The position numbers and the translations under genes are program-made. A stretch of 64,000 nucleotides of DNA from Bacteroides mediterraneensis (GTDB taxonomy: Bacteria > Bacteroidota > Bacteroidia > Bacteroidales > Bacteroidaceae): the NCBI RefSeq assembly GCF_900128455.1, contig NZ_LT635783.1:1328919-1392918 (forward strand). The letters run 5' to 3'. Below are positions 1 through 64,000 of this stretch, piece by piece (position 1 is the first letter of the stretch; every line of letters begins with the position of its first letter). The notes beneath the pieces are model-generated. The model saw only the letters and a program-made list of their open reading frames with translations, searched no databases and was not told the origin of the DNA.

Positions 1-929
1 CCGTCGGGAGCTACGTGCCAGTGTTCTACCGGCGGATGGCGACGAAGGAATTTCTTGAGCCGTTTGGAGATGATGTGTCCCCCGTATGTGATGAGCAGTT
101 CCGGACGCATCTTTTGCTGCGCCTCAAAATCCATGGAGCAGAGCAGCGGCTCGATGTTGCGGATGGGTTGTCCCGGAATGGTCTGGTTGCTGATGTTTTC
201 GGTGAACCAGGCAAAATGCTTGTAGAGCATCTTGCTAGATTTCTTGTCGAACAGGTAAATCAGGTTCATCTGTCCCACCACCACCATGCGTCGTTGGTAA
301 CGGTTCAGCCGTTCGATGAGCGGCTGGTAGTCCTTGTCGTACACGTTCAGTCCTTGGTAACGGGTAATGACCCGTGCTTCGGGAAGTTCCGTTACCGGAA
401 GTTTAAAGAAGGGCTCACTGATGGGAACATTGATATGTACAGGTCCTTTTCCATGGTGGTCAAGTTCCATGAGAGCCTCGTTGATAAGTCGGTTGCAATA
501 CCATTCGTCTTCTTCCGTCTGTACTTCGGGCAAGTTGACCGATTTTTTGACCAAGCTGCCAAACACCCCCGGCTGCGGAAGCGTTTGTCCGTCCATCTGG
601 CCAATCCATGCTGCAGGGCGGTCGGCCGAAATCACTACAAGAGGAACTTGCTGATAGAAGGCTTCGGCCACGGCTGGGTGAATATTCAGCAGGGCCGTAC
701 CCGATGTGCAGCAGATTGCCGCAGGTTGGCCTCCGTTCAGTGCCAGTCCTAAGGCAAAAAAGCCGGCACTACGTTCATCGGTCACCGGATAGCAAGTAAA
801 CTCCGGAATGTTGACCAAGGTTTGTACGATGGGAATGTTCCGGCTTCCGGGGCATAACACAATCTTCTGTATGCGGTGAGCTTTCAGCAGGGCTACGAGC
901 TGCAAGATATTTTTTTTGTCGGTATACAT
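1..929 (-). CDS. menD: MenD (SEPHCHC synthase), 3' end cut by window edge
   Basis: Thiamine-diphosphate enzyme of menaquinone synthesis that joins isochorismate and 2-oxoglutarate to give SEPHCHC. Reading the minus strand from the ATG at 929 gives an uninterrupted MenD N-terminal region of about 309 residues. It has CPGSRNIPI (family SPGSRN) near residue 25, the [18 protein letters not shown] segment that contains the ThDP-contacting region, and [17 protein letters not shown], the usual MenD substrate loop. About 45% of the protein lies beyond base 1, so this is a window-edge truncation, not a pseudogene. The start lies 16 nt after the menF stop codon, which fits co-transcription with menF and the thioesterase. 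Confidence 0.93.
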
Positions 930-945
930 GATTCTTTTATATGTT

Positions 946-2088
946 TTAGATTGACAGGATATTTCGCATGGTATTCATTTTCTGCTGCGTTTCTTCCCAT
1001 TCGGAATCGGCGGTGGAGTCGGGCAAGATACCTCCTCCCGCATAAAGGGTGGCTGTATTTCCTTCCACGTGCATGCAGCGCAGATTGACATAGAGGGTGG
1101 TATCACCTTGCGGATCTATCCATCCGATGATGCCGGAATAGAAAAGACGGTCGTGCGGCTCTGTTTGCAGAATGAACTGATAGGCTTCTTCCTTTGGGAG
1201 TCCGCAGACGGCGGGAGTTGGGTGCAGTTCTTGCAGTACATTGCCCAAATGGTCTGTGTCCTTTAGTGTAAAGTGAAAGTCGGTCTTTAAATGTACCAGC
1301 TGGCCGGCTCGGGCGGTATAGGGCCCTTTTTCGATCAGCTTGCTGCCGAATTTCTTGACGGTCTTACGGATATATTCTCCTACAAAGGCCTGCTCTTCCC
1401 TGTTCTTTTTGCTCCATTCCGTAGGCATGATTTCTCCCTGCATGGGCATGGTGCCTGCCAGGGCCACAGTGTGCCATTCCTTCTCGTGTCCGCTGAGGAT
1501 GATTTCGGGCGTACTGCCTATCCACGTACCGGTGGAAGGAGTGTGACACAAGGATATCATCATGCGCGGATAACTGTTGCAGGCTTGGATGAACGTAGCC
1601 AGTGGAGAAAACGCTTCGTGCAGTGGCTGGACCGTACTTCTGGAAAGCACCAGTTTGCGGAACAGCTTTTCTTTCAGCGGAAGGATAAAGTGGCTGAATG
1701 TTTCGGTATATTGTTCCTTTTCTTCTTTTTCAGAGGGTTGTGGCGTTGTACCCGCCTTGTCTTGAGGGAGAGATTGAAGCGGATGCATGGATGCTGGATG
1801 GCGAGTCATCCATTCCTGCAAGGCTTGTTTAATCTCTTCCCAGTCGTGTGCCACGATGTCCGGACGAATTAATATTGCGGGGCGTGTGTCGGTCAGTTGG
1901 AACGGAGATAAAAGAAACCCTTTTCGCCGATTCACTTCTTTCAGACTATTTATAATGATGGGCTTTCCTTCTTCTTGCATAACCAGGATCGGTTCATCTG
2001 TCCACGGGAGCCGGTATAGCGCAAAGCACACTTCTTGCCCCGTAAATGAATCGATAAGGTGGTGATAGATGGTTTCCGGAGTTTTCAT
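946..2088 (-). CDS. menF: Isochorismate synthase (MenF/EntC family)
   Basis: Converts chorismate to isochorismate, the first committed step of menaquinone synthesis. The 380-residue product has the chorismate-binding fold in its C-terminal two thirds: [23 protein letters not shown], an EEQAFV helix, [10 protein letters not shown] and the terminal [19 protein letters not shown] motif, all normal for the family. The reading frame is open 27 codons further upstream, but the ATG at 2088 is chosen. It overlaps the thioesterase stop as ATGA, the upstream codons code within that gene, and AAAGAAACG sits just before it. The ATGA overlap suggests translational coupling. Next gene down is menD. Confidence 0.92.
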
Positions 2089-2498
2089 GAACGTTTCTTT
2101 ACTATTTGGTTGACGATGCGTGCAGTAGAAATCAAATTTCCCGTAGAGTTGGTGATGTCTACATTCCACAAGTGAGAGGTGCGGCCACGGTGAATCAGTC
2201 GTCCTGTAGCAATCACATATTCTCCCTTGGGAACCATGCGGAGGTGGTTGGCACTGACTTGAATGCCACAGGGCATTTCTCCAGGGCTACACAACGGGAT
2301 GGAGCCGTGTCCGGCTACAATTTCCGCGAGAGCCAGCGAGGCTCCGCCATTGAGTATGCCAAATGGTTGGCAGGTCTTTTCATCGACTGGCATTTGGGCT
2401 TTGACATATCCCTCTTCCATTTCGAGAAACTGAATACCTAGATGGGCTCCCATGGAGTGACTCAAATCAGGCAGTTTGTAAGAGGTTTTATCATTCAT
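2085..2498 (-). CDS. Hotdog-fold PaaI-type thioesterase, probable DHNA-CoA hydrolase
   Basis: Product of 137 residues with a PaaI/YbgC-like hotdog thioesterase pattern: GAHLGIQFLEMEEGYVKAQMPV, then QPFGILNGGASLALAEIVAG (the family G-x-x-HGG-x-x-x-x-x-E region; here N replaces H in HGG) and VSANHLRMVPKGEYVIATGRLIHRGRTSHLWNV. As first gene of the men operon it probably hydrolyses 1,4-dihydroxy-2-naphthoyl-CoA, the MenI step; that function is inferred from position. A longer reading frame starts at 2579, but a TAnnTTTG promoter element at 2527-2534 would begin transcription inside it, so the ATG at 2498 is preferred. Ends in a 4-nt overlap with menF. Confidence 0.8.
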   Translation of the reverse strand: MNDKTSYKLPDLSHSMGAHLGIQFLEMEEGYVKAQMPVDEKTCQPFGILNGGASLALAEIVAGHGSIPLCSPGEMPCGIQVSANHLRMVPKGEYVIATGRLIHRGRTSHLWNVDITNSTGNLISTARIVNQIVKKRS

Positions 2499-2526
2499 GG
2501 ATGCGTTCAGTTTGTGGTTATAGTTG

Positions 2527-2534
2527 CAAATGTA
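2527..2534 (-). promoter_or_regulatory. Bacteroidota -7 element before the men operon
   Basis: TACATTTG on the minus strand matches TAnnTTTG exactly. It lies about 29 nt upstream of the ATG at 2498. No -33 TTTG at ideal spacing was found; the nearest, TTTG, is only 12 nt upstream. Confidence 0.5.
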
Positions 2535-2689
2535 CACATTTCCCTGCAAAACATGAGAATTCATTGAATAATTAAACATCTTATGGAAGAGTTGTTAAAT
2601 GAAAAGAATAACAAGTTTTGTGTAATTGGCGGATTACCTTGTCTATTCATAAAACAAACCTGCGGTTTCCATGAAAAAAATAAACTTTT

Positions 2690-2721
2690 TTTGTCTCTTG
2701 GATTCTTTTTTGTTATTTTTG
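2690..2721 (+). promoter_or_regulatory. Promoter of the TPR histidine kinase operon
   Basis: TTTG at 2690-2693, a 20-nt spacer, then TATTTTTG at 2714-2721: a full match to the Bacteroidota housekeeping promoter. Predicted transcription start is near 2728, giving a leader of about 22 nt to the ATG at 2750. Confidence 0.75.
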
Positions 2722-2749
2722 TTATAAACAAAGAGTGTATGGACTTGTT

Positions 2750-4789
2750 ATGAAGCATTATTATAAAGTGGGAATAGGGGTCGGCCTTTTCTTTTTGTGG
2801 ATGATGATGGGATGTGGTGTGAAGGAGAATAGGAGCCCGGTCGATTTCTTTGAAAGATTTTATCAGCAGATGGAGAGAATTTCTGCCGAATCACCGGAGC
2901 ATGTCAGCCGGATGGTCGATCGGATTATTCCGTCTGTAAAAGATAGCACGATGTATTATCGTCTATTGTTATTGAAAGTAAGGAGCTGTTTCCTTTCGTT
3001 TAGACTGGATTCTGCCTCTTATTTTCTGGATAAGATTGGGGCTTTTTGCGATAGGCAGGCAGATAGTCCGGAAGTAGCTCGGTTGTATGCAATGGTTTAC
3101 AACGCGAGAGGGAATATTTGTGTACGTACTTCTCAGGCGGATTCCGCTTGCCAGTGTTATCTGAAGTCCTTTGAATATGCCACTCGCGGTGGTAATCGTG
3201 AATCTTTACCTGATATCTGTCTGAACTTGGCTGATGTTTATGTAAAAAAGGGGCGCTATGATTTAGGAGCTCTATGGTACAATCGTTCTTTGTCTATTGC
3301 CGATTCATTAAATATGTCTGACAAGCAAAGATTCCCGGCTTATTATGGGCTGGCTCAAGTGAATATGGAATTGAGGGATTTTGCCGCGTGCGATTATTAT
3401 TATAATCTGGCTTCCCGTTATTATGACCAGATGCATCCTTTTGAGAAGCATATTTATTTGAACAACAGAGGAAATTCCTATTACTACCGCCAAGATTACA
3501 AGACTGCCCTGAAATATTTCCGTCGTTCGTTGGGGGTAGTCAATCAATATCCGGATATGAATTTTGAGCGGAATCTGACCATGATTAATTTGGGGGAAGT
3601 GTTTCTGCTGTTGAACAACTTGGATTCCGCTTCCTATTATTTACAGAAATGTCGGGGCTTTTTTGATTCCATTCACCATTCCACAGCTTTGTATTGTATT
3701 GATACGCAGCTTATGGAGCTGGCGTTGAAACAGGGTAACGTAGCCTTGGCTCAAGAACGTCTGAAACATGCGAAAGAATATGACCAGGTGGAACCCAATA
3801 TGATTCATGTACGCAACCGTTATTTGCAGCGGTATTATGAAAAGGTGGGGGACTATAAACAGGCGTATCATTATTTGAAGGAAAATCACCGTATGGACGA
3901 TTCCATACGAAATGAGCGGGTGAAAATGCGTGCGGCTGAAATCGAATTGAAGTATGAGCAAGACAGCACGCTGATGAAAAAGGAGATTTTTATTCGTGAG
4001 AAGGAGAATCAGCTACTTCAGATGCATCAATGGATGTATATCATTGTAGGTGGATGTTTTCTGTTGATAGCAGTGGCTTTTGTCATCATATTGTATCGCA
4101 AGCGTTTGCAGGAGAAGGAGCAATGGCGTATGCAGAGTGCAATTTCTTCTTTGCGTCTGGAGAATGTGCGTAACCGGATTTCTCCCCATTTTGTTTTTAA
4201 TGTGTTGAATCGTGAAATGAACCTTCATAAGGGTGAGGCGGAAAGCAAGAACCTGATTGGGCTGACGAAATTGATACGTAGGAACTTGGAACTGACTGAT
4301 TGTCTGGCTGTATCACTGGCGGATGAGCTGGAATTTGTGGATACGTATGTAGATTTGGAGAAAGAATCATTGGGAGATGATTTCCATTTTCAGCAGGAAC
4401 TTGATGAACGGATTGATTTGCAGGCAGTGAAAGTGCCTTCCATGTTGTTGCAGATACCTGTGGAGAATGCCATCAAGCATGGGTTGCGGCTAAAAGAGGG
4501 AAAGCGGTTGTTGATAATTAAAGTCAGCCGGTTGGACGATGGGCAAGTAGATATTGTGGTTTGTGACAATGGAGGAGGTTATCGTCCGGTAAGTGTGAAT
4601 CGAGGTACGGGAACAGGTATGAAGGTGATTACACAAACTATCCAATTGCTGAATGCGTATAATCCACGTCCTATTTTGGTGAAGATTAATAACGTGGTGG
4701 TAGGAGATGAGAATGAGATGGGATGCGAGGTACGGTTTGTTGTTCCATTGAACTATTCTTTTCAATTTAAGAAAATTAGAAAGGCATGA
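2750..4789 (+). CDS. TPR-containing LytS-type sensor histidine kinase
   Basis: A 679-residue inner-membrane kinase. The N-terminus is hydrophobic and ends in MMMGCG, resembling a lipoprotein or secretion signal. Residues about 60-400 are TPR-like helical repeats, for example the YNARGNICVRTSQADSACQCYLKSF and NRGNSYYYRQDYKTALKYF segments. One transmembrane helix lies at about 427-450, followed by a coiled-coil linker. The His_kinase (LytS) motif RISPHFVFNVLN places the phosphoacceptor at His480; the ATPase N-box is IPVENAIKHG near 571, with DNGGG and GTGTGMK glycine boxes behind it. The start at ATG 2750 is preferred over an in-frame GTG at 2735 because of the promoter position. The last 4 nt overlap the response regulator. 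The periplasmic TPR region probably senses an envelope protein or peptide; the ligand is unknown. Confidence 0.9.
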   Translation: MKHYYKVGIGVGLFFLWMMMGCGVKENRSPVDFFERFYQQMERISAESPEHVSRMVDRIIPSVKDSTMYYRLLLLKVRSCFLSFRLDSASYFLDKIGAFCDRQADSPEVARLYAMVYNARGNICVRTSQADSACQCYLKSFEYATRGGNRESLPDICLNLADVYVKKGRYDLGALWYNRSLSIADSLNMSDKQRFPAYYGLAQVNMELRDFAACDYYYNLASRYYDQMHPFEKHIYLNNRGNSYYYRQDYKTALKYFRRSLGVVNQYPDMNFERNLTMINLGEVFLLLNNLDSASYYLQKCRGFFDSIHHSTALYCIDTQLMELALKQGNVALAQERLKHAKEYDQVEPNMIHVRNRYLQRYYEKVGDYKQAYHYLKENHRMDDSIRNERVKMRAAEIELKYEQDSTLMKKEIFIREKENQLLQMHQWMYIIVGGCFLLIAVAFVIILYRKRLQEKEQWRMQSAISSLRLENVRNRISPHFVFNVLNREMNLHKGEAESKNLIGLTKLIRRNLELTDCLAVSLADELEFVDTYVDLEKESLGDDFHFQQELDERIDLQAVKVPSMLLQIPVENAIKHGLRLKEGKRLLIIKVSRLDDGQVDIVVCDNGGGYRPVSVNRGTGTGMKVITQTIQLLNAYNPRPILVKINNVVVGDENEMGCEVRFVVPLNYSFQFKKIRKA

Positions 4790-5541
4790 ATGATAAAATT
4801 AAGGCCGTCATTGTGGATGACGAAGAAACGGCCATTGATAATCTTTGTTTTGAACTCAAGAAGTATCAATGGGTATCAGTGGAAGGGATTGCCCATAATG
4901 GAAATTCAGGCATCCGTCTGATTGAGAAAGAGCATCCGGATTTGTTGTTCTTGGATGTGGAACTCCCCGATATGCTGGGGATGGACGTGGCTATCAAAGT
5001 GCATGAGATTCAGAACTGGGACATGCATATTATCTTTTATACGGCGTATAACAAATATCTGATAGACGCGTTGCGTAATTATGCTTTCGATTTTCTTTTA
5101 AAGCCTGTAGATCCGAATGAACTGGCTAAGGCTTTGGGACGCTTGCGTGAGACGGGTGTAAAGAATTCTACGAATTTTCTGGTGAATAATGGCCGGGAAG
5201 GGGAGAAGTCTTTCATGGTAGTTACCCCGATGGGTGATTTACGGGTGTTGCGTGTGTCTGATATCGGTTATTTCCGGTATGTATCTGACAGGAAAATCTG
5301 GGAGGTAGCTTTGGCTAATGGGTCTTTTATTCCTTTAAAACGGAATACAAGGGCGGAGCATCTTTGTGCATACGACCCGGCTTTTGTGCAGATTCATCAG
5401 TCGTATATCATTAACATGAATTATTTGTTGATGGTACAAGGGGGACAGTGTGTGATGTATCCCCCGTTTAATGAGGTCGATGAGCTTCAGGTTTCAAAGA
5501 AATACAAAAAGGAAATGATGGAACGTTTCTGTCAATTGTAG
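4786..5541 (+). CDS. LytTR-family response regulator
   Basis: Product of 251 residues: a CheY-like receiver at about 6-125, with acidic pair VDDEE near 12 and phosphoacceptor Asp57 in LFLDVELPD, switch Thr in FYTAYN and Lys in LLKPVD. A LytTR DNA-binding domain follows at about 145-245 (FRYVSDRKIWEVALANG, FVQIHQSYIINMNYL). It overlaps the kinase gene by ATGA, so the two form a coupled two-component pair. The OM barrel gene at 5686 is an obvious candidate target but has its own -7 element; regulation of it is not shown by the sequence. Confidence 0.93.
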   Translation: MNDKIKAVIVDDEETAIDNLCFELKKYQWVSVEGIAHNGNSGIRLIEKEHPDLLFLDVELPDMLGMDVAIKVHEIQNWDMHIIFYTAYNKYLIDALRNYAFDFLLKPVDPNELAKALGRLRETGVKNSTNFLVNNGREGEKSFMVVTPMGDLRVLRVSDIGYFRYVSDRKIWEVALANGSFIPLKRNTRAEHLCAYDPAFVQIHQSYIINMNYLLMVQGGQCVMYPPFNEVDELQVSKKYKKEMMERFCQL

Positions 5542-5650
5542 TGAATTTGTTTTTGCAGTTTAGTGACAAAAAAACTGTATTTGGTAATGGATATGTTGTC
5601 TATGGTTCATAAGCCGTAGTTTGTGCTTTTTCCCATATTAAAGATATTTT

Positions 5651-5658
5651 TATTTTTG
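5651..5658 (+). promoter_or_regulatory. -7 element of the OM barrel gene
   Basis: TATTTTTG, exact TAnnTTTG, 28 nt before the ATG at 5686. The nearest TTTG upstream (5620-5623) is 27 nt away, too far for the usual spacing, so the promoter may need an activator. Confidence 0.5.
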
Positions 5659-5685
5659 CATTAAAACTTATTAATGAGATTGAGT

Positions 5686-7113
5686 ATGAAAAAAGTTAGA
5701 TGCAAAAGTTTGTTTTTGTTGGGAAGTCTGTTGATATGGGGGGGCACGCTACATGCTCAGTATCTGCGTTCTTCTTATTTTATGGAAGGCACCAGTGCAC
5801 GTTTGCAGTTGAATCCGGGCCTGCAGCCAACAAAGGGCTATTTCAATGTTCCTGTCATTGGCTCATTTAACATGTCGGCTTCTTCTAATGTACTGGGTAC
5901 AAGTGACATCATCGATATCTTAAATTCAGGAAGTGATTTGTATTCAAATGATAAGTTGTTTGATCGCTTGAAGACGGATAACCGTTTGAATGTGAATCTG
6001 AATACCGATATTTTATCTTTTGGCTGGTATAGAGGAAAGGGTTTCTGGAGTGTGAATGCCGGTTTGCGTGCGGATGTTGGAGTGGCATTGGCAAAAGACA
6101 TGTTCTCCATGATGCGTACAATGAACGGCTTTTCTCTGGAGAACATCGCAGGTACCAACCAGAGTTATAATATGTCTAATCAGACGTTGAATATGAAGAT
6201 GTATGCCGAACTGGGATTAGGGTATTCTCGTCAGATTACAGAAAAGCTGACTGTAGGGGCACGCATAAAGATATTGTTGGGATTGGCCCGTGCTGAAATG
6301 AATGTGAACAGGTTCGACTTGAATTTGGATGTACCCAACTTGAATTACCCTAGTTATTCAGATTATGCTTCTCGTGGCGAACTTTCTCCTTCGGATTGGT
6401 ATGGAGCTCATTATGATTATGTGGCAGATGGTAACGTAATTACGACCTTGAAAGGGGGTGGTATGACATTTGACCAGAATGGAAAAATAGATAATTTCGA
6501 CTTGGAGGCAGGTGATTTGGGTGTTGCAGGTTCTGGATTCGGCATTGATTTGGGTGCAAGTTATAAGGTCTGGGACAATCTGACCGTATCTGCTTCTCTG
6601 CTGGATTTGGGCTTCTTGAAATGGAAAGAGAGTGAGACCACGGTGGCTACGGTAACGGGCAGTGAGAATGTGACGATTACGTCTGAGAATTACGACCATT
6701 ATATTGGAGGCGATTTCTTGTCATTTGAGCGTTTTGATTTTAAAGAAGGCTCTCCAGAGAAGGTAAAGACGAAAACTCGCTTGTATTCTACTTTGCTGCT
6801 TGCCGGAGAATATGGTTTGTTGAATAACAAATTGAGCGTGGGAGCAATGTATACGGTTCGCTTCGTACAACCTAAGGCTTTAAATGAATTGACCTTTCTG
6901 GCTACGATTCGTCCAAAGAGTTGGTTGAATGCAGCTATCAGCTACTCTCCGATTCAGGCTGGCGGTAAATCAATCGGTCTGGCCGTGAAATTGGGCGCAT
7001 TATTTGTAGGAACCGATTATATGTTCTTTGGTGGTAATTCCAAGGCTGTAAATGGATTCTTGGGCATTTCTTTCCCTTTGGGTGGTGCTCCTAAATCTTC
7101 TGCTGAATTATAA
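5686..7113 (+). CDS. Outer-membrane beta-barrel protein, DUF5723-like
   Basis: Product of 475 residues with a clear signal peptide (KSLFLLGSLLIWGGTLHAQ, cleavage after AQ). It then has alternating amphipathic beta strands rich in Gly, Asn and aromatic residues, such as GLGYSRQITEKLTVGARIKILLG and GIDLGASYKVWDNLTVSASLLDLG. The closing segment is GYLAV-like (FLGISFPLGG). This resembles the DUF5723 family of Bacteroidota OM proteins; the role of that family is not known to me. An ATG at 5674 is also in frame; 5686 is preferred because the basic N-region MKKVRCK starts there. Follows a LytTR two-component pair and ends at a strong terminator. Confidence 0.7.
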   Translation: MKKVRCKSLFLLGSLLIWGGTLHAQYLRSSYFMEGTSARLQLNPGLQPTKGYFNVPVIGSFNMSASSNVLGTSDIIDILNSGSDLYSNDKLFDRLKTDNRLNVNLNTDILSFGWYRGKGFWSVNAGLRADVGVALAKDMFSMMRTMNGFSLENIAGTNQSYNMSNQTLNMKMYAELGLGYSRQITEKLTVGARIKILLGLARAEMNVNRFDLNLDVPNLNYPSYSDYASRGELSPSDWYGAHYDYVADGNVITTLKGGGMTFDQNGKIDNFDLEAGDLGVAGSGFGIDLGASYKVWDNLTVSASLLDLGFLKWKESETTVATVTGSENVTITSENYDHYIGGDFLSFERFDFKEGSPEKVKTKTRLYSTLLLAGEYGLLNNKLSVGAMYTVRFVQPKALNELTFLATIRPKSWLNAAISYSPIQAGGKSIGLAVKLGALFVGTDYMFFGGNSKAVNGFLGISFPLGGAPKSSAEL

Positions 7114-7135
7114 GTTATCTATTGCTATACGTATA

Positions 7136-7198
7136 GGCTGCCTTCCCAATTGTAAATGTGTATTGTCTATGGGTTACATTGGGTTGGCAGCCTTTTTT
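7136..7198 (+). terminator. Intrinsic terminator after the OM barrel gene
   Basis: GGCTGCC (7136-7142) pairs with GGCAGCC (7186-7192), extended inwards by CCCAAT/ATTGGG and TGTAA/TTACA, followed by TTTTTT at 7193-7198. No T-run on the other strand, so it works in the plus direction. Confidence 0.85.
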
Positions 7199-7206
7199 AT
7201 GGATTT

Positions 7207-7746
7207 TCAGAAGGAAAGTTCTTTTAATACCTCTCCATTGAGTTGGCGGATAGCGATTTTTCCGTGTTCGTAGCTTGCAAAGGTAGGAGGGTTCCCTCCT
7301 TTAGGGAAAGTAATGGAGCCTGTATTGCAGATAATCCCATGTCCCGTTTTCTCCAGTTTCCACAGGTGAGTGTGTCCGTAGAAGAAGGCGTCATATCCAT
7401 TACAGGGTAGTTGTTCTTCGTGGTAGATGTGACCGTGCGTGAGGAATAGCTTTTTTCCTTCATCCACCACTAAGGTGTAGTCTGATAAAATGGGAAAGTT
7501 CAGCAGCATTTGGTCTACCTCAGAATCACAATTTCCACGTATGGCCACGATGTCTGAGGATATTTCGTTTAATTTCTCGGCAATACCTTTAGGATTGAGT
7601 CCTTCTGGCAGTCCGTTTCGGGGGCCATAGTTTAGAATATCTCCCAAGATGAGGAGCATGTCGTAATGATGAGTATGGTAGAACTGCAACACTTGTTCCA
7701 AGGCAGGAAGACAGCCATGTATGTCTGATACGATTAAATATTTCAT
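7207..7746 (-). CDS. YfcE/MJ0936-type metallophosphoesterase
   Basis: A 179-residue calcineurin-like phosphodiesterase. All metal motifs are present: SDIHG (residues 7-11), GDILNYGP near 35, GNCD near 80, LTHGH near 110 and YGHTH near 130, then the CNTGSITFPKGGNPPTFA segment typical of the YfcE family. YfcE enzymes hydrolyse phosphodiesters, with unclear physiological substrates. Monocistronic, with its own -7 element, between convergent OM barrel and the downstream-facing nifJ terminator. Confidence 0.9.
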   Translation of the reverse strand: MKYLIVSDIHGCLPALEQVLQFYHTHHYDMLLILGDILNYGPRNGLPEGLNPKGIAEKLNEISSDIVAIRGNCDSEVDQMLLNFPILSDYTLVVDEGKKLFLTHGHIYHEEQLPCNGYDAFFYGHTHLWKLEKTGHGIICNTGSITFPKGGNPPTFASYEHGKIAIRQLNGEVLKELSF

Positions 7747-7773
7747 ATATGTGTGGTTTTAATTAAAGCGGTG

Positions 7774-7781
7774 CAAACTTA
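7774..7781 (-). promoter_or_regulatory. -7 element of the phosphoesterase gene
   Basis: TAAGTTTG on the minus strand (TAnnTTTG), 28 nt upstream of the ATG at 7746. No convincing -33 element. Confidence 0.5.
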
Positions 7782-7803
7782 GTAAAAAGCAGGTATTTGT
7801 CAT

Positions 7804-7834
7804 AAAAAAACGGCCGCCTTATATAGGCAGCCGT
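7804..7834 (-). terminator. Intrinsic terminator of nifJ
   Basis: On the minus strand ACGGCTGCC, loop TATATAA, GGCGGCCGT, then TTTTTTT. It lies 25 nt past the nifJ stop codon. Confidence 0.85.
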
Positions 7835-7858
7835 TCTTATTATGAGGGGCTAAATGAA

Positions 7859-10800
7859 TTATTCAGCTTTTTCGTTGCTCCAGTCCATTGCAGCCATACG
7901 TTTGTATGAATCGTAACGTTTCTTGGCCATCTTTTCGCAAGCTTCGAACAAGTCGGCAGCTTCCGTCGGATACTGTTTCATTACAGATGCAAAACGGACT
8001 TCACCTTTCAGGTAATCCTGGAAGTTATCCCAGTTCGGTTCTTTAGAGTCGAGTGAGAACGGATTCTTACCTTCGTCTTCCAAAGCCGGGTTGAAGCGCC
8101 ACAAGTGCCAGTAGCCGCATTCTACAGCTTTTGCTTCTTCAGCCTGAGATTTACCCATACCAGCTTTCAAACCGTGGTTGATACATGGAGCGTATGCGAT
8201 GACCAATGACGGTCCAGGATATGCTTCTGCTTCGCGGATAGCTTTCAATGTCTGAGCTTGGTCAGCACCCATCGCAATCTGAGCTACATATACATAACCG
8301 TAAGTAGTGGCAATCAGACCCAGGTCTTTCTTGCGTACACGTTTACCAGAAGCAGCAAATTTAGCGATAGCACCCAGCGGAGTAGCCTTAGAAGACTGAC
8401 CACCTGTGTTAGAGTAAACTTCAGTATCCAGTACGAGGATGTTTACATCTTCGCCAGAAGCGATGACATGATCCAAACCTCCGTAACCGATATCATAAGA
8501 AGCACCATCACCACCGATAATCCACTGTGAACGTTTGATCAGGTAATCTTTGAACTCAGCGATAGTAGCACAGTATTCGCATTTGTCTTTTGCAGCTTCT
8601 ACCATCGGGATAATCTTTTCAGCAGCAGCTTTGCTCTTGTCTGCATCGTTGCGTCCGTCAATCCATTCCTGGAATGCTTCCTTGTATTCGGCCGGAGTTC
8701 CTTCAGCGGCAATAGCAGCTTTCATGGCATCTTCCAAACGGTTACGCAGTTTCTTGTTGGCCAATTCCATACCCAAACCGAATTCACAGAAGTCTTCGAA
8801 CAATGAGTTAGCCCAAGCAGGACCCTGACCTTTTTCGTTGGTAGTGTATGGAGTTGAAGGAACAGAACCAGAGTAGATAGAAGAACATCCAGTAGCGTTT
8901 GCTACCATTTCACGGTCACCGAACAACTGAGAAATCAGTTTCACGTACGGAGTTTCACCACAACCAGAGCAAGCTCCAGAGAACTCGAACAACGGAGTAG
9001 CGAACTGAGAGTTCTTCACGTTAGCTTTGATGTCTACCAAGTGCTGTTTAGACTTCACGTTCTCTGAGCAGTAAGTCCAGTTGGCAGCTTCAGGCAGCTG
9101 GCTTTCCAGATGTTTCATAGTCAAAGCCTTGCCACCCTTCTTCGGGTTACCCGGACATACATCGGCACAGTTACCGCAACCCAGACAGTCGAGTACGTCT
9201 ACCTGTACGCGGAATGTCATACCGTCGAATTGCTTGCCGACAGCCTTCAGCATCGGGAAGTTTGCACCCTTCTGTTCTTCTGCATCGAGTACGAACGGAC
9301 GGATAGCAGCGTGAGGACAAACGTATGCACACTTGTTACACTGGATACAGTTTTCAGGATTCCATTCCGGAACGAATGCAGCTACACCACGTTTTTCGTA
9401 TTTAGCTGTTCCCTGATGCCATGTACCGTCTTCGATACCCTTGAATGCAGATACCGGCAGCAAGTCACCATCCTGCGCATTGATCGGACGAACAACTTCG
9501 TTGATGAATGCAGGATCGTTGTTGGCAGCAGCAGCTTCCACTTCCAGGTTAGCCCAAGCTGGGTCTACAGTCAGCTGTTTGTATTCACCACCACGGTCAA
9601 CGGCTGCGTAGTTCTTGTTGACTACGTCTTCACCCTTCTTGCCGTAAGACTTCACGATGAACTTCTTCATCTGTTCTACAGCCAAGTCTACAGGAATAAC
9701 GCCTGTGATACGGAAGAATGCAGACTGCAGGATAGTGTTGGTACGGTTACCCAGACCAATTTCCTGAGCAATCTGAGTGGCGTTGATATAGTAAACAGTG
9801 ATGTTGTTTTCTGCGAAATATTTCTTTACCTTGTTCGGCAGGTTCTTAGCCAGTTCTTCACCTTCCCAGATAGTGTTCAACAGGAAAGTACCGTTCTTGC
9901 GCAGACCACGGGTTACATCGTACATGTGCAAGTAAGCCTGAACGTGGCAAGCTACGAAGTTCGGAGTGGTTACCAGATAAGTAGAGTGAATCGGGTGATT
10001 GCCGAAACGCAGGTGAGAACAAGTGAAACCACCAGATTTCTTAGAGTCGTATGAGAAGTAAGCCTGGCAGTATTTATCTGTGTTGTCACCGATGATTTTT
10101 ACAGAGTTCTTGTTGGCACCAACTGTACCGTCAGCACCCAAACCATAGAACTTAGCTTCGAATACACCTTCTGCACCGAGAGCGATTTCTTCTTTCTGAG
10201 GCAGAGAAGTGAAAGTCACGTCATCCACAATACCGATAGTGAAGTGGTCTTTCGGCATCGGGAGTTCCAGGTTTTCGTATACTGACAGAATCTGAGCCGG
10301 AGTAGTATCCTTTGAACCCAGACCGTAACGTCCGCCTACAATCAACGGAGCATTTTCCTGTCCGTAGAATACGTCTTTTACATCCAGATACAACGGTTCG
10401 CCGTTTGCACCCGGTTCTTTTGTACGGTCGAGAACAGCAATACGTTTTACAGTCTTAGGCACCTTAGCCAAGAAGTGCTTAGCAGAGAACGGACGATACA
10501 AGTGAACGGCTACCAAACCTACTTTCTTGCCCTGAGCAGTCAGGTAATCGATAGCTTCGCGAGTAGCTTCTGTCACAGAACCCATGGCGATGATGATGTT
10601 TTCTGCATCTTCTGCACCATAGTAGTCAAACAGACCGTAGTTACGTCCTGTGATCTTGTTGATTTCGTTCATATATTCTTCTACGATTGCAGGAACTGCC
10701 TCATAGTAAGGATTACCTGATTCTCTGTGCTGGAAGAAGTGATCCGGGTTCTCAGCCATACCGCGTGCAACCGGTTTGTTAGGACTGAGGGCACGTTCGC

Positions 10801-11416
10801 GGAATTCAGCCAATGCTTTCTGGTCGATAAGCGGAGCCAAATCTTCGTTGTCCAGTTTTTCAATCTTCTGGATTTCGTGAGAAGTACGGAAACCGTCGAA
10901 GAAGTTAACGAACGGTACACGTGATTTAATTGTAGACAAGTGAGCTACACCCGCCAAATCCATAACTTCCTGTACAGAACCTTCACACAGCATAGCGAAG
11001 CCCGTCTGACGGCAAGACATCACATCCTGATGGTCACCGAAGATACACAATGCATGAGAAGCCAGTGTACGTGCTGAAACATGGAATACGCAAGGCAAGA
11101 ATTCACCTGCGATTTTGTACATATTAGGGATCATCAACAGAAGACCCTGAGAAGCAGTATAAGTAGTTGTCAATGCACCAGCCTGAAGAGAACCGTGTAC
11201 TGCACCGGCAGCACCACCTTCAGATTGCATTTCCTGAACCAATACAGTTTCGCCGAAGATGTTTTTACGACCTGCGGCTGCCCATTCATCTACATGTTCA
11301 GCCATAGTAGATGACGGAGTGATAGGGTAGATAGCAGCTACTTCCGTAAACATGTACGAAATATGAGCAGCAGCTTCGTTACCATCACAAGTGATGAATT
11401 TTTTTTGTTTAGTCAT
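7859..11416 (-). CDS. nifJ: Pyruvate:ferredoxin (flavodoxin) oxidoreductase
   Basis: Single-chain PFOR of 1185 residues, the usual length. It oxidises pyruvate to acetyl-CoA and CO2 and reduces ferredoxin, central to anaerobic energy metabolism. Domain order: pyrimidine-binding domain I (YPITPSSTMAEHVDEW near 35), domain II, the gamma/EKR region, a two-cluster ferredoxin domain near 690-765 (CIQCNKCAYVCPHAAI and CLGCGNCADVCPGNP), and the ThDP domain with GDGASYDIGYGGLDH near 990 and DTEVYSNTGGQSSK. Cys residues near CSGCGETPYVK hold the proximal 4Fe-4S cluster. The codon choice looks strongly biased, as for an abundant protein. It lies 42 nt after the ATPase gene stop; no clear TAnnTTTG was found in that gap. 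Confidence 0.97.
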   Translation of the reverse strand: MTKQKKFITCDGNEAAAHISYMFTEVAAIYPITPSSTMAEHVDEWAAAGRKNIFGETVLVQEMQSEGGAAGAVHGSLQAGALTTTYTASQGLLLMIPNMYKIAGEFLPCVFHVSARTLASHALCIFGDHQDVMSCRQTGFAMLCEGSVQEVMDLAGVAHLSTIKSRVPFVNFFDGFRTSHEIQKIEKLDNEDLAPLIDQKALAEFRERALSPNKPVARGMAENPDHFFQHRESGNPYYEAVPAIVEEYMNEINKITGRNYGLFDYYGAEDAENIIIAMGSVTEATREAIDYLTAQGKKVGLVAVHLYRPFSAKHFLAKVPKTVKRIAVLDRTKEPGANGEPLYLDVKDVFYGQENAPLIVGGRYGLGSKDTTPAQILSVYENLELPMPKDHFTIGIVDDVTFTSLPQKEEIALGAEGVFEAKFYGLGADGTVGANKNSVKIIGDNTDKYCQAYFSYDSKKSGGFTCSHLRFGNHPIHSTYLVTTPNFVACHVQAYLHMYDVTRGLRKNGTFLLNTIWEGEELAKNLPNKVKKYFAENNITVYYINATQIAQEIGLGNRTNTILQSAFFRITGVIPVDLAVEQMKKFIVKSYGKKGEDVVNKNYAAVDRGGEYKQLTVDPAWANLEVEAAAANNDPAFINEVVRPINAQDGDLLPVSAFKGIEDGTWHQGTAKYEKRGVAAFVPEWNPENCIQCNKCAYVCPHAAIRPFVLDAEEQKGANFPMLKAVGKQFDGMTFRVQVDVLDCLGCGNCADVCPGNPKKGGKALTMKHLESQLPEAANWTYCSENVKSKQHLVDIKANVKNSQFATPLFEFSGACSGCGETPYVKLISQLFGDREMVANATGCSSIYSGSVPSTPYTTNEKGQGPAWANSLFEDFCEFGLGMELANKKLRNRLEDAMKAAIAAEGTPAEYKEAFQEWIDGRNDADKSKAAAEKIIPMVEAAKDKCEYCATIAEFKDYLIKRSQWIIGGDGASYDIGYGGLDHVIASGEDVNILVLDTEVYSNTGGQSSKATPLGAIAKFAASGKRVRKKDLGLIATTYGYVYVAQIAMGADQAQTLKAIREAEAYPGPSLVIAYAPCINHGLKAGMGKSQAEEAKAVECGYWHLWRFNPALEDEGKNPFSLDSKEPNWDNFQDYLKGEVRFASVMKQYPTEAADLFEACEKMAKKRYDSYKRMAAMDWSNEKAE

Positions 11417-11458
11417 ACAATTACTAATTAAATATTGAGTAATACAATCATATTGTTA

Positions 11459-12637
11459 TCAGTATAAGAAACCAAATAGCCACAAGGGTATTTGGTCTCC
11501 GTGTCCTATTTCCATCTTGTGCATCGCATAGTAGATGTTTGGGTTGCTTTTGTATTTGCTTCCTTCTCCACATATCCGGAAATGGAGGTTGTCGTCTACT
11601 ACAAAAGATGTCCCTTTTTCGCCCTTGTTTACCTTGTGGTCTTTCCATAAGGAATTGACAAAGAATGTTTCCAGTACATCCTGTTCTTCCACTTTTACCG
11701 GGTAGATACTGTACATCAGATTCGTGTTGTGCATCATGATTTTAGCCGGTTTTTTAGGAAAACTTTCACCTTTCGGATAAACCATGTTGATCAGCCTTGA
11801 ATCTGCCAAATATTTGATGTAGTTCATGACCGTAGCTCGTGAGGTTTGTATCTCGCTGGCGAGTTGGCTCACATTGGGTGCAACCGGTCCATCTACAGCT
11901 AGCAAATATAGTAATTTTTTGATTTTAGACAGATATTTCAGCTCAATTTGTTTGATGAGGAGAATGTCCACTTCAATCATCATGTTCATGGTTTTCAACA
12001 GGTTCTCGGAGAAATTCCTTTTTTCTAGAAAGAAAGGGTAAAACCCATGATGGATGTAGTCCTGGAAATAATTGAGCGGATTGATGTGCGGTAAAATCGT
12101 TTTTACGATATGTTCGTGGTTATGCAAGACTTCATCGAGGGTGTAAGAGGAAAAATGATTCCCTGTTTGTAGATTTAAAAATTCACGGAATGAGAACCCT
12201 CTCAGATTATAGGATTTAACGATACCGTTCAACTCTGGATTTTCATCTTTCAGTCGCATGACAGAAGAGCCGGTAAACACGATTTTGAGCTGTGGATACC
12301 GTTCATAACACGTACGCAGGTCGTGGCTCCAGTTGGGAAGCTTGAATACTTGGTCAATTAGTAGTACTTTTCCTCCTCGTTTGACGAATTCTCCCGCAAA
12401 GTCTACCAGACTATACTTGGAGAAATAGAAATTATTCATGTTTACGAACAAGCATGAACGGTCTGTCCCGAATTTTTCTTTTGCATATTGTAAAAGAAAG
12501 GTGGTTTTTCCTACCCCTCTTGTACCTTTAATACCAATCAGTCGGTCGTTCCAGTCAATTTCGTCCATCAGGTCACGACGTACAGGGGCATTGGTATGTT
12601 CTACCAAATAGCTATGTGTTCTGTAAAATGCTTCCAT
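11459..12637 (-). CDS. AAA-type ATPase with DUF4143-like C-terminus
   Basis: A 392-residue ATP-binding protein of the large family of predicted ATPases with a C-terminal DUF4143/winged-helix part. Walker A is GTRGVGKT, with Lys44 and Thr45. Walker B reads VLLIDQV, with Gln96 where this family normally has Glu. A sensor-1-like FTGSS follows near 125. The C-terminal half has a winged-helix segment (LASEIQTSRATVMNYIKYLADSRLI) and the DUF4143-like KIMMHNTNLMYSI. The reading frame extends to 12700, but the promoter at 12657-12687 puts the RNA start near 12650, so the ATG at 12637 (MEAFYRTH) is used. Family function is unclear. It sits between purF and nifJ with its own promoter. Confidence 0.85.
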   Translation of the reverse strand: MEAFYRTHSYLVEHTNAPVRRDLMDEIDWNDRLIGIKGTRGVGKTTFLLQYAKEKFGTDRSCLFVNMNNFYFSKYSLVDFAGEFVKRGGKVLLIDQVFKLPNWSHDLRTCYERYPQLKIVFTGSSVMRLKDENPELNGIVKSYNLRGFSFREFLNLQTGNHFSSYTLDEVLHNHEHIVKTILPHINPLNYFQDYIHHGFYPFFLEKRNFSENLLKTMNMMIEVDILLIKQIELKYLSKIKKLLYLLAVDGPVAPNVSQLASEIQTSRATVMNYIKYLADSRLINMVYPKGESFPKKPAKIMMHNTNLMYSIYPVKVEEQDVLETFFVNSLWKDHKVNKGEKGTSFVVDDNLHFRICGEGSKYKSNPNIYYAMHKMEIGHGDQIPLWLFGFLY

Positions 12638-12656
12638 GAATTCTGTATCTACGCTG

Positions 12657-12687
12657 CAAAGATACGAATACTTCATTATATTGCAAA
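12657..12687 (-). promoter_or_regulatory. Promoter of the DUF4143-type ATPase
   Basis: Minus strand TTTG (12684-12687), 19-nt spacer, TATCTTTG (12657-12664). Full consensus match, and it decides the start codon at 12637. Confidence 0.8.
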
Positions 12688-12767
12688 CTGGAGATGACAA
12701 AAATTCATTTCCTCTAGAAAGATTTTTTGGTTCTTTTTTAGCGGAATTTTAAGGGAAAAGGTGAGAG

Positions 12768-12822
12768 GAAAAAGCTACAAGCATCCTTGTTTTTCCAGCC
12801 ATGAAAACGGGGATGCTTGTAG
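12768..12822 (-). terminator. Terminator of the PurF-like gene
   Basis: CTACAAGCATCC (12775-12786) pairs perfectly with GGATGCTTGTAG (12811-12822). T-runs follow on both strands (CTTTTTCC on minus, TTTTTATTTG on plus). It lies 30 nt past the stop of the minus-strand gene. Confidence 0.85.
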
Positions 12823-12851
12823 TTTTTATTTGTGGATGTTTTTGTAATCCG

Positions 12852-14735
12852 TTAGAATTGGTAATTTTCTTCTACCCATTCAATGAACGCTTTGTTTACT
12901 TGTTTGGTTCCTCCCGGAGTAGGGTAGTCTCCGCTGAAGTACCAGTCTCCCGGATGGGCCGGACAGGCTTCATGCAAGCCTTCCAATGTCTGGTAGACGA
13001 TTTGAACCTTCGCCCGTGTGCCTGCAGGAGTCAGCAGCGCTGCAATCTTCTCTGAGATTTCTTCATCGGTAAAAGGTGCATAGATTTCCTTTACGTAGTT
13101 GCGCATCTTTTCTTTCGGCAAGGTCAGCTGTTCTTTTGATTTTCGGTAAGCATATTCGATGACATGCTGCATGTCACGCTCTTCCAGTAGGGCAATGGCA
13201 GCTTTGAAAGCGATGAATTGTTCCATGCTGGCCATGTCGATGCCGTAATAGTCCGGATAGCGGACCTGAGGAGAAGAAGAGACAATGACGATTTTTTTCG
13301 GTTGCAGACGGTCGAGAATGCCAATGATGCTCTGTTTCAGGGTCGTGCCGCGTACAATGCTGTCATCAATGATGACCAGGTTGTCTTTGCGGGGCACAAG
13401 GCTACCATAAGTAATGTCGTACACATGTGCGGCCAAGTCATTTCGTGTATTGCCTTCGGCAATGAAGGTACGGAGCTTGATATCTTTGATGGCAACCTTT
13501 TCGCTTCGGATGCGTTGCGAAAGGATTTTCTCCAGCTCCTGATGGTCTGGCTTGTGTCCTAAAGCTTCGATTTGTTTTATTTTTAATCGGTTCAGGTAAT
13601 TGTCTAATCCCTGTAACATTCCGTAGAAGGCGACTTCCGCTGTGTTGGGAATAAAGGAGATAACGGTATGGGCTATGTCATGGTCTACGGCCGAAAGGAT
13701 AGGTTCTGTCAGCATTTCACCCAGTTTCTTTCGTTCCCGATAAATGTCAACGTCACTTCCGCGACTGAAATAGATTCGTTCGAACGAGCAAGGTTTGGGA
13801 ACACCCGGTTTGTTGATTTGTGCCAGTCGGAGTTGTCCTTTTTTATTGACTAACAAAGCTTGTCCCGGCATCAGTTCGTGGATGCTTTCCGCTGGAATAT
13901 TCAAAACGGTCTGGATGACCGGGCGTTCAGAGGCCAGCACCATAATCTCGTCATCCTGATACCAGAATGCCGGGCGGATGCCCCATGGGTCGCGTACGGC
14001 AAAAGCTTCTCCGCTTCCTGTCATTCCACAGATTACGTATCCGCCGTCCCATTTTGGGGAAGATGTCTTTAATACATTGGTCAGGTCAATCCGGTCCTCA
14101 ATGGCATGAGTGATATCCATGCCTTTCAGCCCTTCTTCCTTACACTGGTTGTAGAGGCGTTCTACCTCTCTGTCCAAGCGGTGTCCCACTTGTTCCAGCA
14201 TGATATACGTATCGGCATATTTGCGGGGGTGCTGTCCGGCTTCCGTGATGTCGGCAAATATTTCGTCTACGTTAGTCAGGTTGAAGTTACCGCATAACGC
14301 CAGATTTTTTGCCCGCCAGTTGTTGCGGCGAAGAAACGGATGTACATACGAGATTCCGCTTTTTCCTGTGGTCGAATAGCGTAAGTGTCCCATGTAAAGT
14401 TCGCCGGCAAAAGGCAGACACTTCTTGGCAAATTCGGCATCGTGCAGTTGTTCTTCTGTCAAATCTTTATATTGCTGATGCACATTGTTGAAGATTTCAG
14501 TAATGGCTCCCGCACCCAGTCCTCTTTCACGGAACATGTATTCTTCGCCGGGATTGGCTTGTAGTTTCACGCAGGCCAGTCCTGCGGCTTCTTGCCCTCT
14601 ATTGTGTTGCTTCTCCATTAACAAGTACAGCTTATTCAAGCCATACATCCATGTGCCATATTTTTCCTGATAATATTCCAGTGGTTTTAAAAGCCGTATA
14701 AGGGCCACCCCACATTCATGTTTTAATGTTTCCAT
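12852..14735 (-). CDS. purF: Long PurF-like amidophosphoribosyltransferase
   Basis: A 627-residue protein with an N-terminal class II glutamine amidotransferase (Ntn) domain and a C-terminal PRTase domain. The catalytic Cys would be Cys8 in METLKHECGV, so a seven-residue propeptide must be removed, as in Bacillus-type PurF. RGQEAAG, GHLRYSTTGKSG and GNFNLTN are glutaminase motifs. VIIDDSIVRGTT near residue 470 is the PRPP-binding loop, and SPQVRYPDYYGIDM is PurF-typical. It is 100-150 residues longer than standard PurF, with insertions (LEKILSQRIRSEKVAIKDI) and a C-terminal extension after residue 560. It may be the biosynthetic enzyme or a specialised paralog; the sequence cannot decide. Confidence 0.8.
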   Translation of the reverse strand: METLKHECGVALIRLLKPLEYYQEKYGTWMYGLNKLYLLMEKQHNRGQEAAGLACVKLQANPGEEYMFRERGLGAGAITEIFNNVHQQYKDLTEEQLHDAEFAKKCLPFAGELYMGHLRYSTTGKSGISYVHPFLRRNNWRAKNLALCGNFNLTNVDEIFADITEAGQHPRKYADTYIMLEQVGHRLDREVERLYNQCKEEGLKGMDITHAIEDRIDLTNVLKTSSPKWDGGYVICGMTGSGEAFAVRDPWGIRPAFWYQDDEIMVLASERPVIQTVLNIPAESIHELMPGQALLVNKKGQLRLAQINKPGVPKPCSFERIYFSRGSDVDIYRERKKLGEMLTEPILSAVDHDIAHTVISFIPNTAEVAFYGMLQGLDNYLNRLKIKQIEALGHKPDHQELEKILSQRIRSEKVAIKDIKLRTFIAEGNTRNDLAAHVYDITYGSLVPRKDNLVIIDDSIVRGTTLKQSIIGILDRLQPKKIVIVSSSPQVRYPDYYGIDMASMEQFIAFKAAIALLEERDMQHVIEYAYRKSKEQLTLPKEKMRNYVKEIYAPFTDEEISEKIAALLTPAGTRAKVQIVYQTLEGLHEACPAHPGDWYFSGDYPTPGGTKQVNKAFIEWVEENYQF

Positions 14736-14990
14736 TTATTTTCGGTTTCAGACTTTGTAAAGATTTCCTTTTACAAAATAACAGACAATTATTAGAACGC
14801 GTAATGTGTCTACTTGAAAAAATAGATTTATTCTTCCCTGATGTGATAATTGTAATAAAAACAATCATAAATGATTTTAGGTTAAAACTTTTTGTGTGGT
14901 TTTTATTTTAAAATAAAAGTATGTATGAGTGGGGGTGAAAATATTGTCATGAAAAATCATCTAAACCTGTCATATTGGAAGTTATATTCT

Positions 14991-14998
14991 TATTTTTG
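14991..14998 (+). promoter_or_regulatory. -7 element of the gltB operon
   Basis: TATTTTTG, exact TAnnTTTG. The -33 region has no TTTG at 19-21 nt; a TTG sits only 13 nt upstream. The leader to the ATG at 15071 would be about 66 nt. The rest of the 14736-15070 gap is AT-rich with no other clear feature. Confidence 0.55.
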
Positions 14999-15070
14999 TG
15001 GACAAATAGAATGAAAATAGAGAACTAGGTGTTAAATAAGAAAGACAAAATGAGGATAGCAGGAGATTTT

Positions 15071-18000
15071 ATGAAGAAAGACAAAGCAGGAGTTGCGGAA
15101 AGTCGTCCGGCTTCTTCCGGCCTTTATCATCCGGAGTACGAGCATGATGCTTGCGGTGTGGGAATGATTGTAGACATCCATGGTAACAAATCGCATGATT
15201 TGGTGGATGCTGCCTTGAAGGTGTTGGAGAATATGAAACATCGTGGTGCGGAAGGAGCTGATAATAAAACAGGTGACGGCGCAGGTATCTTGTTGCAGAT
15301 TCCGCATGAGTTTATTTTGCTTCAAGGTATTCCGGTTCCGGAGAAGGGAAAATACGGTACGGGACTGGTGTTCCTTCCGAAGGATTTGAAAGAGCAAGAG
15401 TCTATTTTAAGCATTATGATAGAGGAGGTGGAACGCGAAGGTTTGTCGTTGATGCATTTGCGTTCTGTTCCGGTGAACTCATCCATCTTGGGCAAAAGTG
15501 CACAGGAAACCGAACCTGATATCAAGCAGGTGTTCATTACGGGAGCTACCGATTTGGAGAGTTTTGAACGTACCTTATATATCGTGCGCAAAAAGATTGA
15601 ACGCCGTGTGCATCACAAGGACTTTTACATCGTTTCTTTGTCGAGCAAAAACATTATATATAAAGGTATGCTTTCTTCTGTGCAGGTGCGTGAATATTTT
15701 CAGGACCTTACGCAGCCTTACTTTACCAGTGGGTTGGCAATCGTGCATTCTCGTTTTAGTACGAATACATTCCCTACATGGAGTTTGGCGCAGCCGTTCC
15801 GTTTGTTGGCACACAATGGAGAAATCAATACTATTCGTGGAAACCGCGGGTGGATGGAAGCGCGTGAAAGTGTGCTTTCCACTCCGTTGCTGGGCGATGT
15901 GAAAAAGATAGGTCCGATTATCCAGCCGGGAATGAGTGACAGTGCTTCGCTCGATAATGTACTGGAGTTCTTCGTCATGTCAGGATTGAGCCTGCCTCAT
16001 GCGATGGCCATGCTGGTACCTGAATCGTTCAATGACAAGAATCCTATCAGTGAAGACTTGAAAGCTTTTTATGAATACCACTCTATCTTGATGGAACCGT
16101 GGGATGGTCCGGCTGCCTTGTTGTTCAGTGACGGGCGTTATGCTGGAGGTATGTTGGATCGTAACGGTCTGCGTCCGGCCCGTTACCTGATTACCAAAAA
16201 CGATATGATGGTGGTAGCCAGTGAAGCAGGTGTCATCAATTTTGAACCGGAAGCCATCAAGGAAAAAGGACGTTTGCAGCCGGGTAAGATTCTGTTGGTC
16301 GATACCCAGGAAGGTCGTATCTACTATGATGGCGAATTGAAAGATCAGTTGGCGACAGCCAAACCTTATCGTCAGTGGCTTTCTACCAACCGGATTGAGC
16401 TGGATACATTGCGTAGCGGCCGTAAGATTTCCAATTCTGTTCCAGACTATGAACGCCGTTTGCGTGCTTTCGGCTTTACACGTGAAGATATCGAGCGCAC
16501 GCTTACGCCGATGTGTATCAATGGAGCTGAACCGACTGCCTCCATGGGTAACGATACTCCGTTGGCGGTATTGTCCGATAAACCTCAGGTTTTGTTCAAT
16601 TATTTCCGCCAGCAGTTTGCGCAGGTCACTAATCCGCCTATCGACCCGATACGTGAGGAACTGGTGATGTCATTGACGGAATACATCGGTGCTGTGGGTA
16701 CGAATATTTTGTTGCCGAGCGAGTCGCACTGTAAGATGGTGCGTCTGCCACACCCTATTCTGAACAATACACAACTCGATATTTTGTGTAACATCCGTTA
16801 CAAGGGATTCAAGACCGTAAAACTCCCGATGCTGTTTGATGCGGCAAAGGGCGCCGAAGGTCTGCGTGAGGCATTGAATGAATTATGCAAGAAGGCGGAA
16901 GCTGCAGTGGACGAAGGTGTAAACTACGTTATCCTTTCCGACCGTGAGATTGACAAGGAGCATGCGGCCATTCCTTCCCTGTTGGCGGTGAGTGCCGTAC
17001 ATCATCACCTGATTTCCGTACAGAAACGTGTACAGACCGCGTTGATTGTTGAAAGTGGTGAAATTCGTGAGGTGATGCATGCGGCCTTGTTGCTGGGGTA
17101 CGGAGCCAGTGCCATCAATCCATATATGGTATTTGCCATTCTGGACGATATGGTCAAGAAAGGTGATGTGCAGCTGAACTATGAAACGGCAGAAAAGAAT
17201 TATATCAAGGCTGTCTGCAAGGGACTTTACAAGGTGATGAGTAAGATGGGTATCAGTACGATACGTTCTTACCGTGGAGCCAAGATTTTCGAGGCTGTGG
17301 GTCTGGGCAGTGAAATACTTTCCACTTATTTCGGTACACCTTCCTCTTCAATCGGAGGTGTGGGACTGGAAAGCATTGCCAAAGATTACAAGGCGTTCCA
17401 TGATGCAGGTTTCGATGAAGAAGAGGTGAGCGATTTGCTGCCTTACATCGGACAGTTCTCTTACCGGAAGGACGGTGAGAAACATGCGTGGAATCCGGAA
17501 ACCATCAGTGCCTTGCAGTTGGCTACTCGCTTGGGAAGCTATGCTAAGTTCAAAGAATATACCCGTCGGGTAGACGAGAAGGAAAGTCCGATTTTCCTGC
17601 GCGACTTCTTCACTTTCCGTCGTAATCCGATTCCATTGGATGATGTGGAACCAGTGGAAGAAATCGTGAAACACTTTGTGACAGGAGCCATGTCATTTGG
17701 TTCTATCAGTAAGGAAGCACACGAAGCCATGGCCTTGGCCATGAACAAGCTCAACACACGTAGCAACACGGGTGAAGGAGGGGAGGATTCTGATCGTTTC
17801 CATGAAACCTACGACGGTATCTCCTTGTGCAGTAAGACCAAACAGGTGGCTTCCGGACGTTTTGGGGTGACCACTGAATATTTGGTAAATGCCCAGGAAA
17901 TTCAGATTAAGGTAGCTCAGGGTGCCAAGCCGGGTGAAGGCGGACAGCTGCCGGGCTTCAAGGTAAACGAGGTGATTGCCAAGACGCGTCATTCTATTCC

Positions 18001-19573
18001 GGGCATCTCACTGATTTCACCTCCCCCTCATCACGATATCTATTCTATCGAAGATTTGGCTCAGCTGATTTTCGATTTGAAGAACGTGAATCCGAAGGCT
18101 AAAATCAGTGTGAAGCTGGTGGCCGAGAGTGGTATCGGTACCATTGCAGCCGGTGTGGCAAAGGCCAAGGCCGATTTGATTGTCATTTCCGGAGCGGAAG
18201 GCGGTACGGGAGCTTCTCCTGCCTCTTCTATGCGTTACGCAGGTATCTCTCCGGAAATCGGTTTGAGCGAGACACAGCAGACACTGGTGCTCAACGGACT
18301 CCGCGGACAGGTGCGTTTGCAGACCGACGGACAGTTGAAGACCGGACGCGATATCATCAGCATGGCTTTGCTGGGGGCAGAAGAATTCGGACTCGGAACC
18401 TCTGTACTGATTGTATTGGGTTGTGTGATGATGCGTAAGTGTCATGCCAATACTTGTCCGGTGGGAGTGGCTACACAGGATCCGCAGTTGCGGGCACACT
18501 TCCGTGGCCATTACCGCTATGTGGTCAACTTCTTCCGCTTCCTGGCACAGGAAGTACGCGAATACCTGGCAGAAATGGGATTCTCTCGTCTGGAAGACAT
18601 TGTAGGTCGTACAGACTTGATTGAGATACGTCCGACAACCAATGAAAAAGCCTCGTTGCTGGATTTCAGCAAACTGTTGCATAAGGTAGATAATGGGGCT
18701 GCTCTGCATAATGTGACCGAACAGCGTCATGAGATAGAAAACGTGAAAGATGTCAGCATGTTGGCTGCCGCACGTGAAGCGTTGGAGAACCGCAAGGAGG
18801 TATCGTTGGAATATGCCATAGCCAATACAGACCGTTCGGTGGGAGCCATGCTTTCGGGAGCAGTAGCTGCCAAGTATGGTCAGGCAGGATTACCTGCACA
18901 AACCATTCAGGTGAAGTTCAAGGGTTCTGCCGGACAAAGTTTCGGTGCCTTCCTGCCACACGGTGTCAGCTTCAAGTTGGAAGGTGAAGCCAACGACTAT
19001 TTGGGCAAGGGCTTGAGTGGAGGACATATTTCCGTACAGCCTCCGGTAAGAAGCAATTTCCTGGCCGAAAACAATGTGATTGCAGGCAATACGCTGTTGT
19101 ATGGTGCTACTAGCGGTGAGGTGTACATCAACGGATGTGTGGGCGAACGTTTTGCCGTACGTAATTCCGGTGCCATTGCCGTGGTAGAAGGAGTGGGCGA
19201 CCACTGCTGTGAATACATGACCGGCGGACGTGTGGTTGTCTTGGGCAAGACCGGACGCAACTTCGCCGCAGGTATGAGTGGCGGTGTGGCTTACGTGTGG
19301 GACAAAGACCGTAACTTCGACTATTTCTGCAACATGGAGATGGTGGAACTGTCGTTGCTGGAAGATGCCACTGCCCGTAAGGAACTGCATGAACTGGTTC
19401 GTCAGCATTATTTGTACACAGGTTCTCAGCTGGCTCGTACGATGCTGGACAACTGGGGCCATTACGTGGAAGAATTCATTCAGGTGACTCCGATTGAATA
19501 CAAGAAGGTACTGGCCGAAGAGCAGATGCGCAAATTGCAGCAGAAAATTGCAGAAGTACAGCGTGATTATTGA
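15071..19573 (+). CDS. gltB: Glutamate synthase, large subunit
   Basis: A 1500-residue GOGAT large chain that transfers the glutamine amide to 2-oxoglutarate. Domains in order: Ntn glutaminase with nucleophile Cys28 (HDACGVGMIV), a central domain, the FMN-binding synthase domain (TGEGGEDSDRF, KPGEGGQLPGFKV, ISPPPHHDIYSIEDL, SGAEGGTGASP), the 3Fe-4S Cys cluster region CVMMRKCHANTCPVGVATQ, and a C-terminal beta-helix (GCVGERFAVRNSGA). ATG at 15071 follows AGGAG by 7 nt and is preferred to in-frame GTG 15029 and ATG 15050. The catalytic Cys is preceded by a 27-residue propeptide. First gene of a tight five-gene operon; the gap to gltD is 30 nt. Confidence 0.97.
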   Translation: MKKDKAGVAESRPASSGLYHPEYEHDACGVGMIVDIHGNKSHDLVDAALKVLENMKHRGAEGADNKTGDGAGILLQIPHEFILLQGIPVPEKGKYGTGLVFLPKDLKEQESILSIMIEEVEREGLSLMHLRSVPVNSSILGKSAQETEPDIKQVFITGATDLESFERTLYIVRKKIERRVHHKDFYIVSLSSKNIIYKGMLSSVQVREYFQDLTQPYFTSGLAIVHSRFSTNTFPTWSLAQPFRLLAHNGEINTIRGNRGWMEARESVLSTPLLGDVKKIGPIIQPGMSDSASLDNVLEFFVMSGLSLPHAMAMLVPESFNDKNPISEDLKAFYEYHSILMEPWDGPAALLFSDGRYAGGMLDRNGLRPARYLITKNDMMVVASEAGVINFEPEAIKEKGRLQPGKILLVDTQEGRIYYDGELKDQLATAKPYRQWLSTNRIELDTLRSGRKISNSVPDYERRLRAFGFTREDIERTLTPMCINGAEPTASMGNDTPLAVLSDKPQVLFNYFRQQFAQVTNPPIDPIREELVMSLTEYIGAVGTNILLPSESHCKMVRLPHPILNNTQLDILCNIRYKGFKTVKLPMLFDAAKGAEGLREALNELCKKAEAAVDEGVNYVILSDREIDKEHAAIPSLLAVSAVHHHLISVQKRVQTALIVESGEIREVMHAALLLGYGASAINPYMVFAILDDMVKKGDVQLNYETAEKNYIKAVCKGLYKVMSKMGISTIRSYRGAKIFEAVGLGSEILSTYFGTPSSSIGGVGLESIAKDYKAFHDAGFDEEEVSDLLPYIGQFSYRKDGEKHAWNPETISALQLATRLGSYAKFKEYTRRVDEKESPIFLRDFFTFRRNPIPLDDVEPVEEIVKHFVTGAMSFGSISKEAHEAMALAMNKLNTRSNTGEGGEDSDRFHETYDGISLCSKTKQVASGRFGVTTEYLVNAQEIQIKVAQGAKPGEGGQLPGFKVNEVIAKTRHSIPGISLISPPPHHDIYSIEDLAQLIFDLKNVNPKAKISVKLVAESGIGTIAAGVAKAKADLIVISGAEGGTGASPASSMRYAGISPEIGLSETQQTLVLNGLRGQVRLQTDGQLKTGRDIISMALLGAEEFGLGTSVLIVLGCVMMRKCHANTCPVGVATQDPQLRAHFRGHYRYVVNFFRFLAQEVREYLAEMGFSRLEDIVGRTDLIEIRPTTNEKASLLDFSKLLHKVDNGAALHNVTEQRHEIENVKDVSMLAAAREALENRKEVSLEYAIANTDRSVGAMLSGAVAAKYGQAGLPAQTIQVKFKGSAGQSFGAFLPHGVSFKLEGEANDYLGKGLSGGHISVQPPVRSNFLAENNVIAGNTLLYGATSGEVYINGCVGERFAVRNSGAIAVVEGVGDHCCEYMTGGRVVVLGKTGRNFAAGMSGGVAYVWDKDRNFDYFCNMEMVELSLLEDATARKELHELVRQHYLYTGSQLARTMLDNWGHYVEEFIQVTPIEYKKVLAEEQMRKLQQKIAEVQRDY

Positions 19574-19603
19574 TTAATTGTTGAACAGTAAAAAACTAGA
19601 TAT

Positions 19604-20947
19604 ATGGGAAATCCAAAAGCATTTCTGACCGTTCCCAGACAAGAAGCCGGATATCGTCCGATACATGATCGTATCAGAGACTTCAGTGAGGTGGAACAGA
19701 CGTTGAACACAAGTGAGCGAAAGTTGCAGGCATCGCGGTGTATGGATTGCGGAGTGCCTTTCTGCCACTGGGCTTGTCCGGTTAGCAATCGTCCTCCTGA
19801 ATTTCAGGATGCCATGTACAAGGGAAAATGGAAGGAAGCTTATGAAATACTCTCCGAAACCAATGACTTTCCGGAGTTTACCGGACGTGTCTGTCCGGCG
19901 TTGTGCGAAAAAAGTTGTGTATTGAAACTGAGTATGGATGCGCCGGTCACTATCCGTGAAGATGAGGCCGCAGTGATTGAAGCAGCCTTCCGTGAAGGTT
20001 ATGTGCAGCCTCGCCAGTACAAGCGGAACGGGAAATCGGTGGCCGTCATCGGCTCCGGACCTGCCGGACTGGCTGCAGCCAACCAGTTGAACCAGAAAGG
20101 ATACGCCGTTACGGTGTTCGAGAAACTGGAATATGTGGGTGGACTGTTGCGTTTCGGTATTCCGAACTTCAAGCTCAGCAAGTCAGTCATCGACCGTCGT
20201 ATTGCGGTGATGGAGGCTGAAGGCATTACGTTCAAAGTGAATACGGATATCGATGTCACTCATCTGCCTGAAGGTTTTGATGCTTATTGCGTTTGTACGG
20301 GTACACCGCAGGCACGTGACTTGAATATCCCGGGCCGTGATTTGAAAGGCATCCATTTTGCCATGGAAATGCTGGCACAGCAGAATCGTGTGCTGGCCGG
20401 ACAGCAGATTCCGAAGGAAGAGCGCATTACTGCCAAAGGAAAGAATGTGCTGGTTATCGGAGGTGGTGATACGGGAAGCGACTGTATCGGTACTAGTAAC
20501 CGTCAGGGAGCGCTTAGCGTGACACAGATTGAAATCATGCCCAAGCCGCCGGTAGGCTATAATCCCAAAACTCCGTGGCCGCAGTGGCCCATCGTGCTCA
20601 AGACAAGCAGCAGCCATGAAGAAGGTTGTGTGCGTCGCTGGAGCCTGACTTCCAACCGTTTTCTGGAAAAAGACGGTAAAGTCTGCGGAGTGGAAGTGGA
20701 AGAAGTAGAATGGATTCCGGGAGCAGAAGGAGAACGTCCGGTGATGAAACCTACCGGCAAGAAGGAAGTGCTGAAAGCCGACTTGGTTTTGCTGGCTATG
20801 GGTTTCCTCCGTCCGGAACAGCCGGAATTCCCGGCCAATGTATTCGTTGCAGGTGATGCCGCTACCGGAGCCAGTCTGGTGGTGAAATGCATTGCAGGCG
20901 GACGAAAGGCGGCTGCAGATATAGATGCATATCTGAGCCGTAAATAA
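19604..20947 (+). CDS. gltD: Glutamate synthase, small subunit
   Basis: A 447-residue NAD(P)H-dependent subunit that feeds electrons to GltB. N-terminal 4Fe-4S ligands lie in SRCMDCGVPFCHWACPVSN (about 45-62) and GRVCPALCEKSC. The FAD-binding Rossmann motif is VAVIGSGPAGLAAA near 146; the NAD(P)H-binding motif is VLVIGGGDTGSDC near 287. The C-terminal FVAGDAATGASLVV is family-typical. The length matches the family. It follows gltB by 30 nt and precedes asnB by 33 nt. Confidence 0.97.
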   Translation: MGNPKAFLTVPRQEAGYRPIHDRIRDFSEVEQTLNTSERKLQASRCMDCGVPFCHWACPVSNRPPEFQDAMYKGKWKEAYEILSETNDFPEFTGRVCPALCEKSCVLKLSMDAPVTIREDEAAVIEAAFREGYVQPRQYKRNGKSVAVIGSGPAGLAAANQLNQKGYAVTVFEKLEYVGGLLRFGIPNFKLSKSVIDRRIAVMEAEGITFKVNTDIDVTHLPEGFDAYCVCTGTPQARDLNIPGRDLKGIHFAMEMLAQQNRVLAGQQIPKEERITAKGKNVLVIGGGDTGSDCIGTSNRQGALSVTQIEIMPKPPVGYNPKTPWPQWPIVLKTSSSHEEGCVRRWSLTSNRFLEKDGKVCGVEVEEVEWIPGAEGERPVMKPTGKKEVLKADLVLLAMGFLRPEQPEFPANVFVAGDAATGASLVVKCIAGGRKAAADIDAYLSRK

Positions 20948-20980
20948 CAGATTTTCATACAAAATATAAATAGAACGACT

Positions 20981-22651
20981 ATGTGTGGCATTGCAGCTAT
21001 TTTAAATATTAAACAACAGACTCCTGAATTGCGAACCAAGGCTTTGGCCATGGCTCGCAAGATTCGTCACCGCGGGCCCGACTGGAGTGGAATTTATTGT
21101 GGGGGCACAGCTATCCTGGCTCATGAACGTTTGTCGATTGTCGATCCGGAAAGTGGGGGCCAACCGTTGTATTCACCCGACAAGAAACAGATATTGGCTG
21201 TCAACGGTGAAATTTATAACCACCGCGACATCCGTAAGAAATATGCCGGGAAGTACGAGTTCCAGACCGGTAGTGACTGTGAAGTGATTCTGGCGCTGTA
21301 TCGGGACTACGGCATCCATTTCTTGGAAGAGCTGAACGGTATTTTTGCCTTCGTGCTTTATGATGCAGAAAAGGATGAGTTTCTCATTGCCCGCGACCCG
21401 ATTGGCGTGATTCCACTTTACATCGGTTATGACAGCGACGGAAAGGTATATTGCGCCAGCGAACTGAAAGCGCTGGAAGGATTCTGCGAACGTTATGAAC
21501 CTTTCCTGCCGGGACATTATTATTCCAGCAAGGAAGGAAAGATGGTACGTTGGTACAAACGCGACTGGACCAGTTATGAGGCAGTGGCCGATGCGCCGGC
21601 TTCGGTAAGTGCCCTGCGCGAAGGACTGGAAAAGGCGGTTCGCGGACAGCTGATGAGCGATGTGCCATACGGTGTGTTGCTTTCAGGAGGTTTGGATAGT
21701 TCAGTGATTTCGGCCATTGCCAAGCGCTATGCGGCCCGCCGTGTGGAAACCGACGGACAGATGGCTGCCTGGTGGCCTCAGCTTCATTCATTCGCCATTG
21801 GTCTGGAAGGAGCGCCCGACTTGGCGAAGGCACGTGAAGTGGCCGATTACATCGGTACGGTACACCACGAAATTCATTATACCATTCAGGAAGGACTCGA
21901 TGCCCTTCGCGATGTGATTTATTACATTGAAACCTACGATGTGACAACTGTCCGTGCATCTACTCCGATGTACCTCTTGGCGCGTGTCATCAAGAGTATG
22001 GGTATCAAGATGGTGCTCAGTGGGGAAGGAGCCGATGAGATTTTCGGAGGCTACCTTTATTTCCACAAGGCTCCCGATGCGCGTGCTTTCCACGAAGAAA
22101 CCGTGCGCAAACTGTCTAAACTTTACCTGTACGACTGTTTGCGGGCCAACAAGGCATTGGCTGCTTGGGGAGTAGAAGGGCGTGTGCCTTTCTTGGACAA
22201 GGAATTTCTGGATATTGCCATGCGCCTGAATCCAAAAGCTAAGATGTGTCCGGGCAAGACCATCGAGAAAAAGATTGTGCGCGAGGCCTTTTCCGACATG
22301 CTGCCCGAGAGCGTGGCATGGCGTCAGAAGGAACAGTTCAGTGACGGAGTGGGATACAGCTGGATTGATACGCTGAAGGAATTTACTTCCAAAGAGGTAT
22401 CCGACGAACAGATGGCTCATGCTGCCGAACGTTTCCCCATCAATCCGCCGCGTAACAAGGAAGAGTATTATTACCGTTCCATCTTCGAGGAACATTTCCC
22501 GAGCGACAGTGCGGCCAAGAGTGTGCCCAGTGTGCCGAGTGTAGCCTGCTCAACGGCAGAAGCATTGGCATGGGACAAGGCTTTCGCAAATGTCAATGAG
22601 CCGAGCGGACGTGCGGTGGCCGATGTACACGAAGAAGGATACAAAAACTAA
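20981..22651 (+). CDS. asnB: Asparagine synthase B (glutamine-hydrolysing)
   Basis: A 556-residue enzyme that makes asparagine from aspartate using glutamine and ATP. Cys2 (MCGIAA) is the glutaminase nucleophile, followed by RHRGPDWSG, HERLSIVD and NGEIYNH. The synthetase domain has the PP-loop LLSGGLDSSVISAI near 235 and GEGADEIFGGY near 348. The last roughly 50 residues include a Val-Pro-Ser repeat (SVPSVPSVACSTAEAL), a known variable tail region. It is placed between GOGAT and dapF, so nitrogen assimilation and aspartate-derived synthesis are co-transcribed. The gap to dapF is 13 nt. Confidence 0.96.
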   Translation: MCGIAAILNIKQQTPELRTKALAMARKIRHRGPDWSGIYCGGTAILAHERLSIVDPESGGQPLYSPDKKQILAVNGEIYNHRDIRKKYAGKYEFQTGSDCEVILALYRDYGIHFLEELNGIFAFVLYDAEKDEFLIARDPIGVIPLYIGYDSDGKVYCASELKALEGFCERYEPFLPGHYYSSKEGKMVRWYKRDWTSYEAVADAPASVSALREGLEKAVRGQLMSDVPYGVLLSGGLDSSVISAIAKRYAARRVETDGQMAAWWPQLHSFAIGLEGAPDLAKAREVADYIGTVHHEIHYTIQEGLDALRDVIYYIETYDVTTVRASTPMYLLARVIKSMGIKMVLSGEGADEIFGGYLYFHKAPDARAFHEETVRKLSKLYLYDCLRANKALAAWGVEGRVPFLDKEFLDIAMRLNPKAKMCPGKTIEKKIVREAFSDMLPESVAWRQKEQFSDGVGYSWIDTLKEFTSKEVSDEQMAHAAERFPINPPRNKEEYYYRSIFEEHFPSDSAAKSVPSVPSVACSTAEALAWDKAFANVNEPSGRAVADVHEEGYKN

Positions 22652-22664
22652 GTAGCGATTATAT

Positions 22665-23471
22665 ATGAAAATAGAATTTACAAAGATGCACGGTCTGGGT
22701 AATGATTACATCTATGTGAATACGATGAAATACCCGTTGGCTGACCCTGAAAAAAATTCAATTGAGTGGAGCCGTCCTCACACAGGAATAGGTAGTGACG
22801 GACTGGTGCTGATTGGGGCTTCAGACAAAGCCGATTTCAGCATGCGCATATTCAATGCCGATGGTTCGGAAGCCATGATGTGCGGAAACGCCAGCCGCTG
22901 CATCGGAAAATATTTATACGAAGACGGACTGACTACAAAGACGGACATCCTTTTGGATACGCTTTCCGGTATCAAGGAACTGCATCTGCAGGTCAATGAA
23001 GGAAAAGTGGAGAGCGTGCGGGTAGATATGGGCATTCCAGCCGATATCCATCCGGTGGACTTGGGTGAATCATATCCTTACCAGAAAGGAATCGCTGTAT
23101 CTATGGGAAATCCGCATCTGGTCATCTTCGTGGACAAGATGGAAGAGGTGGATTTGCCGGCAGTGGGACCGGTGCTTGAGCATCATCCGCTGTTCCCCGA
23201 CCGGGTGAATGTGGAATTTGCCCAGGTGCTGGACAAGGAAACCATCCGCATGCGGGTGTGGGAGAGAGGCTCCGGAATCACCCAGGCTTGTGGCACAGGG
23301 GCCTGTGCCACTGCGGTAGCGGCGGCTTTCACCGGCAGGTGTGGGAACCATGCCACCATCTGTATGGACGGAGGTAAACTGACAGTCGACTGGAAAGGAG
23401 AGGGAAATCATTTGTATATGACCGGCCCTGCAGTCAAAGTATTCGACGGAACAATAGAATTAAAAGAGTAA
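22665..23471 (+). CDS. dapF: Diaminopimelate epimerase
   Basis: A 268-residue PLP-independent racemase that converts LL- to meso-diaminopimelate, for lysine and peptidoglycan. [13 protein letters not shown] opens the protein. The two catalytic cysteines lie in [11 protein letters not shown] (about 72) and [12 protein letters not shown] (about 210). It is the normal family length with no anomalies. The gap to dapL is 13 nt, so the two last steps to meso-DAP are adjacent, with DapL acting first. Confidence 0.96.
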
Positions 23472-23484
23472 GACAGAACATCAG

Positions 23485-24720
23485 ATGATACAAGTTAACG
23501 AAAACTTCATTAAACTGCCCGGAAATTATCTGTTTTCGAGCGTAGCCCAAAAAGTAAATGCGTTTAAAACTGCCCATCCGGAGGCCGCACTGATTCGTCT
23601 GGGAATTGGCGACGTGACTCGTCCGCTGCCCCCAGCTGCCATCAAGGCCATGCACCATGCAGTGGATGAAATGGCCAGTTCGGATACCTTTCATGGATAC
23701 GGTCCCGAACAGGGATATGATTTCCTGATTCAGGCCATCCTGACTCATGATTATCAGCCAAGAGGTATCGAATTGCGTCCGACGGAAATCTTTGTGAGCG
23801 ATGGTGCCAAAAGCGATACAGGTAACTTCGGCGATATTCTCGGCACAGGCAACAAGGTGGCTGTGACCGACCCGGTGTATCCGGTATATATTGACAGCAA
23901 CGTCATGGCCGGACGGGCCGGTGACTTGCAAGCCAATGGCCAGTGGAACCGCTTGACTTATTTGCCTTGCACAGCCGAAAACCATTTTGTGCCTTCTCTT
24001 CCTACAGAACCGGTAGACATGATTTACCTGTGCTATCCGAACAATCCGACGGGAACCACACTGACCAAGGAAGAATTGCAGAAGTGGGTGGATTATGCCT
24101 TGGAACATAAGGCATTGATTTTGTATGATGCAGCGTATGAGGCTTACATTCATGAAGCCGATGTGCCACATTCCATTTATGAAATCGAGGGAGCCCGTTC
24201 GTGTGCCGTAGAGTTCCGCAGTTTCTCCAAGACAGCCGGATTTACGGGTGTGCGTTGCGGTTATACCGTGGTACCGGAAGAAGTAAAGGCTATGACCACC
24301 TCTGGCGAAGAGGTAGCACTGAACCATTTATGGAACCGTCGCCAGTGTACGAAGTTCAATGGAACCAGCTACATTACCCAGCGGGGTGCCGAGGCCATTT
24401 ACACTCCCGAAGGGCAGGCAGAAATCAAGGAAACCATAGAATACTATATGGAGAATGCCCGCCTGATGCGTGAAGGTCTGCAGGGTGCCGGATTTACTCT
24501 CTATGGTGGTGTCAATGCTCCTTATATTTGGGTGAAAGCGCCCGAAGGCTTGGATTCATGGAGCTTCTTCGATATGCTGCTTCACGAAGTGAATGTAGTA
24601 GGTACTCCAGGCGTAGGCTTTGGACCGAGCGGAGAAGGCTTTTTGCGTCTGACTGCTTTCGGTAAACGCGAAGACTGCCAGGAAGCCATGAGTAGAATAA
24701 AAAACTGGGCCGGACGTTAA
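23485..24720 (+). CDS. dapL: LL-diaminopimelate aminotransferase
   Basis: A 411-residue PLP enzyme that makes LL-DAP from tetrahydrodipicolinate and glutamate in one step, bypassing the succinylase/acetylase routes. Diagnostic stretches: KLPGNYLFS near 10, [22 protein letters not shown] near 190, and [15 protein letters not shown] near 250, which holds the Schiff-base Lys. The dependence on glutamate fits its place at the end of a GOGAT operon. The last codons (NWAGR, stop) form one arm of a hairpin that acts as a terminator on the opposite strand. Confidence 0.95.
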
Positions 24721-24732
24721 TCCGACCCAGTT
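24699..24732 (-). terminator. Hairpin terminator overlapping the dapL stop
   Basis: AACTGGG (24703-24709) pairs with CCCAGTT (24726-24732), with an inner CGGA/TCCG. Read on the minus strand the hairpin is followed by TTTTTT (bases 24699-24704 complement). On the plus strand it is followed only by CTTAAAAC, so termination of the gltB operon there would be weak. Confidence 0.65.
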
Positions 24733-25018
24733 CTTAAAACCGCCAGCCTATCCCGATCGAGAGTGAATGAAAAAATGGGCGTTTTTTCCCGAGATTAAGT
24801 CGTTTTCCATCGAAAACCGTTTCCCGGACGCCAGAGAGTAAGGGTCAAGGTTAGAGAAGGTGTATCCCAGAGAGATTATCAAGCTTTCTTCCATTCCCAA
24901 GGAAACGGAAGTTTTCAGCTGAGAGGATAAAGGCTCCGCACGGGAAGTTGTGATTTTCTTCATAGAAGTGGGGAGTCCATACACCTGTGGAATTTGGGAT
25001 ATAGCCAGGGTTTTTCCT
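24721..25018 (-). pseudogene. Probable decayed OM beta-barrel C-terminus
   Basis: The minus strand after the lipoprotein gene has an open frame without a good start. It reads barrel-like strands (LKTSVSLGMEESLIISLGYTF, then SNLDPYS). A shift of one base in the T6 run near 24768-24775 joins this to an ending of LSIGIGWRF-stop, a typical OM protein C-terminus closing in Phe. In the unshifted frame the protein stops at SRSG. This suggests the tail of a barrel gene whose 5' part is gone, lying between a lipoprotein gene and a terminator. It is too short for a family call, and chance similarity is possible. Confidence 0.4.
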
Positions 25019-25738
25019 TTATTCCGTTTGCTCTTCGACGGTTACTTCTTTCTTGTCGTAGAAGACCAGTACAATTTCTCCTTTGGCAGGAGTATCGTTG
25101 TCTTTGGTATCCAGTTTCACGCTTCGTTTCAAGGTGAGCAGGTATTTTCCTGTGGGTACCTTCTCAAAAGAAACTCCGTCGCGGCTATCGTTCAGGGTTC
25201 CATAATATACAGTATATTCTTCCAGGTGGTTTGGGTTGTCCAGCGTAGCCTCCAGTTCTTCGTTGGCAGCTATCTTTTCTCCCGTCCATCCTATCACTTC
25301 CTGGTTGGAAACCGTGGTGCGTGTGGAAGGTATATATATAGGGTGAATCCATTTCTTGTAAGCATAATTTACCAGTGTGCGTGTTTCCTTTTGCTGAGTG
25401 CGTTGGAACACGAATGACACCGTTTCAGTCTTTCCAAGTGGTATGAAATAGGAATAGCCGAAAATAGTATTTCCATCAAAAGTGTTGAATCCCATTTCCT
25501 TGCCGTTGGCCATGACAGACGACCCTCCTGTAAGTCTGATATCTTTCAGAGGTGTATCCTTTTCCCGTGAGAAATGGGCATAGGCCAATGTAGGGTGTGA
25601 GTCGGAAAATGCAACCAGATACTTTTGATAAATAGGTACAGCATCTGGCAGATTTTCGGAGTTTTCCTCACTGCATCCCGCAGTGAAGAAAACCAATAAG
25701 CCATACATCATCCAACAAAATAGTTGTTTTACATTCAT
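25019..25738 (-). CDS. Putative surface-exposed lipoprotein, family unknown
   Basis: A 239-residue protein not recognised as a named family. It has a type II signal peptide ending in VFFTAGC, followed by SEENSEN. Acidic residues directly after Cys-Ser resemble the Bacteroidota lipoprotein export signal, so surface exposure is plausible. The body is predicted beta-rich: VAFSDSHPTLAYAHFS, FGYSYFIPLGKTETVSFVFQRT, and a C-terminal EIVLVFYDKKEVTVEEQTE. Cys occurs only at the lipid anchor and in the signal. It is next to a possible barrel remnant and downstream of a membrane regulator, both minus strand. The role is unknown. Confidence 0.65.
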   Translation of the reverse strand: MNVKQLFCWMMYGLLVFFTAGCSEENSENLPDAVPIYQKYLVAFSDSHPTLAYAHFSREKDTPLKDIRLTGGSSVMANGKEMGFNTFDGNTIFGYSYFIPLGKTETVSFVFQRTQQKETRTLVNYAYKKWIHPIYIPSTRTTVSNQEVIGWTGEKIAANEELEATLDNPNHLEEYTVYYGTLNDSRDGVSFEKVPTGKYLLTLKRSVKLDTKDNDTPAKGEIVLVFYDKKEVTVEEQTE

Positions 25739-25770
25739 TAGTTATACAAGTTTTGATAGATTTACGATGG

Positions 25771-25805
25771 CAAAGATAGGGGGAATGTGTGAAATTCATG
25801 GCAAA
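25771..25805 (-). promoter_or_regulatory. Promoter of the lipoprotein gene
   Basis: Minus strand TTTG (25802-25805), 23-nt spacer, TATCTTTG (25771-25778). The -7 element is exact; the spacer is a little long. Leader about 25 nt. Confidence 0.55.
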
Positions 25806-25809
25806 TGAT

Positions 25810-25874
25810 GATGTACACAGGCGGTATTTAAATATCTGGTAAACAGTGTGTTGATAATTTACCTGATGTACATC
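25810..25874. repeat. Nested inverted repeats between regulator and lipoprotein genes
   Basis: GATGTACACAGG (25810-25821) and CCTGATGTACATC (25862-25874) are inverted copies apart from a one-base bulge. Inside, GGTAAA (25838-25843) pairs with TTTACC (25858-25863). No T-run follows on either strand. It could be a protein-binding site or an RNA structure at the end of the regulator message. Confidence 0.5.
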
Positions 25875-25878
25875 GCCC

Positions 25879-27261
25879 TTAAAAGCCCGCAATGAACTCA
25901 TCAAAACTGCTGTTTTCGATGCGCATTTTTTCTTTCAACCGCATTTTCCGGCGCGAGATACTTCCCTTGGCAATGTGGTAGATTTCGGACAGAAGAGACA
26001 GTGGAAGATCCATTTTCACCAGGCAGCAGAAACGGAGTTCCTCTTCCGTGAGCTGGGGACAGTGTTCCTTCAGCCGGGTGGTGAAGCCGTCAAAGCAGGT
26101 ATCCGTGTTTTGCTGGATGATGTCCCATTCGTCTTCCGTCAGGTGAAGCGCTCCCTGCGAGTTTCTTTTCCGCAGGAGCGAGGGAAGGGTAATGGCATTC
26201 AGTTGCCGGTAATATTCCACACTCTTGTGCAGCCGGTCGATTTCCTGTTGCTTCAGCCGTTCCTGCTCGTGAGCCAGTGCCACTTCCGCCTCTTTCCGTT
26301 TCAAGCTTTCTTCCATCCGCATCCACTGGGTTTCCTTGAGTTCCTCGGCCAGCTTCTGTTTGTGCGTACGGATACGGTGGAGCAGTAATAACAGAATCAG
26401 AATCACAAGTCCCAATGCCACCACCATCCGGTAGAAAATCAGCTTGTGGTGAGCCGTTTCCATTTCTGCCTTGTTGGCCCGTTCACGTTGCAGCTTGTAT
26501 TCCTGCATGTCCTGTATTTTTCCGATGACCATTTCCTTCCGTTCCGTGCTCAGCGAGTCGTGCGACAGGACGTACTTTCGCATGTAGGCGTTTTCCCGTT
26601 TCCCATCTCGTAGGTTTCCATACATTTCAAACAGGCGGCGGTAGGCCTCCGTGCGTTGTTTCAAGGTCAGGCCCAGTAAAGAAGGCAAAATATAGTGTGT
26701 AGCCGAATCAGCTTTCAGAAGCGAGGCAAAGATGTATCCTTTTTGCGTATGCAAGACAGGAGTTTGTTCTTCCGACAGATTTTTGTGGATGGCCTCGTTG
26801 ATATAATGAAAGGCACTGTCCGTCTGCTCCTGTTGCAGATAGATACGCGAAAGATACAGTTCGTTCTGCACGGTGGAAGCAGTCGTTCCGGAGGACATGC
26901 AGGCAAGGGCCTTCCGGAAATAGGTTTTTGCGGTTTCGGGATTTTTAGGCAAATAGAACAATGCCTTTTCCTGCCACAAATCGGCATACGAGGTAGAGTC
27001 GTTCAAGAACCGGGCCATTCTTTCCGCCGCTCCCAAAGTGCGTGCCTCTTCCACGGTATCTGCTTTGAAACGGCTGATGCGGATTTGCTCAAGGTAAATC
27101 TTGAACTGCAACAGACTGTCAGTGTGAGGATTCGTTTCGGCTGTCTGTGGAGAGGGCGTCTCATGTTGAGAGGGAGTACATGCGAAAAGCGTGCACAAGA
27201 GTAGAACCCACGCTCCCCAAGAGCGTATAAGTAGGTTTATGGAATGTGAGAAAATAGACAT
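25879..27261 (-). CDS. Membrane-anchored TPR regulator with C-terminal HTH
   Basis: A 460-residue protein with an N-terminal hydrophobic segment ending in LFACTPS (lipobox-like). TPR-like helices fill about 40-240 (AKTYFRKALACM, HYINEAIHKNL). One transmembrane helix (MVVALGLVILILLLLLHRI) lies near 280, a charged coiled coil at about 300-360 (EESLKRKEAEVALAHEQERLKQQEIDRL), and a C-terminal region (LTEEELRFCCLVKMDLPLSLLSEIYHIAKGSISRRK) resembles a LuxR-like helix-turn-helix. The architecture matches a common but poorly studied Bacteroidota class: periplasmic TPR sensor joined to a cytoplasmic DNA-binding domain. The adjacent lipoprotein gene is the obvious candidate target. Confidence 0.75.
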   Translation of the reverse strand: MSIFSHSINLLIRSWGAWVLLLCTLFACTPSQHETPSPQTAETNPHTDSLLQFKIYLEQIRISRFKADTVEEARTLGAAERMARFLNDSTSYADLWQEKALFYLPKNPETAKTYFRKALACMSSGTTASTVQNELYLSRIYLQQEQTDSAFHYINEAIHKNLSEEQTPVLHTQKGYIFASLLKADSATHYILPSLLGLTLKQRTEAYRRLFEMYGNLRDGKRENAYMRKYVLSHDSLSTERKEMVIGKIQDMQEYKLQRERANKAEMETAHHKLIFYRMVVALGLVILILLLLLHRIRTHKQKLAEELKETQWMRMEESLKRKEAEVALAHEQERLKQQEIDRLHKSVEYYRQLNAITLPSLLRKRNSQGALHLTEDEWDIIQQNTDTCFDGFTTRLKEHCPQLTEEELRFCCLVKMDLPLSLLSEIYHIAKGSISRRKMRLKEKMRIENSSFDEFIAGF

Positions 27262-27365
27262 CGGTTAGTCAGGTTAGTTAGTTCGGGGACGAAGTTACTA
27301 AAAATCTTGCCGGAATGCATATTTTTTGAATAAAAAATAAGTTTTGGAATTTGGGAAATCTTTCA

Positions 27366-27397
27366 TTTGTTATTCTGATGCTTATTCTTTAGCTTTG
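27366..27397 (+). promoter_or_regulatory. Promoter of the Cdd1/DUF3795 fusion gene
   Basis: TTTG (27366-27369), 20-nt spacer, TAGCTTTG (27390-27397). Full match. The leader is about 20 nt to the ATG at 27425. Confidence 0.75.
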
Positions 27398-27424
27398 CCT
27401 TGATAGGAAAAACACGAAAAAGAA

Positions 27425-28498
27425 ATGGAACAATTGCAAAGCAGGCTGTCCAAATGGCAGGTGATGGTTCTCTCCCGTGAGCTGCATGATGACGAGGAAG
27501 GCATCTGTAAGGTTTGTCATCTTATGCTGCATGCAGAAGAGGCACGGTCGGCTTCCAATGCGGCATGGATACTCTCCCATTTGTCGGGAGAAGACAAGAG
27601 GCTCTATCTTTCTCCCTTTTATGATGAGATTACAGACCGGGTAATGGCGTCCAATTTGAAAATACGCCGGGGGCTTGTGCTGTCTATTTTGCTGGATTTG
27701 GTGACTGATAGGAATTTCCGGACAGACTTGTTTGATTTTTGTCTTATCCATGCAGTTGATAAGAAGGAAGCAGACAGCAGCCGTTCGATGATGATAAAAT
27801 TGGCTGCGAAGATGTGCCGCTTTGTTCCGGAACTGGCCAATGAACTGAAAGTCTGTCTGGATATGCTGGAATATGAAATGACGCCAAGTATTGTGACAGC
27901 CAAGAGAAATGCCCTGAAGGTGGTGGCAGTATTGATGAAGCAAACGATGATAAATCAGGAGAATTCTTCTTTACGAAAAATCCCCAACGTAGGTTCACAG
28001 ACCGAACAAGATTTGATGGCAATGGGATATACCTCTGTTGAATCGCTGAGAGGAAAGAAAGCGGAGGATTTATACGAGGAAGAATGTCGTTTGCGTGGGT
28101 GTACGATAGATCGTTGCCAGCTTTATCTGTATCGGGCTTTGGAATATTTTGTTAATACGGGAAATCCTGATAGGGAGAAATGCAAATGGTGGTACTGGAA
28201 AGATGATTTCTTTTATCCTTCCCCGTGTGGGGCACGGTGTGTGGAGTGTCTGTCATTTCCGAAAGAATGTAAAGGATGTAGAAAGATAAAAGGCAAGGTG
28301 CATTGGCTTCAATACACAGGCGATACCGTATGCCCCATCTGGAAATGCTGCAAGGAAAAGAAGCGGGAAAATTGTGGAGGATGTCCGGATTTACCTTGTA
28401 GCCGTTTTATGAAAGACCCTTCCATTTCGGATGAGGAGAATGAAGCCAACTTGAAAAAGATGATGGCTAATCTTGCGACGTATAAAAAACATACATAA
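27425..28498 (+). CDS. HEAT-like / Cdd1 / DUF3795 fusion protein
   Basis: A 357-residue cytoplasmic protein with three parts. Residues 1-180 are all-helical and HEAT-like (ARSASNAAWILSHLSGEDK, KIRRGLVLSILLDL). Residues about 184-262 match the Cdd1 'pathogenicity locus' helix-hairpin-helix domain (IPNVGSQTEQDLMAMGYTSVESL, RLRGCTIDRCQLYLYRALEYF), a DNA/RNA-binding-like fold. Residues about 264-350 match DUF3795, a cysteine-rich probable metal-binding domain (CGARCVECLSFPKECKGCRKIKG, CPIWKCCKEKKRENCGGC). Cdd1 is usually a small stand-alone protein of about 90 residues. The gene is followed 2 nt later by an acetyltransferase gene, and a second DUF3795 gene lies 2 kb downstream. Function unknown. 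Confidence 0.75.
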   Translation: MEQLQSRLSKWQVMVLSRELHDDEEGICKVCHLMLHAEEARSASNAAWILSHLSGEDKRLYLSPFYDEITDRVMASNLKIRRGLVLSILLDLVTDRNFRTDLFDFCLIHAVDKKEADSSRSMMIKLAAKMCRFVPELANELKVCLDMLEYEMTPSIVTAKRNALKVVAVLMKQTMINQENSSLRKIPNVGSQTEQDLMAMGYTSVESLRGKKAEDLYEEECRLRGCTIDRCQLYLYRALEYFVNTGNPDREKCKWWYWKDDFFYPSPCGARCVECLSFPKECKGCRKIKGKVHWLQYTGDTVCPIWKCCKEKKRENCGGCPDLPCSRFMKDPSISDEENEANLKKMMANLATYKKHT

Positions 28499-28500
28499 TT

Positions 28501-29040
28501 ATGGAAACAGAAAGATTGATTCTCAGGCCATGGCGTGAGGGAGATGCACCTTCGCTCTATAAATATGCCAAGGACCCAGCTGTAGGACCGATTGCCGGCT
28601 GGCCACCACACAGGTCTGTAGAAAATAGTAGGGAAGTGATACGTGATATTCTTTCGGCTCCGGAAACTTATGCGGTAGTGTTGAAGGAAACTAATGAGCC
28701 TGTTGGCAGTGTGGGCATTATGTTTGGAGACGGCATACATAGTGCCGACATGCAGGAAGGGGATGCAGAAATTGGTTATTGGATTGGAGTTCCTTATTGG
28801 GGTAACGGTCTGATTCCTGAGGCTGTCAATCGTCTACTGAGTCGTTGCTTTGAGGAGTTGGATATACGACGAGTGTGGTGTGGTTATTATGATGGAAACA
28901 CCAAATCGCGTCGAGTAATGGATAAATGTGGATTTAAGTTTCATCATACAGAAGAGTGCAAACTTTCTCCATTAGGTGATGTACGGATAGAACATTTTAC
29001 TTTGTTGACAAAAAAGGACTGGGAAAAAATGAATAATTGA
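28501..29040 (+). CDS. GNAT N-acetyltransferase, RimJ/RimL-like
   Basis: A 179-residue acetyltransferase of the RimJ/L type, which acetylates protein N-termini, antibiotics or small amines. The N-terminus METERLILRPWREGDAPSLYKYAKDP is the family signature. IGYWIGVPYWGNGLIPEAV near 95 is the acetyl-CoA binding motif, and GYYDGNTKSRRVMDKCGF near 130 is motif B. The substrate cannot be predicted. It begins 2 nt after the fusion gene stop and ends 4 nt before the next GNAT gene, so the three genes form an operon. Confidence 0.88.
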   Translation: METERLILRPWREGDAPSLYKYAKDPAVGPIAGWPPHRSVENSREVIRDILSAPETYAVVLKETNEPVGSVGIMFGDGIHSADMQEGDAEIGYWIGVPYWGNGLIPEAVNRLLSRCFEELDIRRVWCGYYDGNTKSRRVMDKCGFKFHHTEECKLSPLGDVRIEHFTLLTKKDWEKMNN

Positions 29041-29044
29041 TTCC

Positions 29045-30097
29045 ATGGAAAGTGTAGCTGACTATATGATTCGTCCTTTGTATCCAGAGGAAATCCATTT
29101 GCTGAGGGATTTTCTTTATGAAGCGATTTTTATTCCTGAAGGAGTTGAACCTCCGTCGATAGATGTGGTGGATTTGCCCGAGTTGAGGCTATATGTGGAG
29201 GATTTTGGCAAGAAAAAAGATGATTGTTGCTTGGTGGTCGAGCAGGATGGCAAGGTGGTTGGGGCAGTGTGGACACGTATCATGAAGGATTATGGTCATG
29301 TGGATGAGAATACCCCTTCGCTTTCCATTTCCTTATACAAAGCATATCGGAACCGAGGGTTGGGCAGCCGGTTGATGAAGGAGATGCTGAATCTGCTTGA
29401 AAATAAAGGTTATCATCGTGTTTCTCTTTCTGTTCAAAAGACTAATTACGCTGTCCGTATGTATTTAAAACTTGGATTTGAGGTTATAAAGGAAACAGAG
29501 GAGGAGTTTGTTATGGTGAAAGATCTATTTACTCGGATGCTGGGCACAGTCGGACAACATTCCAACATTGGTCGGAATTTTACTTGTCAGTGTAGTTCCT
29601 GTAAAGCGATTAGATGGTTAAAACCGAGATACAAGATTCGTCCGCTTGTTGAAGAAGATATATCCGAAATGCAGCAATTGTTTCGTTCTACCGTACTCAA
29701 TGTGAATTTGAGAGATTATACGAATGAAGAGGTTATGGACTGGGCATCTTGTGGTGATGATGTAGCACATTGGAAAGATCTTTTGTCGCAAAATTACTAT
29801 ATCGGAGCATTTGATGAACAAGACAGAATGGCAGGATTCTCTTCTATGAATAAGAAAGGGTATTTACATTCGATGTTTGTGCATAAAGACATGCAGGGAA
29901 AAGGAGTTGCTACTCAGTTGCTTGAAGAAGTGGAAAAGATGGCCGTTGCGTATGGAGTCACTGAAATCACATCGGAAGTAAGTCTGACCGCTCGACCGTT
30001 TTTTGAGCGAAAGGGGTATAAGGTGGTTAAATCTCAGAAGTGCAGAGCCAATAAATTGATGCTGACGAATTTTGTGATGCGCAAGTGCATTCTCTGA
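29045..30097 (+). CDS. Tandem double-GNAT acetyltransferase
   Basis: A 350-residue protein with two complete GNAT domains. Domain 1 (about 8-165) has LSISLYKAYRNRGLGSRLMKE (acetyl-CoA P-loop) and YAVRMYLKLGFEVI. Domain 2 (about 200-345) has LHSMFVHKDMQGKGVATQLLEEV and ARPFFERKGYKVV, both conserved. A short linker between them holds three cysteines (CQCSSCKAIRW). Each domain resembles a separate stand-alone enzyme, and no frameshift or stop lies at the junction, so it is a true fusion or tandem duplication. Third gene of the 27.4-30.1 kb operon. Substrate unknown. Confidence 0.85.
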   Translation: MESVADYMIRPLYPEEIHLLRDFLYEAIFIPEGVEPPSIDVVDLPELRLYVEDFGKKKDDCCLVVEQDGKVVGAVWTRIMKDYGHVDENTPSLSISLYKAYRNRGLGSRLMKEMLNLLENKGYHRVSLSVQKTNYAVRMYLKLGFEVIKETEEEFVMVKDLFTRMLGTVGQHSNIGRNFTCQCSSCKAIRWLKPRYKIRPLVEEDISEMQQLFRSTVLNVNLRDYTNEEVMDWASCGDDVAHWKDLLSQNYYIGAFDEQDRMAGFSSMNKKGYLHSMFVHKDMQGKGVATQLLEEVEKMAVAYGVTEITSEVSLTARPFFERKGYKVVKSQKCRANKLMLTNFVMRKCIL

Positions 30098-30185
30098 TGT
30101 CCATATTTTTTCTTCTTGTGTGGATTTGAAAACGCGCTGGCACCAATGAGAAAGTATGCTTGAATTTTTTATGTCTCTCACGCGG

Positions 30186-30260
30186 GAAACGTATGTTTCT
30201 GCTTCCGGAACCGTATGTTTCCCGTGTGAGAAACGTACGGTTTAGGGCAGAGAAACATGG
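30186..30260. repeat. Tandem short-palindrome array A, about 22-nt period
   Basis: Units: GAAACGTATGTTTC (30186-30199), GGAACCGTATGTTTCC (30207-30222), GAAACGTACGGTTT (30230-30243) and a partial GAAACATGG (30252-30260). Unit starts are 21-23 nt apart and each unit is a short palindrome with AAAC/GTTT arms. Intervening bases vary. The rest of the 30098-30483 gap shows no gene. Confidence 0.65.
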
Positions 30261-30483
30261 AAAATGATTCGTCAGATGATGAAATCGGTTGGGGAGTTTC
30301 TTCATTTACAGACGGATACAGTATTCTATAATGGCCTGTTCGTTTTCCGGAATTCTGTCGGGCTGATATTCTTGTATTTCTTGAATAATCTGTTCAGGTG
30401 GCTTTCCCAAAAGCATTCAACAGTATTAATAAATTATCGGAATACCTTTTGAACATCTCCCATAAATATTGAAGATATTTCCC

Positions 30484-30491
30484 TATTTTTG
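30484..30491 (+). promoter_or_regulatory. -7 element of the small DUF3795 gene
   Basis: TATTTTTG, exact TAnnTTTG. RNA would start near 30498, so the first in-frame ATG at 30500 would be almost leaderless. This favours the ATG at 30533. Confidence 0.5.
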
Positions 30492-30532
30492 GAATTGCAA
30501 TGAATATACTTCCAATTTTCAGGAACAAATAC

Positions 30533-30892
30533 ATGGGAACTATGGATAAAAAAACAATTACAGCTTCTGTAGAGCGCATTGCCGCTTGCGGGCTATATTG
30601 CGGAGCGTGCCGCAAGTATCTCAAAGGGAAATGTCCGGGATGCCGGCAGAATGACAAGGCAGCTTGGTGTAAAATCAGACAATGCTGTCAAGCGAAAGGT
30701 TTCGTCAGTTGTGCTGATTGTGATATGGACGTAAAGGCCTGCAAGACACATAATAATGTGATAGGAAAAATTTTTTCTTTTCTGTTCAATTCCGACCGTG
30801 CAGCGTGTATTCGTTACATCCAGGCAAATGGATATAAAGCTTTTGCGGAAGAGATGACCCGACGGAAAGCACAGACGATAAGAAAGAGATAA
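30533..30892 (+). CDS. Small cysteine-rich DUF3795 protein
   Basis: A 119-residue protein from ATG 30533, chosen because AGGAAC sits 7 nt upstream and because of the promoter position; ATGs at 30500 and 30542 are alternatives. The DUF3795-like cysteine pattern is ACGLYCGACRKYLKGKCPGCRQ, then WCKIRQCCQAKGFVSCADC and ACKTHNN, at least 11 Cys, suggesting a metal site. The C-terminal 45 residues are helical and basic (FAEEMTRRKAQTIRKR). It shares the DUF3795 type with the C-terminal domain of the fusion protein at 27425-28498. Function unknown. Confidence 0.7.
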   Translation: MGTMDKKTITASVERIAACGLYCGACRKYLKGKCPGCRQNDKAAWCKIRQCCQAKGFVSCADCDMDVKACKTHNNVIGKIFSFLFNSDRAACIRYIQANGYKAFAEEMTRRKAQTIRKR

Positions 30893-31034
30893 TTACAGGG
30901 CAGCCCTTTTAAAATGCAAACCGCAACAAAAAAAGATGGAAATATATAATTTGCTGGATGTCAAATCAAGGGACGAGTAACGGGAATGGCTCATGCTGAA
31001 TCATTAAAAGGAGGCAGAGTTTTGGGTAGCGGTG

Positions 31035-31074
31035 AAAAATAACAGAGGCCACAACCTCCACGGTCGCGGCCTCT
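31035..31074 (-). terminator. Terminator between DUF3795 and GS-III genes
   Basis: AGAGGCC (31044-31050) pairs with GGCCTCT (31068-31074). On the minus strand GTTATTTTT follows, 49 nt after the glnN stop; on the plus strand TTCTC follows. It may serve both convergent genes. The rest of the 30893-31122 gap shows nothing else. Confidence 0.65.
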
Positions 31075-31122
31075 TTCTCAAACAACCAATAAGAAATAAG
31101 AGATAATCCTTTAGGGTGTGGA

Positions 31123-33312
31123 TTATCTGATGAACAGCAGTTCTCTATATTTAGGAAGTGTCCACATCTGGTCGTCGACAATCAGTTCAAGCTTGTCGAT
31201 GTGGTAACGAATCTGTTCCAGCATCGGAGTTATCTTGTCATGATATTCAACGGCTTTCGCACGTTCGTCAGTAATCTTGTTAGCCACTTTGCGTGCTTCT
31301 ACCATTGTGTCTACGTGTTCCTTGATGTAAGAAGTGTGTTCAGCAATCTTACGGATGATAGCCAGGTTCTCGGCAGACAGCTTTTCTGCTTCTTCTGCAG
31401 GGAAAATCTGTTTCATCTTGTAGACATTGTCAATCAGCTTGCTCTGATATTCAATGGCTACCGGAACGATGTGGTTCATTACCAAGTCGCCCAAAACGCG
31501 GGCTTCAATCTGGATTTTCTTCGTATAAGTTTCCCATTTCACTTCGTTGCGGGCTTCCAGTTCCTTGCGTGTCATGACGCCTGCTGATTCGAACATGCGT
31601 ACACTGTCTTCTGTCAGGTACTGGTCGAAGATGACCGGACAGCTGGTTTCGCAGTCCAGACCACGGCGGGCAGCTTCTGCTTTCCATTCATCGCTGTAAC
31701 CGTTGCCGTCGAAGCGGATAGGCTTGCTCAGTTTGATGTATTTGCGTACTACCTGAATGATGGCTGAAATCTTCGGTTCGCCTTTTTCAATCAGTTCGTC
31801 TACTTCTTTCTTGAATTCTGTGAGCTGTTCAGCCACGGCTGTGTTCAGGGCAATCATGGCGCTGGCGCAGTTGGCTTCTGAGCCTACGGCACGGAATTCA
31901 AAGCGGTTACCTGTGAAGGCGAATGGAGAAGTACGGTTACGGTCGGTGTTGTCAATCAACAGTTCCGGAATCTGCGGAATGTCGAGCTTCATACCGTGTT
32001 TGCCACCCAAGGTAATCAGTTCGTCGGTAGCACTGTCTTCCATGTGGTCGAGCACTTTGCTCAGCTGGCTTCCCAGGAATGAAGAGATGATGGCGGGAGG
32101 TGCTTCGTTGGCTCCCAGACGGTGTGCGTTGGTGGCACTCATGATAGAGGCTTTCAGCAGTCCGTTGTGTTTGTATACTGCCATCAGGGTATTGACGATA
32201 AATGTGATGAAGCGCAGGTTCTCTTCCGGAGTCTTGCCCGGAGCCATCAGCAGCGTACCGGTATCTGTACCGAGTGACCAGTTGTTGTGCTTACCGGAAC
32301 CGTTGACACCTTTGAACGGTTTTTCGTGCAACAGTACGCGGAATCCGTGTGTACGTGCCACTTTACGCATCAGTGACATGATCAGCATGTTGTGGTCTAC
32401 GGCCAAGTTGCATTCTTCGAAGATAGGAGCCAATTCGAACTGGTTCGGAGCTACCTCATTGTGGCGTGTCTTTACCGGAATACCCAGTTCAAGAGCCTGG
32501 ATTTCGAGGTCTTTCATGAAGGCTGCCACACGGGTAGGGATGGCACCGAAATAGTGGTCTTCCAGCTGCTGGTTTTTAGATGCTTCGTGACCCATCAAAG
32601 TTCGTCCAGTCAGCAACAGGTCCGGACGTGCGGCATACAGGCCTTCGTCTACCAGGAAGTATTCCTGTTCCCATCCCAGGTAAGCCATTACTTTCTTTAC
32701 ATTCGGATCGAAATAGTGGCATACATCTACGGCAGCTTTGTTTACTGCGCGGAGGGCTTTCAGCAACGGAGCCTTGTAGTCGAGTGATTCACCGGTATAG
32801 GCGATGAAGATAGTCGGGATACACAAGGTGTCGTCTACCACGAACACAGGTGAGGAAGGATCCCATGCACTGTAACCACGGGCTTCGAATGTGTTACGGA
32901 TACCTCCGTTCGGGAAAGAAGAAGCATCCGGTTCCTGCTGCACGAGCAGTTTTCCGGAGAATTCTTCCATCATGCCACCCTTTCCGTCGTGTTCTACAAA
33001 TGCGTCGTGCTTCTCAGCAGTGCCTTCCGTCAGCGGCTGGAACCAGTGAGTATAGTGGGTGGCACCCAGTTCGCTGGCCCATTTTTTCATCCCTTCGGCC
33101 ACAGCATCGGCAATCTGGCGGTCAAGAGCCGCGCCATTGTCCATGGCATCGATGAGCCGTGCAAATACCGTAGAAGGAAGGTATTTGAACATTTTTTCTC
33201 TGTTGAATACGTATTTGCCAAAGTATTCTCCCGGTCTTTCTTTGGGAGCGGGCACTTCCAGTGGTTTTGCCTGGAAGGCCTTTTCTACTACTCTGAATCT
33301 TAATGTTGACAT
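31123..33312 (-). CDS. glnN: Type III glutamine synthetase
   Basis: A 729-residue GS-III that makes glutamine from glutamate and ammonium; this long form is typical of Bacteroidales. It has PLTEGTAEKHDAF near 85, AYLGWEQEYFLVD, the catalytic core KTRHNEVAPNQFELAPIFEECNLAVDHN near 290, FKGVNGSGKHNNWSLGTD near 345, and DNTDRNRTSPFAFTGNRFEFRAVGS near 460. No truncation. Last gene of the porin-PII-AmtB-GS run; the gap from amtB is 57 nt with no TAnnTTTG in it, so co-transcription is likely. It forms the ammonium-entry half of the GS/GOGAT route with gltBD at 15-21 kb. Confidence 0.96.
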   Translation of the reverse strand: MSTLRFRVVEKAFQAKPLEVPAPKERPGEYFGKYVFNREKMFKYLPSTVFARLIDAMDNGAALDRQIADAVAEGMKKWASELGATHYTHWFQPLTEGTAEKHDAFVEHDGKGGMMEEFSGKLLVQQEPDASSFPNGGIRNTFEARGYSAWDPSSPVFVVDDTLCIPTIFIAYTGESLDYKAPLLKALRAVNKAAVDVCHYFDPNVKKVMAYLGWEQEYFLVDEGLYAARPDLLLTGRTLMGHEASKNQQLEDHYFGAIPTRVAAFMKDLEIQALELGIPVKTRHNEVAPNQFELAPIFEECNLAVDHNMLIMSLMRKVARTHGFRVLLHEKPFKGVNGSGKHNNWSLGTDTGTLLMAPGKTPEENLRFITFIVNTLMAVYKHNGLLKASIMSATNAHRLGANEAPPAIISSFLGSQLSKVLDHMEDSATDELITLGGKHGMKLDIPQIPELLIDNTDRNRTSPFAFTGNRFEFRAVGSEANCASAMIALNTAVAEQLTEFKKEVDELIEKGEPKISAIIQVVRKYIKLSKPIRFDGNGYSDEWKAEAARRGLDCETSCPVIFDQYLTEDSVRMFESAGVMTRKELEARNEVKWETYTKKIQIEARVLGDLVMNHIVPVAIEYQSKLIDNVYKMKQIFPAEEAEKLSAENLAIIRKIAEHTSYIKEHVDTMVEARKVANKITDERAKAVEYHDKITPMLEQIRYHIDKLELIVDDQMWTLPKYRELLFIR

Positions 33313-33369
33313 GTTACTGTAAATTTTTATTGGTTATTTATTAGTTAGTAGTGAATGTTCAATTTTAAT

Positions 33370-34758
33370 TTAATGGTTGTAGGCTGATTCTCCATGTTCG
33401 TAGATATCCAGTCCTTCTTCTTCGATTCTGGCTGGAACACGCAAACCGTGTACTTTGTCGAGAACCTTGAAGATGATGTAGCCCATGATGGCAGCCCAGC
33501 CGCCTACGATGATGACACCGAAAATCTGTGCACCGAGGAATCCGAAACCGCCTCCGTAGAATGTACCTCCGTCTACGGCGAACAGACCTGTCAGGATGGT
33601 TCCAAGGCTACCGCACACGCCGTGTACAGATGAGGCACCTACCGGGTCATCGATTTTCAGACGGTGTTCGATGAATTCTACTGAGAAAATCATGACGGTT
33701 CCGCAGATAGCTCCGATGATGGCAGCACCCGCAGGAGATACCATGTCGCATCCGGCTGTGACACCGACCAGTCCGGCAAGGATACCGTTGAGGGTCAGTG
33801 AGAGGGAAGGTTTGCCATATTTAACCCAGCTAACCAGCAAGGCCATCATACCACCGGTACAAGCTGCCAGGTTGGTGGTAAGGAACACGTGTGAAATGGC
33901 TGTCTGGTCGCCAGAAGTGGCAGCGGCAAGCTGTGAGCCCGGGTTGAAACCGAACCAGCCGAACCAGAGGATGAATACGCCCAGGCAGGCGAGGGTCAGG
34001 TTGTGTCCGGGGATGGCTTTTGACTTTCCGTCTTTGCCGTATTTCCCTAAGCGGGGACCGAGGATGGCCGCGCCGACCAGTGCAATCCATCCACCTACAG
34101 AGTGTACCACTGTAGAACCGGCAAAGTCATGGAAGGTGTAGCCGAAGAAAGACATCATGAATGAACTCGGGTCAGCGTTGGTGAGCCATCCTCCTCCCCA
34201 GGTCCAGTGACCGGATACAGGATAAATCAGGACACTGATGGCTATGGTGTAGACCAGATACATGGAGAACTTGGTACGTTCGGCCATGGCACCTGATACG
34301 ATAGTGGCAGATGTGGCACAAAACACGGTCTGGAAAATAAGGAAGCCTTCAATCGGAAGACCGTTCTGGATGATGCGGTCCATGGCGTCCAGATCGAAGA
34401 TATGCGGGGTGCCGAATACATCTCCTACGCCAAACATCAGTCCGAATCCGATGAACCAGAACAGGATGGAACCTACCATGAAGTCAACCAGGTTCTTCAT
34501 CAGGATGTTGGCGGTGTTTTTGCTGCGGGTGAACCCGGCTTCTACCAAGGCGAATCCCGGCTGCATGAAGAATACCAGCATGGCTGCCAGCAACATCCAT
34601 ACGGTATTGATACCGGTGGACAATTCTGAAATTTTGTCGACTGTGCCTGCTTCTTCAGGAGAAGTCTGTGCGGCTGCAATTAATGGAAAAAGAAGTAAGA
34701 AAAGGGGTATGAGGGTCTTGCGGTATGCGCCATGCACACCTTCTTTAAACAGTTTCAT
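33370..34758 (-). CDS. amtB: Ammonium transporter with signal peptide
   Basis: A 462-residue Amt/MEP channel with 11 expected membrane helices. An N-terminal signal peptide (TLIPLFLLLFPLIAAAQ) precedes helix 1 (NTVWMLLAAMLVFFMQPGFALVEAGF). The pore histidines fall in HDFAGSTVVHSVGGW near 210 and SVHGVCGSLGTI near 370. The frame is open to 34917, but the ATG at 34758 (MKLFKEG) starts the signal peptide and lies clear of the upstream PII gene. PII blocks AmtB in other bacteria; the adjacent PII gene supports the same control here. Confidence 0.95.
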   Translation of the reverse strand: MKLFKEGVHGAYRKTLIPLFLLLFPLIAAAQTSPEEAGTVDKISELSTGINTVWMLLAAMLVFFMQPGFALVEAGFTRSKNTANILMKNLVDFMVGSILFWFIGFGLMFGVGDVFGTPHIFDLDAMDRIIQNGLPIEGFLIFQTVFCATSATIVSGAMAERTKFSMYLVYTIAISVLIYPVSGHWTWGGGWLTNADPSSFMMSFFGYTFHDFAGSTVVHSVGGWIALVGAAILGPRLGKYGKDGKSKAIPGHNLTLACLGVFILWFGWFGFNPGSQLAAATSGDQTAISHVFLTTNLAACTGGMMALLVSWVKYGKPSLSLTLNGILAGLVGVTAGCDMVSPAGAAIIGAICGTVMIFSVEFIEHRLKIDDPVGASSVHGVCGSLGTILTGLFAVDGGTFYGGGFGFLGAQIFGVIIVGGWAAIMGYIIFKVLDKVHGLRVPARIEEEGLDIYEHGESAYNH

Positions 34759-34807
34759 AATCTTTACCTTTTTAATTAATACCTGTGTTGATAATCTCCC
34801 GTCGGGC

Positions 34808-35164
34808 TTATTTTTCCTGCTCGGCATTGTAGAGTGAAATATCTCCACGTTCACCGGTACGGATGCGGATGGAGTCTTCCACGGGGATGATGAAAATACG
34901 GCCGTCGCCGATTTCACCGGTGTAGGCCGATTTCAGGATGGCCTGTACGGTCTTTTCCACATTCTTCTCGCGCACCACAATGGAAATCAGGATACGTTCG
35001 ATGGAACTGGTGTCATATACCACCCCACGATAGATACGTCCTTCACGGGTCTTTCCGATACCTCTTACTTCATAGTAGGAGAACCATTCGATGTCGGCGG
35101 CCAGCAGTGCCTCCTTCACTTCTTCGAACTTGGTTCTACGGATGATTGCTTCAATTTTCTTCAT
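34808..35164 (-). CDS. glnK: PII-family nitrogen regulator
   Basis: A 118-residue PII protein: MKKIEAIIRRTKFEEVKEALLAADI is the usual start, and the C-terminal GEIGDGRIFIIPVEDSIRIRTGERG is the PII signature. The T-loop region reads GKTREGRIYRGVVYDTSSIERI. The YRGVVY Tyr occupies the usual uridylylation position, but the surrounding loop differs from the proteobacterial GQKGHTELYRG type. It is expected to bind ATP/ADP and 2-oxoglutarate and control AmtB and possibly GS-III. The gap to amtB is 49 nt. Confidence 0.93.
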   Translation of the reverse strand: MKKIEAIIRRTKFEEVKEALLAADIEWFSYYEVRGIGKTREGRIYRGVVYDTSSIERILISIVVREKNVEKTVQAILKSAYTGEIGDGRIFIIPVEDSIRIRTGERGDISLYNAEQEK

Positions 35165-35279
35165 AATGACGTTATATTTGTATATTGTATTGTTTTGTTA
35201 TCCTGTATAATCTTTTGCCTTAATTCTGACTAATACCTTGTCATCTCTCTTTTAATTGCTCTAATCGTATGTTTCTATA

Positions 35280-35981
35280 TTAAAAACTGAGTCCAAAAAC
35301 AAAATAGGCACCTTCTGTAGCCGGATTCCAAATGGCTTGGGCAAATACCGGAAGTGAGAAAGAGTCGGTAAACTTGATTTCTTTCGTGGCTTGCAGGCTG
35401 ATGTGGGAAACCTCAAATCCGTTAGCTCCGTTGTTGTAGAAACTTGTTTCCCAAGGAGTGGCTCCGATTTCAGCCGACCAGTCCAAACCTCCCAGCTTGA
35501 AGGGAGCGGCGATGCTGAAGTAGGAAGAATAGGCCCGGTCGCCATTGGCTTTCACTCCGTCGGCCCCTGCAAAGTTGGTGTACCAGTTGACGGCCAGTAC
35601 GCCAAAATCGTATCCCACCTGAGCTTCGAATACATGTGCTGTGTTGTGTGCGCCGTAATGGAAATACTGCGGTCCGTTGTTGAACCAGTAGTCGGTGACT
35701 GATACACTGAATCCTCCGGTGCTATACCCCAATGTCAGGTCGAATTCTTTTGTGTCGTCTTTGTCTATTCCCACAGAACCCCATCCTGAAAGAGAGAACC
35801 CTTTATAGGACACGGAGGCAGAAGGTTGAATGCTGACATTTCCTAAGTCCTGTCCACGCCAGATATATCCGCTGACAAGGTCAGCACCAATGCTGGCTTC
35901 TACTTTGTCTTGGGCCATCGAGATGGCTGGAGCTCCTGCTAATGTGAGCAATGCGACTCCGGTGAGATACATTCTTTTCAT
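35280..35981 (-). CDS. TorF-like putative porin of the ammonium operon
   Basis: A 233-residue OM beta-barrel with signal peptide (MKRMYLTGVALLTLAGAPAISMAQ). The mature start DKVEASIGADLVSGYIWRGQDLG resembles the TorF/Gcw_chp porin family (surface strand with YxWRG). Beta strands continue to the end, FVFGLSF, a typical barrel C-terminus closing in Phe. It lies 115 nt upstream of glnK in the same direction, with a good promoter only in front of itself, so it is probably the first gene of the glnK-amtB-glnN operon. It may let ammonium or small nitrogen compounds through the outer membrane; that is inference from position. Confidence 0.75.
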   Translation of the reverse strand: MKRMYLTGVALLTLAGAPAISMAQDKVEASIGADLVSGYIWRGQDLGNVSIQPSASVSYKGFSLSGWGSVGIDKDDTKEFDLTLGYSTGGFSVSVTDYWFNNGPQYFHYGAHNTAHVFEAQVGYDFGVLAVNWYTNFAGADGVKANGDRAYSSYFSIAAPFKLGGLDWSAEIGATPWETSFYNNGANGFEVSHISLQATKEIKFTDSFSLPVFAQAIWNPATEGAYFVFGLSF

Positions 35982-36087
35982 TTGCTTTCGTGTTTTTAGT
36001 TAATGTTGTCGTTAATAACCTCTTTAGTTGTATTGTCTTTTTGTATTGTATTTTCTTGTTTTGCCTTTCTTTTTGTTTTTCGATATG

Positions 36088-36119
36088 CAAATGTACTTCC
36101 TTTTAGACGTATATTTCAA
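36088..36119 (-). promoter_or_regulatory. Promoter of the porin-glnK-amtB-glnN operon
   Basis: Minus strand TTG (36117-36119), 21-nt spacer, TACATTTG (36088-36095). It predicts a leader of about 100 nt before the ATG at 35981. No NtrC-type or other operator was recognised. The 35982-36296 gap shows no coding feature. Confidence 0.6.
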
Positions 36120-36296
36120 TAAATAGCTCTCTTTTTTGTATTATATTTTTTATGGTGTCGGTTTGTTTCTTTTTTCCTCTATTATTGTTTTAAATTGAAA
36201 TATTTTATCCCTTGTTTTGTTTCATTTGTTTAATGCAGCAGAAATGCTTTCCGTTAAACGTGCCCTTTGAGGGTAGCTTTTGGCGTTGAAACAGGG

Positions 36297-36325
36297 TTGT
36301 GGAGTTTGTTTTTTCCGTACTTTTG
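36297..36325 (+). promoter_or_regulatory. Promoter of the ATP-grasp-like gene
   Basis: TTG (36297-36299), 18-nt spacer, TACTTTTG (36318-36325). RNA start near 36332, which excludes the GTG at 36299 as start codon. Confidence 0.55.
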
Positions 36326-36349
36326 TGTCATATTTTAATCCTGATGTGT

Positions 36350-37561
36350 ATGCATTCACCAGTATATTTGTTCAATCCTGACTATGATATGGCTATGGCC
36401 AATTTTACTCCTTATTACAAGGCACCGGCGGAAATCTTGCGGATGGCTGCCGATTTGTCGGTTCTTCCGGTGTGGTTTGCCGGGGAGGGTAGTGAAGTGA
36501 AAGTGGACTGTCTGGAGCGGGTAGCACTGTTTCGTTGTCAATTGGGTGAAATTTGTCCGGAAGGAGAAGGAAGGGAGATTTTGTCCGGGTTGCTTTCTTC
36601 GGTAGATTGGACGGCACAATGGCCCTCTGCCCGTTATGTACCTTGGGGATGGACCCCTGCTTTGGTGCATCGGTTACGTTTGGAAGGGGTGGACGAGGAG
36701 TTCCTTCCTACCGCAGAGGAAATGCAACGGATTCGTTATCTTTCATCCCGGGAGCGGTGTCTGGAGATATTGCCGGCATTTGCTGGTTGGGAAGGCATCT
36801 GTGGGGAGATGAAAGCTTGTAAGCAGTTGACTGAGGTAGATACGTTCATACGGGAAAGAGGGCAGGTTATCTTGAAAGCTCCCTGGTCGGGAAGTGGTAG
36901 AGGGCTTTGGAAGGTTTCTGCGGCAAGCTGGAATGCACAGCTGGCGGGATGGGCGTCCCGTATCTTGAAGGTACAGGGAAGGCTGATGGCAGAGCCCATT
37001 TATGACAAGGTGGCTGATTTTGCCATGGAGTTTTTCTCAGATGAGAATGGGGAGGTCCGGTTTGTGGGATATTCTTATTTTGAAACGGATGTGCACGGGA
37101 ATTATAAAGCAAACCGTCTGTTGAGTAATACTGCTATTGAGGAACGGCTTTCACGTTATGTGTCGTTGGAACGGTTGTCGTGTATCGGGGCTTGCCTGGA
37201 AGCGTCGTTGAAAAAGTTGCTGGGGCAAGCTTATCAGGGTTATTTAGGGGTGGATATGATGGTATGTCGTGTGGAAGACGGGTATCGGATACATCCTTGT
37301 GTGGAGATTAACCTGCGTATGAATATGGGGGTACTTTCCCGGATTTTATATGACAGGTACGTACATCCTTTGTCGGAAGGAGAATATGTGGTGGAACATT
37401 ACTTGCGTGAAGGGGAAGCACTCTCGTTTCATCGGGAGATGGTGGAAAGATATCCTTTGGAGTGGAAGGAGGGAAAGGTGGCATCTGGCTACCTTCCTCT
37501 GACGCCAGTGAGGGAAGATACCCGGTTTCAGGCTTATCTGCGGGTGGAAGTAGGGGCATAA
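36350..37561 (+). CDS. Predicted ATP-grasp-like protein, function unknown
   Basis: A 403-residue cytoplasmic protein without a signal peptide. The N-terminus PVYLFNPDYDMAMANFTPYYKAP is unusual and well defined. The middle and C-terminal parts resemble ATP-grasp enzymes: QVILKAPWSGSGRGLW near 180 (Lys and a Gly-rich loop for ATP), RLMAEPIYDKVADFAMEFF, GYLGVDMMVCRVEDGYRIHPCVEINLRMNMG near 325 (acidic and Asn residues for Mg). ATP-grasp enzymes ligate carboxylates to amines; the substrate is unknown. ATG 36350 is used; 36344 is also possible. Monocistronic, divergent from the ammonium operon and ended by a strong hairpin. Confidence 0.6.
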   Translation: MHSPVYLFNPDYDMAMANFTPYYKAPAEILRMAADLSVLPVWFAGEGSEVKVDCLERVALFRCQLGEICPEGEGREILSGLLSSVDWTAQWPSARYVPWGWTPALVHRLRLEGVDEEFLPTAEEMQRIRYLSSRERCLEILPAFAGWEGICGEMKACKQLTEVDTFIRERGQVILKAPWSGSGRGLWKVSAASWNAQLAGWASRILKVQGRLMAEPIYDKVADFAMEFFSDENGEVRFVGYSYFETDVHGNYKANRLLSNTAIEERLSRYVSLERLSCIGACLEASLKKLLGQAYQGYLGVDMMVCRVEDGYRIHPCVEINLRMNMGVLSRILYDRYVHPLSEGEYVVEHYLREGEALSFHREMVERYPLEWKEGKVASGYLPLTPVREDTRFQAYLRVEVGA

Positions 37562-37592
37562 AAAAAGTCCGGAGAACTTCCGGACTTTTTTA
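37561..37592. terminator. Bidirectional terminator
   Basis: AAGTCCGGA, loop GAAC, TTCCGGACTT with A-run before and T-run after. It serves the convergent genes on both sides. Confidence 0.9.
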
Positions 37593-37611
37593 TGTTTTGT
37601 AGGAATGAGGT

Positions 37612-39750
37612 TTAGAAGAAGAGATAACGTTTGTCTTCCACTTTTGCTTTCTGATACAGGTCATTGATGAGCTGGCTTCCTGCGATACGTGCGGCCATGT
37701 TGCTCAATGTGGCTTCTTCCTGTTTTGCATCAAATTTCTCATTGCCCTTATCCTTGGCATATACCTGAATCATATAAACACCTGCATTACCCTTGACAGG
37801 AGCGCTTACTTTGTTGACTGCGGTTTTGGCAGCTACAGCACCGATAACCGGTTCGCTGGCGCGTGTCACTGAAATATAAGCCGGTGCGCTGAAAGTAACG
37901 TGTTTTACTGAATCACTCACTGCATCTTTCATGCCTTTTACCTGAGCGATAGAGTTGTATTTCTTCATTTCAGCCATAATCTGGTCTGCTTTCTTGTCGC
38001 GACGGATTTCATTCTTCAGCATTTCTGCTACCGAGTTGATGTCACGGTAACCAGCTTCATGAATCTTGTCGAGAGCTACTACCATCAGGTGGTCGTTTTC
38101 ACCACATTCATACAGCGGAGAAACTTCACCCGGTTTTGCGGCGAAAATCCATTTCAGGGCTTCGCGAGTGGAACGTACACCACCTACATAGTGTTCTGCA
38201 CTGGAGAGGTCGGTGCGCGGTGTCAGTGTATAACCACTTTCTTCTGCATTCTTGACCATTGATTCGATGGTGGTGTTCTGTGCTACAAACTGGCTGAACT
38301 TGTTGTAGGCTGCATTGTAGGTTTCCTTGCTGAATTCAACCGGACGTTTTACTACAGCAACTTTATACTTGGTCTGCATACCTTTTTTGTCCATTACCTG
38401 CAGAATCAGGTTGGCCTGTCCCATGTTCACGTTTGTCAGTTCGTTTACAGGCTGGTTGAGCAGTGTGTTGATGAACTTGCTGTTGTCGGCATCCAATTCG
38501 GCACCTTCCCAGCTTTGTGAATTAACCCAAGTTGTTTCACCTGTCTGTCCGTAGATTTTAGCTACAGCAGCGAAGTCGGCTCCACCTTTCAACGCATTGT
38601 AGATACTGTCGGCCAGCGTCTTTGTCTTTTCTTCTGTGTCGGCATATACCTGAATCTGGCGGAACTGGATAGAATCAGGAGAAGAAACTTTGGCCAGCAC
38701 CTTGAAGGCATTGTAAGAATCGTCTGTCTGATTGTAGTAAGGGCCATATATTTCATTTACGCCTGTAGAGTCAAGACGGGCAGCCACATCGGCAGGGAGT
38801 ACCGTCTTTTTTACCGGAACGTCTGAATAGTTTACAGAAGAACCTGTAGAACGTACGAAGGTTCCGAAGTCAGTGGTTGTGTTAGCCAGCTGGCTGCTGT
38901 ATTCTGTTACTTCTTTTTCAACAGCTTTGCGGTCTGCATCCGACGGAACGACTTTCACATCGATGTAGCGGATGTCGCGTGTTTCTACCAGCTGCTTGAA
39001 CTGTTCTTTCTTTTCATTGTAACGGTCCTTGATTTCGCTGTCGGAAACCTGGATGGTTGAATCGCTGATAGAGCTGTAGGGAACACCAGCCAGCAGCAAA
39101 TCGCTTTGTTCTGTACGAGATTTGAATGCATCTTCTGCAGATACCGGATTCGAAATCAATGATTTTGTAACCAGATTCTGGTATTTTTCGGCCAACGTGC
39201 TTTCAGCCAGGGTCTTTTCTACGAACTTCCAGAAGGCGCCCATTTTCTGATAATATTCTACATATTGTGCCGGCATTTTGCTAGCGTCCATATTGGCATA
39301 GTCTACCAAGAATTTTTTCAGCATATCTTTATCGAACATGCCAGTCTGCGGATTACGGAACGGAGTCTGCATCAGCAACGGGTGAGTTCCTTGGTCGATG
39401 ATGGCTTGAATTTCGGCATCTGTCACTTTCAGACCCAGTTTCTTTGCCTGTTCAGCAATCAGTTTGTTGTTGACGTAGCTCTGCCATACCTGATCTTTTA
39501 CGTTGTTCAACTGATCTTCCGTGAGGGAATTCAGTCCGTTTGTCAGTTTGATGACTTCGCTGAGCTCATCTACCATCTTTTGATAATCTTGTGCACTGAG
39601 AACTTCCCCGTTCACTTCTCCTACGTCTTGTTTACCTTGATGCGGCTGGAGCACTTTCCATGCGTCTCCCGCAATGAATGCAAAAAGGGCAAGACCGATT
39701 ACGATGACCAATAAAGGTCCTTTGCTTCGAATTTTTTGTAAAGTTGCCAT
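37612..39750 (-). CDS. PpiD-like membrane-anchored peptidyl-prolyl isomerase
   Basis: A 712-residue periplasmic folding factor. An N-terminal anchor helix (GPLLVIVIGLALFAFIAGDAW) is followed by a SurA_N-like helical chaperone domain (residues about 40-240; VNGEVLSAQDYQKMVDEL). A parvulin-like region lies near 345-420 (FRQIQVYADTEEKTKTLADSIYNALKGGADFAAVAKIY), with a second weaker one near 520-560 (AKPGEVSPLYECGENDHLMVVALD). The size and layout match PpiD/SurA-type proteins of Bacteroidota that assist OM protein folding. Last gene of the coaX-to-PpiD run, 102 nt after the CBS-domain protein, and ends at a bidirectional terminator. Confidence 0.9.
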   Translation of the reverse strand: MATLQKIRSKGPLLVIVIGLALFAFIAGDAWKVLQPHQGKQDVGEVNGEVLSAQDYQKMVDELSEVIKLTNGLNSLTEDQLNNVKDQVWQSYVNNKLIAEQAKKLGLKVTDAEIQAIIDQGTHPLLMQTPFRNPQTGMFDKDMLKKFLVDYANMDASKMPAQYVEYYQKMGAFWKFVEKTLAESTLAEKYQNLVTKSLISNPVSAEDAFKSRTEQSDLLLAGVPYSSISDSTIQVSDSEIKDRYNEKKEQFKQLVETRDIRYIDVKVVPSDADRKAVEKEVTEYSSQLANTTTDFGTFVRSTGSSVNYSDVPVKKTVLPADVAARLDSTGVNEIYGPYYNQTDDSYNAFKVLAKVSSPDSIQFRQIQVYADTEEKTKTLADSIYNALKGGADFAAVAKIYGQTGETTWVNSQSWEGAELDADNSKFINTLLNQPVNELTNVNMGQANLILQVMDKKGMQTKYKVAVVKRPVEFSKETYNAAYNKFSQFVAQNTTIESMVKNAEESGYTLTPRTDLSSAEHYVGGVRSTREALKWIFAAKPGEVSPLYECGENDHLMVVALDKIHEAGYRDINSVAEMLKNEIRRDKKADQIMAEMKKYNSIAQVKGMKDAVSDSVKHVTFSAPAYISVTRASEPVIGAVAAKTAVNKVSAPVKGNAGVYMIQVYAKDKGNEKFDAKQEEATLSNMAARIAGSQLINDLYQKAKVEDKRYLFF

Positions 39751-39852
39751 TTAAAGTTATTATTTTTTTGTTTATTGTTTTTATATTTCTGCTATTAGCG
39801 CACGAAGATACAAAAAATACTGTTTAGTCGCTATTTTCTCTCAAAAAAATGC

Positions 39853-41109
39853 TTATTTCTGTGTAATCAGCTTCACCAGTTCAATTCGATTGGCGCTCAC
39901 TTTGATAATTTTGAAAGTGAAACCTTCCGTCTCGATGACTTCGTTTACTTTGGGAATGCTTTGGCATTCATTGAGGATAAGTCCGCCTATGGTCTGGTAA
40001 TCTTCGCTTTCCGGCAGGTTCAGGTTGAATGTCTCATTGGCTTTTTCTATGTCCATTCTTCCGGAAAAGATGTATTCGTTTTCTGAAATCTGTTTGGCTA
40101 CCGTAGAGGTCGTATCGTGTTCGTCTTCTATGTCACCTAAAATTTCTTCTATCAGGTCTTCCAGTGCCACAATGCCTGAAACTCCTCCAAATTCGTCCAC
40201 CACCACGGCCAATGAGCGTTTCTGCTGCTTGAAGATGCGCATTAACTTATGTGCAGCCATTGTTTCCGGAACGAATGGAATGCTGCGGATGTTATTCTGC
40301 CATTCTGTGGTTCCTTTGAACATTTCGGATGAATGGATGTAGCCTATGATGTTGTCAATATTGTCTTTGTACACGATGATTTTACTGATACCGTTCTCTA
40401 TGAATACTTTTTTCAGTTCGGCAAGGGAAGTCTCTGAATCTACGGCAATGATTTCTGTACGTGGAATCATGCAGTCACGTATCTTTACATTGGAAAAATC
40501 GAGTGCATTGCGGAATATTTTGATCTCATTGTCAATTTCTTCTCCTTCTTTTCCTTCTTCAATGCTGCTTTGTATGAAATAGTCCAGATCGACTTTGGTA
40601 AAGGCCTTTTCCCGGTCTTCCTTATTGGTCTTGACTCCCACAAGGTGCAGGATGCCGCTGGAAAGTACGGACGAGAAACGGCTGATGGGGTAGAGTAGGA
40701 TATAGCAGATGAAGGCAGGCAGACTGAATGCCTTTAGTGTTGCGTTGGGATTCAGCTTGAATAACGTTTTGGGAATGAATTCTCCTGTCACAAGAATAAT
40801 CAGAGTAGAGATGATGGTTTCTATCGATACAAGTAATGCTTGGTTGGAAATGACATCTGCAAGGATATAGTGTTCAATAAGTTGGGCCATCAAGATACCG
40901 TAGATAACTAGGGCGATGTTATTTCCCACCAGCATGGTAGAGATGAAATTATTGGAGTGTCGATAGAATACGGAGAGGATGTAAGACGACACATTGTTCG
41001 TCTTTTCCATCTCAAAACGTAGTTTATTGGAAGATACGAAGGCAATTTCCATTCCCGAAAAAAAAGCGGAAAATGCCATAGATATAAGTAACTGGATGAT
41101 AAGTCCCAT
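39853..41109 (-). CDS. CNNM/CBS/CorC-type membrane protein (GldE/hemolysin family)
   Basis: A 418-residue protein: DUF21 (CNNM) transmembrane domain at about 1-165 (FSAFFSGMEIAFVSSNKLRFE, VLVTGEFIPKTLF), a CBS pair at about 205-330 (MIPRTEIIAVDSETSLAELKKVF, VVDEFGGVSGIVALEDLIEEILGDIEDEHD) and a CorC_HlyC domain at about 345-415. The family is linked to Mg/Co efflux; in gliding Bacteroidota the close relative is GldE. No gliding genes lie in this window, so that role is not implied. The gap from lptC is 11 nt. Confidence 0.9.
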   Translation of the reverse strand: MGLIIQLLISMAFSAFFSGMEIAFVSSNKLRFEMEKTNNVSSYILSVFYRHSNNFISTMLVGNNIALVIYGILMAQLIEHYILADVISNQALLVSIETIISTLIILVTGEFIPKTLFKLNPNATLKAFSLPAFICYILLYPISRFSSVLSSGILHLVGVKTNKEDREKAFTKVDLDYFIQSSIEEGKEGEEIDNEIKIFRNALDFSNVKIRDCMIPRTEIIAVDSETSLAELKKVFIENGISKIIVYKDNIDNIIGYIHSSEMFKGTTEWQNNIRSIPFVPETMAAHKLMRIFKQQKRSLAVVVDEFGGVSGIVALEDLIEEILGDIEDEHDTTSTVAKQISENEYIFSGRMDIEKANETFNLNLPESEDYQTIGGLILNECQSIPKVNEVIETEGFTFKIIKVSANRIELVKLITQK

Positions 41110-41120
41110 GATAAATGGTT

Positions 41121-41741
41121 TTATTGGGGAGTCCGTGTGCTGTCTGCTTGCACAGCGTTGTCTTCAACCGTAAAAATACCTGTATTGTTATAAATTTGAT
41201 ATTCAGTCATCTGCTGGTTGGATTCAAAGCCGTATCCAGTCAGTACCTTGTCCACTTGTTCGATGCGTATAAATTTGTCTGAATAAATCTTTTCTTTGCC
41301 TTGATCCCAGAACATCAGTTCGGTATCGAATTTGTCGCCCCGCTGGCTTTGGATATGTACGTTTCCACGTAATTCCCAAAGTTTTTTGGGCTCATAGTAG
41401 TATGCTGTATCTGCTTTGATGCTGGCATCTATATGAAAAAGACTGTCAAACTTTTCCAGATAAATTCCTTTTTCGAAAGCCCAGAATGGAGGGTTTCTAT
41501 GACTGTAAATAAGCCATTCTGCCGTGATGATTTTATAGCGAATCATTCCGGAGTCGGAAATGAGTGTGGTAACTCCTGTAGTGCGCATGTCGGGCAGGGA
41601 GTCGCTTTCTTTTACGGCAGCGGCTGTGGATTGTTCTTTCTTCCCACATGCAGGAACAAAAAGAAACATAACAGTTGCCCATGTGGCAACTGTTATGTTT
41701 ATAAATAGTTTATATATGTGCTTTTTGAATTTGGCTGACAT
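41121..41741 (-). CDS. lptC: LPS-export protein LptC
   Basis: A 206-residue envelope protein that passes lipopolysaccharide from LptBFG to LptA. The N-terminus is a hydrophobic segment ending in FVPACGKK, lipoprotein-like, whereas proteobacterial LptC keeps a membrane helix. The body has LptC-like beta-jellyroll strands: SGMIRYKIITAEWLIY, FWAFEKGIYLEKFD, LWELRGNVHIQSQRGDKFDTELMFWDQGKEKIYSDKFIRIEQ, GYGFESNQQMTEYQIYNNTG. It is in the conserved Bacteroidales neighbourhood with coaX and the TPR/OM genes, 3 nt after the TPR gene. Confidence 0.85.
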   Translation of the reverse strand: MSAKFKKHIYKLFINITVATWATVMFLFVPACGKKEQSTAAAVKESDSLPDMRTTGVTTLISDSGMIRYKIITAEWLIYSHRNPPFWAFEKGIYLEKFDSLFHIDASIKADTAYYYEPKKLWELRGNVHIQSQRGDKFDTELMFWDQGKEKIYSDKFIRIEQVDKVLTGYGFESNQQMTEYQIYNNTGIFTVEDNAVQADSTRTPQ

Positions 41742-41744
41742 ATA

Positions 41745-43106
41745 TTATCTGATGGTTGTGGTTTCACCAATCCATCCGCCGATTGTGACAGAGTTACCTT
41801 TCTTCAAGCCCAGGAAGAAGAGGTCTTCATCTTTCGGAGTATGTCCGGCGTATGTGTTAATCAGTTTCTGAGCTTCTTCAGCCACACTCGGGTCTACGCT
41901 CTTTGCACGCTGCAATTTATCGATAGCGGCGAAATAAGTACATTTGTTCAATGCAGCTTCGTCACTCCAGTTCGGGCTTGATGCATACATCTGTGCAATC
42001 AGGATGTAAGCTTTACCATATTTGCTGTTGAAAGAAAGAGCCTTGTTTGCATATTGTTTTGCTTTGCTCAACTGTTTCTTGCTGAACAATACTACGGCAG
42101 CACTGTATGCATAATCAGCTTTCTTGTCTGCATCTTGTTCGAGTTCGATAGCCTGGTCAAAGTATTCCACACTCTTGTTCATGTCGCCTTTCTTGTAATA
42201 CATGTAGGCACATCCGGCTGCTGTGGCAGCTGTCGGTTCAATGGCATGAGCAGCTTCAGAGGCGATGAAATAAGCTTCTTCTTCTGTACACTTCAACATC
42301 TGCATGACGTTGATTACCTGTTTCAAATATTCCAGGTTGTTCTTGTTCTGGCTTACTTTCGGGCCATAGATAGCCTGCAAATTTTCGCAGCTTGCCGCAC
42401 CACTGTTGATGAAGTAGGCGTCTACATTGTCTTTAGCTGTCTTCAGTAATTTTTTGTCTCTTTCTTTAGTGGCAGCTTTCAGTGCTTCTTCTGCATAGCC
42501 TGAAGTTGTCAGATAGTCTTGGATGAATTGTTCTTTGTGTGCATCGTCACTTTTCAGTTTACGAGAGGACATATCCATCAGGTCCTGGAACATGAAGTAA
42601 TCGGAAGCGGCTTTTTCCAGGTCTACAGCTTCTTTGGTCATTTCATAAGCCTTGTTCACATCGATGTTTGATCCAGAGAACATGATGTAGTCATGTGCTT
42701 TCATACCCAGGATAGAGCCTTTAGTGGTAGGAGTTTTTACAAGCTGATTCAGGCCATCAAGGTACTTGATTCGCTGATCGTGTACAGCCATCAATTCGTC
42801 CAGATACTTCTTTTGTTGTGCGGCATCTTTTGAACTGGCAATCAGGGCACGCAGGATTTTGGCACCATTGGTGTAAGTACTTACTTGGGCCAAGGGAGCT
42901 TCTGTAAATACAGCCATCCATGGCTTGTATGCGTCAACAAAGTTGTCAGTTTTTACATATTCACTGTAAATACTGATGTTTTGCAAGCAGCGGAGACTAT
43001 CTTCTCCGTGTCCAAAACGAGAACCGTCTTCCACTCCTTTTTGAGCGAAAGTTGCTGTAGCGCTTAAAGACAACGCACACAGCATTGTAAACATTTTCAT
43101 TTTCAT
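41745..43106 (-). CDS. Secreted TPR-repeat protein
   Basis: A 453-residue periplasmic protein with signal peptide (MFTMLCALSLSATATFAQ). Helical repeats occur throughout, with clear TPRs at about 290-360 (AATAAGCAYMYYKKGDMNKSVEYFDQAIELEQDADKKADYAYSAAVVLFSKKQLSKAKQYANKALSFN). The ATG at 43106 is chosen; the frame opens at 43145, but that would put charged residues before the signal peptide. It probably scaffolds envelope assembly, judging by its operon with an OM protein and LptC; the direct role is unknown. Confidence 0.8.
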   Translation of the reverse strand: MKMKMFTMLCALSLSATATFAQKGVEDGSRFGHGEDSLRCLQNISIYSEYVKTDNFVDAYKPWMAVFTEAPLAQVSTYTNGAKILRALIASSKDAAQQKKYLDELMAVHDQRIKYLDGLNQLVKTPTTKGSILGMKAHDYIMFSGSNIDVNKAYEMTKEAVDLEKAASDYFMFQDLMDMSSRKLKSDDAHKEQFIQDYLTTSGYAEEALKAATKERDKKLLKTAKDNVDAYFINSGAASCENLQAIYGPKVSQNKNNLEYLKQVINVMQMLKCTEEEAYFIASEAAHAIEPTAATAAGCAYMYYKKGDMNKSVEYFDQAIELEQDADKKADYAYSAAVVLFSKKQLSKAKQYANKALSFNSKYGKAYILIAQMYASSPNWSDEAALNKCTYFAAIDKLQRAKSVDPSVAEEAQKLINTYAGHTPKDEDLFFLGLKKGNSVTIGGWIGETTTIR

Positions 43107-43146
43107 CGTATGTAAGATTAGTTGTTCATTGTGTTTATTTTTCATA

Positions 43147-44418
43147 TTAATTTACTCTCCATTTCATGAACCAGTGTTCATTGAATGTCAAACCGATTTT
43201 CAAGACGAAGCGATTTTCTGATAGCATGTCGCTTGCTGATGGTTTGGCATGAATGTATTGTCCGGTAATACTTAAGACACTGTTTCGCTGATAGAGCTTC
43301 AAAGGTAATCCAAATCCAAAACTTACTCCATATTCTTTCGGTCCTTCCACCATACTCTGTGCGACAGGTATCTGGAGATTGGAGTTTGCATAATAGGCAC
43401 CGAGTCTGTAACGTACACGGCTGAAATAATTTCGTCCGTATTCTTTAGGCAGGAATTCTGCTCCCACGGCAACCTTGGTGCGGTCTTGATATAAATCTGT
43501 CCGGTTGTTGTATTTTACTCCGCCCCATTTCTGGAGTGTGTAATCTGCCTCTACTGTCAGATTTTTTTTATGTTTCCATGCCAGTCCGGCTCCATAGATA
43601 TGGGGTATTCCATAAGAGTCATTTATTTGTTGTTCGCTGACCACGGAGTAGTTGCTTCCATTGGTTATCTGGGTACCTTGAGTGTCATGGCCATTAAGTA
43701 CGTGTCCCAAACTGTAGGTCAGTCCCAGTGTCATTTCATCTTCCTTGTTAATCGGCTGGGTGTATTGGAGACCGAAGCTCGCATGATAACTGCTTATTGA
43801 CACCGTGTTGTATGTGATGGTCCGGTCTCCTCCGTTACTGAGTGTTGCCGTTGTCTGGTATTTTAGTTTACCATATAAATAACCGATATTGGCACCAATT
43901 GACAGTTTGTCAAAGATCTTGAAACCTAATCCTCCGAAGATTTGTTGCAGGCCTCCGTCACCATAAAAATTATTAGAGATGGTGACATCGCTGCTGTTTT
44001 CTATCGATTTGGTTCTGGTAAAGTTATATCCTACGGTAGAAAATGGAGTATATCCAATGGTCATTCCCAATCGGGGATGGAGCCTGAACTGCATACCGAT
44101 ATAGTCAAAACTGGAGTTTTTTGCATTTGTTTTGTATTGTCCTTCTTGAAAGTTTGAGCTTTTTAGTGACATTCCTGCATCGAAAATGAAGGAAAGTGAA
44201 TCTACAGCTGTGTAAGATGCTGGATTCATGGCGTTTATGTGTTCATTTGTTCTGAGTGCATATCCCACTCCTCCCATTGCCGAGTTGTTTGTGAAGCTTT
44301 GATCAAACATGTCGCCTAACCCATAACGCGTGTAAGGTGAATTGGTGCTTATTTGTGCACTCACAATAGTGGCACTTGCTATAAACCATGAACCAACAAG
44401 TATCTTTTTACTTAACAT
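43147..44418 (-). CDS. OM beta-barrel protein, FadL/PorV-like start
   Basis: A 423-residue barrel with signal peptide ([17 protein letters not shown]). The mature N-terminus [30 protein letters not shown], with later INAMNPASY, is the FadL-like plug pattern of Bacteroidota OM proteins. Repeated amphipathic strands follow ([37 protein letters not shown]). It overlaps the coaX 3' end by 11 nt and is followed by the TPR gene, so it is in one operon with envelope-biogenesis genes. Substrate unknown. Confidence 0.8.
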
Positions 44419-45133
44419 TATAATTCAATATTCTGTTTAAACCTTTCAATACTAAAAATCTATCTGCAAAGATGATACTTTTTAAATTTGTATCAAAAGA
44501 AAATTTATCTCCTCCAGTTAAAAAAACCAAAAGGTCGGGATATTTCTTTTGCAGAAGAGTGATATAGCCGATAATTTCAAATTCAATTCCTCTGATTACT
44601 CCGGCTCGGATAGCAGTTTCTGTATCGAAACCGAATTCAGGAGTTTCTCCTTTTCTTTCAATTAAAGGAAGTTTGTCGCAGCAGGCATTTAATGTCTTAA
44701 AACGTGTGTACAGCCCTGGTGAGATGTTCCCACCCCGGTAATTACCTTCTGCGTCAATAAATTCATAGGTAAGGGCGGTACCAGCATCGATTACCAGCAG
44801 ATTTTTACCTGGAGCCTGATAGTTTGCGCCTACTACGGCGGCCAGTCTGTCCATTCCCAGTGTTTCTGGCGTTTTATACAGATTACGGATAGGGACGGGT
44901 GTCTGGTGGTTTAACTCTATGATTTCGAATGGGACCCCTGCCAGTTGCCGTCGTATGGTATTGCTGAGCGTAATGACTGATGCAATGATACCTCTTTTAA
45001 TCGGATACTTGTTGCATAACATTGACAGCCAGTCCAGCGAATGGTTGGAACCTCTTAACACTTCCACCACTTTGTCACCCTCGAATACTGCCAATTTTGC
45101 TACAGTATTGCCAATATCAATTACTAGATTCAC
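44408..45133 (-). CDS. coaX: Type III pantothenate kinase
   Basis: A 241-residue ASKHA-fold kinase for the first step of CoA synthesis. It has the phosphate-1 motif LVIDIGNT with Asp6, [14 protein letters not shown] near 92, and [15 protein letters not shown] near 110 (phosphate-2), plus [15 protein letters not shown]. The start codon is GTG (45133-45131); no ATG fits before Asp6. It overlaps the next OM gene by 11 nt. It leads the minus-strand envelope operon. Confidence 0.95.
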
Positions 45134-45156
45134 TTTTGTCTGCTTTGTTTTGGTTG

Positions 45157-45164
45157 CAAAGTAA
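45157..45164 (-). promoter_or_regulatory. Possible -7 element of the coaX operon
   Basis: TTACTTTG differs from TAnnTTTG at one position. A TTG occurs 22 nt upstream. Leader about 18 nt to the GTG start. Confidence 0.35.
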
Positions 45165-45230
45165 GGTAAAATTTGGATATGTACGTCAATAAAACTGATT
45201 ATTTATTTCGTCGGTCTGCAAGATTCCATG

Positions 45231-45238
45231 TATTTTTG
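45231..45238 (+). promoter_or_regulatory. -7 element of the DUF4105 operon
   Basis: TATTTTTG, exact TAnnTTTG, predicts a leader of about 72 nt to the ATG at 45317. No clear -33 box. Confidence 0.5.
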
Positions 45239-45316
45239 CATGCGGAAAAAGGATATTATGTGTTATTCAGATTCTGGCAGGGAATTCTGTCGGCTGATGG
45301 ATAAGTATTTAAAGTT

Positions 45317-46528
45317 ATGAAGCGTAAGTTTATCTATTTATTATTATGTGTCATAGGACTGGCTCAATTGGCTTCTCCTATGAGAATGTATGGCGATGTC
45401 CGGACAGGTACGATGACACCTTCACAAAATGACAGCATTCAATTTAGTTTGTTGACATGTGCGCCCGGCCATGAAATTTATGCGCTTTTCGGTCATACGG
45501 CTATCCGTTACCAGAATTTCTCTCAGGGAGTGGATTGGGTATTCAATTATGGGATGTTCAGTTTTAATACACCTAACTTTATCTATCGCTTTGTGAAAGG
45601 GGAGACGGATTATCAGTTAGGTATTACGCCTTTTCCTTATTTTGAAACGGAGTATGCTTTGCGAGGTTCTTCCGTATATCAGCAAGTCTTGAATCTGACC
45701 CCTTCGGAAAAACAAACGCTGTTACGGTTGCTTCGGGATAATTATCTTCCGGAAAATAGAATCTATCGTTATAATTATTTTTATGATAATTGTACGACTC
45801 GTGCGCGCGATCAGATAGAAAAGAGTATCCAGGGGAAGGTGGTATATCCTTCCGTGAGTTGGACGAAGACGTTCCGTGGAATTGTACATGAATTTACGGT
45901 AGATTCTCCTTGGGATGAATTAGGAATTGACCTGTGCCTGGGGGCGGAGGCTGATAAAGCGATTGATGCCAGAAAGCAGATGTTTGCGCCTTTTTATATG
46001 CGTTATTTTGCGGATGGGGCTTACATTCAAGAGGCAGATGGAAATACTCGTCCACTTGTTTTGAGGGAAGAAAAAATTGTGGATGTGGCACCGGAAATGG
46101 AACCGCCTTTTGTATTGACCCCGATGGGAGCAGGTGTGTTGTTTTTGCTTTTGAATGTGCTGATTGGCTTTTGGCAATGGAAAAAGAAATGTATCTTCTG
46201 GGGCTGGGATGTGGTGTTGTATGCTGCGCAGGGAATTGCGGGGTGTATCATCGCTTTCTTGTTCTTTATTTCATCTCACCCGACGGTAGGCTCGAACTGG
46301 CTTCTGATTTTGTTTAATCCAATTCCTTTGTTTTATCTTCCTTTTATGGTTTATCGCGATATAAAACATAAAAAAGACTTGTATCATTTGGTGAATCTTC
46401 TTTATTTAACACTTTTTATGCTGTTATTCCTGCTTTTACCGCAAAAATTTAATTTAACAGTATTACCTTTGGCACTCGGTTTGCTGGTAAATGCTGCAAG
46501 CCATGTATTAGTTTTGAATAAGAAATAA
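45317..46528 (+). CDS. DUF4105 membrane protein
   Basis: A 403-residue protein: signal peptide (FIYLLLCVIGLAQLASP), then a periplasmic DUF4105 domain with SLLTCAPGHEIYALFGHTAIRY, VFNYGMFSF and YNYFYDNCTTRARDQIE (conserved His and Cys suggest a papain/NlpC-like fold). Four or five membrane helices follow (GVLFLLLNVLIGFWQW, IIAFLFFISSH, LLYLTLFMLLFLLLP). DUF4105 is related to the Lnb N-terminal periplasmic domain; the family's reaction is not settled. It ends at TAATG, overlapping the next gene start by one base. Confidence 0.85.
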   Translation: MKRKFIYLLLCVIGLAQLASPMRMYGDVRTGTMTPSQNDSIQFSLLTCAPGHEIYALFGHTAIRYQNFSQGVDWVFNYGMFSFNTPNFIYRFVKGETDYQLGITPFPYFETEYALRGSSVYQQVLNLTPSEKQTLLRLLRDNYLPENRIYRYNYFYDNCTTRARDQIEKSIQGKVVYPSVSWTKTFRGIVHEFTVDSPWDELGIDLCLGAEADKAIDARKQMFAPFYMRYFADGAYIQEADGNTRPLVLREEKIVDVAPEMEPPFVLTPMGAGVLFLLLNVLIGFWQWKKKCIFWGWDVVLYAAQGIAGCIIAFLFFISSHPTVGSNWLLILFNPIPLFYLPFMVYRDIKHKKDLYHLVNLLYLTLFMLLFLLLPQKFNLTVLPLALGLLVNAASHVLVLNKK

Positions 46529-48111
46529 TGAAAGAACGCATACTGACATCTTTATTGACGGTATTTGTCATTACCGGCATTCAGTCTCAATCTCCCACAC
46601 CCGTACCCAGATTGGTGGTCGGGTTGACGATTGATCAATTACGTGCAGATTATATCGAGGCTTTTTCGGCATTGTATGGAGAGAGAGGGTTTAAGCGCCT
46701 TTTAAAAGAAGGACGAATATATACAAATGCAGAATATGATTTTATCGATGTGGACCGCTCTTCTGCTACGGCGTCCATTTATACAGGGACCACTCCCTAT
46801 TATAATGGAATACCTGCCAACCGATGGATGGACCGTAACTCCCTTCGGATTATAAAATCGGTTGATGACCAGAACTTCATGGGAGTGTATACTTCAGAAA
46901 GTTCATCGGCTAAACGATTGCAGTGTTCCACTCTCTCGGATGAGCTGAAAGTCGCCACTCAGGGCCGGGCTGAAGTTTATTCTATTGCACCTACACGCGA
47001 AATGGCTGTTTTAGCTGCAGGGCATGCGGCAGATGGGGCGTTCTGGCTAAATGATGAAACGGGAAAATGGTCCGGTACGACTTATTATGGGGATTGTCCG
47101 GTATGGGTTAGCAATTATAATGACAAGGAAGGACTTGATTTCCGTATTAATAATCTGGAATGGCTTCCTTATCTTCCGGTTACTTCCTACCAGTACATTA
47201 CCACAGAAACCAAGCAGTTAAATTTTAAACATAATTTTTCAGATGAACGTTTGGACAAGTACAAGAAGTTTAAGACGAGTCCTTATGTGAACGATGAAGT
47301 GAACCGTTTGGTAAATGTTTGCCTGAATAGTACGCAGATAGGGCAGGATGCGGCCCCAGACTTATTGACCTTGTCTTATTATGCCGGCAATTATGATCAT
47401 AAGCCCTCCACGGAATATGCCATGGAAATCCAGGATATGTACGTCCGTCTGGACAATAGCTTGGGGGATTTGTTGGATTTGATTGACCGTAAGGTAGGGC
47501 TGCGTAATACATTGTTTTTTATCACGTCTACCGGGTACACTGATCCGGATCCGGTGGATCCTGAACAATATAAGATTCCAGGAGGAGAATTCCATATCAA
47601 GCGTTGTGCGGCCCTGTTGAATATGTATCTGATGGCTATTTATGGTCAAGGGCAATACGTGGAGACTTATTATGACCGCCAGATTTATCTGAATCATAAA
47701 CTGATAGAAGAACGAAAACTGAATCTGGTAGAGGTGATGTCTCGTTCTGCAGAATTTGTGGTACAGATGAGTGGGGTTCAGAATGCGTATTCTGCACAGC
47801 GTCTTTTGTTAGGTGCCTGGACACCGAAAATCGATAAGATTCGTAACACGTATAATCCGAATTGCTCGGGAGATATCTATGTGGAAGTCATGCCGGGATG
47901 GTCTGTAGTGAACGAATACTCCAAGAAGGTGGAAGTCATGCGGGCAGCCTATGCCACGGCTCCTCTTGTCTTTATGGGATTTGATGTAAAGCCGGAAAAA
48001 CTGTATTCCCCGGTTAAGGTCACCACGATTGTTCCTACATTAGCTCATTTCATGCGCATACGGGCTCCCAATGCCTGTTCCGAAGCTCCAATGCTGAATA
48101 TTCGTAAATAA
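46528..48111 (+). CDS. PafA-like alkaline phosphatase family protein, probably inactive
   Basis: A 527-residue secreted protein (signal ITGIQSQ) with the alkaline phosphatase superfamily fold typical of Bacteroidota PafA: VVGLTIDQLRADYIEAFS, ASIYTGTTPYYNGI, DMYVRLDNSLGDLLDLIDRKVG, LVFMGFDVKPEKLYSPV. Asp36 of the first metal motif is kept. The nucleophile motif TGPGHAS is replaced by RSSATAS (residues 77-83, Arg77 at the Thr position). The metal motif ADHG is replaced by STGY (334-337), and the late DTH motif reads as YAT. The Asp-x-x-x-His motif is also altered (Asn288). It probably binds rather than hydrolyses. Coupled to the DUF4105 gene by a one-base overlap. Confidence 0.8.
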   Translation: MKERILTSLLTVFVITGIQSQSPTPVPRLVVGLTIDQLRADYIEAFSALYGERGFKRLLKEGRIYTNAEYDFIDVDRSSATASIYTGTTPYYNGIPANRWMDRNSLRIIKSVDDQNFMGVYTSESSSAKRLQCSTLSDELKVATQGRAEVYSIAPTREMAVLAAGHAADGAFWLNDETGKWSGTTYYGDCPVWVSNYNDKEGLDFRINNLEWLPYLPVTSYQYITTETKQLNFKHNFSDERLDKYKKFKTSPYVNDEVNRLVNVCLNSTQIGQDAAPDLLTLSYYAGNYDHKPSTEYAMEIQDMYVRLDNSLGDLLDLIDRKVGLRNTLFFITSTGYTDPDPVDPEQYKIPGGEFHIKRCAALLNMYLMAIYGQGQYVETYYDRQIYLNHKLIEERKLNLVEVMSRSAEFVVQMSGVQNAYSAQRLLLGAWTPKIDKIRNTYNPNCSGDIYVEVMPGWSVVNEYSKKVEVMRAAYATAPLVFMGFDVKPEKLYSPVKVTTIVPTLAHFMRIRAPNACSEAPMLNIRK

Positions 48112-48149
48112 ATATTGTAATAGAGCGGGAAGATAATTTACAATTTGGT

Positions 48150-48157
48150 TATCTTTG
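48150..48157 (+). promoter_or_regulatory. -7 element of secA
   Basis: TATCTTTG, exact TAnnTTTG. Leader about 46 nt. No -33 TTTG at 19-21 nt. Confidence 0.5.
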
Positions 48158-48209
48158 CAGCGATGAGATAAAATAATTAATTAGCAAATAAATAAAAAAG
48201 AAATATATA

Positions 48210-51200
48210 ATGGGATTTAATGAATTTATAAGCAAGCTGTTCGGGAATAAGGCAACTCGTGACATGAAAGAAATCCAGCCATGGGTGGAAAAAGTAAAGG
48301 CCGTTTATCCGGAAATCTCCAAGCTGACGAATGATGAACTTCGTGCAAAAACAGAAGAATTGAAGAAATATATCAAGGATTCTGCAGTAGAGGAAAACAA
48401 GAAAATAGAGGAACTGAAGGCTACGATTGAATCTACTGAATTGGAAAAGCGTGAAGCCATCTTTTCTCAGATTGATAAGTTGGAGAAGGAAGTGCTGGAG
48501 AAATATGAAAAAGCACTGAATGAGGTACTTCCTACAGCTTTTGCAATTGTAAAAGATACAGCCCGCCGTTTGGCCGAGAATGAGGAACTGGAAGTGACGG
48601 CTACGGATTTTGACCGTGAACTGGCAGCTCAGGGACGTGACTTTGTCCGCATTGAAGGAGATAAGGCTATCTGGAAAAACCATTGGAAGGCTGGTGGTAA
48701 TGAAATGACCTGGAACATGATTCATTACGATGTACAGCTGTTTGGTGGTGTGGTTTTGCATCAGGGTAAGATTGCGGAAATGGCTACGGGTGAAGGTAAA
48801 ACCTTGGTAGCGACTCTTCCGGTATTCTTGAATGCACTGACCGGTAATGGCGTACACGTGGTGACAGTCAATGATTACCTGGCTAAGCGTGACTCTGAGT
48901 GGATGGGACCATTGTATATGTTCCATGGATTGAGCGTAGACTGTATTGATAAACATCAGCCCAACTCTGAGGCTCGTCGTCGTGCCTATATGGCCGATAT
49001 TACCTTTGGTACCAACAATGAATTTGGTTTCGATTATCTGCGTGATAATATGGCGGTTTCTCCAAGAGATTTGGTGCAGCGCAAACATAATTATGCCATT
49101 GTCGATGAGGTCGACTCTGTATTGATTGATGATGCCCGTACCCCGTTGATTATTTCAGGTCCGGTACCCAAAGGCGACCAGCAGTTGTTCGAAGTGCTTC
49201 GCCCGTTGGTAGAACGCTTGGTAGAAGCTCAGCGTAAGTTGGCAACCCAGTATCTGGCCGATGCAAAACGGTTGATTGCTTCCGATAAGAAGGAAGATCA
49301 GGAAGCTGGTTTCTTGGCCTTGTTCCGTAGTCATAAGGCATTGCCGAAAAACAAGCCGTTGATTAAGTTCTTGAGTGAACCGGGTATCAAGGCTGGTATG
49401 CTGAAGACGGAAGAAATCTACATGGAGCAGAACAACAAGCGTATGCCTGAAGCGGTAGAACCGTTGTATTTCGTGATTGATGAAAAACTGAAGAGTGTGG
49501 ATTTGACCGATAAGGGCGTAGACTTGATTACAGGTAACTCGCAAGACCCGACCTTGTTCGTATTGCCGGATATTGCTGCCCAGTTGTCGGAACTGGAGAA
49601 CCAGAAAGGACTTTCCGATGAAGAAAGACTGGCTAAGAAAGATGAGTTGATGACCAATTATGCCATCAAGGCAGAACGTGTGCATACCATCAATCAGTTG
49701 CTGAAGGCTTACACAATGTTCGAAAAGGATACCGATTATGTGGTAATGGACGGTCAGGTGAAGATTGTGGACGAACAGACCGGACGTATCATGGAAGGTC
49801 GTCGCTGGAGTGACGGTCTGCATCAGGCAGTAGAAGCGAAGGAAGGAGTGAAAGTGGAAGCAGCCACTCAGACTTTTGCTACAATTACTTTGCAGAATTA
49901 TTTCCGTATGTATCACAAGCTGTCAGGTATGACTGGTACGGCTGAAACAGAGGCAGGAGAGTTCTGGGACATTTATAAACTGGATGTGGTGGTAATCCCG
50001 ACAAATCGTCCGATTGCCCGTATCGATATGAACGACCGTGTGTACAAAACGAAACGTGAGAAGTATAAGGCGGTTATTGAAGAAATTGAAAAGATGGTAC
50101 AGGCAGGCCGTCCGGTACTGGTGGGTACAACATCTGTGGAAATTTCTGAAATGTTGAGTAAGATGCTTACCATGCGTAAGATTGAGCATAACGTATTGAA
50201 TGCGAAGTTGCACCAGAAGGAGGCTGAAATTGTGGCAAAGGCTGGTCAGAGTTCTACGGTAACTATTGCGACCAATATGGCCGGTCGTGGTACCGATATC
50301 AAGCTGAGTCCGGAAGTGAAAGCCGCAGGTGGTTTGGCGATTATTGGTACAGAACGTCACGAATCCCGTCGTGTAGACCGTCAGTTGCGTGGTCGTGCCG
50401 GACGTCAGGGAGACCCGGGTTCTTCAGTTTTCTTTGTTTCATTGGAAGATGATTTGATGCGTCTGTTCTCTTCCGACCGTATTGCAACCGTTATGGACAA
50501 GCTGGGCTTTAAGGAAGGAGAAATGATTGAGCATAAGATGATTTCCAATTCTATCGAACGTGCCCAGAAGAAGGTGGAAGAAAACAACTTCGGTATCCGT
50601 AAGCGTCTGCTGGAATATGATGACGTAATGAACAAACAGCGTACAGTGGTTTATACGAAACGTCGTCATGCACTGATGGGAGAACGTATCGGAATGGATA
50701 TTGTAGATATGATTTGGGACCGTTGCTACAATGCCGTACAGCAGCCTACTTATGAAGATGCCAAGATGGAGATTCTTCATGTGTTGGCGATGGAAGCTCC
50801 GTTCTCTGAAGAAGACTTCCGTTCAAAGAAGAAAGACGACCTGGCTGAACAGACATTCCAGGAAGCGATGGCACTCTTCAAACGGAAAACCGAACGTATG
50901 GCCCAGATTGCCAATCCGGTGATTAAGCAGGTATATGAGGCACAGGGTCACATGTACGAAAACATCATGATTCCGATTACCGATGGCAAGCGGATGTATA
51001 ATATATCTGTAAACCTGAAGGCTGCCTACGAAAGCGAGTCCAAGGAAATTGTGAAGGCTTTTGAAAAAGCTATCCTGTTGCATACCATCGATGATGCCTG
51101 GAAAGAAAACTTGCGTGAACTGGACGAATTGAAACATTCCGTACAGAATGCAAGCTACGAACAGAAAGACCCGCTGTTGATTTTCAAACTCGAGTCTGTC

Positions 51201-51506
51201 AACTTGTTCGATAACATGGTCAACAAGATTAACAACAATACAATCTCTGTATTGATGCGCGGACAGATTCCGGTACAGGAACCGGAACAAGTGCGTGAAG
51301 CTGCTCCGGAACCTCAGGCTCCTCGTCAGCAGTATCGTGAAGAAAAGCAGGATTTGAATGATCCGGCTCAGAGCGAAGCTGCAGGACGTGATACCCGTGA
51401 ACAGAAACAGGAACCCTATCGGGCTGAAAAAACGGTGGGACGTAACGATCCATGTCCTTGCGGCAGCGGATTGAAGTACAAGAATTGCCATGGAAAGAAT
51501 GCCTGA
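48210..51506 (+). CDS. secA: Preprotein translocase ATPase SecA
   Basis: A 1098-residue SecA, about 200 residues longer than E. coli SecA, as is normal for Bacteroidota. Walker A is [14 protein letters not shown] at about 191-204; Walker B region [22 protein letters not shown]; helicase motif [31 protein letters not shown]. The extra length lies in an insertion of about 80 residues near 340-420 ([37 protein letters not shown]) and an acidic/Gln-rich linker near 1020-1075. The C-terminal zinc site [18 protein letters not shown], for SecB or ribosome contact, is intact. Confidence 0.97.
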
Positions 51507-51531
51507 TTGAGCATTTAAATTTATTCAGATA

Positions 51532-51613
51532 GACACGGATTCCGTCGTTTTCAGATTTTTATTTCTTAATTTAGAATAATCTGTGAAAACGATGGAATCC
51601 GTGTCTTTTTTAT
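51532..51613 (+). terminator. Terminator of secA
   Basis: GACACGGATTCC at 51532 pairs with GGAATCCGTGTC ending at 51606. Further inner pairing (CGTTTTCA with TGAAAACG) gives a stem near 28 bp with one or two mismatches, followed by TTTTTT. Confidence 0.88.
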
Positions 51614-51618
51614 TTATT

Positions 51619-51626
51619 ACTTTTGT
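51619..51626 (+). promoter_or_regulatory. -7 element of the DUF6340-like lipoprotein gene
   Basis: TACTTTTG matches TAnnTTTG, 25 nt before the ATG at 51651. No clear -33 box; it lies directly behind the secA terminator. Confidence 0.4.
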
Positions 51627-51650
51627 TTCCAAACAAAAAAGTCGCAGATT

Positions 51651-52637
51651 ATGAAGAAATATATGTGGGCCGGAATTATTCTGGCGGCAACGATGCTTGT
51701 TTCATGTGGAGGCTTGCAGACGTTTACTTTTGATCAGCTTCATCCGGCTGAGGTCACTTTCCCGGAACAGGTGCGTACAATTGCAGTGGTAAATCATGCT
51801 CCTTCCATTCCTTCGCCTAAAAAGAATTTGCTTACTCTGGGAAAACTGGAGGGCGATGGAAAAGTGCTGGCAGAAACCTTGGCAGGAGGATTGGCCGACA
51901 GCCGGTATTTTAATCAGGTGATTATTTCCGACTCTGTACTTACTCAGGAAAGAACCGGAGGAGAACTGATCCCTCAGGCGGTGGTAGACAGCTTGAGCCA
52001 GGTATTGGGAGCCGATATGATTCTTTCGGTAGATCAGATACAGTTGCTGACTGCCAAGAAGGAAATTTATTATCCGGGGTTTGTTCCGTTGTCTGCTTTC
52101 GATTTGAAAATCCGTCCCGTAGTGCGTGCGTATGTGCCTTCACGTCTGATGCCGGTAATGACACTGGCCAAGGTGGATAGCCTGTTATGGGATTTTACAC
52201 CTGCATTGTCGGACTATAATGTGGTGAATGAGGCTTCCAACCATGCGGCCTACACGCTGGTCAACCAGCTGGTGCCTCATTGGGGAAATGCCGATCGGAT
52301 TTATTTCGACGGAGGAAACCCGGATATGCGCGATGCGGCTGTGTCCTTGCGTGAAGGCGACTGGCAGGAGGCTGGCCGGATTTGGAAGAATTTGTATGAT
52401 TCGGTGAAAAAAGGAAAGCTGAAGTCGCGTGCTGCCTTTAATATGGCTTTGGCCTGTGAGGTACAGGGGCGGATGGATGAAGCCAATTCCTGGATTGAAA
52501 AGGCCCGGAAAAGTGCTTCTCCAGGTTCTGAAGAGGAACGTGCCGCCACCTTCTATGCAGCCATTTTGCAGGAGCGCACAAAAGATTTCCAGAAATTGAA
52601 TCTGCAAATGCGGCGATTTGGTAACAATTTCAACTAA
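51651..52637 (+). CDS. Periplasmic lipoprotein, DUF6340-like
   Basis: A 328-residue lipoprotein: signal ending in MLVSCGG, so no acidic surface-export signal, periplasmic face predicted. The middle has VRTIAVVNHAPSIPSPKKN, LAETLAGGLADSRYF and VVDSLSQVLGADMILSVDQIQLL, which recalls Bacteroidota DUF6340 proteins; the assignment is tentative. The C-terminal third is TPR-like (AAVSLREGDWQEAGRIWKNLYDS, AAFNMALACEVQGRMDEANSWIEKARK). Monocistronic behind the secA terminator. Confidence 0.65.
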   Translation: MKKYMWAGIILAATMLVSCGGLQTFTFDQLHPAEVTFPEQVRTIAVVNHAPSIPSPKKNLLTLGKLEGDGKVLAETLAGGLADSRYFNQVIISDSVLTQERTGGELIPQAVVDSLSQVLGADMILSVDQIQLLTAKKEIYYPGFVPLSAFDLKIRPVVRAYVPSRLMPVMTLAKVDSLLWDFTPALSDYNVVNEASNHAAYTLVNQLVPHWGNADRIYFDGGNPDMRDAAVSLREGDWQEAGRIWKNLYDSVKKGKLKSRAAFNMALACEVQGRMDEANSWIEKARKSASPGSEEERAATFYAAILQERTKDFQKLNLQMRRFGNNFN

Positions 52638-52642
52638 TAATT

Positions 52643-52672
52643 CTTGTCTGATTCATTTTTTTTGTACATTTG
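52643..52672 (+). promoter_or_regulatory. Promoter of the small acidic protein gene
   Basis: TTG (52644-52646), 18-nt spacer, TACATTTG (52665-52672). Good match. Leader about 15 nt to the ATG at 52695. Confidence 0.65.
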
Positions 52673-52694
52673 AGTACATATAAAAATATAGCCT

Positions 52695-53144
52695 ATGGAA
52701 TTAAGTGAACAGTCACGTGCTGCAATTGCTTCTGCTTTGCAGGAAGCCCTTTGCCGGTATGTTACGGGAGGAGAAGATTCTGTTGTGACAGATATTCATC
52801 TGCAACCGAATTCAGACAGTGGGGAATTGGTCATTTATGATGATGATGACCAAGAATTGTCTCGTACGATTATCAGTGAATGGGTGGATTATGAAAGCGA
52901 TGACTTTTATACCGTAGTGGAACCGATTCTTCGCAAGGAGCTAGAAGCCTTAAAAGAGACGGGACGACTGGATAAACTCTGCCTGATGAAACCTTATTCA
53001 TTTGTGCTGGTGGACGATGAAAAGGAGACTGTGGCAGAACTTCTGATTGTGGACGAGGAAGATACCTTGTTGTTGAGTGGCGAGTTGTTGAAGGGGCTCG
53101 ATGAAGAGCTTGATGCCTTCTTGAAAGACTTGCTGGAGCGTTAA
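52695..53144 (+). CDS. Small acidic cytoplasmic protein, family unknown
   Basis: A 149-residue acidic protein not recognised. No signal peptide or membrane helix. It contains an acidic run (VIYDDDDQELSRTIISEWVDYES), alternating beta strands (FVLVDDEKETVAELLIVDEEDTLLLSG) and a helical acidic end (LDEELDAFLKDLLER). It is transcribed from a strong-looking promoter and followed 11 nt later by the metallo-hydrolase gene, which suggests a functional link. Confidence 0.7.
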   Translation: MELSEQSRAAIASALQEALCRYVTGGEDSVVTDIHLQPNSDSGELVIYDDDDQELSRTIISEWVDYESDDFYTVVEPILRKELEALKETGRLDKLCLMKPYSFVLVDDEKETVAELLIVDEEDTLLLSGELLKGLDEELDAFLKDLLER

Positions 53145-53155
53145 AGTCCGATACA

Positions 53156-54154
53156 ATGGGAGAGCGAATCACATTCCGTCGTAACGAAGGGTTACGGAGC
53201 ATACATCCCCAGTGGAGAGGGAATCCGACAGTCAATGGGAAATTTTTCAATCGCCAGCATCGTTGGAAACCCGGTATGGGGAGTGTGTTGAAATGGCGTT
53301 TCTCTCCCAATCCCCAGCGGAAGGAGAAACGGACCATCAAGTGGAATCCAAAAGTCCATTATCTCACTTCTTTGGAAAAAGTGGTGGGAAATTCTTTAAT
53401 CTGGCTGGGGCATAACTCCTTCTTCCTGCAGCTGGGCGGCAAACGCCTGATGATTGACCCCGTATATGGGAACATTCCGTTTGTCAAACGTCGCAGCCAG
53501 TTTCCGGCCGACCCTTCTATTTTTCGTGAGATTGATTACCTGTTGATCAGTCATGACCATTTTGACCATCTGGACAAGCCCAGTGTAGCCCGTCTGGTGG
53601 CCGGCAATCCTCAAATCAAATTATTCTGCGGACTGAATACGGGGGCACTCATAAAGAGTTGGTTCCCGGAATTGGAGGTGATTGAGGCTGCCTGGTATGA
53701 ACAGTACACCGATGGCGACTTGTGCCTCACTTTTCTGCCCGCCCAGCATTGGAGCAAGCGGGGAGTGAGCGATGGGGGAGAGCGCTTGTGGGGATCCTTT
53801 ATGATTCAGGGAGGCGGCATTACCATCTATAATAGCGGGGATACAGGATATGCCCGTCATTTTGAGGAAATAGCACGGTTCTTTCCGCATATCGACTATT
53901 GTATGATTGGAATAGGGGCTTACAAACCTCGCTGGTTTATGAAGCCGAACCATATTTCTCCGTATGATGCCTTGACGGCTTCGGCAGACATGCATGCACG
54001 GGTCACGATTCCCATGCACTATGGCACGTTCGATCTTTCAGATGAACCGTTGTTCGATCCGCCTCATGTGTTTGCGGCAGAAGCCAGGAAGCGGGGGATG
54101 CCTGTCATCATTCCCGAACTGGGGGAGGTCGTGAAGCTGCAACCTCTTCGCTGA
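53156..54154 (+). CDS. Metallo-beta-lactamase-fold hydrolase (NAPE-PLD/UlaG type)
   Basis: A 332-residue hydrolase. LIWLGHNSFFLQLGGKRLMIDPVYGNIPF and YLLISHDHFDHLDKPSVARL (the HxHxDH metal site) place it in the MBL superfamily near the N-acyl-phosphatidylethanolamine phospholipase D type. NSGDTGYARHFEE near 225 and IPMHYGTFDLSDEPLFDPP near 290 supply the remaining metal ligands. It acts on phosphodiester or lactone bonds in this group; the substrate is unknown. The N-terminal 75 residues are basic and Trp/Arg-rich (FRRNEGLRSIHPQWRGNP). Second gene of the unit starting at 52695; ends at a bidirectional terminator. Confidence 0.85.
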   Translation: MGERITFRRNEGLRSIHPQWRGNPTVNGKFFNRQHRWKPGMGSVLKWRFSPNPQRKEKRTIKWNPKVHYLTSLEKVVGNSLIWLGHNSFFLQLGGKRLMIDPVYGNIPFVKRRSQFPADPSIFREIDYLLISHDHFDHLDKPSVARLVAGNPQIKLFCGLNTGALIKSWFPELEVIEAAWYEQYTDGDLCLTFLPAQHWSKRGVSDGGERLWGSFMIQGGGITIYNSGDTGYARHFEEIARFFPHIDYCMIGIGAYKPRWFMKPNHISPYDALTASADMHARVTIPMHYGTFDLSDEPLFDPPHVFAAEARKRGMPVIIPELGEVVKLQPLR

Positions 54155-54197
54155 GGAAAATCTTGAAGAAAACGATAAAAAGAGCAGATAATAAAAA

Positions 54198-54250
54198 AAG
54201 TCCGGAAACCAACTTTTCTGAATGATTCAGAAAACTGATTTCCGGACTTT
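54198..54250. terminator. Bidirectional cruciform terminator
   Basis: AAAGTCCGGAAA (54197-54208) pairs with TTTCCGGACTTT (54239-54250), with an inner hairpin TTTTCTGAAT/ATTCAGAAAA. On the minus strand CTTTTTTTATT follows; on the plus strand only a short TTTC. It ends both the hydrolase gene and the minus-strand small transcript. Confidence 0.85.
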
Positions 54251-54307
54251 CTATATGAGTCTGTTTTATTCAAGTCGTACATAAATCCGCCGGTCATCGG
54301 CAGCGGG

Positions 54308-54403
54308 TTACTTCGTGTGAGTGTTTTCACTCAACATGACGTACCCCCAGATCATCGGATCTGCATTTGCAATTTTGTTTAGAATCTTTGTTACCTTTTT
54401 CAT
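54308..54403 (-). CDS. Candidate 31-residue small protein
   Basis: A 31-codon ORF from ATG 54403 to TAA 54308. N-terminus MKKVTKILNKIANADPMIWG, then a hydrophobic/neutral tail to HTK. It is preceded by GAAAGGATAACAGTT. It lies within a minus-strand unit with a TACCTTTG element at 54585-54592 and a terminator at 54198. After the TAA the same frame stays open for 13 codons and reads PAADDRRIYVRLE before a second stop, so a CAA-to-TAA change may have shortened a 45-residue protein. Upstream, the frame is also open through the leader but has no ATG. No homologous family was recognised. Confidence 0.45.
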   Translation of the reverse strand: MKKVTKILNKIANADPMIWGYVMLSENTHTK

Positions 54404-54580
54404 AACTGTTATCCTTTCATTTGCTTTTTGGTTAGTACCTATATCTAATTCTAGTCTAGTTTTTCCGGGTGCTCTTCGCAGAGGACCTTTCGAAGCTTTA
54501 TGGTTTGTTCTTTTGTTATCCTTAATCTTTTTATCCTTTCCCTCCGGTACCCTTTCGGGTTCCTTCGTTCGTTTTATTAC
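54404..54580 (-). ncRNA. Candidate structured leader of the small-protein transcript
   Basis: About 175 nt between the predicted RNA start and the 31-codon ORF. Two hairpins close GNRA-type loops: GGAACCC-GAAA-GGGTACC (minus strand near 54546-54562) and CTCT-GCGA-AGAG (near 54473-54484). The motif AAGGATAA occurs three times, the last just before the ATG. Not matched to any known RNA family by eye. Confidence 0.4.
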
Positions 54581-54584
54581 ACTG

Positions 54585-54592
54585 CAAAGGTA
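54585..54592 (-). promoter_or_regulatory. -7 element of the small minus-strand transcript
   Basis: Minus strand TACCTTTG, exact TAnnTTTG. No clear -33 TTTG. With the terminator at 54198 it predicts an RNA of about 380-390 nt. Confidence 0.45.
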
Positions 54593-54907
54593 ATGCCTTT
54601 TTTCTGGAAAATATGTTTTATAGCATATAATTTTATTTTTCTCATGTTTTATTGATGTAAATCAACCAAGCCGACTGCTACTGACAAATTGTCGTTTTTG
54701 CCTGTCAGTATCAGCTGACAGAATTGCGTTTTTTTGTGTGGGGATAATGAAAATGGCAGTCTGACGAGGGATATGCCCCGATGGAGGATGTGTCAGGTTT
54801 CACTTGTCCTGAAAATAAAAGATAAGATTTTGTGTTTCTTTTGTTACAAAAGATATAGCTTTACGTTTACCTTTTTGAAAACAACTTGTACGACCGATTT
54901 AAGAAGC

Positions 54908-55414
54908 ATGAGCAAAGAGACACTGACATCGACCTTCACTGATTTGAGAAAGAATTTTCTCAGGTTGGCAATGCGTTTTCTTCCCAATAGAGAGGATGCC
55001 GATGACGCATTGCAGGAGGCTTTCTTCCGCTTGTGGAAACATGCAGACCGGATTGACTCGCGCGAAGAGGCAGAAGCTCTTACGGTTGCTACGGTCAAGA
55101 ACCTGTGCATTGATGTCCTGCGTAAAAAGGAGCATCTGTCTACGGTGGAACTGGACGAACACCGGGACGAATCTGTTACTGATTCGGCTGACGAGATTCT
55201 GGAGAAAGAAGAACGTTTCCGTGCGGTGGAACGTATCATTGCGCAGAGGCTGACACCGCTTCAGCAACAGATTTTGCGGATGAAAGAGTATGAAGGGAGA
55301 AAATACAATGAAATAGCCGATATACTGGGTATGCAAGAACCGGCAGTACGTATGCAACTGTCGAGGGCGAGAAAGGAAATCAGAGAATGTTATTTAAAAC
55401 AGATGGAACGATGA
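54908..55414 (+). CDS. ECF-type sigma-70 factor
   Basis: A 168-residue ECF sigma factor. Region 2: LRLAMRFLPNREDADDALQEAFFRLWKH (residues about 18-45). Region 4: LTPLQQQILRMKEYEGRKYNEIADILGMQEPAVRMQLSRARKEI (about 117-160). The frame is open upstream to 54734, but the first codons there lack sigma features, and ATG 54908 (MSKETLTSTF) gives the family length. It overlaps the next gene by ATGA at 55411-55414. First gene of a four-gene cassette. The region 54593-54907 has AT-rich sequence and no certain promoter. Confidence 0.9.
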   Translation: MSKETLTSTFTDLRKNFLRLAMRFLPNREDADDALQEAFFRLWKHADRIDSREEAEALTVATVKNLCIDVLRKKEHLSTVELDEHRDESVTDSADEILEKEERFRAVERIIAQRLTPLQQQILRMKEYEGRKYNEIADILGMQEPAVRMQLSRARKEIRECYLKQMER

Positions 55415-55881
55415 AAAAATACGAACGTACTATCTCACAATGGAAAGAGCTGGCCAAACGTTATTTCGAGGCTGAAACAACTGAGGCCGAGGAGGATGCG
55501 CTGGTGCGCTTTCTGGCTACTCCTGCCGCGCAAGGCAAGGAATTCGATGAACTTCGTGCCGTGATGGGGTATGCAGCTACCGGACGTGTCCTATATGGCA
55601 GACGGCGCACACGAGGCATGCGGTTGCGGTATTATGCGGCGGCAGCAGTGGCAGGTCTCATCGTACTGACCACTGCCTGGCGGCTGACGGAAAGTGCAAA
55701 TGTATGTGTGGCTTACATCAACGGACAGCGCTGTACCGACAAGGAAGTGGTGCTTTCCGAAGCGCTGAAATCAATCGAAAAGGTGAGTCACCGCTCCTCC
55801 GAAGAAACAGTCCAGAGTCAGTTGTCGGATATATTCCAGACACTGGAGGAAGGTGGAACGGAATCAGTTGACAAAAAATAA
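55411..55881 (+). CDS. Anti-sigma-like single-pass membrane protein
   Basis: A 156-residue protein, ATG overlapping the sigma stop as ATGA. A charged cytoplasmic N-terminus of about 75 residues (KELAKRYFEAETTEAEEDALVRFLATPAAQGKEFDEL) precedes one membrane helix (YYAAAAVAGLIVLTTAWRL) and a short periplasmic part (NVCVAYINGQRCTDKEVVLSEALKSIEKVS). Position, coupling and topology fit an anti-sigma factor. It lacks the zinc anti-sigma motif and the FecR domain usual for Bacteroidota anti-sigmas, so the family is unrecognised. Confidence 0.7.
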   Translation: MKKYERTISQWKELAKRYFEAETTEAEEDALVRFLATPAAQGKEFDELRAVMGYAATGRVLYGRRRTRGMRLRYYAAAAVAGLIVLTTAWRLTESANVCVAYINGQRCTDKEVVLSEALKSIEKVSHRSSEETVQSQLSDIFQTLEEGGTESVDKK

Positions 55882-55904
55882 ATTGAATAATAGGAGAAGA
55901 CGAT

Positions 55905-56354
55905 ATGATAAGACGATGGATTATGTTATGGATGTGTCTGCTGGCTGTGCTGCCCGTGTGTGCACAGAAGGGGATGCATGTGGAAGACTTGTTTGGGAGC
56001 CGCTTCAAGCATGATAAACAGGCCGTGGAGGTCCTTATCAAAGGAAGGGAATTGAAAAAATATCATCTTACACTTTTCCGCAGCCTGACGATAACCGATG
56101 AACCGGCTGTGGCGGAAGAGATAGAGGCACTGGTAGGGCTGGATGCCCAAACCGCAGTCGACAAGGAAGTGGGCAAGGTCGGGAATAGACTGTACTACGG
56201 TTTCTACTGCTTTCCGGCACAGGACGATAATTACCGCTATCTGTTTTATCGGAATGCTGCGGTAGCTCCTGGCAGCAGTAAGAAGATGGAAGTGACCGTG
56301 GTATATATGGAAGGAAAAATCACGTTGGAAGAGTTGAAACGGATGTTCAAGTAA
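55905..56354 (+). CDS. Small secreted protein, unknown family (DUF6108-like?)
   Basis: A 149-residue secreted protein with signal peptide (WIMLWMCLLAVLPVCAQ). The mature part is compact: MHVEDLFGSRFKHDKQAVEVLIKGRELKKYHLTLFRSLT, then DAQTAVDKEVGKVGNRLYYGFYCF and KKMEVTVVYMEGKITLEELKRMFK. No Cys pair or lipobox. Bacteroidota have similar small proteins of unknown role in sigma cassettes; a DUF6108 link is only a guess. It sits 23 nt after the anti-sigma gene and 29 nt before the barrel gene. Confidence 0.65.
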   Translation: MIRRWIMLWMCLLAVLPVCAQKGMHVEDLFGSRFKHDKQAVEVLIKGRELKKYHLTLFRSLTITDEPAVAEEIEALVGLDAQTAVDKEVGKVGNRLYYGFYCFPAQDDNYRYLFYRNAAVAPGSSKKMEVTVVYMEGKITLEELKRMFK

Positions 56355-56383
56355 GAGAAAATAAACAAAATACGATAAGAGAC

Positions 56384-57271
56384 ATGAAAAAAATGATTTT
56401 GCTGGTGGTCACTTTGCTGACCGCAATGGGCGGATATGCCGAGGGTGGAGATTCGCTGAAAGTGGAAAATGTGATGTGTATACAGAAACCTGAGCAGGTG
56501 AAGATTACCGAATCGGGCAGTCGTTTCACAGTAGAAGTGGAGGGGAAGGAAGATAATCCGAATTTCCGTTATGTCCGTGAGGTGGAGATGTCTTCTTCAG
56601 ACGTGTCGGTGACAAAGGAACGCAGCGGCAACTGGGATTTCCAGATTCCGTTCAGAAAGCGGACGTCGGAACGGAGGCATCACCAGAACCAGCTGGTGGT
56701 GAAAAACCTGAAGATAGGACTTTCCTGTGTACAGGGCGCTCCCGAGAACATGGACGTCAGTATGGGGTCGTCGTGGGAGATTACCACTCCTACCTTAGGA
56801 TGGGAGTATTATCCGTGGGCTACGGAGACTTCTTTTTCCATTGGAGTGGCCTGCAGCTGGCGTAATTACCGGATGACCGGCAAGCAGCGTTTTATAAAAG
56901 AGGAGGGAAGAGATATGACGGTGGGACCCTATCCTAAAGGGGCCGATATTCAGTTCTCGCGTATCAAAGTGTTCAGCTGGGCTGTTCCGGTGATGCTGTC
57001 TCATAAAACAAAGCGTAATTTCAATTTCAGCCTGGGAGCCATTGTCAATTTCAACACGCATGCCAGCCTGAAAACGCGGTATAAGCTGGACGGAAATGAA
57101 TATAAACTGACCGACAGCAATATCCATCAGACTCCGGTGACCGTCGACCTTCAGGCAGCCGTCGGTTATAAGACCGTAGGCTTTTATGTGAAATACAGTC
57201 CTTGCAAAGTGCTCGATTCTACCTACGGCCCTGAGTTCAGTGCGTTGTCTGTAGGCATCGTCTTGTTCTGA
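56384..57271 (+). CDS. OM beta-barrel protein of the sigma cassette
   Basis: A 295-residue protein with signal peptide (MILLVVTLLTAMGGYA). The N-terminal 95 residues are soluble-looking and charged (VEVEGKEDNPNFRYVREVEMSSSDVSVTKERSGNW). After that, alternating beta strands run to the end: KIGLSCVQGAPENMDVSMGSSWEI, TSFSIGVACSWRNYRMTG, FNFSLGAIVNFNTHASLKTRYKL, GFYVKYSPCKVLDSTYGPEFSALSVGIVLF, which closes in Phe. Last gene of the cassette. It may be the sensor or the regulated product of the sigma system; family unknown. Confidence 0.75.
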   Translation: MKKMILLVVTLLTAMGGYAEGGDSLKVENVMCIQKPEQVKITESGSRFTVEVEGKEDNPNFRYVREVEMSSSDVSVTKERSGNWDFQIPFRKRTSERRHHQNQLVVKNLKIGLSCVQGAPENMDVSMGSSWEITTPTLGWEYYPWATETSFSIGVACSWRNYRMTGKQRFIKEEGRDMTVGPYPKGADIQFSRIKVFSWAVPVMLSHKTKRNFNFSLGAIVNFNTHASLKTRYKLDGNEYKLTDSNIHQTPVTVDLQAAVGYKTVGFYVKYSPCKVLDSTYGPEFSALSVGIVLF

Positions 57272-57285
57272 ACCGGTAAAAATAA

Positions 57286-57345
57286 ACCCCGTCCTGAGCC
57301 ACCGTTACCAGGTTTGTGTTGCGTAACGGTTGTTCAGGACGGGGT
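57286..57345. terminator. Bidirectional terminator between sigma cassette and valS
   Basis: ACCCCGTCCTGA (57286-57297) pairs with TCAGGACGGGGT (57334-57345), and the inner ACCGTTAC pairs with GTAACGGT. It is very stable and serves both convergent genes. Confidence 0.88.
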
Positions 57346-57366
57346 GTGTTTTATAGAAACTGCGCG

Positions 57367-60045
57367 TTAGCGTTTCAATGCTGCAATGCTTTCTTTCAAG
57401 GCTGCAATCTTGGTTTCGGCGTCAGCCTGTTTCTTACGTTCCATTTCGATGACGTTGGCCGGAGCCTTGCTGACAAACTTTTCGTTGCTCAGCTTTTTCA
57501 ATACGCTCTGCAGGAATCCTTCCTGATATTTCAGGTCAGCTTCCAGCTTCTTCAGCTCTTCTTCCACGTTAATCAGGTTGCCCAGAGGTACGGCATATTC
57601 GGTGGTGCCCACCATGAAGGCGGCTGCTCCGTCTGCCTTGGTAGCTACTTGCTTGATTTCCGACAGGTTGCAGAGTTTGGCAATGACAGAAGTGAACGCG
57701 GCTACCGGATTTTCTCCGATGACTTCCAGTGTCAAAGCTTCTTTCTGTGCGATATTCTTCTGCAAACGGATGGTACGGATGCCGCTGATGACTTCCTTCA
57801 CGGCCTCAAAGCGGGCAATCAGTGCATCGTCGTACGGCATGTCTTTTACGAGGGTCTGCGTCATGATGCTTTCGCCCGGCTGGCGGTCGTAAATGTGCTG
57901 CCACAATTCTTCCGTGATGAACGGCATGAACGGATGCAGAAGTTTCAGCAATGTTTCGAAGAAGGCCAGGGTCTTTTCGTAAGTGGTCTTGTCGATGGGC
58001 TGTCCGTAAGCCGGTTTCACCATTTCCAGGTACCAGCTGGAGAATTCGTCCCAGAACAGTTTGTATACAGCCATCAGGGCCTCGCTCAGACGGTACTTGC
58101 CGAAGAGGTCGTTCACTTCTTCTGCAGTCTTGGCCAGCATGGAGTCGAACCATTCGGTAGCCAGGCGGGCATATTCCGGCTGTTCGATGTCGGCCACCTG
58201 CCATCCTTTTACCAGACGGAAGGCGTTCCATATCTTGTTGTTGAAGTTACGTCCTTGTTCGCACAGGGCCTCGTCGAAGAGGATGTCGTTTCCGGCAGGG
58301 GCTGCCAGCATCATTCCCATACGTACTCCGTCGGCACCATACTGGTCAATCAGTTCCAAGGGGTCGGGAGAGTTACCGAGTGATTTGGACATCTTGCGGC
58401 CCAGCTTGTCACGCACGATACCGGTGAAATATACGTTGCGGAACGGCATGTCGCCCATGTATTCGTAACCGGCCATAATCATACGGGCTACCCAGAAGAA
58501 GATGATGTCCGGTCCTGTTACCAGGTCGGAAGTCGGGTAGTAGTATTTGATTTCCTCGTTGCCCGGGTTGTTGATGCCGTCGAACAACGAAATCGGCCAC
58601 AGCCAGGAAGAGAACCAAGTGTCGAGGCAGTCATCTTCCTGACGCAGGTCTTCCAGTTTCAGGTTGGCATCGCCCGTCTTTTCTTTGGCCAGTTCCAGTG
58701 CCTGTTCCGGTGTTTCGGCTACCACGAAGCCGCCTTTCGGCAGGTAATAGGCCGGAATACGGTGTCCCCACCACAGCTGACGGCTGATACACCAGTCCTT
58801 GATGTTTTCCAGCCAGTTGCGGTAAGTGTTCTTGTATTTGGCAGGGTAGAACTTCAGTTCGTCGTTCATTACCGGCGGCAAAGCCATGTCGGCAAAGTGC
58901 TGCATCTTCAGGAACCACTGCATGGACAGTTTCGGTTCGATGGCCACGTTGGTACGTTCAGAGAAACCTACCTTATTGGTATAGGCTTCCACCTTTTCCA
59001 GCAGTCCGGCAGCATCCAGGTCTTTTTCAATCTGCGCACGCACGTCGAAGCGGTCCATGCCTACATACAGGCCGGCAGCTTCACTCAGTGTACCGTTGTC
59101 GTTGAAGATGTCGATGGAAGGCAGGTTGTATTTTTCTCCCAGCATGTAGTCGTTCACGTCGTGTGCCGGAGTCACTTTCAAGCATCCGGTACCGAATTCA
59201 ATGTCTACATAGCTGTCTTCAATCACCGGAATCTCACGTCCTACCAGCGGCACGATGACTCTTTTGCCTTTCAGCCACTGGTTTTTCGGGTCTTCCGGGT
59301 TGATACACATGGCCGTATCACCCATGATGGTTTCCGGACGGGTGGTGGCGACCACGGCATAACGGCGGCCCTGTGCGTCGCGGTGTACCACTTCGCCTTC
59401 AGCGCCTGTCTCGCCGCTCATGTCGTCGTTGGCAATATAATAACGCAGGTAGTACAGCTTGCTGTGTTCCTCTTTGTAGATAACCTCTTCGTCAGAAAGG
59501 GCAGTGAGTGCTTTCGGGTCCCAGTTCACCATACGTACGCCGCGGTAAATCAATCCTTTGTTATACAAGTCCACGAATACCTTGATGACACTCTTGCTGC
59601 GGGTTTCATCCATGGTGAAGGCCGTGCGGTCCCAGTCGCACGATGCACCCAGCTTGCGGAGCTGTTTCAGGATGATGCCTCCGTGTTCTTCCGTCCAAGC
59701 CCATGCATGTTTCAGGAACTCTTCGCGGGTAAGGTCTGTCTTTTTGATGCCCTGTTGTGCCAGACGGTTTACCACCTTTGCTTCCGTAGCAATGGAGGCG
59801 TGGTCCGTACCCGGTACCCAGCAGGCATTCTTGCCCATCATGCGGGCACGTCTTACAAGGATATCCTGGATGGTATTGTTCAGCATGTGTCCCATGTGGA
59901 GTACTCCTGTCACGTTAGGAGGAGGAATGACGACGGTGTACGGTTCACGTCCGTCGGGTTTAGAACTGAAAAGTTTGTGGTCCAACCAGTATTGGTACCA
60001 TTTTCCCTCCACGTCAGCGGGATTGTACTTACTTGCTAATTCCAT
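57367..60045 (-). CDS. valS: Valyl-tRNA synthetase
   Basis: An 892-residue class I synthetase that charges tRNA-Val. HIGH-type motif in [15 protein letters not shown] near 45, editing domain with [14 protein letters not shown] near 220, KMSKS in [14 protein letters not shown] near 535, and a C-terminal coiled-coil arm ([29 protein letters not shown]). Length is normal. The ATG at 60045 follows a TATTTTTG element at 60091-60098. Monocistronic. Confidence 0.97.
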
Positions 60046-60090
60046 GGTTATAATAATCTTTTTTATGTATGTTTATCGTATAATCGGGTG

Positions 60091-60098
60091 CAAAAATA
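60091..60098 (-). promoter_or_regulatory. -7 element of valS
   Basis: Minus strand TATTTTTG, exact TAnnTTTG, leader about 40 nt. No -33 box found. Bases 60099-60212 show nothing else. Confidence 0.5.
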
Positions 60099-60216
60099 AT
60101 AAAACTCCTTGGATTTTAGGGGAGATTCCTCCGAAAAGTTCACCTCTCATTGCGCGCGAACAGGCGGAATGTGCCATGTGGAAAGGTAAAATGGGTGTGT
60201 TTGGAAGGGGGTAAAA

Positions 60217-60330
60217 AAACGCAAGTGCGTTTGGAGTAAAACGTCAAAGAGTTTTTGTCCAAACGCACTTGCGTTTCAAGTAAAACGTCCTTACGTTTTC
60301 ATCCGAACGCAAAGACGTTTTGGGAACGTT
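60217..60330. repeat. Tandem palindrome array B with alternating units
   Basis: Five palindromic units start at 60217, 60238, 60261, 60282 and 60305. Units 1 and 3 are AAACGCAAGTGCGTTT and AAACGCACTTGCGTTT, exact reverse complements. Units 2 and 4 have AAAACGTC and GTTTT arms. Unit 5 resembles type 1 with an ACGTTTT end. Spacers alternate too (GGAGT/CAAGT and GTCC/CATCC), so the true period is about 44 nt. It lies just past the stop of the fimbrial gene on the minus strand. Confidence 0.75.
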
Positions 60331-60338
60331 ATTCATAG

Positions 60339-62651
60339 TCACTCATAGATATATTCCACGTCCGATTTTTTGAACCGCAGAAGGCGGGAATCATTGGAAC
60401 CGGCCCCGTTCCTGGAGGCATAATACGCGTTCATGGCACCTGTAAAATACCAGCCTTGTCCGTTTTCTGGCGAGTAGGCAGCCCACAGCATGTTGTTATA
60501 GTGTCCATGGAGAATGCCGTTGTCGTTCCATTGTGCGGAAGAACCGTACCAAACCAGAGGTTCGTTCTGCGAAGGTGTGCCGTTGCTGTACATGGCGATG
60601 GTAATCAACCCGCTCAGCTTGACATTGCCCACTGTCACATCCTCTCTTCTCCGTTGGCGCCGTTGGATTTTAGTCCCGCCGTTCCAGGCAGTGCTGTGTT
60701 CGCCGTCCCACATCAGCCAGAGGTAGTCTTTCGTAATCTTCAATACTCGGTCGAAGTCTTCCACCGACGGCGTTTCGTACCCGTCGGGAGCCATGGCTGT
60801 AGGTTCCAGCTTGTTGATATGGACGTTTGAGGTACTGTATCCCTCCAGCTTGGCTACTCCGTTGTCATCTATCACCTGCATGCCTTGGGTGGTCTTTCCC
60901 TGATACTGCCATTTCCAGAGTTTGAAGAATTCTTCCGGAGTGCAGTCGCGCAGATAATCGAAAACAGTCTTTCCTGCTTTCGCAGCCGGGTCGTTCGAAG
61001 AAAGTATCTGGTCATTGAAATCCTTTGAGTTGCCCATGGCATTGTACTTGCACCACCACACGCCGTTGAGGTACGTCACCGGGAGTCCCCAGTTGCGTCG
61101 GCTCACCGTATATTCTTCGCGTTCCGTGCCGTCGTTGTTGCAAATCACCAGCGTGGCTTTCTGCACACGTCCGTTGGCCGTGGGGTCGTTGGGTTTCCAT
61201 CCTCCCAGGATACGGAAGGAGTGGGAATTGTCTTCCCGTGCCGCCAGTTTGATCCAGTGGCCTTCTCCGTTCTCATATTCTACGGTCAGCTTTTTGGATT
61301 CCGGCAGGGTCAGTACCCCCAGTTCATTGTCGATATAACGGTCAAAGTGGCATTCGTAACTGTCGTTGTAATCGAGCAATCCTTCCATCCGGGTCGGGTT
61401 TTCCGTCAGGACCAGTGTCAGGTAATCGTCCGGATAGGTCTGTTGCAGTCCCTTCCGGTGGAAGCGCAGCTTGATTTCTTCTCCGGAAACGCCGAGGCGC
61501 CATCTGTCTTTCTGTATGCGGAACAGGTTTTTGCCTCTGGTTTCCGCACTGTTGCCTCCCAGTGTCTGTACGGTCAGCGGCATCGGGTCTGGGATGAACT
61601 CCAGTTGGTCGTCACAGTCGATGGCCAGTGTCAGTTCGGTAGCCGTATAAGGCAATACAATCCGGTTTTTCGCATCGTTTACCGTCACATCTCCCGGCAG
61701 GGTAGAGGCCTTCGTGTCTACCTTCAAGGCACCCGCTTCGGAAGAGAGGTTGTGCTCGCCTCCGTTTTCCCATTCGATGACCTGGAGTTTCACGCTGCCA
61801 CTGACAGGGTCTTCGCTGAGGCTCAAGGTATAGACCGTATTGCGTTTCAGGGTAGAAGGCAGGCTGCTTTCTACGGTGGTTTCTTTTCCGTTTTTCACGA
61901 CACCCACCTGGGCCTTTACGTCTGTACCGCTTTGTTCGTACAGATAGGCCACTCCTTGTGTCGATGCTTTCAGTGCTTCCGGAAATTCGATGCTTTCATC
62001 TTCCCAAGTCGTATTTCCCGGGCTGGATACCGGATTCTGAGGGAACAGGAAGGTCTGTTGCGCAATGTGGGTGAACACGATTTCCTTTACTTGGAGGGAA
62101 CTGTTGGCCGGCAGAGAAAGGTCAAACCGGGCCGACCCTCTTTCCAGGTCCATGTGCAGCGTGCTTTCACTGCTTTTGCCCAAGTCGAGCATGCCCGAGA
62201 AGAATTCCGGTGCATGCGCATTACCGTGGGTATAATTCAGGGTTGTCTTCAGCCAGTCTTCTTCTGTAATCTTCTGTTCCTTCATTGCCTGAAGGTCCAG
62301 TTGTCCGTCCGTGTTGCCTACGAGATAAAGATGGCCGGACGACTTGTCGGTCTGGAGTACATACTGGCTCTCCTTTTTTGAGAACTCGGTATATACCGTA
62401 GTCAATACGCCCTCTTCGAACAGGCAGGCCTGCATGTCGCTGATGCTGTCTTCACCAGGAAGAGAACTGGTTTCTCCTTCCATCTGAAAGGCCTTGATGC
62501 TGGCATTTACAGTTCTGACGGGCACACTTCCGTTCTCATCATTAGGAGTGTCCTCGTTTTTGGGAATGTCTTCGTTGCTGCAGGCCGAGGCAAGGCATAC
62601 GGCTGAGAGTATTCCGAAAAGCTGGATATATTTTTTTAAGTGCATATACAT
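60339..62651 (-). CDS. FimB/Mfa2-like fimbrial lipoprotein, tip type
   Basis: A 770-residue surface lipoprotein. The signal ends in SAVCLASACSNEDIPKNED, with acidic residues after the lipid Cys as in surface-exported lipoproteins. Residues about 40-300 resemble the FimB/Mfa2 fimbrillin accessory domain (ISDMQACLFEEGVLTTVYTEF, HLYLVGNTDG, ARFDLSLPANSSLQVKEIVFTHI). After about 430 the sequence is beta-rich (FRILGGWKPNDPTANGRVQKATLVI, GLPVTYLNGVWWCKYNAMG), and it ends RLLRFKKSDVEYIYE. The last 300 residues are clearly paralogous to the gene at 62686. ATG 62651 is used (62645 also possible); it is 35 nt after that gene's stop. Confidence 0.75.
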   Translation of the reverse strand: MYMHLKKYIQLFGILSAVCLASACSNEDIPKNEDTPNDENGSVPVRTVNASIKAFQMEGETSSLPGEDSISDMQACLFEEGVLTTVYTEFSKKESQYVLQTDKSSGHLYLVGNTDGQLDLQAMKEQKITEEDWLKTTLNYTHGNAHAPEFFSGMLDLGKSSESTLHMDLERGSARFDLSLPANSSLQVKEIVFTHIAQQTFLFPQNPVSSPGNTTWEDESIEFPEALKASTQGVAYLYEQSGTDVKAQVGVVKNGKETTVESSLPSTLKRNTVYTLSLSEDPVSGSVKLQVIEWENGGEHNLSSEAGALKVDTKASTLPGDVTVNDAKNRIVLPYTATELTLAIDCDDQLEFIPDPMPLTVQTLGGNSAETRGKNLFRIQKDRWRLGVSGEEIKLRFHRKGLQQTYPDDYLTLVLTENPTRMEGLLDYNDSYECHFDRYIDNELGVLTLPESKKLTVEYENGEGHWIKLAAREDNSHSFRILGGWKPNDPTANGRVQKATLVICNNDGTEREEYTVSRRNWGLPVTYLNGVWWCKYNAMGNSKDFNDQILSSNDPAAKAGKTVFDYLRDCTPEEFFKLWKWQYQGKTTQGMQVIDDNGVAKLEGYSTSNVHINKLEPTAMAPDGYETPSVEDFDRVLKITKDYLWLMWDGEHSTAWNGGTKIQRRQRRREDVTVGNVKLSGLITIAMYSNGTPSQNEPLVWYGSSAQWNDNGILHGHYNNMLWAAYSPENGQGWYFTGAMNAYYASRNGAGSNDSRLLRFKKSDVEYIYE

Positions 62652-62685
62652 GAGTTTTCTTGCGTTTTTTGTTATAGCTCTATTC

Positions 62686-64000
62686 TTATTCATAGATATA
62701 TTCTACAGGAGTCTTGATGCATCGGATGGTGCGGGTCTTCTGTGCGTTGCTGGCCGCATACTTGAACCAGTTTCCTTTGCCGGTGTTTTTGGCATAACCT
62801 TCTATCATCCACGTGTTGCCTGAATTGCCGTAGGTGGCAAACAGAATCATCATGCTGGAGATGCTGCTTTCATTCCATTGATGTCCCAGTCCGCAAAGCG
62901 TCAGATGGTTTCCTTCATATTCAAAATCGTAGAACGATATCGGGCCGTAGGTAAGGCCTTTGAAAGTCGCGTTGCGTTCCACCACGTTGAAATTGAGGCG
63001 TTGTCCCAGTCCGTTGTTGAAGACTCCGGGGTCAAAATAAGCCAGGTTGCAGTTTGAGCCCCATGTGTAGAAGCGGTAGTCGTCATAATCCGGAATCTGG
63101 TACCCGTCGGGAGCCATCTCGGTGGGAGCCATCGTGCCGAAGTTATCTGCCTGGCTTTTATACCCTTCATAATAGAACTGGCTGCCGTTGTGGGTCAGTT
63201 TCAGTCCGTCCGGATTTCCCGCCTGATACTGGTCGCCCAGCACCTGAAGGAAGTCATCATCCGAACAGGTTCTCAGATAATCGGCCAGGCTGCCGTGTGC
63301 CGCAGGGTCCGCTTTCACCAGAATCTGGTCGCTGAAGCTTTTCACATTGCCTCTCAGGTTATATTTGCACCACCACACACCGTTGATTTTCACGACGGGC
63401 AGTCCCCAGTTGAGGCGTCGGATGGTGTACACTTCCGGATGGCCGCCATTGGCATCCGCAATCACCAGTTCACCGGTTTGTGCCCGTCCGTCTGCGTTCG
63501 GGTCATTGGGTTTCCATCCTCCCAGCAGCCGGTAGGTACGGTCGCCTTCTTCTGTCAGTTTCATCCACCGGGCTTCTCCTTCATTGAATTTCAATGTCAG
63601 GTTTTTTCCTTCTGGGAGCGTGATACGGGCCAGTTCACCGTCAATGTAGGTGTTGAAATCACAAAGACCGTTGTCGTCAAACTGGAGGACGCCTGTCATC
63701 TGCACCGGATTCGGAGCAAATACCAGTACGACCCGTCCCGTCTGTATCTCGTTTTTATGTACATCCAGATACATATATTCATAATGGCTTCCCGGCATTT
63801 TCTGTTTGCTCTCGATGTGGAATTGTGCCACCGGGGAAAGGCTGCGGCCAAGCGGGGCAGGAGTGACCGTCACTCCCTCGGCCTGTCCCAGCACGGTTAC
63901 CTCGGCTCCGGCTTCGGCTGCCAGTGTCAGTTGGAAATCACTTTTCCAGCATGGCACGAACACGGTATCGCCCTGTGCATTCAAGGTCACTCCTTCAGAA
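62686..64000 (-). CDS. Fimbrial tip-like protein, paralog of the gene at 60339, 5' cut by window edge
   Basis: The reading frame runs off the right edge: codons SEG precede the first in-frame GTG at 63990, so the true start and lipoprotein signal lie beyond 64000. The visible 437 residues have RLLGGWKPNDPNADGRAQ, GELVIADANGGHPEVYTIRRLNWG, LPVVKINGVWWCKYNLRGN, APTEMAPDGYQIPDYDDY, and end in TRTIRCIKTPVEYIYE. These match the neighbouring downstream gene segment by segment. The TRTIRC and VEYIYE ending is typical of Bacteroidota fimbrial/cell-surface major paralogous domains. Probably a tip adhesin or anchor of a fimbrial operon that continues outside the window. Confidence 0.75.
   Translation of the reverse strand, partial: SEGVTLNAQGDTVFVPCWKSDFQLTLAAEAGAEVTVLGQAEGVTVTPAPLGRSLSPVAQFHIESKQKMPGSHYEYMYLDVHKNEIQTGRVVLVFAPNPVQMTGVLQFDDNGLCDFNTYIDGELARITLPEGKNLTLKFNEGEARWMKLTEEGDRTYRLLGGWKPNDPNADGRAQTGELVIADANGGHPEVYTIRRLNWGLPVVKINGVWWCKYNLRGNVKSFSDQILVKADPAAHGSLADYLRTCSDDDFLQVLGDQYQAGNPDGLKLTHNGSQFYYEGYKSQADNFGTMAPTEMAPDGYQIPDYDDYRFYTWGSNCNLAYFDPGVFNNGLGQRLNFNVVERNATFKGLTYGPISFYDFEYEGNHLTLCGLGHQWNESSISSMMILFATYGNSGNTWMIEGYAKNTGKGNWFKYAASNAQKTRTIRCIKTPVEYIYE

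Follow-up and report, generated by a model that had tools for sequence, protein, structure and literature searches.

For the CRP-like regulator Cur (BT4338), the published consensus is the 22-bp palindrome wwwTATGTTnTAnAACATAwww (PMC6989115, PMC3878776). BT4338 orthologs in B. vulgatus (BVU_3580), B. fragilis and B. ovatus are reported to control fusA2 upon carbon limitation, and for B. (now Phocaeicola) vulgatus, in which BVU_3580 is listed as a Cur ortholog with 77.3% identity, a 75.6-fold induction of fusA2 under this condition is given (PMC10294740). The nearest published stand-alone transcripts linked to starvation are two sRNAs of B. thetaiotaomicron, MasB and BatR, for which sizes of ~100 nt and of 154 nt (374 nt in the initial published annotation) are stated, respectively (PMC10994844, PMC10861873). 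Ribosomes of Bacteroidia are described as sequestering the anti-Shine-Dalgarno (anti-SD) sequence in a pocket of bS21, bS18 and bS6. Strong SD sequences are described as rare in this class and as found mainly in rpsU and rpsR; the rpsU SD pairs at below -13 kcal/mol, and rpsU is reported to be translated by bS21-deficient ribosomes (PMC9976891). For the small proteins of B. thetaiotaomicron, 409 sORF candidates have been reported, seven of which were supported by ribosome profiling (PMC7366714).

The unit described here lies in the window, by which we mean the whole stretch of 64,000 nucleotides of Bacteroides mediterraneensis DNA that was analysed. On the minus strand, positions 54193-54665 hold a stand-alone, unannotated gene for the 31-amino-acid protein MKKVTKILNKIANADPMIWGYVMLSENTHTK. 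Our preferred reading, to which we give a probability of about 0.7 from sequence comparisons, is that this gene produces a monocistronic tiny-protein mRNA that would be activated by Cur at carbon limitation and translated via its SD sequence into a two-helix amphipathic peptide. In the direction of transcription, the unit is composed of the following parts:

54652-54665, minus strand: Crp/Fnr-type palindrome TTGATTTACATCAA, 73 nt upstream of the -7 element
54609-54630, minus strand: Cur/BT4338-like palindrome TTATATGCTATAAAACATATTT, matching 19 of the 20 scored consensus positions, with its centre ~40 nt before the estimated transcription start
54585-54592, minus strand: Bacteroidetes -7 promoter element TACCTTTG
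54404-54580, minus strand: leader of ~177 nt, its start (the transcription start) being estimated from the -7 element
54546-54563, minus strand: 5'-proximal GNRA hairpin
54468-54487, minus strand: conserved leader hairpin GGT-C-CTCT-GCGA-AGAG-C-ACC, with a GNRA loop and a C.C mismatch
54412-54418, minus strand: SD sequence GAAAGGA
54308-54403, minus strand: ORF for MKKVTKILNKIANADPMIWGYVMLSENTHTK, 31 codons and a stop codon
54193-54250, minus strand: intrinsic terminator, a long hairpin followed by a T-run (fold prediction and exact search)

The comparisons below establish this anatomy (promoter, leader hairpin, SD, ORF and terminator), and the selection that acts on the ORF, at the level of sequence. 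Much of the layout had been recognised in the initial annotation. Its placement of the unit in a gap between two plus-strand genes was correct, these being a metallo-beta-lactamase-fold gene (53156-54154) and a gene for an ECF-type sigma factor; exact searches recovered the -7 element and the three AAGGATAA motifs (54531-54538, 54516-54523 and 54409-54416) that it had listed, and its 31-codon ORF and strong terminator with T-run were likewise found again. What it lacked were the two palindromes 5' of the -7 element and the assignment of the third AAGGATAA motif to the SD sequence. Six of the seven aligned relatives end in a similar hairpin and T-run, and the sequence of the seventh (L046) stops short of that point. 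A terminator finder, crude enough to support enrichment only, was positive in 42 of the 88 distinct units defined below and in 18 of 234 random stretches. Folding of the whole unit (-102.3 kcal/mol, z-score -5.0) beat all 100 shuffles, a score that says little about the leader because the terminator is the largest predicted stem. Antisense to the unit, the plus strand carries a 90-codon ORF with a GTG start and a hydrophobic translation (54321-54593), which is probably an opposite-strand by-product.

Promoters and SD sequences were compared in 65 rows (the window, 44 named loci and 20 fetched loci) and, with 30 Bacteroides-type loci added, in 95 rows, from which seven repeats were removed to leave 88 distinct units; as controls we used 238 neighbouring genes, taking no more than three from each cluster and assigning their ATG starts mechanically. 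A Crp/Fnr-type palindrome TTGAYNNNNRTCAW was present 73-76 nt before the -7 element in all 88 distinct units and in one of the 238 neighbouring genes, and all of the first 65 rows had a TTGAYNNNNRTCA[A/T] palindrome at this distance. The -7 element itself, TAnnTTTG, was aligned in the window and all seven relatives (8/8 sequences), with variation at the two free positions. The second palindrome of the window scores 19/20 on the published Cur/BT4338 consensus, and a Cur-like palindrome of at least 17/20 was found within 330 nt upstream in 81 of the 88 units, compared with 13 of the 238 controls; seven units lack a site of this quality. Two loci, L043 and L044, are counted among the 81 because the count spans 330 nt, their sole site of at least 17/20 lying 152 nt before the -7 element and thus off the usual position. 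In a narrower promoter interval, 56 of the 65 rows had a site of at least 17/20, a score that 0.23% of 1300 shuffles reached. In the window and the named loci, the Cur-like site typically begins 38-40 nt upstream of the -7 element (39 of 45 rows). In the Bacteroides-type rows this distance is 59-60 nt (29 of 30), and 27 of these rows have a further Cur-like site that overlaps the -7 element. Relative to the estimated transcription start, the centres fall at about -40 and -61, a spacing of two helical turns. Both are usual positions for CRP-type activators.

In the window's own genome, the composite promoter pattern occurred at eight places (reversed control: none). Three of these belong to the tiny-gene family, one precedes the tiny ORF MRFLIKCFIKGLRMMGDNQLQILNK and four precede ordinary ORFs of 459, 409, 314 and 122 codons, two of which diverge from a tiny gene and share its palindrome. 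The pattern is therefore strongly enriched at tiny genes but also occurs before other ORFs. The MRFLIKCFIKGLRMMGDNQLQILNK ORF (L136/L137; C1:2044813-2044894, minus strand) has 25 codons and a TTGA palindrome and Cur-like promoter without an SD sequence, and it diverges from the 314-codon ORF, the palindrome being common to both. The 122-codon ORF (L138; C1:2369672-2369754, minus strand), which has a signal-peptide-like start and no Pfam match, is possibly a further member of the regulon. This genome's second EF-G-like gene, which has 719 codons and was taken as fusA2, has a Cur-like site of 16/20 and no TTGA palindrome; this indicates that the Cur consensus is loose and that the TTGA palindrome is no general feature of Cur promoters.

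The 16S rRNA gene of the same genome ends in GGAACACCTCCTTTCT, which we take to be the end of the mature 16S tail as well. With this tail, the GAAAGGA upstream of the window ORF has a predicted pairing of -9.4 kcal/mol. Pairing of -7 kcal/mol or stronger was obtained for all 45 rows comprising the window and the 44 named loci, and for 81 of the 88 distinct units versus 11 of the 238 neighbouring genes, a control count that may be too low because wrongly assigned ATG starts would lower the number of SD matches. Seven of the 88 units are without a strong SD. Among the 45 rows the SD was AGAAAGGA in 28, AGAAAGG in nine, GAAAGGA in four and GAAAGG in four, and in 27 of the 30 Bacteroides-type rows it was AGGAGG or AAGGAGG. 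A pairing of -13 kcal/mol or stronger was reached in just one of the 95 rows, and the window falls short of the rpsU level. Taken together, the TTGA palindrome, the Cur-like site and a strong SD were combined in 76 of the 88 units and in none of the 238 controls. Since Bacteroidia ribosomes sequester the anti-SD and reports of strong SDs chiefly concern rpsU and rpsR, the tiny-gene family is an outlier in this class.

Searches with the peptide and the 400 nt, by which the initial annotation had proposed to judge its reading, found the ORF to be conserved across genera, and the opposite outcome, conservation of neither ORF nor stems, did not hold. At the DNA level, 28 of 60 genomes (the own genome included) gave matches, strongest over the promoter and the ORF and all within the own genus, which judged by its named neighbours is Phocaeicola. 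Eighteen peptides could be aligned without internal gaps, with 12 invariant positions that include MKKV, ADP, WG and VML. In a profile search of this genus, 39 of 61 genomes matched at E <= 0.01; among its good genomes 30 of 37 did so, and the remaining seven had no peptide match at this threshold. The 44 named loci are mostly from Phocaeicola, Bacteroides or uncultured relatives, and the P. vulgatus copy is at about 2584798-2584875 of NC_009614.1 (minus strand). A family-wide search of 301 genomes revealed convincing matches in three further genera (g184, g206 and g26), the last of which is presumably Bacteroides and gave the Bacteroides-type loci their name. In this genus a wider profile matched 74 of 149 genomes at E <= 0.02 and 69 of 149 at E <= 1e-5, the difference being five genomes with best E-values of 0.006-0.02 that lie inside long frames. 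The 22-bp fusA2 site of B. thetaiotaomicron gave no hit in these 149 genomes. An order-wide search matched 2 of 295 genomes, both of the own genus, and this bounds close relatives only because the profile used (A1) was narrower and few Bacteroides-type genomes were included. Judged by these matches, a family of such tiny-protein genes spans the gut Bacteroidaceae. No match was obtained for the window in Rfam at the gathering score, nor for the 31-amino-acid ORF in the families of Pfam, NCBIfam and PHROGs, and we found no published description of the peptide family in a body of literature that covered only a minority of subscription journals. The reading frame is clearly selected. Over the 25-codon core of 39 distinct ORFs, pN/pS was 0.13, and the share of non-majority bases rose from 5% at the first two codon positions to 27% at the third (~fivefold), so that the ORF is under purifying selection as a protein and the lack of a selected frame that would mark a non-coding sRNA was not observed.

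Own-genus genomes with a match carry one to three copies. The three good copies of the own genome (the window, C1:885736-885825 and C1:1398450-1398536) have the promoter architecture in common; the last of them has 25 codons, and its profile match extends past stop codons. Tandem copies ~0.5 kb apart were seen in L043 (4015-4104 and 4494-4583) and L010 (979 and 1520). The two peptides of L044 (CALXVY010000043.1), a contig labelled Alphaproteobacteria, are identical to those of the Candidatus Phocaeicola contig L043, and L044 is likely misbinned. Clustering of the flanks of 64 loci showed that the neighbouring genes vary between paralogue groups. Around the commonest copy they encode a PIF1-like helicase in 27 loci, an MscS channel in 19 and a Sua5/YrdC protein in 18; the 25-codon copy is flanked by a Fur-family gene (five loci), and the six Bacteroides-type loci by an M20 peptidase gene. 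Since no gene accompanies all paralogue groups among these 64 loci, the unit looks self-contained.

Beyond the first ORF, the units of Bacteroides-type loci and of two other genera include one or two extra ORFs of ~30 codons (MKKKIMSSFRRILAEVGRNEMLMMGYTIKK and MGKKIVNSFKEVLTKVGENWIEAMKYYNYPR are examples), and arrays with a total of two or three ORFs under a shared promoter were observed in L111-L123 and L139-L168. With a fixed pattern, one extra ORF was detected in 22 of the 30 Bacteroides-type rows, two in five and none in three. An SD match longer than 4 nt was missing from 27 of 32 downstream ORFs, a strong SD being found as a rule only before the first ORF of Bacteroides-type units. The ORFs are alike by eye, though hhalign of the profiles of the first ORF and of the second and third ORFs gave a non-significant probability of 9%, and common ancestry is for this reason not established. 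The sister ORFs had PHROGs matches only at E-values of 0.03-0.18, below a useful threshold.

The product is predicted to consist of two helices joined by an ADP turn, the first amphipathic and basic, the second containing WGYVML. AlphaFold2, run on 25 sequences from the window and named loci, placed helices at residues 2-12 and 16-30 (mean pLDDT 79.6, pTM 0.30), the second of which is partly hydrophobic in this model. The first helix is basic and amphipathic, with a hydrophobic moment of 0.78 in the window peptide that was reached by 0.3% of shuffles; for two other members, 2.9% and 1.6% of shuffles reached the observed moment. Profile matches in the PDB to C5HR2_4r (E 0.008), the anticancer peptide CB1a (0.075) and a CC-Pent variant (0.61) were taken to reflect composition. 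Phages gave no peptide match, and none of the 15 stretches found in viral contigs was a relative.

Leader structure was examined in a sequence-only MAFFT alignment (A7) of 37 of the 45 leaders from the window and named loci, the eight left out being mostly near-duplicates by eye. An earlier hairpin alignment (A4; 36 windows of 52 leaders) was set aside as biased, and A7 was relied upon, because the A4 windows had been selected by their fit to the hairpin. Mean column identity in A7 was 41%, and RNAalifold returned a single element, a four-pair stem with a GNRA-type loop. Extended by three pairs across the C.C mismatch, this stem had 86.9% of cells paired and two-sided changes in six of its seven pairs. 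Its covariation score of 0.487 was reached by none of 500 shuffles (0.218 +/- 0.025), and despite the tool's warning that relatedness can inflate such scores the hairpin is likely real, since versions slid along the alignment scored 0.045-0.251. Two of five hairpin measures were not clearly above the shuffles, namely the number of pairs with two-sided change (43/500) and the pair types (337/500). Both hairpins with GNRA loops in the initial annotation are present in the window: the one at 54468-54487 covaries, as that annotation had suggested looking for, and the alignment of the other, at 54546-54563, does not extend beyond close relatives. Leaders of the Bacteroides-type loci L111-L116 are short (29-73 nt), with one weak GNRA hairpin among the six.

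That annotation had left the choice between a small-protein gene with long-leader control and a regulatory RNA. The small protein gained support from cross-genus conservation, codon selection and the SD; leader control of the tiny gene is plausible in view of the covarying hairpin; and a purely non-coding RNA is disfavoured. In a milder form of the latter, the structured transcript would act on other mRNAs in the manner of MasB and BatR, with the ORF being secondary. Such a dual-function or mainly regulatory RNA would account for the hairpin and for the unit having its own promoter and terminator, and precedents are described, MasB being Cur-activated and BatR increasing under conditions that include carbon starvation (PMC10994844, PMC10861873). 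Nevertheless, the leader turns over while the peptide persists under strong codon selection, and a search of the short leaders of L111-L116 found only one weak GNRA hairpin, which makes this explanation distinctly unlikely.

Even less likely is a type I toxin, in which case the small product, amphipathic or hydrophobic, would damage the membrane and be silenced by the structured leader or an antisense RNA. The small size, the basic amphipathic helix, the structured leader, and the one to three copies per genome with tandem copies in L043 would fit such a toxin, but the second helix, as predicted, may be rather short to span a membrane, and a strong SD with a starvation-type activator is unlike a silenced toxin. 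Concerning an antisense partner, a scan of the plus strand with an E. coli-type promoter model, which is ill-suited to this phylum, gave one match where 2.1 were expected by chance. The antisense reading frames are interrupted by stops in 8, 29 and 32 of the 39 ORFs. A secreted peptide (RiPP precursor, pheromone or bacteriocin-like) would also be small and basic, and could be read into the weak similarity to CB1a, which is most likely due to composition; however, no transporter or maturation gene is common to all groups among the 64 loci, a signal peptide is not evident by eye and phage or viral relatives were not found, so that we regard this explanation as very improbable. A leader peptide or attenuator of a neighbouring gene, suggested by the order of a short ORF followed by a terminator, is barely credible: both window neighbours are on the opposite strand, neighbours vary between copies, and the unit retains its own promoter across copies.

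For the preferred reading, a tiny-protein mRNA activated by Cur, we infer the regulator, the conditions, the target and the function as follows. When preferred sugars run out, Cur would bind the ATGYTNTAAAACAT palindrome and switch the gene on, while a second Crp/Fnr-type protein at the TTGA palindrome would add another signal. The message would then be translated via direct SD pairing, and since ribosomes of this class normally hide the anti-SD, its output may be limited to ribosomes whose 16S tail has been freed. During starvation, the peptide would probably dock on a larger target, either the membrane or the translation machinery. A broader proposal, tentative and rather unlikely in our estimation, is a Bacteroidaceae starvation microprotein regulon, in which promoters with Cur and Crp/Fnr-type sites at fixed spacing would govern SD-led mRNAs that encode one to three tiny amphipathic proteins. 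As most Bacteroidia ribosomes hide the anti-SD, these messages are proposed to be read preferentially by a starvation-altered subpopulation of ribosomes, and the products might tune those ribosomes or the membrane.

With the tiny-gene family, the Cur regulon, which has been published as required for gut colonisation by B. thetaiotaomicron, would gain a predicted class of genes that escape gene callers. The family also offers a natural set of strong-SD messages in a class whose ribosomes reportedly do not use SDs; who reads such messages, and when, is testable in P. vulgatus, for which a Cur-ortholog deletion strain has already been published. Like fusA2, masB and the sugar-use genes of the Cur regulon, the window unit has the wwwTATGTTnTAnAACATAwww palindrome in its promoter; unlike these, it has a tiny protein as its product and a second, TTGA palindrome at a fixed distance, with Cur control being predicted from sequence. 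With the SD-led rpsU and rpsR of Bacteroidia the tiny gene shares a strong SD complementary to the 16S tail, whereas its pairing is weaker than that of rpsU (-9.4 versus below -13 kcal/mol) and its product is no ribosomal protein. MasB and BatR, which rise in starvation, are similarly short stand-alone transcripts with terminators, but in the present unit a selected ORF explains the conservation. Lastly, the 409 sORF candidates of B. thetaiotaomicron (PMC7366714), as described there, are unannotated, similar in size to the tiny ORF and may include a homologue; compared with that set, the tiny gene is a family with a promoter, an SD and selection that is without an NCBIfam or Pfam family.
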